20,014 nt of DNA, from the IMG/VR virus record IMGVR_UViG_3300044633_000060, positions 1 through 20,014 of that record; one strand, written 5' to 3'. This document shows positions 1 through 20,014 of the stretch, one piece after another (position 1 is the first letter of the stretch; the number at the start of each line of letters is the position of its first letter). The notes beneath the pieces are model-generated. The model did not search any database. It was not told the DNA's origin and saw nothing but the letters and a program-made list of their open reading frames with translations. Origin of the DNA: a virus. The translations under genes and the position numbers were made by a program.

Positions 1-495
1 ATTGATGGAACGGCTGGTATCACATTCCCAGTAACAGCGGGTAGTGCTTCTGCGGTGCAAGCATCTTCTGGTAGGGTGTTGCAAGTGATAAATGCTACAA
101 GTAGCACAGAATACAGCACAAGTTCTTCTACTTTTGTTGCTACAGGTTTTACTGCGTCAATAACTCCATCGTCTTCGTCTAGCAAAGTTTTGTTAACAGC
201 AAGAGTTCCAGTTAGGTCAAATAATAGTCAAAGTCCGTATGGTAGTGTTAGTTGGTATAGGGGAGGTTCTGCGTTAATTACAACAAATACTTATGAAGGT
301 GGCGCAACCACTTCTTCTGGAAATCAACAAGATATAAGGCTTGTAGTACCTCAATTTATTTTGGACTCTCCAGCAACTACATCATCAGTAACATATTCTT
401 TATATTTTGTTTGTAACAGCGGTGCGGGCAGTATGTACGTAAACCCCAATTCTGCATTTACAACATCAATCATTCTTATGGAGATTTCAGCATGA
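1..495 (+). CDS. Tail fibre-like virion protein, C-terminal part (5' truncated)
   Basis: The frame is open from the first base, so the gene is cut by the window edge; the internal GTG at 55 is not needed as a start. About 164 residues remain. They are rich in Ser, Thr, Ala and Gly, with a poly-Ser stretch followed by SKVLL and alternating hydrophobic residues, typical of beta-rich C-terminal domains of phage fibre or head-decoration proteins. The stop overlaps the next start by 4 nt (ATGA at 492-495), so it belongs to the downstream virion operon. A receptor-binding or host-contact role is inferred from composition and place only; no catalytic or chaperone motif is visible. The virion-protein reading is moderately secure, the exact function is not. 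Confidence 0.6.
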   Translation: MDGTAGITFPVTAGSASAVQASSGRVLQVINATSSTEYSTSSSTFVATGFTASITPSSSSSKVLLTARVPVRSNNSQSPYGSVSWYRGGSALITTNTYEGGATTSSGNQQDIRLVVPQFILDSPATTSSVTYSLYFVCNSGAGSMYVNPNSAFTTSIILMEISA

Positions 496-761
496 ACAAA
501 CATGACGCAATTCGTGCAACGCATTCTTCAATCGTTACTATCCGTGGTGATGATGCTTTTGACGCTGATGGCAACCCCGTTACTTATGAAGAATCAGCAG
601 TTCAAGCCTACATTGATGCTCATGCCTATATAGCCAAACGCCAAGCGGAATATCCTCCCATGACTGACTATTTAGATGGCATAGCCAAAGGCGACCAAGC
701 ACAGATTAACAAATACATAGCCGACTGCCAAGCGGTTAAGGCTAAATATCCAAAGGGTTGA
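492..761 (+). CDS. Small conserved phage protein
   Basis: This is an 89-aa soluble protein with an ATG start overlapping the previous stop by 4 nt. The C-terminal half, with YPPMTDYLDGIAKGD and a YIADCQAVKAKYPK ending, is a pattern I associate with small proteins found beside fibre genes in many tailed phages, of the XkdW or tail-assembly-accessory kind. Its place between a fibre-like gene and neck genes suggests an assembly or accessory structural role. No catalytic residues, signal or membrane segment are seen, so function is not assigned. Confidence 0.75.
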   Translation: MNKHDAIRATHSSIVTIRGDDAFDADGNPVTYEESAVQAYIDAHAYIAKRQAEYPPMTDYLDGIAKGDQAQINKYIADCQAVKAKYPKG

Positions 762-762
762 T

Positions 763-1080
763 ATGACTACTTACAAATGGAAAATACACGAAATAGACGC
801 TACTGAAGGTCTGATTACAGTAGTCAAATACAGCGTTCTAGCGCGAGACATAGACCTAACAGTAAAGACTGAGGGCTATTGGCGCTTTGGTGACCCTGTT
901 TTGCGTAAGCCTTTGCTAGAGGTAAAGGAAGAAGATGTAATTGCTTGGGTCAAGGCTGACTCTATGCGAGAAGGCGTAAATATAATAGAATCACGCCTAG
1001 CGGAACAACTTGCTAATCTTGCCAAAGACAAGGTTAAATTGCCATGGGTTCCCCAAGTTTTTACAGTAAATCTTGGATAA
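763..1080 (+). CDS. Conserved phage protein of unknown function
   Basis: This 105-aa protein starts at an ATG one base after the previous stop, with AAGGG upstream as ribosome site. The N-terminal half is beta-rich (YKWKIHEID, then ITVVKYSVLARDIDL and a GYWRFGDP motif), and the C-terminal half is helical and ends in a hydrophobic strand. The pattern is like small proteins next to fibre and neck genes in other phages, but I do not know a firm function. Its place directly before the gp4-like gene suggests a structural or assembly role. Confidence 0.75.
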   Translation: MTTYKWKIHEIDATEGLITVVKYSVLARDIDLTVKTEGYWRFGDPVLRKPLLEVKEEDVIAWVKADSMREGVNIIESRLAEQLANLAKDKVKLPWVPQVFTVNLG

Positions 1081-1083
1081 ACC

Positions 1084-2064
1084 ATGACGCAACCCATCGA
1101 CATTATTAGCAGAGCATTAAAAGACATAGGCGCACTAGAGGCTGGTGAAACACCGACTCCAGAAGCCGCGACAGACGCTTTTGATATGCTTAATGACCTT
1201 ATTGACCAATGGTCGAATGAGGACATGATGGTTTTTAATGTGACAGAGATTATTTTTCCTGTCATAGCGGGTCAGACCCAGTACACGATTGGCCCTGTCG
1301 CGTCGACCGCTAACTTTATTGGCGCATCTTTCACAGGCTCAATTACTGGTGACATTCTTACTGTGAGCGCTATTGGCTCTGGCGCTGTGGCGCAAGGTCA
1401 AACTCTAAGTGGCACAGGAATCACCACAGGAACAAAGATTGTTGACTTCTTGACGGGCGCTGGCGGTAATATTAATGAGCAAGGCACATACAAACTCAAC
1501 ATTAGCCAGACAACGGCATCGACAACGATAACCGCTTATTACGAAAAGCCATTGCAGATTAACTCTGCTTTTGTGCGTATTAACACCAATTCAAATGGTC
1601 AGCCCATCATCAATGGTGGTTTGGACTATCCAATATCTGTTTTAGCGTTGCAAGACTACGAGATGATTGGTCTAAAAACGCTGAGTGGGCCGTGGCCAAA
1701 GGCGATTTACTACAACCCTGGCGCTGATACGGGCAATTTGTTTGTGTGGCCAAACCCCTCACAGGGCGAGATGCACTTGTTTGCCAACACCATTTTTAGC
1801 AGATACGGCACTTTGTACGACAACATCGTATTACCACAAGGCTACTCAATGGCGCTTCGTTGGTGCTTGGCAGAGCGTTTAATGCCTATGTATGGCAAGG
1901 CTAGTCAAGTACAAATAGCAATGATTAACGGCTTGGCGGCTCAATCAAAAGCAACTATTAAGCGCAACAACATGAGTCCATTGCAATCTGCAAGATACCC
2001 AGACGCTTTGATGAACTCACGCTCAAAAGACGCTGGTTGGATTCTTACTGGGGGCTTTGTCTAA
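1084..2064 (+). CDS. P22 gp4-like head-to-tail adaptor (tail accessory factor)
   Basis: The first 60 residues ([19 protein letters not shown], then a [16 protein letters not shown] helix) match the P22 gp4-type adaptor family, which binds under the portal ring and closes the packaged head. The order gp4-like then gp10-like supports this. P22 gp4 is about 166 aa; this protein is 326 aa. Part of the excess is a Gly/Thr-rich module at about residues 82-151 ([15 protein letters not shown] to TASTTITA) that recurs twice in the next gene and looks like an inserted decoration domain. The C-terminal part ([17 protein letters not shown]) is the usual helical end. The ATG lies 3 nt after the previous stop and the gene abuts the next one with no gap. 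Confidence 0.85.
1327..1536 (+). repeat. Inserted Thr/Gly-rich module, copy 1 (in gp4-like gene)
   Basis: This segment encodes about 70 residues with the order [43 protein letters not shown]. It is the most divergent of three copies. It interrupts the gp4-like core between an N-terminal helical part and the C-terminal part. It is a coding repeat, not a mobile element by itself. Confidence 0.75.
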
Positions 2065-3951
2065 ATGGCAGACTTTGGCTTTGTTGGCCCTTCCTACCCT
2101 GCGGCTTCGGTTTACCAAGACAGCAACGAGTGCATAAACTTTCTTCCAGAAGTTGACCCGCTCAAACAGCCTGGTGACCGAGGCGTGGTGGCGCTGTACC
2201 CAACGCCTGGTCTAACGATTAAAGCCATTCTTCCCAATCAACAAGAAGTCAGAGGCTTACGTACTCTTTCTGGTGGCACTCAAATGCTTGCCGTTTGTGG
2301 CGCTTATGTCTATGTGTTTAACAGTTTCTTGACCCCCACCATGATTGGTGAGATGAACAGCATAACGGGTCGTGTCACCATATCTGATAACGGAATAAAT
2401 GCTTATATCGTAGACGGCACATATCGCTACACATGGCGCATCGGAACTGTGACCGCGGCTGTATTTACAGGAACTGTATCTGGCACGACTTTGACTGTTA
2501 CTTCGGTTAATTCTGGAACTCTTGCGGTAGGTCAACATTTCTTTGCTGTGGGTGCGTTACAGGAAACAGTTATAACCGCCCTTGGAACGGGTACAGGCGG
2601 TACAGGCACATATACCCTTGGTCTATCGCAAACAATCGCTTCTAGCCAGATGTATACCTCTAGCCCAGGCGCTATTGTCACAGCGTCAATGTCTGGCACT
2701 ACTATGACTGTTACTGCGGTTTCTAGCGGTACTTTGTATGTTGGTCAAACCATTCAAGGCGCTGGCATCACAGTTCAAACCATCATTACGGCTTTGGGAA
2801 CTGGCTCTGGTGGCGCAGGAACTTACACAATAAATAACTCTCAGACAATTAGTTCACAGACTATGTACGCCCTTAATTGGACTGTACTGCCTTCTTCTGA
2901 TGGCGCGTTCTCAGGCGGTGAAACTTGTGACATTGTTGACAACTACTTTGTATATAACCGCCCAGAATCTCAGCAATGGGGCGCTTCTGGCGTTCTATCC
3001 CCTATTTCTGGCTCTACTTCATTTTCTAGCAAAGATGGTTCGCCAGATGATTTAATTGCGCTAATTGTTGACCACCGAGAGGTCTACCTAATGGGTGAGG
3101 CTTCTTCTGAGGTGTGGACTGATGTGGGCGGTGTGCCGTTCCCGTTCCAAAGAATCCCAGGCACTAACACCCAACACGGCATAGCGGCTAAATTTTCTGT
3201 TGCCCGTTTTGGGGATTCATTTTGTTATGTCTCTCGCAACAACAGAGGTCAATCACAGATTATGCAAATGAAGGGCTATGTGCCTACACGCATATCTAAC
3301 CACGCGGTCGAGAATTCGCTTGCTAACCAATATGTTGATAACGCTATTGCTTGGACTTATCAACTAGAGGGTCACGAATGTTATGTCGTGTCTTTCCCTA
3401 GCCTAGAGTTAACTTGGGCTTATGACCTAGCCTCTGGTATGTGGCACAAGTGGCTGTATACAGAGAATGACGGCACATATACCCGTCACAGAGGTAATTG
3501 CTGTGCGGTGTTCCAAGGTTTAGTTTTGGTGGGTGACTACGAAGATGGCTCAATCTACCAAATAGATAAAAACAACTACACAGATAACGGACAACATACC
3601 CGTAGGTTACGCAGAGCGCCACACTTGGTGTCTGACTTCCAAAGACAGTATTTTGATGAATTGCAGATTCAGTTTCAGCCTGGCGTTGGTCTTACTGGCA
3701 TTACTGTTCCCATAAATGATGCTGTTGTAGGCGCTGACCCACAGGCTATGCTTCGGTGGTCAAACGATGGCGGTTCTACATGGTCAAGTGAGCATTGGAC
3801 TTCTATCGGTTTAATTGGCAAATATAAGAATCGTGCCATTTGGCGCAGATTGGGTATGGCTAGAGATAGAGTGTTTGAAGTGGTTGTGAGCGACCCTATC
3901 AACGCTGTGATTATTTCGGCTAACCTAAAAGCAAGTGCGGGAGAAAACTAA
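2065..3951 (+). CDS. P22 gp10-like packaged-DNA stabilisation protein (neck/tail hub)
   Basis: This 628-aa protein begins GFVGPSYPAASVYQDSNECINFLPE, the usual opening of the phage stabilisation family (P22 gp10), which sits between gp4 and the tail needle in the particle. Later stretches (SWTVLPSSDGAF, then EVWTDVGG, FPFQRIPG, and a beta-propeller-like ending with WSNDGGSTWS) agree. P22 gp10 is about 470 aa. The extra length is largely two tandem copies of a 65 to 70-residue Thr/Gly-rich module at about residues 132-198 and 203-270, each with LTV, GQ, TxITALGTGxGGxGTY and SQT elements. The same module is in the gp4-like protein. The start follows the previous stop directly. Confidence 0.85.
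   Translation: MADFGFVGPSYPAASVYQDSNECINFLPEVDPLKQPGDRGVVALYPTPGLTIKAILPNQQEVRGLRTLSGGTQMLAVCGAYVYVFNSFLTPTMIGEMNSITGRVTISDNGINAYIVDGTYRYTWRIGTVTAAVFTGTVSGTTLTVTSVNSGTLAVGQHFFAVGALQETVITALGTGTGGTGTYTLGLSQTIASSQMYTSSPGAIVTASMSGTTMTVTAVSSGTLYVGQTIQGAGITVQTIITALGTGSGGAGTYTINNSQTISSQTMYALNWTVLPSSDGAFSGGETCDIVDNYFVYNRPESQQWGASGVLSPISGSTSFSSKDGSPDDLIALIVDHREVYLMGEASSEVWTDVGGVPFPFQRIPGTNTQHGIAAKFSVARFGDSFCYVSRNNRGQSQIMQMKGYVPTRISNHAVENSLANQYVDNAIAWTYQLEGHECYVVSFPSLELTWAYDLASGMWHKWLYTENDGTYTRHRGNCCAVFQGLVLVGDYEDGSIYQIDKNNYTDNGQHTRRLRRAPHLVSDFQRQYFDELQIQFQPGVGLTGITVPINDAVVGADPQAMLRWSNDGGSTWSSEHWTSIGLIGKYKNRAIWRRLGMARDRVFEVVVSDPINAVIISANLKASAGEN
2458..2658 (+). repeat. Inserted Thr/Gly-rich module, copy 2 (in gp10-like gene)
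   Basis: This segment encodes FTGTVSGTTLTVTSVNSGTL, then GQ and TVITALGTGTGGTGTY, ending SQTIASSQMYTS. It lies directly before copy 3 with a short linker (PGAI). It aligns along its length with copies 1 and 3 by eye. Confidence 0.8.
2671..2874 (+). repeat. Inserted Thr/Gly-rich module, copy 3 (in gp10-like gene)
   Basis: This segment encodes VTASMSGTTMTVTAVSSGTL, then GQTIQGAGITVQTIITALG, GSGGAGTY and SQTISSQTMYA. It is the closer relative of copy 2, which suggests tandem duplication inside the gp10-like gene. Confidence 0.8.
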
Positions 3952-4187
3952 TGGCATATGGCATTTCCAATACCACGCAGTTAAACCCATATCCTCAGAC
4001 TGAGTTTTTGGATGGGCAGACTAAGCGACCCACAAGGGCTTGGCAACAGTTCTTCCTTAATCTGCTTAATTACAGTTCAGCGGCTACGGCTACGGCTGGT
4101 TCTGCTACCTTGCCTGCTAACCCAGTTGGATTCATAAACATAACAATAGATGGTGTTCCATACAAAGTGCCATATTACAATGTCTGA
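3951..4187 (+). CDS. Small conserved virion-region protein
   Basis: This 78-aa protein starts at an ATG that shares one base with the previous stop (TAATG). It has a Pro/Thr-rich N-terminus, a TRAWQQFFLNLLNYSS helix and a C-terminal beta hairpin (GFINITIDGVPYKVPYY). The ending is like the short linker and assembly proteins that follow neck genes in podoviruses; it may be a minor structural protein. Function is not assigned. It overlaps the next gene by 8 nt. Confidence 0.75.
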   Translation: MAYGISNTTQLNPYPQTEFLDGQTKRPTRAWQQFFLNLLNYSSAATATAGSATLPANPVGFINITIDGVPYKVPYYNV

Positions 4188-4644
4188 TATGGAATTAACC
4201 CAAAATCATGTGCCAACGCTTGAGGAAATTGAGCGTTTACAACATGAAATGTCAAAACTTCCACAAACGGAAGATTTGCATACAGAACATTACTTTTCGG
4301 GTGGAATGTATTGTCGTAAATTGTTTAGACCAAAAGATACATTGATTGTTGGCAAAGTACATAAAAAAGACCATTTCTTTTTGTGCGCTAAAGGTCAAAT
4401 TATTGCTTGGTCTGAAAAAGGAATGGTTACGCTGAATGAAGGTGACTTAATTTGCTCTAAAGCAGGCACAAAGCGAGTGACTTTGGCTGTGACGGATGCG
4501 GTTGGTATTACTTTTCATGTAACTGATAAAACTGATTTAGATGAAATTGAAAAAGAATTGATAGAGCCAGACGAATTGGCTTTGTTTGACTCTGGTAATA
4601 AATTAAAGGCTCATGTCTTGGGAGTAAAAAAATGTCTTTTGTAA
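4180..4644 (+). CDS. Cupin-like (double-stranded beta-helix) phage protein
   Basis: The chosen ATG at 4180 gives 154 aa and an 8-nt overlap with the previous stop; an ATG at 4150 would add ten residues copied from an overlapping frame. The sequence HYFSGGMYCRKLFRPKDTL, then VGKVHKKDHFFLCAKGQI and LNEGDLICSKAGTKRV, has the GxxxxxH...G...GD spacing of a small cupin or jelly-roll fold. Proteins with this FSGGMYCR pattern occur in many phages and usually have no assigned role. The lone His and Cys residues could hold a metal, but this is not shown. The acidic C-terminal helix (DLDEIEKELIEPDEL) may be an interaction segment. It sits between neck and ejection genes and may be structural or decorative. 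Confidence 0.7.
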   Translation: MSDMELTQNHVPTLEEIERLQHEMSKLPQTEDLHTEHYFSGGMYCRKLFRPKDTLIVGKVHKKDHFFLCAKGQIIAWSEKGMVTLNEGDLICSKAGTKRVTLAVTDAVGITFHVTDKTDLDEIEKELIEPDELALFDSGNKLKAHVLGVKKCLL

Positions 4645-5408
4645 CAGCGGCAATTATTGGCGGTGGGGCTACTCTCGCGGCTGGCTATATGGGTTCACAA
4701 GCCGCTAAAAGTGCGGCTAACGCTCAAGCGGGTGCGGCGCGTGAAGCGGCTCGAATTCAGCAAGAACAATTTAATCTAACTAACGAACAGCAAAAGCCGT
4801 ATCGTGAGGCTGGTTATTCTGCGTTAAGTGACATAGGCGCAATGAAGCCCTATTTAACTCAGCAATACACACCAGAAGATTTTGCACAAGGTATAGACCC
4901 AGGCTACCAATTTAGATTGCAACAAGGTCAAGAAGCCACTAACAGAGCCGCAAACATGGGTGGCGGTTTGATTGGTGGTAACGCTCTACAAGGCTTGCAA
5001 AATTATTCGCAAGGATTAGCATCAACCGAGTTTGGAAACGCTTTTAATCGTTTTCAAGTGGGTCGTACCAACATCTATAACACCTTGGCTTCAATCTCTG
5101 GTTTGGGTCAAACTTCACTTGGTCAAACAACTGCCGCTGGAACACAAGCCGCAGGAAATATTGGTGCAAACATTGCTAATGCTGGCGCGGCTCAAGCGGG
5201 TGGTATTGTTGGTTCTGCTAACGCTTTAGGTGGCGGTTTAACTGGTGCTGGTCAAAACTATATGTTGTCTCAAATATTAGCATCTAGAAACCCTGCTGTA
5301 ACTCCTGTGGGTGGCGGTGCTGGTGGTGGAATAACAAGTTCGCCTATAAACGCCCCAACTATTGACGCATATGGAAATTCAGTTCCTATGGGTTATGTCA
5401 ATTATTAA
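4632..5408 (+). CDS. Internal virion / DNA-transfer-type protein
   Basis: This 258-aa protein overlaps the previous gene by 13 nt. The N-terminus is a hydrophobic Ala/Gly-rich segment (residues 4-24), followed by a coiled helix, then QQKPYREAGYSALSDIG and DPGYQFRLQQGQEA with an NALQGLQNYSQGLAS motif. These are hallmarks of a widespread podovirus family annotated as DNA transfer or internal virion protein (P22 gp7-like in role). The C-terminus is Ala/Gly/Gln-rich. It is probably ejected from the particle into the envelope with the two following proteins. The family reading is good; the P22 equivalence is by role and gene order only. Confidence 0.75.
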   Translation: MSFVTAAIIGGGATLAAGYMGSQAAKSAANAQAGAAREAARIQQEQFNLTNEQQKPYREAGYSALSDIGAMKPYLTQQYTPEDFAQGIDPGYQFRLQQGQEATNRAANMGGGLIGGNALQGLQNYSQGLASTEFGNAFNRFQVGRTNIYNTLASISGLGQTSLGQTTAAGTQAAGNIGANIANAGAAQAGGIVGSANALGGGLTGAGQNYMLSQILASRNPAVTPVGGGAGGGITSSPINAPTIDAYGNSVPMGYVNY

Positions 5409-5417
5409 GGAAAAATC

Positions 5418-6821
5418 ATGGCAGAACCAGTAGCACTAGGAGTTAAACCACCACAAGGTATGAGCCTTGGGGATATGCTTAACATCGCCCGTGGCGCACA
5501 GGCGTATCAGCAAGAACAACAAATGAACCCTTTGGCTTTGCAGAAAGCGCAAGCAGAAGCAAATGTAGCAACAGGCACAGAAAAGCCAAGGATTTCGCAA
5601 GCAACTTCTGAGGCAGAAACATCAAGAATTAATGCATTAAAAGCAAGTTATGGTCTTGATGAGACAGAACATAGTGCATTTGCCAAGATTCTTGGTGGTT
5701 TTGCTTATGACCCACGATTAAGCCCAGAAAACATCAAAAAGAATCCAAAAGGCGTTCTAGAGGTTATTCACGACATGAAAGCCGAAGGAAGGGCTAGTGG
5801 CATCCGTGACATTCGTTTAGATACTATTACTGCACCAGCAATGGCTAAAGCATTGCAAGACCCTGCTTCTGTGCCACAGTATCTGCTTAACATGATGACA
5901 CGGGGCATGAGTCCTACTGAACAACGCACGGCTGGAATAGAAAAAGTTGAAGTAACTCCAACTGGACAAGTGGTCAGAGTTAGCCCAACTACTTATGGAG
6001 AAAAACCACAAGTTTCATTTGAAAAACCAAAAGGAGAAGTTCCTGCAAATGAGGCAATAGAAACCGATACTTTTGGAAATAAAGTAATTGTTAAGAGAGA
6101 CACTAGCGGCAAAATTATTTCTAGCCGACCAGTTCCTTCTGGAGAACAAGGTGCTGGATTCCAAAGTTTGCCAACGGGCGAAACACCAGAATCAGTTAAA
6201 ACCGCAAGAGACCAACAGTTAGCAATACAAAAAGCCGCGCAAAATGTCCAAACATCACAATTTAACAACAATAAAATTATTGAATTGTCTGATAAGGCTT
6301 TGGTTGGTGTTGGTGCTGAAACGCTTAGTAAATTAGGTGGTGGTTACGCGGCACTTCCATTTACTTCTAATGCCACAGAAAACAGACAAATCTTGGGTCA
6401 TCAATTAGCGCTTGAAACTGCAAACTTGGCAAGTTCTGCTGGTTTGGGAACTGATGCGGCTAGAGGTTTGGCATCACAAGTTTCTGGTGACATTAACTGG
6501 ACAGCAGATGCTATTAAGTCAACAGCCCGTATGAATCGTGCTTTGTCTACTGGTGCTGATATGCTTAACAGAGGCATAACTAGCGCTATACAAAAAGCAA
6601 ACAACAATCCTATTGCTGGTCGTGACTTCCAAAACAAATGGAGTACACAAGAGCAATTATTGCCAACATTACAGTTCATAGATGCTATGCGTAATGCTAA
6701 GTCAGACCCTAGTGGCGCTAAAACAATGATTGATTCTCTTGGTGGCTATGGTTCACAAAACTACAAAGATACGCTAAAGCGCGCTGGTAATTTAAATGAC
6801 CTAATTACGAAAGGCCAGTAA
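5418..6821 (+). CDS. Putative ejection / internal virion protein
   Basis: This 467-aa mostly helical hydrophilic protein starts at ATG 5418 with AAGGA upstream. I see no enzyme motif. Gln/Ala/Lys-rich helices at both ends and a central low-complexity Pro/Gly part fit an internal virion protein. It is the second of three genes that follow the neck genes, the place of P22 gp7, gp20 and gp16, and its stop shares one base with the next ATG (TAATG), so the two are coupled. A role in DNA ejection is inferred from position. Confidence 0.65.
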   Translation: MAEPVALGVKPPQGMSLGDMLNIARGAQAYQQEQQMNPLALQKAQAEANVATGTEKPRISQATSEAETSRINALKASYGLDETEHSAFAKILGGFAYDPRLSPENIKKNPKGVLEVIHDMKAEGRASGIRDIRLDTITAPAMAKALQDPASVPQYLLNMMTRGMSPTEQRTAGIEKVEVTPTGQVVRVSPTTYGEKPQVSFEKPKGEVPANEAIETDTFGNKVIVKRDTSGKIISSRPVPSGEQGAGFQSLPTGETPESVKTARDQQLAIQKAAQNVQTSQFNNNKIIELSDKALVGVGAETLSKLGGGYAALPFTSNATENRQILGHQLALETANLASSAGLGTDAARGLASQVSGDINWTADAIKSTARMNRALSTGADMLNRGITSAIQKANNNPIAGRDFQNKWSTQEQLLPTLQFIDAMRNAKSDPSGAKTMIDSLGGYGSQNYKDTLKRAGNLNDLITKGQ

Positions 6822-8959
6822 TGTCTGGATTTTCTATTGATGAATTAGATGCAATAGCGCGTGGCGTTGGCGGTGCAAGTGCGCTTGCAAGCGGCAAAAA
6901 CAAAGCGCCTTCGGCAGAACCAACTCAAGAAGATTTAAATAAAGCACGAAGAACAAAAGTTTTAAACCCACAGTTACAACCAGATGCTGAACCAACAGTA
7001 ACTGCACCTCAATCTGATTTTTCATTTGACATGAAGAATCTTGACAAACAAGCGTTTCAGATTGCATCTGGAAAGATTGAAACACCAAAAACAGAACCAT
7101 CTTCCATAACAAAGTTTGGGCAAGGTCTTGCCGCTTTAGGCGATGTGACTGTTGGTAGTGTGTTGCCTGCTATTGCTGGAACTGTTACATATCCTGTTGC
7201 AAGAGCAATTTATGGCACACAAATGCCAGCAGAGCAAGCGGCTCAAAAAGCACAACAATTACAGCAAGGCATAGTAAGCGCAATAGACAAGCCATTTGGT
7301 AAGGCGGCTGGCGTAACTGAAACCGCTGGCTACAAAGGTGAAGCCGTTAACCAATTAGTAAATTTTATTGGTGAAAATGCTAGTAAAGGCGCTGATTGGA
7401 TTTCCAACTATTTAAATATTCCAAAAGCCGATGTAGAAAGTTACATGAACACTATTGGAATTGGTGTTGCCCCTACTGCTGGAAAACTAATTAAAAAAAC
7501 TGGTCAGGCTGTCGGTAAAGAAATTGGCTATGTTGGTGAAGCCGCAAAAACTGCTGTCAAACCAATGCAAGAAATGTTTGAACAAGCCAAAAAGAAAATA
7601 CCTACTGTGCGTGTTGAAAAAGCACCAGAAACAATGAAAGGCATGGGCGCGGCAGAAGTGGATGCGGCAAGATTGCGCCAAGAGCGTGGCAATGAATTGC
7701 TTGTGCCAATGGGTGATGATTTAACTAAAAGCCAAATTACTCGTAATCCATCAGATGTTACTTTTGAGCGTGAAACAGCAAAAAGCCCAGAACTAGGCGC
7801 ACCTTTGCAAGACAAATACGCTTTGCAAAACGAAAAGTTGCAACGCAATTTGCAGGCAGAAGTTGACCAAACTGGCGCTCAAATGGTTGGAATGGATGCG
7901 CCTGAGTTTGGTAAAGTGCTTTCTAAAACATTTGACACATATCGTCAAGGCAGAAAAGCAGAAGTTTCAACTGCTTATAAAGCGGCACAAGATGCTGGTG
8001 AAACAGCACAGCCCGTTACATACAAAGCAATTACAGATTTAATTACAAAAGAAACTCAAAACAGACCAACTAAAAAGGCTCAAAACCCTCTTTATTCGAT
8101 TGTTGAAGAAGAAATTAAAGCAAACGACCCTAACGGCACAGGCACAATTAGCGTCAATGCCATGGAAGATATTCGCAAGTTAATAAATGAAGAAGCAGAC
8201 CCATCTAAAAAGGGTATTGTAAGACTTGCTAAACAATTAAAAGAGCAAATAGACGCATCAACTGAAAATGCTGGTGGTGATTTATATAAAGAAGCGCGAG
8301 CAAAGAACAGAGAGTTTGAGGCTGAGTTTCAAGACCAAACCATTATTCGTGACATAAACAGATTAAAAAAGGGTACGACTGATAGGGTTGTGCCTTTAGA
8401 AAATCTAGCCGATAAACTTATTTTTAAAGGTACTGGCGCGGATGTTAAGGCTGTGTTTTCTACTTTGGAAAAGATGGGGCCAGAGGGTCAACAGATAGCA
8501 AATGAATTGCGTGGCTATGCGGCAGACAAAATTCGTCAAGAAGCCACAAAGAATGTTGCTAGAGACAAAAACGGCAACCCTTATGTATCTACCGCAGAAC
8601 TTGATAAACAAATTAAAGCGCTAGATAAAAGCGGTAAGTTGGACTTTTTGTTTGGCGCAAAGCAAGCAGAGCGATACAGAACGCTTAATGACTTTACCAA
8701 AGATTTACAGACTGTTCCACAAGGAACTGTAAACACTAGCGGTACAACTGCCACGCTTCTTTCTGCTCTTGGTGAAATGGCGGTAACTGGTGCGGCAACA
8801 GGCGTACCAGCGCCATTAGCAACCATAGCAACCTATGGCGTAAACAAATATCGAACTAATCAAAAAATAAAGAAAGTTGAAGAATATGCCAATCCCAAAG
8901 GCACTAAACTTTCGGATATTCCTCGCATTGAATTGCGTGGCATGAACCAACCAGATTAA
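6821..8959 (+). CDS. Putative large ejection / internal virion protein
   Basis: This 712-aa protein is the largest of the ejection-type set. It has a Gly/Ala-rich semi-hydrophobic stretch near residues 100-130 (ALGDVTVGSVLPAIAGTVTY), long Lys/Glu/Gln-rich helices in the middle and a second hydrophobic Ala/Gly-rich stretch near the C-terminus (LLSALGEMAVTGAATG) followed by a basic tail. This plan fits a protein carried in the head and inserted in or across the host envelope during DNA entry. I see no lytic-transglycosylase or peptidase motif. Its start is fused to the previous stop as TAATG. The role is inferred from layout and composition. Confidence 0.65.
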   Translation: MSGFSIDELDAIARGVGGASALASGKNKAPSAEPTQEDLNKARRTKVLNPQLQPDAEPTVTAPQSDFSFDMKNLDKQAFQIASGKIETPKTEPSSITKFGQGLAALGDVTVGSVLPAIAGTVTYPVARAIYGTQMPAEQAAQKAQQLQQGIVSAIDKPFGKAAGVTETAGYKGEAVNQLVNFIGENASKGADWISNYLNIPKADVESYMNTIGIGVAPTAGKLIKKTGQAVGKEIGYVGEAAKTAVKPMQEMFEQAKKKIPTVRVEKAPETMKGMGAAEVDAARLRQERGNELLVPMGDDLTKSQITRNPSDVTFERETAKSPELGAPLQDKYALQNEKLQRNLQAEVDQTGAQMVGMDAPEFGKVLSKTFDTYRQGRKAEVSTAYKAAQDAGETAQPVTYKAITDLITKETQNRPTKKAQNPLYSIVEEEIKANDPNGTGTISVNAMEDIRKLINEEADPSKKGIVRLAKQLKEQIDASTENAGGDLYKEARAKNREFEAEFQDQTIIRDINRLKKGTTDRVVPLENLADKLIFKGTGADVKAVFSTLEKMGPEGQQIANELRGYAADKIRQEATKNVARDKNGNPYVSTAELDKQIKALDKSGKLDFLFGAKQAERYRTLNDFTKDLQTVPQGTVNTSGTTATLLSALGEMAVTGAATGVPAPLATIATYGVNKYRTNQKIKKVEEYANPKGTKLSDIPRIELRGMNQPD

Positions 8960-8967
8960 GGATACAC

Positions 8968-9729
8968 ATGGCAGTCAATCTCTCCCCCATCGGTAACGGC
9001 TTTCAGTTCTTTACCACTACTGGATTACCTCTTGCTGGTGGCAAGATATACACCTACCAAGCGGGTTCATCTACGCCCCTAGCGACTTATACCGATAACA
9101 CGGCTACTGTTGCTAACGCCAATCCCATCGTTTTAGGTAGCGATGGTAGACCATCAGATGAGATATGGCTGACCTACGGCTATAACTACAAGTTCATTCT
9201 TAAAACAGCAGATGACTCCACCATTCAAACATACGATAACTTGTATGGAATTATTGGAGTGCAACCTACTACGGGCGCTACTATCCCTGCGGGTTTAATC
9301 TCGATGTGGTCTGGCTCTATCGGCTCTATTCCTAGTGGCTGGTATCTTTGTGATGGTTCTAACGGCACACCTAATCTGACAGACAGATTCGTTATTGGTG
9401 CTGGCTCTACTTATGCGGTGAACGGAACTGGTGGTGCTACATCGGTTACTTTGGTTACGGCAAATATGCCAGCCCACACGCATACAGCGACTTCTGTGGT
9501 TACAGACCCAAGTCACAGTCATGGCTCTACTGTTGGTAGCGGTTTCCTTTCCAATGGCGGTGGCGAACAATTAGCGGGTGGTAATAATCTAAACTTTGGT
9601 CGACCAACTACAACTGCAACTGCATCAACTGGTATCACAGTAGCAACTACAAACGCATCTGTTGGCTCTGGTTCTTCTTTCTCTATCATTCCAACTTACT
9701 ACGCCTTGGCGTTTATTCAGAAGTCTTAA
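8968..9729 (+). CDS. Tail-collar-domain fibre protein
   Basis: This 253-aa protein has an N-terminal attachment-like domain (GNGFQFFTTTGLPLAGGKIYTYQAG to about residue 95) and a C-terminal phage tail-collar domain: GLISMWSGSIGSIPSGWYLCDG, NLTDRFVIGAG, then His-rich MPAHTHT and SHSHG and an FSIIPTYYALAFIQK end. In T4-type short fibres such HxH motifs bind metal in the trimer; here the same is likely. It would form a trimeric fibre or tail tip for host binding. AAGGA lies before the ATG. It is the last virion gene before the lysis block. Confidence 0.88.
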   Translation: MAVNLSPIGNGFQFFTTTGLPLAGGKIYTYQAGSSTPLATYTDNTATVANANPIVLGSDGRPSDEIWLTYGYNYKFILKTADDSTIQTYDNLYGIIGVQPTTGATIPAGLISMWSGSIGSIPSGWYLCDGSNGTPNLTDRFVIGAGSTYAVNGTGGATSVTLVTANMPAHTHTATSVVTDPSHSHGSTVGSGFLSNGGGEQLAGGNNLNFGRPTTTATASTGITVATTNASVGSGSSFSIIPTYYALAFIQKS

Positions 9730-9730
9730 T

Positions 9731-9928
9731 ATGTCTGAAGATATAGCAACACGCATCGCAGTTCACGAGGCCATTTGTGCCGAACGATACAAAAATATAG
9801 AAGAATCATTAGCAACTGGCGAAAAGCGCATGACTAAGATTGAATATCTTTTGTATGCGGTAATGGCTTGCGTTCTGCTTGGCCCAAATGTAGCGGCAAC
9901 TTTTATTCACAAGTTTTTCGGGGTGTGA
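9731..9928 (+). CDS. Small membrane protein, XhlA-like or holin accessory
   Basis: The ATG at 9731, just after the previous stop, gives 65 aa; an upstream alternative start at 9662 would lie inside the collar gene and is rejected. Residues 1-40 form an amphipathic helix (HEAICAERYKNIEESLATGEKR) and about 43-60 are one membrane segment (YLLYAVMACVLLGPNVAA). A cytosolic helix plus one C-terminal TM is the plan of XhlA-type lysis accessory proteins. It begins the lysis cassette. Role inferred. Confidence 0.7.
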   Translation: MSEDIATRIAVHEAICAERYKNIEESLATGEKRMTKIEYLLYAVMACVLLGPNVAATFIHKFFGV

Positions 9929-9929
9929 C

Positions 9930-10637
9930 ATTGACCCGCTTACTATTGGCGTTGCGTTTAAAGCGTTGCAACTTGCCTATGATGGCATTACTTATTGTTG
10001 CGAAGCCTTAAACGAAGGCAAAGTAGCCGTAAAAAAGATAAAACAGGCAACCGAAGATGCAAAGACCATTGTTAACGAAGCCAAATCTATCTGGTCATTT
10101 TTTGCGGGATTGTTTGGTACTAAAACCAAAACGCCCGTTTCTGAAGCCAAGCCTGTGGGCAAAAAGAAGGAAACCTACACAACCCATATCCCAAACGAAT
10201 CCGAAATAGTCCAACAGTTTATCGGACATTTAGGGGCATTTTTTAAACATCATAAGGAGTTAACCGAATATGTTGAAATTAAATATGAAGAAGTATTTAG
10301 AAGCGCTGACCCAGACCCTCAAACGATTCTGGAACTCTCTGTTTACAAAAACGAATTAGACCAAGCCTATGTAAAACTAAGTGGAATGATGAGGGGCGCT
10401 GGCGTTCCTTATCAACTAGGGCCACTTTGGGACAACTACAACCAGATTTATTCTAAGGTGCAAGTAGAACAGCAAAAGAGAAAAGAACAAATCAGAATTA
10501 GAAGGCAACGCGAAGCCTACAAGCGGGAAAGGTTTAGACAAGAAAAGATTGAACTTAGCATGGGGTTGTTCTTGGTGCTACTCATTGTTTCTTGGCTTTA
10601 TGCCGTATGGATAAATTCATTTACCGAGGTATTTTGA
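9930..10637 (+). CDS. C-terminally membrane-anchored phage protein, probable ATT start
   Basis: No ATG, GTG or TTG lies upstream of TTG 9966 in this frame, which is closed by TAG at 9891. From ATT 9930, however, the protein reads MDPLTIGVAFKALQLAYDG, a typical opening of a phage family whose members start MDP(I/L)T and carry a long Lys/Arg-rich helix and a C-terminal TM. GGGGTG (9920-9925) precedes the ATT at 4 nt. I therefore choose ATT (235 aa); TTG 9966 would give 223 aa. The body is helical, then strongly basic (QQKRKEQIRIRRQREAYKRE), then one TM (GLFLVLLIVSWLYAVWI). It lies between membrane proteins of the lysis cassette; function unknown. Confidence 0.7.
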   Translation: MDPLTIGVAFKALQLAYDGITYCCEALNEGKVAVKKIKQATEDAKTIVNEAKSIWSFFAGLFGTKTKTPVSEAKPVGKKKETYTTHIPNESEIVQQFIGHLGAFFKHHKELTEYVEIKYEEVFRSADPDPQTILELSVYKNELDQAYVKLSGMMRGAGVPYQLGPLWDNYNQIYSKVQVEQQKRKEQIRIRRQREAYKRERFRQEKIELSMGLFLVLLIVSWLYAVWINSFTEVF

Positions 10638-10639
10638 TT

Positions 10640-10789
10640 ATGCTTTGCGTGATTTTGTCTATCATCTTAATCATTACGCCTGTGATTATTATGATGTGGA
10701 TAAAAATTCAAAAAGCAGAAATTCGGATTGAAAAGAAAGAACGACAGATTAACCGCCAGTTACAGCAATTAAAGGAACAATCAAAATGA
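10640..10789 (+). CDS. Small one-TM protein of the lysis cassette
   Basis: The ATG at 10640, two bases after the previous stop and preceded by GAGGT about ten bases upstream, gives 49 aa; ATG 10607 would add 11 residues overlapping the previous gene. Residues 1-22 are a membrane segment (MLCVILSIILIITPVIIMMW), and the rest is a charged helix (KAEIRIEKKERQINRQLQQL). One N-terminal TM with a coiled tail resembles a small inner-membrane spanin or holin regulator, but neither is proven. It overlaps the holin by 4 nt (ATGA). Confidence 0.6.
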   Translation: MLCVILSIILIITPVIIMMWIKIQKAEIRIEKKERQINRQLQQLKEQSK

Positions 10790-11292
10790 TGACACTATTT
10801 TCAACCTTGCTATCTTTCTTAATGGGTGGCTTACCCAAACTGTTTGACTTCTTTCAAGACAGGGCAGATAAAAAGCATGAAATTGAACTAGCGCGTATGC
10901 AAACGGAGAGGGAATTAACTCTCAAGAAGGCAGGCTTAGAAGCGCAAGAGCGCATTGAACATATCGAGACAGAGCAGATACAGATTAACGCTGAAGTGAC
11001 TAACGCACAGACCGCTATGCAAGAGCGCCAAGCCCTCTATGCCCACGACATTGCTATCGGTCAGGGTGCTAGTCAATGGGTAACTAACGCTCGCGCTATG
11101 GTGCGACCAGCCATAACCTACGGGTTGTTTATCTTGTTTGCCTTTGTGGAAATCTTTGGCTTTTGGTTTGCCTATCACAAGGAAGTGCCATTCGATGTGG
11201 CGCTAGACCTTCTGTGGGACAACGAGACACAAATCATTTGGGCATCTGTTGTGTCGTTCTGGTTTGGTACACAAGCATTTGGCAAGAAATGA
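10786..11292 (+). CDS. Three-TM phage holin
   Basis: This 168-aa protein has an N-terminal hydrophobic segment (FSTLLSFLMGGLPKLFDFF), a charged coiled linker of about 75 residues and two C-terminal TMs (PAITYGLFILFAFVEIFGFWF and IIWASVVSFWFGTQAF), the plan of the three-TM holin family of Gram-negative phages. Holins open the inner membrane so the endolysin can reach the wall. The start overlaps the previous stop (ATGA, 10786-10789) and the stop overlaps the endolysin start (ATGA, 11289-11292), so the lysis genes are coupled. AAGGA lies 9 nt before the ATG. Confidence 0.8.
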   Translation: MMTLFSTLLSFLMGGLPKLFDFFQDRADKKHEIELARMQTERELTLKKAGLEAQERIEHIETEQIQINAEVTNAQTAMQERQALYAHDIAIGQGASQWVTNARAMVRPAITYGLFILFAFVEIFGFWFAYHKEVPFDVALDLLWDNETQIIWASVVSFWFGTQAFGKK

Positions 11293-11765
11293 ACATATCA
11301 AACAAAGCCATTGAAATGATTAAGCACCACGAGGGGGTGCGACAAAAGCCTTATCGTTGCCCAGCAAAACTGTGGACTGTGGGTGTTGGTCATGTCCTAT
11401 ACCCAGAGCAAGGCAAGATGAAGATAGAAGAACGCGATGGGTTTGCGCTTAAAGACGCAGACAGTCGCACATTTAGCATGGAAGAAGTTAATGCAATTCT
11501 CAAGTTTGACCTTGCTAGGTTTGAACGAGGCGTGGTTCAGTTTTGTCCTGTTCCACTTACCCAAGGTCAATACGATGCTCTTATCTCTTTTAGTTTTAAT
11601 GTTGGCTTGGGGACATTACAGCGCTCAACCCTCCGTCAGAAGGTATTGCGTGGGGATATGGAAGGCGCTTCAGACGAGTTGCTTAAATATTGCAAAGCGG
11701 GTGGCAAAATCCTAAAAGGATTGGAAAACAGACGCAAAGACGAAAGAGCGCTATTCCTTAGTTAA
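11289..11765 (+). CDS. Endolysin, GH24 lysozyme (T4 lysozyme family)
   Basis: This 158-aa muramidase has the family start MIKHHEGVRQKPYRCPAKLW and TVGVGHV. The catalytic set is Glu15, Cys24 and Thr30, the E-x8-(D/C)-x5-T spacing of GH24; Cys in place of the T4 Asp is common in phage members. A second conserved part (LTQGQYDALISFSFNVG) and a C-terminal GLENRRKDERALFL follow. No signal peptide or SAR segment is seen, so it depends on the upstream holin for release. The ATG at 11289 (4-nt overlap) is chosen over an upstream start in the holin. The stop overlaps the stop of a - strand gene. Confidence 0.93.
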   Translation: MNISNKAIEMIKHHEGVRQKPYRCPAKLWTVGVGHVLYPEQGKMKIEERDGFALKDADSRTFSMEEVNAILKFDLARFERGVVQFCPVPLTQGQYDALISFSFNVGLGTLQRSTLRQKVLRGDMEGASDELLKYCKAGGKILKGLENRRKDERALFLS

Positions 11766-11866
11766 TCTTTTTCTACGCTAAACCAGAGTACAGCAATAAT
11801 TACTCCGACTCCAACAACAGCACCAGATAACAGCAAAGCAATGATTGTCAAGATACTTTCAAGCAT
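11762..11866 (-). CDS. Tiny membrane protein (34 aa)
   Basis: Reading on the - strand from ATG at 11866 gives 34 residues: MLES, a long hydrophobic Leu/Val/Ile segment of about 22 residues, then WFSVEKD. TAGGAAACAACC upstream supplies a good ribosome site (AGGA, about 7 nt). The start overlaps the upstream gene by 8 nt (ATGCTTGA) and the stop overlaps the endolysin stop by 4 nt. It is the last gene of the left operon and too short for default gene callers. One TM with N-out or N-in topology; function unknown. Confidence 0.65.
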   Translation of the reverse strand: MLESILTIIALLLSGAVVGVGVIIAVLWFSVEKD

Positions 11867-12074
11867 GGTTGTTTCCTAGTTCTTTAAGTCGTTCCTCAAG
11901 CCTTCTGATTCTTTGGCGGTTGTATTCAACTATGCTGGTGGCATATTCAAGCGATTGCTCTGCTTGCATCTTTGATAGATAGGCTTCACGCAAATCCTTA
12001 TTGATAATTTCTTGCATTGTTCTAGGTCGCAATACATCACGCACAAAGTTAACAAATATTTCTCTGTTAGTCAT
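11859..12074 (-). CDS. Coiled-coil hypothetical protein
   Basis: This 71-aa protein is nearly all helix. An N-terminal part (REIFVNFVRDVLRPRTMQEII) is followed by a charged coiled coil (EQSLEYATSIVEYNRQRIRRLEERL). Similar short proteins sit in early regions of other phages. It overlaps its neighbours on both sides (ATGA at 12071-12074 and 8 nt at 11859-11866), so it is translated as part of the left operon. Function unknown. Confidence 0.7.
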   Translation of the reverse strand: MTNREIFVNFVRDVLRPRTMQEIINKDLREAYLSKMQAEQSLEYATSIVEYNRQRIRRLEERLKELGNNHA

Positions 12075-12256
12075 AGCATTGCATAGTTGCGTTTAGATGG
12101 CTTGATTCTGTCAGCCAAAGCATAGACATAAAACCGCTTGGGCTTTACGCTCTTTTTAGCCATTTCACGCTCTGCTGTTAGTGCTTGCTGGCTCTTTGAG
12201 AAATCCCAAAACTTTGGGTAATAAGTCTTAAAAAAATCAGGGTGAAATGCGTTCAT
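12071..12256 (-). CDS. Basic hypothetical protein (61 aa)
   Basis: The protein has an aromatic N-terminus (FHPDFFKTYYPKFWDF) and a Lys-rich C-terminal half (AKKSVKPKRFYVYALADRIKPSKR), so it is strongly basic and could bind nucleic acid, but no fold is recognised. It overlaps both neighbours by 4 nt, which supports translation in the operon. Confidence 0.65.
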   Translation of the reverse strand: MNAFHPDFFKTYYPKFWDFSKSQQALTAEREMAKKSVKPKRFYVYALADRIKPSKRNYAML

Positions 12257-12435
12257 GTTTTGCTTTCTAATTTAGCCAATCTGTCACCCAGTTCGCGTAT
12301 CAACATACGCGCTAGGGCTAGTTCTTCCATGATGGATTGAAATTTATCCATTTGTCGGATACCTTCTTTTCTAACTGAACTTTGTTCCATTGCACTAAAA
12401 ATTTCCCGTTCTTCTGGCGTTTCTATTTCAAGCAT
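12253..12435 (-). CDS. Acidic helical hypothetical protein (60 aa)
   Basis: ATG at 12435 is chosen because GGAGG lies just upstream at a good distance; a longer frame to 12495 would run into another small gene. The protein is MLEIETPEEREIFSAMEQSS, then helices ending in LALARMLIRELGDRLAKLES. It looks like a short dimerising or coiled protein. Its start overlaps the stop of the 28-aa membrane protein by 8 nt (ATGCTTGA). Confidence 0.65.
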   Translation of the reverse strand: MLEIETPEEREIFSAMEQSSVRKEGIRQMDKFQSIMEELALARMLIRELGDRLAKLESKT

Positions 12436-12514
12436 AGTGCCTCCAAAAATAGTAGATAAATACCGCAAGGGCAATTTGCCCCATAAGAATAGCAAAGTCA
12501 GTTATATGTGTCAT
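12428..12514 (-). CDS. Tiny membrane protein (28 aa)
   Basis: Reading from ATG at 12514 on the - strand gives MTHITDFAILMGQIALAVFI, then YYFWRHYA and stop. A single TM spans about residues 5-23 with an aromatic/basic end. It overlaps the upstream nuclease gene by 17 nt and the downstream gene by 8 nt. No clear ribosome site is seen, so it would rely on translational coupling. It fits the gap between two real genes exactly and repeats the small-TM pattern of this operon. Confidence is moderate because of length. Confidence 0.45.
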   Translation of the reverse strand: MTHITDFAILMGQIALAVFIYYFWRHYA

Positions 12515-13001
12515 TAAATGGTGTTAGTTGTGAAGGTTTAACAGAGTAATACGCGCCATTGCCTACGTCAATTAGGTTTTCTTCTACCAAGAAATCATCG
12601 CGGTAAATCCAACCAATGACGCGAACACAGGATGTATGCAATTCAGTTAGCACAAACACATCAACAGGCTTAGTCCCAGACCAAACCACAGCATTAAGGT
12701 TGCCGCCAATCTTGCTGGCGCACTTAACATCAATTTTTTTGCCTTTGCGCGTAACCAAGTCAGCCCCAAATTTTCTAAAGTCGCAGTTAAGGTCAAAAGG
12801 TAATTTGAGGTATTTGGAAACCGCATATTCGGTAAGAACTCCATTTACGGACATTTGCACTCCATCTTGGGTTTTGTCTTGTTTGCGGTCTTGGGCGTGT
12901 TTGCTGGTGACATGATTCCTTAACTTGCCAATGTAATTACAAACCATAATTTCAGAGGCAGTTAAGGGAACATCTACATATTGCTTATTAAAAGTCAACA
13001 T
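12498..13001 (-). CDS. PD-(D/E)XK-type nuclease
   Basis: ATG at 13001 gives 167 aa (a TTG two codons upstream is possible). The centre has GVLTEYAVSKYLKLPFDLN, then FGADLVTRKGKKIDVKCASK: Glu58, Asp81, Asp91 and Lys93 form the E...D...DxK active set of the PD-(D/E)XK fold, with the 10-residue spacing also seen in the exonuclease of this operon. It may act as an endonuclease or resolvase in phage recombination, or degrade host DNA. It overlaps the SSB-like gene upstream by 14 nt. The fold is well supported by the motif; substrate is not known. Confidence 0.7.
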   Translation of the reverse strand: MLTFNKQYVDVPLTASEIMVCNYIGKLRNHVTSKHAQDRKQDKTQDGVQMSVNGVLTEYAVSKYLKLPFDLNCDFRKFGADLVTRKGKKIDVKCASKIGGNLNAVVWSGTKPVDVFVLTELHTSCVRVIGWIYRDDFLVEENLIDVGNGAYYSVKPSQLTPFNDTYN

Positions 13002-13209
13002 CCGCAAAATCGTCTTTAGGCTTTGGCGCGTTCATGTACGCCCAGCCCGACCAACCGCCTTCTACGATTGGCATACAGTCAAACTTCAACATCGGCCCGT
13101 TTTTAGTCTCAATAACTGAACCAATACGCTGATAGCGGTTCTTTTCTTGGCCATCTTTGTTGGTGTATTTGCCAGTTATTACGCTGACTTCAAATTGTGT
13201 TTTACTCAT
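12988..13209 (-). CDS. Small conserved protein, possibly SSB-like
   Basis: This 73-aa beta-rich protein has GKYTNKDGQEKNRYQRIGSVIE and MLKFDCMPIVEGGWSGWAY, a pattern of small phage proteins coded beside recombination genes. It ends DDFADVDF, an acidic tail with terminal Phe like the protein-binding tails of single-strand DNA-binding proteins. With an annealase and an exonuclease in the same operon an ssDNA-binding or recombination-mediator role is plausible, but the protein is shorter than a standard SSB domain. It overlaps the exonuclease by 8 nt. Confidence 0.6.
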   Translation of the reverse strand: MSKTQFEVSVITGKYTNKDGQEKNRYQRIGSVIETKNGPMLKFDCMPIVEGGWSGWAYMNAPKPKDDFADVDF

Positions 13210-13813
13210 ATTTCATCCTTAGTTTTCCTAATTTGCTATCCAACTCCGCTAAGAATTGGGTAACCTCTTCTTCAAGCATTGCTACATAAGTTGGGTCAAA
13301 TTCGACCTTTTTTACGAACAATTGAAGTTTTTGTGGCAGGCGCGGGTCAAACGACACAAAGTCGCACCATTGGCGCTCACAGCACCGCATTTGCCATTGC
13401 ATCTGGGTTATGTACTTTGCCGGCACAGACTGAGACAAAAGCGTATCGATGTGCGTGGCCGTGTTGGGACACTTGACCTCTAACATACCGAAAAGCCCCA
13501 CCAGCCCGTCAGGAGACGCGCCTGCTTGCTCAAACTTTGGATGCTGTACAAACCCCACCTCTTCAACTAAAAGCCCGTGTAAAGCCTCGTACGCGCTTCT
13601 GGCCAAAGGCTCGGTTTCTGTACCCCATTGCATGGCGGCATTGGTAAATGACTCACCTTGGGTATTGGTAAGGCGCTCACAGATTAACTGCGCCATATAG
13701 TTGTCTCGGCTGGCGCTATAACCTGACTTGGTCTTGGCAATTACATCTGCCACCCGCGAGGCGGTGACTTTGCCTAATCTGGCGGCAAACCATTCTTCTG
13801 TGCGTTGTTCCAT
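13202..13813 (-). CDS. YqaJ/lambda-exonuclease-like recombinase nuclease
   Basis: This 203-aa protein opens RTEEWFAARLGKVTASRVAD, the family start, followed by WGTETEPLAR (Glu66), GASPDGLVG (Asp102), LEVKCPN (Glu112, Lys114) and QMQWQMRCC (Gln137). The D-x9-E-x-K spacing equals Asp119, Glu129 and Lys131 of lambda exonuclease. It is expected to be a 5'-3' double-strand exonuclease that makes 3' tails for the ERF annealing protein coded upstream. Its start shares one base with the upstream stop and its end overlaps the SSB-like gene by 8 nt. Confidence 0.9.
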   Translation of the reverse strand: MEQRTEEWFAARLGKVTASRVADVIAKTKSGYSASRDNYMAQLICERLTNTQGESFTNAAMQWGTETEPLARSAYEALHGLLVEEVGFVQHPKFEQAGASPDGLVGLFGMLEVKCPNTATHIDTLLSQSVPAKYITQMQWQMRCCERQWCDFVSFDPRLPQKLQLFVKKVEFDPTYVAMLEEEVTQFLAELDSKLGKLRMKYE

Positions 13814-14007
13814 TATTGTTCTCTTGCTTTCATCATTTCATTTGATAATTGATAGGCTTTTGTGGCTATCGATTCAAAAGTTTTGTTATTCCATGAACTT
13901 CCCATAAATCCTTGCATAGCCTGAGTTGCAAAGTAATCGCGCAAAGTCATGCCTTCAGCACCAGCACCCGTGAATGGAAATGCCATAGGTTCATTTTGTT
14001 CAATCAT
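13813..14007 (-). CDS. Small conserved phage protein (64 aa)
   Basis: The protein reads MIEQNEPMAFPFTGAG, then GMTLRDYFATQAMQGFMG and an Ala-rich C-terminal helix (AYQLSNEMMKARE). The GMTLRDYFA(A/T)QAMQG pattern is frequent in small phage proteins of unknown role that sit beside recombination or replication genes. It overlaps the ERF gene by 4 nt and the exonuclease start by 1 nt, so it is a true member of the operon. Confidence 0.75.
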   Translation of the reverse strand: MIEQNEPMAFPFTGAGAEGMTLRDYFATQAMQGFMGSSWNNKTFESIATKAYQLSNEMMKAREQ

Positions 14008-14615
14008 TTCAAACTCCGTTTCATTAAGTCTTTAGCCGCTGTTACTGCTTCCAACCATTCCTTGTCTGTGCCTGCGGCTTTGTAGGCTTCCTTAAACCGC
14101 GCTTGAAGTTCCTCTAGGGTAGTGGACTCGCTAATGGCGGTGATGTGGTCTTGCATGGCGTTGTGGTTAGCCTTTGATTTAGGCATTACTTCATGCGTAT
14201 TGTTTTCAGTATCGTTATCGCCTTCGGTGGGAATAGAAAAGGCTTGCATGGCGGCATATTTGTAGGCGGCTGACATTGCTTTATTAGTGGCTTTATCGCC
14301 AGAATCCATTGCTTCGCCAAATGTGCGGATGGTGTGTTTAGAACCATCTTCAGCCGCAACTAAGTCAAATTCTGCTTCTACTGTTACATAGAAAAGGTTG
14401 CCACCAGACTTGGACATTCTTTCCTCACAAGTTCTGGTCAACATCCGTGGAAGGATGCAAAGCCCGTGGGTGGCCAATAGGGGTGAAAGCGCGTTAAACA
14501 CATCGTCAATGCCTCTAAATTTGTAGCCTGCGCCTTGACTATTGGTGCGGGCTTTTGAGATGCCTACGCGGGCTAAATCAGCCTGCACTTTGTTAATTGC
14601 TTGATAAACTTTCAT
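14004..14615 (-). CDS. ERF-family single-strand DNA annealing protein
   Basis: This 203-aa protein has YKFRGIDDVFNAL at residues 31-43 and GEAMDSGDKATNKAMSAAYK at 100-119, then a short QAFSIP segment: the conserved core of the ERF annealase family of P22 and relatives. A flexible acidic/Asn-rich linker and a C-terminal helical tail follow. It would anneal complementary single strands for phage recombination or circularisation, paired with the YqaJ exonuclease. AGGAAAC precedes the ATG, inside the end of the upstream small gene. It overlaps the next gene by 4 nt (ATGA). Confidence 0.9.
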   Translation of the reverse strand: MKVYQAINKVQADLARVGISKARTNSQGAGYKFRGIDDVFNALSPLLATHGLCILPRMLTRTCEERMSKSGGNLFYVTVEAEFDLVAAEDGSKHTIRTFGEAMDSGDKATNKAMSAAYKYAAMQAFSIPTEGDNDTENNTHEVMPKSKANHNAMQDHITAISESTTLEELQARFKEAYKAAGTDKEWLEAVTAAKDLMKRSLK

Positions 14616-14753
14616 TTAGTTTCCTGTGATTAAAAGGGTAAAGACTAAGCCACAAACAAAGCCAGAGAGCCAGAAAAGCACTTTGTCGGCAAGCGTGGGT
14701 GGTGGGGAGAATGGGCCTTCTATGCCGTGTTCGGTGTATTTATCGTGCTTCAT
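14616..14753 (-). CDS. Small membrane protein (45 aa)
   Basis: Reading from ATG at 14753 gives 45 residues: a polar head (MKHDKYTEHGIEGPF), a Pro run and LADKV, then one TM (FWLSGFVCGLVFTLLITG). Its stop TAA directly precedes the ERF ATG and carries that gene's AGGAAA ribosome site. It overlaps the upstream 90-aa gene by 14 nt. It fills exactly a gap in the operon and is below common gene-caller limits. Role unknown; small TM proteins in this arm may modify the envelope or exclude other phages, which is speculation. Confidence 0.7.
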   Translation of the reverse strand: MKHDKYTEHGIEGPFSPPPTLADKVLFWLSGFVCGLVFTLLITGN

Positions 14754-15012
14754 AGTGTTTGCTTTCATAACGGGCTAATGCGAAGTCAAGTGCGTTGTTG
14801 TCGGCTTCTTCTTTGCAAGCCTTGGCATATGCTTCTTCTAAGGTTTGGATTACTGTGTCGCGTAACAGTTCGTGTATTTCGCCACCATTGACATACACAA
14901 ACCAGAGGTTGCCCGTGTATGCCTCAAAGTAGCATTCGAGGTCTTGACCAGGCACATCGTGGTGCTCACAAATCATCTGGTCTAAGTCTGGGTGTTGGAT
15001 TGGGTAATTCAT
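14740..15012 (-). CDS. Hypothetical acidic protein (90 aa)
   Basis: ATG at 15012 is chosen because it forms an ATGA overlap with the stop of the upstream gene; a GTG four codons earlier is less likely. The protein is MNYPIQHPDLDQMICEHHDV, then GNLWFVYVNGGEIHELLRD and helices ending ARYESKHYEAR. A beta strand pair between acidic helices suggests a small globular fold. I do not recognise a family. It is the second gene of the left operon. Confidence 0.7.
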   Translation of the reverse strand: MNYPIQHPDLDQMICEHHDVPGQDLECYFEAYTGNLWFVYVNGGEIHELLRDTVIQTLEEAYAKACKEEADNNALDFALARYESKHYEAR

Positions 15013-15167
15013 GACTGCAACCACTCCTCGTAAGTTTTGAGGGGCTGGCCATCGCGGGTAATGTCACCACCTTTGCCGTCATCAGCGCAGGCCAAGTAGA
15101 TTTGGTACTCTTGGTCGTTTGTGCCGCGAGTTTGCGTTTGCCAAAACTCGGTGTGTTGAAGTTCCAT
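15009..15167 (-). CDS. First gene of the left operon, hypothetical (52 aa)
   Basis: Reading from ATG at 15167 gives 52 residues: MELQHTEFWQTQTRGTNDQE, then YQIYLACADDGKGGDITRDG and QPLKTYEEWLQS. AGGAGA lies about six nt before the ATG, a strong site. The stop overlaps the next start (ATGA at 15009-15012). Short proteins ending TYEEWLxS occur in phage early regions, with no known role. It lies just inside the probable leftward promoter, so it would be made first. Confidence 0.7.
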   Translation of the reverse strand: MELQHTEFWQTQTRGTNDQEYQIYLACADDGKGGDITRDGQPLKTYEEWLQS

Positions 15168-15214
15168 ACTTTCTCCTAATAGACCCTGTGCGTTGTGCTG
15201 TGGGCATGACTGAA

Positions 15215-15244
15215 TATTAACCTAGGTTAAGCAAATATTCACAA
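15215..15244 (-). promoter_or_regulatory. Probable leftward early promoter
   Basis: On the - strand TTGTGA (15244-15239) and TTAATA (15220-15215) are 18 bp apart and lie about 50 bp before the first left-arm start. The 14-bp operator falls in the spacer and over the -10, so binding there should block it. Weak match to consensus, good position. Confidence 0.5.
15217..15230. promoter_or_regulatory. Palindromic operator, site 1
   Basis: TTAACCTAGGTTAA is a perfect 14-bp palindrome, flanked by a second inverted pair GAATATT (15212-15218) and AATATTC (15234-15240). It lies in the leftward promoter next to a Cro-like gene, which is its likely binder. Confidence 0.65.
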
Positions 15245-15277
15245 GTATTTGAAAATAAATCTGTTTATGTTGCTTAT

Positions 15278-15305
15278 TTGCAACTTAACCTAGATTATGT
15301 ACAAT
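15278..15305 (+). promoter_or_regulatory. Rightward promoter of the cro-like gene
   Basis: TTGCAA (15278-15283) and TACAAT (15300-15305) are 16 bp apart. Transcription should start about 6-7 bp further on, at or next to the ATG at 15312, so the message may be leaderless. Operator site 2 lies in the spacer. Confidence 0.55.
15285..15298. promoter_or_regulatory. Operator-like site 2
   Basis: TTAACCTAGATTAT matches operator site 1 at 12 of 14 positions and sits between the -35 and -10 of the cro-like promoter, as expected for self-repression. Confidence 0.55.
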
Positions 15306-15311
15306 TAAGGC

Positions 15312-15464
15312 ATGGACAAACAAAAGTTTATTGCGCTGGCAGGCTCACAGGGTGACCTTGCCAAATTATTAGGAATTAGCCAGGCGGCCATTTCCAAGTG
15401 GAAAACTGTCCCGCAACAAAGAATCTGGCAATTGCAATTACTTAGACCTAGTTGGTTTACTTAG
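15312..15464 (+). CDS. Cro/YdaS-like transcriptional repressor (50 aa)
   Basis: This 50-aa protein carries a helix-turn-helix at about residues 14-32 (GDLAKLLGISQAAISKWKTV, with the AAISKWK recognition helix) and ends VPQQRIWQLQLLRPSWF, the usual C-terminus of small Cro/YdaS-type regulators. It should bind as a dimer to the palindromes on either side of it and set the early transcription pattern. No Shine-Dalgarno site is seen at proper distance and the promoter -10 ends 6 nt before the ATG, so it may be translated from a leaderless mRNA. It is shorter than lambda Cro (66 aa). Too short for many gene callers. Confidence 0.8.
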   Translation: MDKQKFIALAGSQGDLAKLLGISQAAISKWKTVPQQRIWQLQLLRPSWFT

Positions 15465-15472
15465 GTTATACT
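15456..15472 (+). promoter_or_regulatory. Operator-like site 3 with overlapping -10 (TATACT)
   Basis: TTTACTTAGGTTAT (15456-15469) matches operator site 1 at 11 of 14 positions and overlaps TATACT (15467-15472), a good -10 hexamer. A weak TTAGAC -35 lies 19 bp upstream. It overlaps the cro-like stop codon and could serve a second promoter for the replication arm. Confidence 0.35.
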
Positions 15473-15573
15473 TGTTGAAACGAGGCTAGGAATGGCTTGA
15501 TCACTGTTCCGAAGAGGGTTACACCTTCCCCTGCCTTTGTTTCTTTTAAAGGTGCGTTAAAAAGGTAAAACTG

Positions 15574-16338
15574 ATGCATTACTACAAAAAGAATATTGGC
15601 GATTACGCCAAGAAAACTGGTCGTTTGACCATGCTTCAACACGGCTCGTACACGCTTTTGTTAGATGCGTGTTATGACCGCGAAACATTCCCAACATTAG
15701 AAGAAGCGCTTGAATGGACTTGGGCATCCAGCACCGAAGAAATTGAAGCCGTTACCTTTGTTTTGAAGAAGTTTTTTGTTTTGCAAGATGGGGTTTATGT
15801 TCAAAACAGAATCCAGGAAGAACTTGAAAATTACCACAGCAATTCTGAGACAAACAAACGAATCGCATTGGAAAGAGAAGCAAAGCGTAGGGAAAACCGC
15901 ACGAAGCGTGAACAACCCGTACACGAACCGCCACCTAACCAAGAACCAATAACCAATAACCAAGAACCAATTATTAAAGAAGGTAAACCTTCTTTGTCGG
16001 AAACTAAGTTCCCGCCTTGCCCCCATGCCGAATTATTAAAACTTTGGGGAAAGCATTTAACCCACTTGACCCAACCGAGAACTTGGGAAGGCAACCGCCA
16101 AACAAATATGCGGCAAAGGTGGATACAGGCTGGCAAACCTTCTGCATATTCGCCAGAGGGCTACAAAACAACCGAGGAAGGGTTGAAGTGGTGGGATTCG
16201 TTCTTTGGCTACATCGCCAACGACACATCCTTGGCTAACGGGTTTGAAACCAAGGGCAGAACTTGGCGGCCAGACCTAGAGTGGGTGGTTAACGCTACCA
16301 ATTTTCAAAAAATCATTGATGGAAAGTACGCAAAATGA
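15574..16338 (+). CDS. Replication protein, DUF1376-type N-terminus
   Basis: This 254-aa protein begins MHYYKKNIGDYAKKTGRLTM, then GSYTLLLDACYDRETFPTLE, the DUF1376 (YdaU-like) replication-associated domain, here residues 1-95. A basic, Pro/Asn/Gln-rich linker (residues 105-145) follows; its NQEPITNNQEPI peptide is coded by 7-bp DNA repeats. The C-terminal part (residues 165-254) ends GRTWRPDLEWVVNATNFQKI, common in such initiators. It likely binds the in-gene repeats as origin and loads a host or phage helicase, as lambda O does. AAGGT lies before the ATG. It overlaps the next gene by 4 nt. Confidence 0.8.
   Translation: MHYYKKNIGDYAKKTGRLTMLQHGSYTLLLDACYDRETFPTLEEALEWTWASSTEEIEAVTFVLKKFFVLQDGVYVQNRIQEELENYHSNSETNKRIALEREAKRRENRTKREQPVHEPPPNQEPITNNQEPIIKEGKPSLSETKFPPCPHAELLKLWGKHLTHLTQPRTWEGNRQTNMRQRWIQAGKPSAYSPEGYKTTEEGLKWWDSFFGYIANDTSLANGFETKGRTWRPDLEWVVNATNFQKIIDGKYAK
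15937..15971 (+). repeat. Tandem 7-bp iterons inside the replication gene (candidate origin)
   Basis: Five units begin AACCAA at 15937, 15944, 15951, 15958 and 15965, exactly 7 bp apart, as AACCAAG, AACCAAT, AACCAAT, AACCAAG, AACCAAT. A 15-bp string recurs at a 21-bp period. They lie in the linker-coding part of the initiator gene, as lambda ori lies in O, and AT-rich DNA follows. Confidence 0.6.
15976..15995. repeat. Perfect inverted repeat beside the iterons
   Basis: AAAGAAGGT and ACCTTCTTT (9-bp arms) are separated by AA. The repeat begins 4 bp after the last iteron. It may be part of an origin or a hairpin in the mRNA. Confidence 0.55.
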
Positions 16339-16625
16339 GTTTCGCTAAACCAGAAAATAAAGACAATTTCGAAAATAAATCTCGATTAACACCTTGTTCA
16401 AGATGCTTTAGGCTTTCGGAGAATGACGATTTAATCAAATACGGGTCTTTTTGCAAATCATGTTACGAGGTGTATTGCTACGATGTGCCTTCTTATCCTC
16501 AAGAATTAAATAAGTATTTTGGAGACCCGAAAGGATGGGCTAAACGAATTCTTGATAAACAAAAAGCAGGCATAGATGTACGCCCAATTGCTTTGAAATT
16601 TGCTAAGGAGGCGTTAAAAATATGA
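16335..16625 (+). CDS. Zinc-ribbon-like protein (96 aa)
   Basis: Cys21, Cys24, Cys40 and Cys43 (CSRC and CKSC) form a CxxC-x15-CxxC zinc ribbon in the N-terminal half. The C-terminal half is a basic helical part (GWAKRILDKQKAGIDVRPIA). It may bind DNA or a replication partner. It starts at an ATGA overlap with the replication gene and its stop makes an ATGA overlap with the next start, so it is in the replication operon. Family not known. Confidence 0.75.
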   Translation: MSFAKPENKDNFENKSRLTPCSRCFRLSENDDLIKYGSFCKSCYEVYCYDVPSYPQELNKYFGDPKGWAKRILDKQKAGIDVRPIALKFAKEALKI

Positions 16626-16870
16626 CGAACGCTCAAGCGCATGAAATCCTTAACCGATGCCGTGACGGACAACCCATGTCCCTATTTGTCACAAATCAAG
16701 CCCTATTTGCAACAGGAGACATTTCTGGACTATTTGGTGAACCACTACGCTTTGATGGCAATGAACAAAGGGTCGATAGACCATGCCAGACACATGACCA
16801 AACTGCTGAAGTCGGATTTTCCTACTCTCGGTATCTTAATTTCCCAAAAACTAACGGAGTTACGCAATGA
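16622..16870 (+). CDS. Hypothetical protein, frame A of an overlapping pair (82 aa)
   Basis: The ATG has AAGGAGG 10 nt upstream, the best ribosome site in this arm, and makes ATGA overlaps at both ends (16622-16625 and 16867-16870). The first 35 residues (AHEILNRCRDGQPMSL, then NQALFATGDISG) look like a small phage protein family, while the rest is low in predicted structure. A second open frame (16641-16898) covers most of the same DNA. Site quality and base use by codon position, judged by eye, favour this frame. Confidence 0.55.
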   Translation: MTNAQAHEILNRCRDGQPMSLFVTNQALFATGDISGLFGEPLRFDGNEQRVDRPCQTHDQTAEVGFSYSRYLNFPKTNGVTQ

Positions 16871-16898
16871 GCATAGAAACAATGAAACAGGCGCTTGA
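16641..16898 (+). CDS. Hypothetical helical protein, frame B of an overlapping pair (85 aa)
   Basis: This frame codes NPCPYLSQIKPYLQQETFLD, then YLVNHYALMAMNKGSIDHAR and HMTKLLKSDFPTLGILISQK, a well-formed set of amphipathic helices with conserved-looking aromatic and Pro residues. It reads like a real globular protein. Yet its ATG lacks a ribosome site at proper distance, and it overlaps the next gene by 32 nt. It may be translated by coupling with frame A, or only one of the two is real. Confidence 0.5.
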   Translation: MKSLTDAVTDNPCPYLSQIKPYLQQETFLDYLVNHYALMAMNKGSIDHARHMTKLLKSDFPTLGILISQKLTELRNEHRNNETGA

Positions 16899-17253
16899 GG
16901 CGTTGGATTTGTCCAATCCTAGATTTGGAATTGGAACTGCAAAACATATTTCCGCAACAGCCGCCCTACGCCAAGCCATTGCAGAGGCAGAGCAAGAGCA
17001 GGGTGAGCCTGTGGCGTGGTATCACGCAGAAGACTTTAAAACGCATTTCACAACAGGGCCAAGCGAAGACTTGGTGAAAAGCGGATATTGGCAACCTCTT
17101 TACACCACACCACAACAACGCACATGGGTTGGACTGACGGATGAGGAGATTGCAGATTGCGCTGAAAAAATGGAAGCATCAGACCCGACCGATAGTTTTT
17201 GGCGTGAATTTTTCAGAGGCATTGAAGCCAAACTTATGGAGAAGAACACATGA
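16867..17253 (+). CDS. Conserved phage protein of unknown function (128 aa)
   Basis: The protein opens MKQALEALDLSNP, then ATAALRQAIAEAEQEQGEPV, then a WQPLYTTPQQRTWVGLTDEE segment and IEAKLMEKN at the end. This plan (helical start, GEPVAW, LYTxPxxR, LTDEEI) is frequent in phages and prophages of proteobacteria and has no known role. The ATG makes 4-nt overlaps at both ends. Function not assigned. Confidence 0.8.
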   Translation: MSIETMKQALEALDLSNPRFGIGTAKHISATAALRQAIAEAEQEQGEPVAWYHAEDFKTHFTTGPSEDLVKSGYWQPLYTTPQQRTWVGLTDEEIADCAEKMEASDPTDSFWREFFRGIEAKLMEKNT

Positions 17254-17393
17254 GTAAAGATGAAATGATTGAAATGCTAAAAATAGCAAACTGCGACATA
17301 AACACCATTATTTTTGCTATCAACGCTTGGGAAATGGGATACGAACACGCACAAAAGGAACAACATGACGCTAGTAGTGACATTCACAGTTGA
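17250..17393 (+). CDS. Small hypothetical protein (47 aa)
   Basis: ATG at 17250 overlaps the previous stop by 4 nt and gives MSKDEMIEMLKIANCDINTI, then IFAINAWEMGYEHAQKEQHD and ASSDIHS. It is an amphipathic helical protein, overlapping the RusA gene start by 29 nt. It fills the gap between two well-supported genes. The INAWEMGYEHA pattern suggests a real small phage protein. Function unknown. Confidence 0.65.
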   Translation: MSKDEMIEMLKIANCDINTIIFAINAWEMGYEHAQKEQHDASSDIHS

Positions 17394-17793
17394 TGGTGAC
17401 CCTGTGCCAAAGGGCCGACCACGATTTGCCAGGCGCGGTCAGTTTGTGCAAACTTACACCGATGCCAAGACAATTGATTACGAAACCCATGTGGCACTTA
17501 AAGCCCGACAAGCAATTGGCGCTTCAGACCCGCTAAAAGGGGCATTAACTGTGTTTTTGTACCTTCGCTTTGCCGTTCCCCCTTCTTACTCAAAAAGGCG
17601 CAAGGAAGCCTGTTTAGCGGGTTTGGAATATCCAAAACGCGTGGATATAGATAATTGCTACAAAAGTATTACTGACGCAATAAATGGAATTGTATATGTT
17701 GATGATTCGCAAATTGTCGAAGCGCACATCAAAAAGGTTTATGCTGAGGATGCTGGCGCAAATGTAATGGTGCAAGAATGCGATTCGATTTAA
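17365..17793 (+). CDS. rusA: RusA-family Holliday junction resolvase
   Basis: ATG at 17365 with AGGA upstream gives 142 aa; the longer frame from 17314 is not preferred. The protein has GDPVPKGRPRFARRG near the start and KRVDIDNCYKSITDAINGIV at residues 91-110, then DDSQI. Asp94, Asp96 and Asp113/114 with Lys100 fit the catalytic set of RusA (Asp70, Asp72, Asp91 and Lys76 in E. coli). RusA cuts four-way junctions made in phage recombination or replication. It lies in a nin-like cluster with NinB and overlaps it by 16 nt. Confidence 0.9.
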   Translation: MTLVVTFTVDGDPVPKGRPRFARRGQFVQTYTDAKTIDYETHVALKARQAIGASDPLKGALTVFLYLRFAVPPSYSKRRKEACLAGLEYPKRVDIDNCYKSITDAINGIVYVDDSQIVEAHIKKVYAEDAGANVMVQECDSI

Positions 17794-18188
17794 CAGGTGA
17801 AGCGCAGGCTAAGTCTTTGATGGTCAGCCTGTGGCCAAAGGTTCTGACCGCCCTAAATGGTGGCAAACAGTTAACTTTGGAAATCAAAACTGCGAACAAA
17901 AGCCGTGAACAAGAGGAAAAGTATCACGCCATGATTGGCGAAATAGCCAAACAAGCCAGCCACTTGGGTGCAAAATGGGATGCCGAGGATTGGAAACGCC
18001 TACTGGTTGACCAGTTCATAAAAGACATAAATGTGGGCGGTAGCAAAATAATCCCAAGCCTTGATGGAACTGGAATAGTGCAACTTGGTTTTCAAACACG
18101 AAAATTCACTAAAGAGCAGGCCAGCGAGTTTGTGGAATTTTTACACGCTTGGGGCGCAGAAAATGGCATTGTCTATTCCCAAATTTAA
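17778..18188 (+). CDS. ninB: NinB-like recombination protein
   Basis: This 136-aa protein matches the NinB (lambda Orf) family: REQEEKYHAMIGEIAKQASH, then AEDWKRLLVDQFIKD, IPSLDGTGIVQLGFQTRKFT and ASEFVEFLHAWGAENGI. Lambda Orf helps load recombination proteins on SSB-coated DNA. The ATG lies 16 nt inside the RusA gene and its end overlaps the next gene by 26 nt. With the annealase and exonuclease of the other arm it forms a Red-like recombination set. Confidence 0.9.
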   Translation: MRFDLTGEAQAKSLMVSLWPKVLTALNGGKQLTLEIKTANKSREQEEKYHAMIGEIAKQASHLGAKWDAEDWKRLLVDQFIKDINVGGSKIIPSLDGTGIVQLGFQTRKFTKEQASEFVEFLHAWGAENGIVYSQI

Positions 18189-18471
18189 CTATTACAGAAG
18201 CAAAAAGCACCTACAAAATGTGGCTGACTTGCCCTGCCAGCATTGCGGTATGGAGGGGCAGACGCAAGCGGCTCACAGCAACTGGGCTAAACACGGCAAG
18301 GGTAGAGGAATAAAGGCTTCTGACGAGTACACAGCGGCTCTGTGCTACCCATGCCACGCGCAGTTAGACCAAGGAATGTGCCTATCAAAAGAGGAACGCC
18401 AAACCATGTGGGACAACGCTTATATGAAAACCCTAAGTGAACTAAAAAAGCGTGGTTTATGGGTAAAATAA
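18163..18471 (+). CDS. DUF1364-like HNH-type nuclease
   Basis: ATG at 18163 gives 102 aa; an upstream start in the NinB gene is rejected. CQHCGMEGQTQAAHSNWAKH at residues 25-44, then KGRGIKASDEYTAALCYPCH and LDQG, give Cys25, Cys28, His38, Cys61, Cys64, His65 and Asp69, a zinc-braced HNH-like centre of the DUF1364 family found in lambda-type nin regions. It is probably a structure-specific nuclease, though activity is not proven. It is the last gene of the right arm before the non-coding region. Confidence 0.75.
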   Translation: MALSIPKFNYYRSKKHLQNVADLPCQHCGMEGQTQAAHSNWAKHGKGRGIKASDEYTAALCYPCHAQLDQGMCLSKEERQTMWDNAYMKTLSELKKRGLWVK

Positions 18472-18490
18472 ATTAAATGCCAAAACGCAT

Positions 18491-18536
18491 GGGGATTGGG
18501 GGTGAACTCGAGAAGCACCCCACATCAACAGTCCCC
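18491..18536 (+). other. GC-rich nested hairpin after the nin-like cluster
   Basis: GGGGTG (18499-18504) pairs with CACCCC (18516-18521) around an 11-nt loop holding CTCGAG; GGGGA (18491-18495) can pair outside with TCCCC (18532-18536). No T-run follows, so it is not a standard terminator. Confidence 0.45.
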
Positions 18537-18542
18537 AGCCGT

Positions 18543-18635
18543 GTTGATAGTCGTAAAAAGGGTTAGCGCCTTTTGTACTTAAACTAATTGTGTTGTGCGG
18601 GTACAAAACTCTGCTTTATGAGAGCGACTATCAAC
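18543..18635. ncRNA. Structured non-coding element (candidate RNA or two-way terminator)
   Basis: An outer perfect 11-bp stem GTTGATAGTCG (18543-18553) with CGACTATCAAC (18625-18635) encloses two competing pairs: AAAAGG with CCTTTT (18556-18561 and 18569-18574) and TTTTGTAC with GTACAAAA (18571-18578 and 18601-18608). No gene longer than a few codons fits. The inner AAAAGG hairpin has short T-runs on both strands, so it may also end the converging operons. The whole 18472-18634 stretch holds no other gene. Confidence 0.4.
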
Positions 18636-18802
18636 TACTTCTTAGGGTGAGCCTTATCCATACTGGTCTTTTCATGCGATTTAAGTTCTTTTGCAATAGA
18701 GTCAACCTTGCGTTGTTCCGCTTTGAATTCCCGTTGGACAACATAGTGCTTGGGTGTCTCGTGTACTGCTTTTTCGCGTGTTAATTTAAAATTTGTAGCC
18801 AT
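18635..18802 (-). CDS. Small basic hypothetical protein (55 aa)
   Basis: ATG at 18802 with AGGAG upstream gives MATNFKLTREKAVHETPKHY, then a VVQREFKAEQRKVDS helix and a Lys-rich end (KSHEKTSMDKAHPKK). A longer frame from 18838 lacks this ribosome site. It is helical, basic and soluble, like small proteins in the early regions of other phages; no role is known. It is the only - strand gene right of the control region and ends in the right arm of the 11-bp inverted repeat. Confidence 0.75.
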   Translation of the reverse strand: MATNFKLTREKAVHETPKHYVVQREFKAEQRKVDSIAKELKSHEKTSMDKAHPKK

Positions 18803-18828
18803 AGAAAAAACTCCTATAATGGATACGG

Positions 18829-18840
18829 CATTGTACAATG
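18829..18840. promoter_or_regulatory. Palindromic site in a divergent promoter region
   Basis: CATTGTACAATG is a perfect 12-bp palindrome that gives a TACAAT -10-like hexamer on both strands, between the 55-aa - strand gene and the + strand gene at 18867. On the - strand TTGCAA lies 15 bp upstream, the same hexamer pair as at the cro-like promoter. Confidence 0.45.
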
Positions 18841-18848
18841 TCGATTAA

Positions 18849-18858
18849 CCTTGCAAGG
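18849..18858. promoter_or_regulatory. Short palindrome over the ribosome site of the 18867 gene
   Basis: CCTTGCAAGG is a perfect 10-bp palindrome that contains the AAGGA ribosome site and is preceded by TTAA, so TTAACCT resembles half of the cro-type operator. It could control translation or transcription. Confidence 0.3.
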
Positions 18859-18866
18859 AAACAATC

Positions 18867-19085
18867 ATGGGAAAAATGGATTCAAACAAAGGTGTGAAAA
18901 GCACCACAGGCGCAACCCCACCCAAAGGTGCATCATCCAGCGATATGTCTGGTGAGCGCATGGGTAAGACTGTTGGCGGTGTTGGCATGGGTAAAGAAGA
19001 CAAGACTGCTGGCATGGAAGGCGAATTCAATACTGGCCGTACCGCTGGCATTTGTTATTCCCATAGCCGCGAAAACTATCGTTAA
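18867..19085 (+). CDS. Gly/Ser-rich hypothetical protein with NTGR-YSH motif (72 aa)
   Basis: ATG at 18867 with AAGGA upstream gives a polar, Gly/Lys/Ser-rich, likely disordered protein: KSTTGATPPKGASSSDMSGE, then KTVGGVGMGKEDKTAGMEGE and FNTGRTAGICYSHSRENYR. The end motif GEFNTGRxxxxCYSHSR is shared with the next protein (GEMNTGR, YSHER). One Cys and His-Ser-Arg near the end could bind metal or nucleic acid, but this is not known. Function unassigned. Confidence 0.7.
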   Translation: MGKMDSNKGVKSTTGATPPKGASSSDMSGERMGKTVGGVGMGKEDKTAGMEGEFNTGRTAGICYSHSRENYR

Positions 19086-19096
19086 AGCGAAATGCT

Positions 19097-19438
19097 ATGA
19101 CTTGGGAAACACAAAAGAAAAAGATTGGTGACAAACATAGGGAACTTTTGAAGCAATCAGAATCTAAACAAGGTTCTGCTCAATCAAAGCCTTCTGGCGT
19201 TAGCAATCCTTTTGCCTTGGTTACGCATGTTGGTAATAAACCAATCGAGCGTAAATCTTCCAATTCAATCGGTTCTCGTGATTCTTCTCATGCTGGAAAG
19301 CATGATGGTAGACTTGGCGAAATGAATACAGGTAGGTCTAAATCTGAGGTTTATTCTCATGAAAGAGCGCCTCATTCGCAAAGAGAATCCAGCGTGTTTG
19401 ATTTAGTAACCCATGTAAATGGAAAACCAATCAAATAA
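19097..19438 (+). CDS. Hypothetical protein with internal repeat and NTGR-YSH motif (113 aa)
   Basis: This 113-aa polar protein has two copies of an F-x-LVTHV-x2-KPI motif (NPFALVTHVGNKPIE near residues 62-76 and SVFDLVTHVNGKPIK at the C-terminus). Between them lies GEMNTGRSKSEVYSHER, the same motif as the upstream protein, so the two genes are related in part. The sequence between motifs is Ser/Lys-rich and probably flexible. It starts 11 nt after the previous stop. Function unknown. Confidence 0.7.
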   Translation: MTWETQKKKIGDKHRELLKQSESKQGSAQSKPSGVSNPFALVTHVGNKPIERKSSNSIGSRDSSHAGKHDGRLGEMNTGRSKSEVYSHERAPHSQRESSVFDLVTHVNGKPIK

Positions 19439-19445
19439 AGCGAAA

Positions 19446-19473
19446 CCCCAATAGTCAGTCGGGACTAATGGGG
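19446..19473 (+). other. Stable hairpin in the intergenic leader
   Basis: CCCCA-A-TAGTC (19446-19456) pairs with GACTA-A-TGGGG (19463-19473) around a 6-nt loop with one A-A mismatch. On the + strand no T-run follows, so it may shape the leader of the next gene; on the - strand TTTCGCTTT follows, like a weak terminator. Confidence 0.5.
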
Positions 19474-19501
19474 CTTCTAACCACATCAAAAAGGAGTTGA
19501 T

Positions 19502-19735
19502 ATGGCTACTGAGTATTGTAGGGACTGTCGGCATTACAGCGACACGAATTCCATTTTGGGTTTGTGCCGTAGGTATCCGACATATCAAAATCGAAGCCCA
19601 CAAGAGACTTGTGGCGAATACAAAGGCAAAGCAGTTGCCGAACTTACCCCAGAACCTTCTGGGGACTTTTTGCCTGACCCAGTAAAGAAGCGCATGGGCA
19701 GACCACGCAAAGAGGCAAAAGAGGTGTCAGAATGA
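19502..19735 (+). CDS. Cys-rich protein with C-terminal AT-hook (77 aa)
   Basis: ATG at 19502 with AAGGAG upstream. Cys6, Cys9, Cys22 and Cys37 (CRDC, then two lone Cys) probably hold one zinc ion in the N-terminal 40 residues. The C-terminus has KKRMGRPRKEAKE, an AT-hook core (GRPRK) that binds the minor groove of AT-rich DNA. It may be a DNA-binding early protein, of host takeover or phage control type; this is inference. Its stop overlaps the GroES-like start (ATGA at 19732-19735). Confidence 0.75.
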   Translation: MATEYCRDCRHYSDTNSILGLCRRYPTYQNRSPQETCGEYKGKAVAELTPEPSGDFLPDPVKKRMGRPRKEAKEVSE

Positions 19736-20014
19736 ACATCAAACCTCTACGCGACAAAATCATTGTCAAGCCAGAACCGCGCCTAAAGTCAAACATTGAC
19801 TTATCCCAAATGCAAGAAGCCGACTCAATTGGCACAGTCATAGCGGCTGGTGAAGATGCGTTATTCCAAGGGGTAAACATTGGTGACCGAGTGCTATTTG
19901 GCACATTGGCTAAAGAATACAAAGACGAATACTTGAAGTTTGAGGAATTAAACTTAGATGGTGAGCGTCACTTAAAAATGTCATGGCAAGATATTGCCGC
20001 AGTATTGGAAGAAG
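19732..20014 (+). CDS. GroES-like co-chaperonin (3' truncated by window end)
   Basis: The 94 visible residues begin MNIKPLRDKIIVKPE, then IGTVIAAGEDALFQGVNIGD and RVLFG, and end LKMSWQDIAAVLEE, the order of GroES (RPLxDRVIVK, GxVxAxG, VGDxVLF, DILAxxE). The mobile loop is short and reads LKSNIDLSQMQEAD, without the GGIVL that binds GroEL in bacterial GroES, so its partner contact may differ. Phages such as T4 (gp31) code such a cap for capsid-protein folding. The start is an ATGA overlap with the AT-hook gene. The stop lies beyond the window. Confidence 0.8.
   Translation, partial: MNIKPLRDKIIVKPEPRLKSNIDLSQMQEADSIGTVIAAGEDALFQGVNIGDRVLFGTLAKEYKDEYLKFEELNLDGERHLKMSWQDIAAVLEE

Follow-up and report, generated by a model that had tools for sequence, protein, structure and literature searches.

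A small module shared by two neck proteins of a freshwater phage recurs in many unrelated virion proteins

We found that a module of 65-69 residues, carried once by the head-tail adaptor and twice in tandem by the head closure protein of a freshwater phage, is extra to the conserved cores of both proteins and recurs in virion proteins ranging from capsid to fibre. Promiscuous surface domains are a main route by which phages alter the contact of their particles with cells and mucus, and the well-described ones are Ig-like. A second such family, for which neither Pfam nor NCBIfam holds a model, would explain many length differences among structural genes, including those of the neck, which is rarely regarded as a binding surface. 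With a profile of the module, anyone could scan phage genomes for it.

The module lies outside the cores of two neck proteins

The window, by which we mean the whole 20 kb virus record analysed here, encodes two adjacent neck proteins on its plus strand. The head-tail adaptor (1084..2064, 326 aa) matched PHROG 12985 with an E-value of 8e-39 and, weakly, Ad3. In a structure search, its model matched adaptors of solved portal-tail complexes with a probability of 1.00 (best E 1.4e-7). Core fold and profile together place this protein among the P22 gp4-like adaptors. The same two lines of evidence identify the product of the following gene (2065..3951, 628 aa) as a P22 gp10-like head closure protein, Hc3: it matched PHROG 578 (E 3e-95), and its model matched P22 gp10 (8eap) with an E-value of 3e-23 and a TM-score by target of 0.79. 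Furthermore, its sequence matched the needle head protein of Pam1 (E 4e-15). Genes for a short tail fibre protein, a DNA ejection protein, a collar-type tail fibre and an endolysin are found downstream of Hc3 in the window. In the virions of P22-like phages the adaptor and Hc3 are neighbours, and each P22 virion contains 12 adaptors and 6 Hc3.

An earlier note on this DNA had claimed that a single repeated module occurs once in the adaptor and twice in tandem in Hc3, and our analysis agrees. The adaptor copy spans residues 83-151 (nt 1330..1536), and the Hc3 copies span residues 134-198 (copy 1, nt 2464..2658) and 205-269 (copy 2, nt 2677..2871), all on the plus strand. When the adaptor copy was used as a query against the window, both Hc3 copies were recovered (E 1e-8 and 7e-7) at 45-48% identity, and the three segments are copies of the same homologous module. 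A profile built from 47 diverse copies detected 1068 domains in 22,591 ORFs from the fetched loci and no domain once those ORFs had been reversed or shuffled, indicating that Thr/Gly-rich composition does not account for the signal. The nearly invariant columns of the module are two glycines and a Thr-x-Ile, as expected for the turns and core of a small beta domain.

In the AlphaFold2 models of both proteins, the module blocks are strand-rich and confident, with pLDDT mostly 84-96 (mostly 84-93 in the adaptor copy, 86-94 in Hc3 copy 1 and 90-96 in Hc3 copy 2), and the cores match module-free structures. The strands of the adaptor module are predicted at residues 80-99, 107-109, 118-122 and 134-152. 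The module is thus predicted to be a small, self-contained strand-rich unit. This is in line with the separate beta domain raised in the earlier note, in the form of predicted strand-rich blocks outside the gp4 and gp10 cores.

Comparison with relatives led to the same placement. Hc3 has 628 aa in the window versus 473-491 aa in most module-less relatives, with outliers of 456 aa in a Vibrio phage and 528 aa in MW202520; the adaptor has 326 aa versus 234-249 aa in module-less homologues. The module is missing from the Hc3 of Rhodoferax phage P26218, Xanthomonas phage PBR31, Pseudomonas phage PAE2, Vibrio phage 1.211.A, phage DSL-LC05 and four Manatee Spring phages. It is missing from the adaptors of P26218, MW202557, MW202483, DSL-LC05, PAE2 and Vibrio phage 1.211.A, all of which lack it in Hc3 as well. 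In MW202674 and MW202520 the adaptor is the only one of the two proteins to carry it. The boundary is clean: in the module-free Hc3 core of MW202674, NRYTLDVSTNT is directly joined to FTTLPNTDGA. The view that the gp4 and gp10 families usually lack the module, and that the extra lengths reflect its insertion, therefore holds, because homologues of normal length miss the segments at clean boundaries. We found neither models in which the module forms part of the core nor normal-length homologues that contain the segments. The module copies lie outside the conserved gp4- and gp10-like cores.

The module occurs in many other virion proteins

Occurrence of the module in unrelated virion proteins, a point on which the earlier note had suggested a profile search, was confirmed by such a search. 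Viral and bacterial loci yielded 67 clusters of host proteins, from capsid to fibre, that are mutually dissimilar outside the module at the thresholds used; 62 loci were returned by the scan of bacterial genomes, in which the query was a 5-sequence module alignment. According to PHROG and Pfam assignments, the tail and neck hosts include the sheath (PHROG 205, DUF3383), the neck terminator (PHROG 1876, PF23961), a major tail protein with an Ig-like domain (PHROG 807), baseplate wedge proteins (PHROG 6 and 438), a tail protein (PHROG 376) and several tail fibre or spike families. The head hosts include minor head (PHROG 2122), head (PHROG 1912), major capsid (PHROG 267) and head decoration (PHROG 49) proteins. 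A capsid-protease fusion (PHROG 133, PF25209) and virion structural proteins (PHROG 3645 and 587) also carry the module. In a structure search of the viral models, an HK97-type major capsid protein was matched at 30% identity over 152 columns.

Several genes of one locus can carry the module. In a Sulfuritalea bin (L272, 61-9473), five genes within 9.4 kb have one or two copies each, and the four that could be identified encode minor head, head, neck terminator and sheath proteins. On one Rhizobium freirei contig, the module is present in a PHROG 3645 protein, the terminator, the sheath and a baseplate wedge protein. Among copies in unrelated proteins, the closest pair (L270 and L312) has 81% nucleotide identity, suggesting that the domain has been transferred from gene to gene. 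A tblastn search of the GenBank phage collection with the two Hc3 copies returned one record, so this spread was observed mainly in metagenomic viruses and bacterial genomes. The module resembles an add-on that phages fit to various proteins of the particle.

Two or three module copies were also seen in cyanobacterial proteins, either cellular or viral, of ~3,900 to 4,300 aa (L276 3492-16199, L286, L293, L294 and L266). The window itself encodes, on the minus strand at 13202-13813, a RecE-like recombination exonuclease (PHROG 149, E 1e-48; PHROG 434), an enzyme that could aid the exchange of short gene segments among phages.

Comparison with known families

Searches of Pfam, NCBIfam and PDB sequences with single copies, an 18-copy profile and the 47-copy profile gave no match of note. 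The module did not match CAZy-type or lectin families, and nothing in Pfam was significant. No description of the module was found in the literature searched, whose coverage missed most subscription papers, making this weak evidence. Two candidate relatives were rejected. The weak, recurring match to MCE proteins (YebT, E 0.7 to 3.4; MlaD, E 0.04 in one copy) amounts at most to a glycine-turn motif common to both. For E1_FCCH (PF16190), hhalign gave a probability of 0.2% over one aligned column, a weak comparison in that the FCCH alignment had only 2 sequences, and a Pfam scan of the 47 module copies gave no FCCH match. A 1,905-aa protein of a Nitrosarchaeum bin (L280, 5208-10922) has an E1_FCCH-like domain immediately N-terminal to a module copy.

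Two PHROGs, 21413 and 38233, include the module as an unnamed stretch at about positions 397-466 and 554-624, and their profiles match nearly all of the scanned module host proteins. They are whole-protein families, one of them function-unknown and the other called tail fibre protein, rather than descriptions of a domain. The sole module-sized fold match in the PDB was chain 1 of 8eci from Arthrobacter phage Bridgette (82 columns, 22% identity, probability 0.97). Its E-value was only 0.13 and its rmsd 3.8, with no sequence-profile match, and we regard this model-based resemblance as no more than a lead.

In the summary of Fraser et al. 2006 given in PMC9022992, the Ig-like domains of tailed phages are of the Big_1, Big_2, I-set and FN3 types. 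That review places them in tail fibre, baseplate, tail tube, major capsid and Hoc proteins and considers them accessory, with a possible contribution to adsorption (PMC9022992; see also PMC10385173). A paper on the sheath also reports that they are regarded as accessory binding elements (PMC9230969). Like these domains, the module is small, predicted to be beta, and present in frame, with tandem copies, on several unrelated classes of virion protein. Unlike them, it is also found on adaptor, head closure, neck terminator, sheath and minor head proteins, and the 47 copies matched none of the Pfam Ig-like families (Big, I-set, FN3), apart from one copy that reached Big_1 at E 0.1. Our best reading is that the module is a promiscuous virion domain whose use is comparable to that of phage Ig-like domains, with no detectable sequence relation to them. 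It could go further and represent an unrecognised, widely shared family of the virion surface with a fold distinct from Ig-like domains, which tailed phages would place on many outward-facing proteins, several of them per particle, as a common binding coat; we consider this possibility doubtful.

History and selection of the module copies

Among the best 80 relatives listed for the window's Hc3, the adaptor has one copy and Hc3 has two wherever the genes are complete. When a module-less Hc3 was the query, the module was present in 77 of the adaptors and in none of the Hc3 at the best 80 loci listed. Because each list is limited to the 80 best loci of its scan and different scans share loci, the counts should not be read as natural frequencies. 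On a tree of 146 Hc3 cores, presence and absence of the tandem pair are explained by one change (support 95), with the 92 Hc3 carriers on one side of the tree and no loss among them. This pattern is most simply read as an older adaptor copy in this group, followed later by a single appearance of the Hc3 pair. The change in Hc3 was probably a gain, which is favoured over a single loss because the Hc3 of more distant phages has no module. For the adaptor copy number, well-supported branches force at least five changes. The Hc3 of some relatives has further module copies, or a different repeat nested within copy 2.

Median dN/dS was 0.08 for the adaptor module and 0.09 and 0.16 for the Hc3 copies, compared with 0.06 and 0.07 for the cores, all of these values being rough since synonymous sites are far diverged. 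The module is therefore under purifying selection.

The earlier note had also proposed that the module could move by recombination between the two neighbouring genes. Homologous copies in the adjacent adaptor and Hc3 genes are what one would expect if recent duplication or gene conversion had carried the module from one to the other. However, the copies in the window are 51-60% identical in pairwise nucleotide comparison, and no pair from the same genome was among the most similar module copies. Furthermore, on a tree of 301 modules, which is poorly resolved, copies group by position across genomes: Hc3 copy 1 needed 3 position changes versus 48 when positions were shuffled, and Hc3 copy 2 needed 6 versus 50. 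Grouping by position and the nucleotide identities argue against recent exchange between the two genes and, together with the single change in Hc3, leave this part of the note unsupported as far as recent movement is concerned. We consider it highly improbable that recent duplication or conversion gave rise to the copies.

Possible role of the module

We lean slightly towards the explanation that the module is a domain inserted in frame into many unrelated virion proteins of tailed phages, with an accessory role at the surface, namely weak, multivalent binding of polysaccharide. The adaptor would have held the module first; the tandem pair would later have arisen within an Hc3 core loop, with vertical inheritance from then on. 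If P22 stoichiometry holds, 12 adaptors with one copy and 6 Hc3 with two would place 24 copies on the neck, where they would be expected to point outward. By attaching weakly and at many points to polysaccharide of the cell surface or matrix, these copies would then keep the particle near its host, as has been proposed for Ig-like domains. As capsid, sheath and fibre proteins carry this domain too, polysaccharide binding fits better than a function specific to the neck. We infer that the module may bind cell surfaces or glycans, one of the roles suggested in the earlier note. Against this, a binding site is not obvious among the conserved residues, which are mostly the glycines and Thr-x-Ile of the fold, and the searches gave no CAZy-type or lectin match.

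The main rival is that the module acts as cement. The copies on the adaptor and Hc3, which adjoin in P22-like virions, would touch each other or neighbouring subunits and steady the head-tail joint against the pressure of the DNA, and copies elsewhere would brace the capsid or sheath. The retention of the module in 92 of 92 Hc3 carriers and the purifying selection on it fit such a structural role. Extra sheath domains have also been proposed as tail stabilisers (PMC9230969). However, the module hosts, tail fibres included, have very different neighbours, and the repeated changes of copy number in the adaptor are unexpected for a fitted brace; we judge this explanation unlikely. It could also be argued that the module is a tolerated insertion, spread by recombination of virion genes and with no selected role beyond folding quietly. 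Its many unrelated hosts and variable copy number agree with this, and purifying selection may reflect just the need to fold. Zero losses among the 92 Hc3 carriers and a dN/dS of 0.08-0.16 maintained across long divergence are difficult to reconcile with mere tolerance, which makes a neutral insertion quite improbable in our view.

Other insertions and the adaptor-Hc3 junction

The different repeat nested in the second Hc3 module (..GTGYAVNDTVTVLGGVYG..PATYTV..) is located between the ITALG and GTGTY elements, and its carriers include L136 5732-7966, L143 5732-7861, L163 1338-3467 and others. This nesting indicates that a loop of the module itself accepts insertions. The adaptor of Xanthomonas phage PBR31 (L088, 5045-5998) has a different insert of ~70 aa (..LGGDISGAGIPAGATVTAIGA..) at the same site as the module; only 23-39 columns of this insert aligned with the module, with hhalign probabilities of 21-38%. 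The adaptor site may be an insertion hotspot.

The junction between the two genes also varies. In MW202674, the adaptor and Hc3 genes are separated by an endonuclease gene (L084, 7416-7994). L091 has an endonuclease gene at the junction on the other strand, and in many other relatives a gap of 0.5-0.6 kb is present there. The adaptors at L084 6382-7365 and L085 7023-7991 are named 'portal protein' in GenBank, which looks like a misannotation. In L021 (2295-4277), L023 (4805-6787) and many others, Hc3 is ~33 aa longer than that of the window, with no extra module copy.
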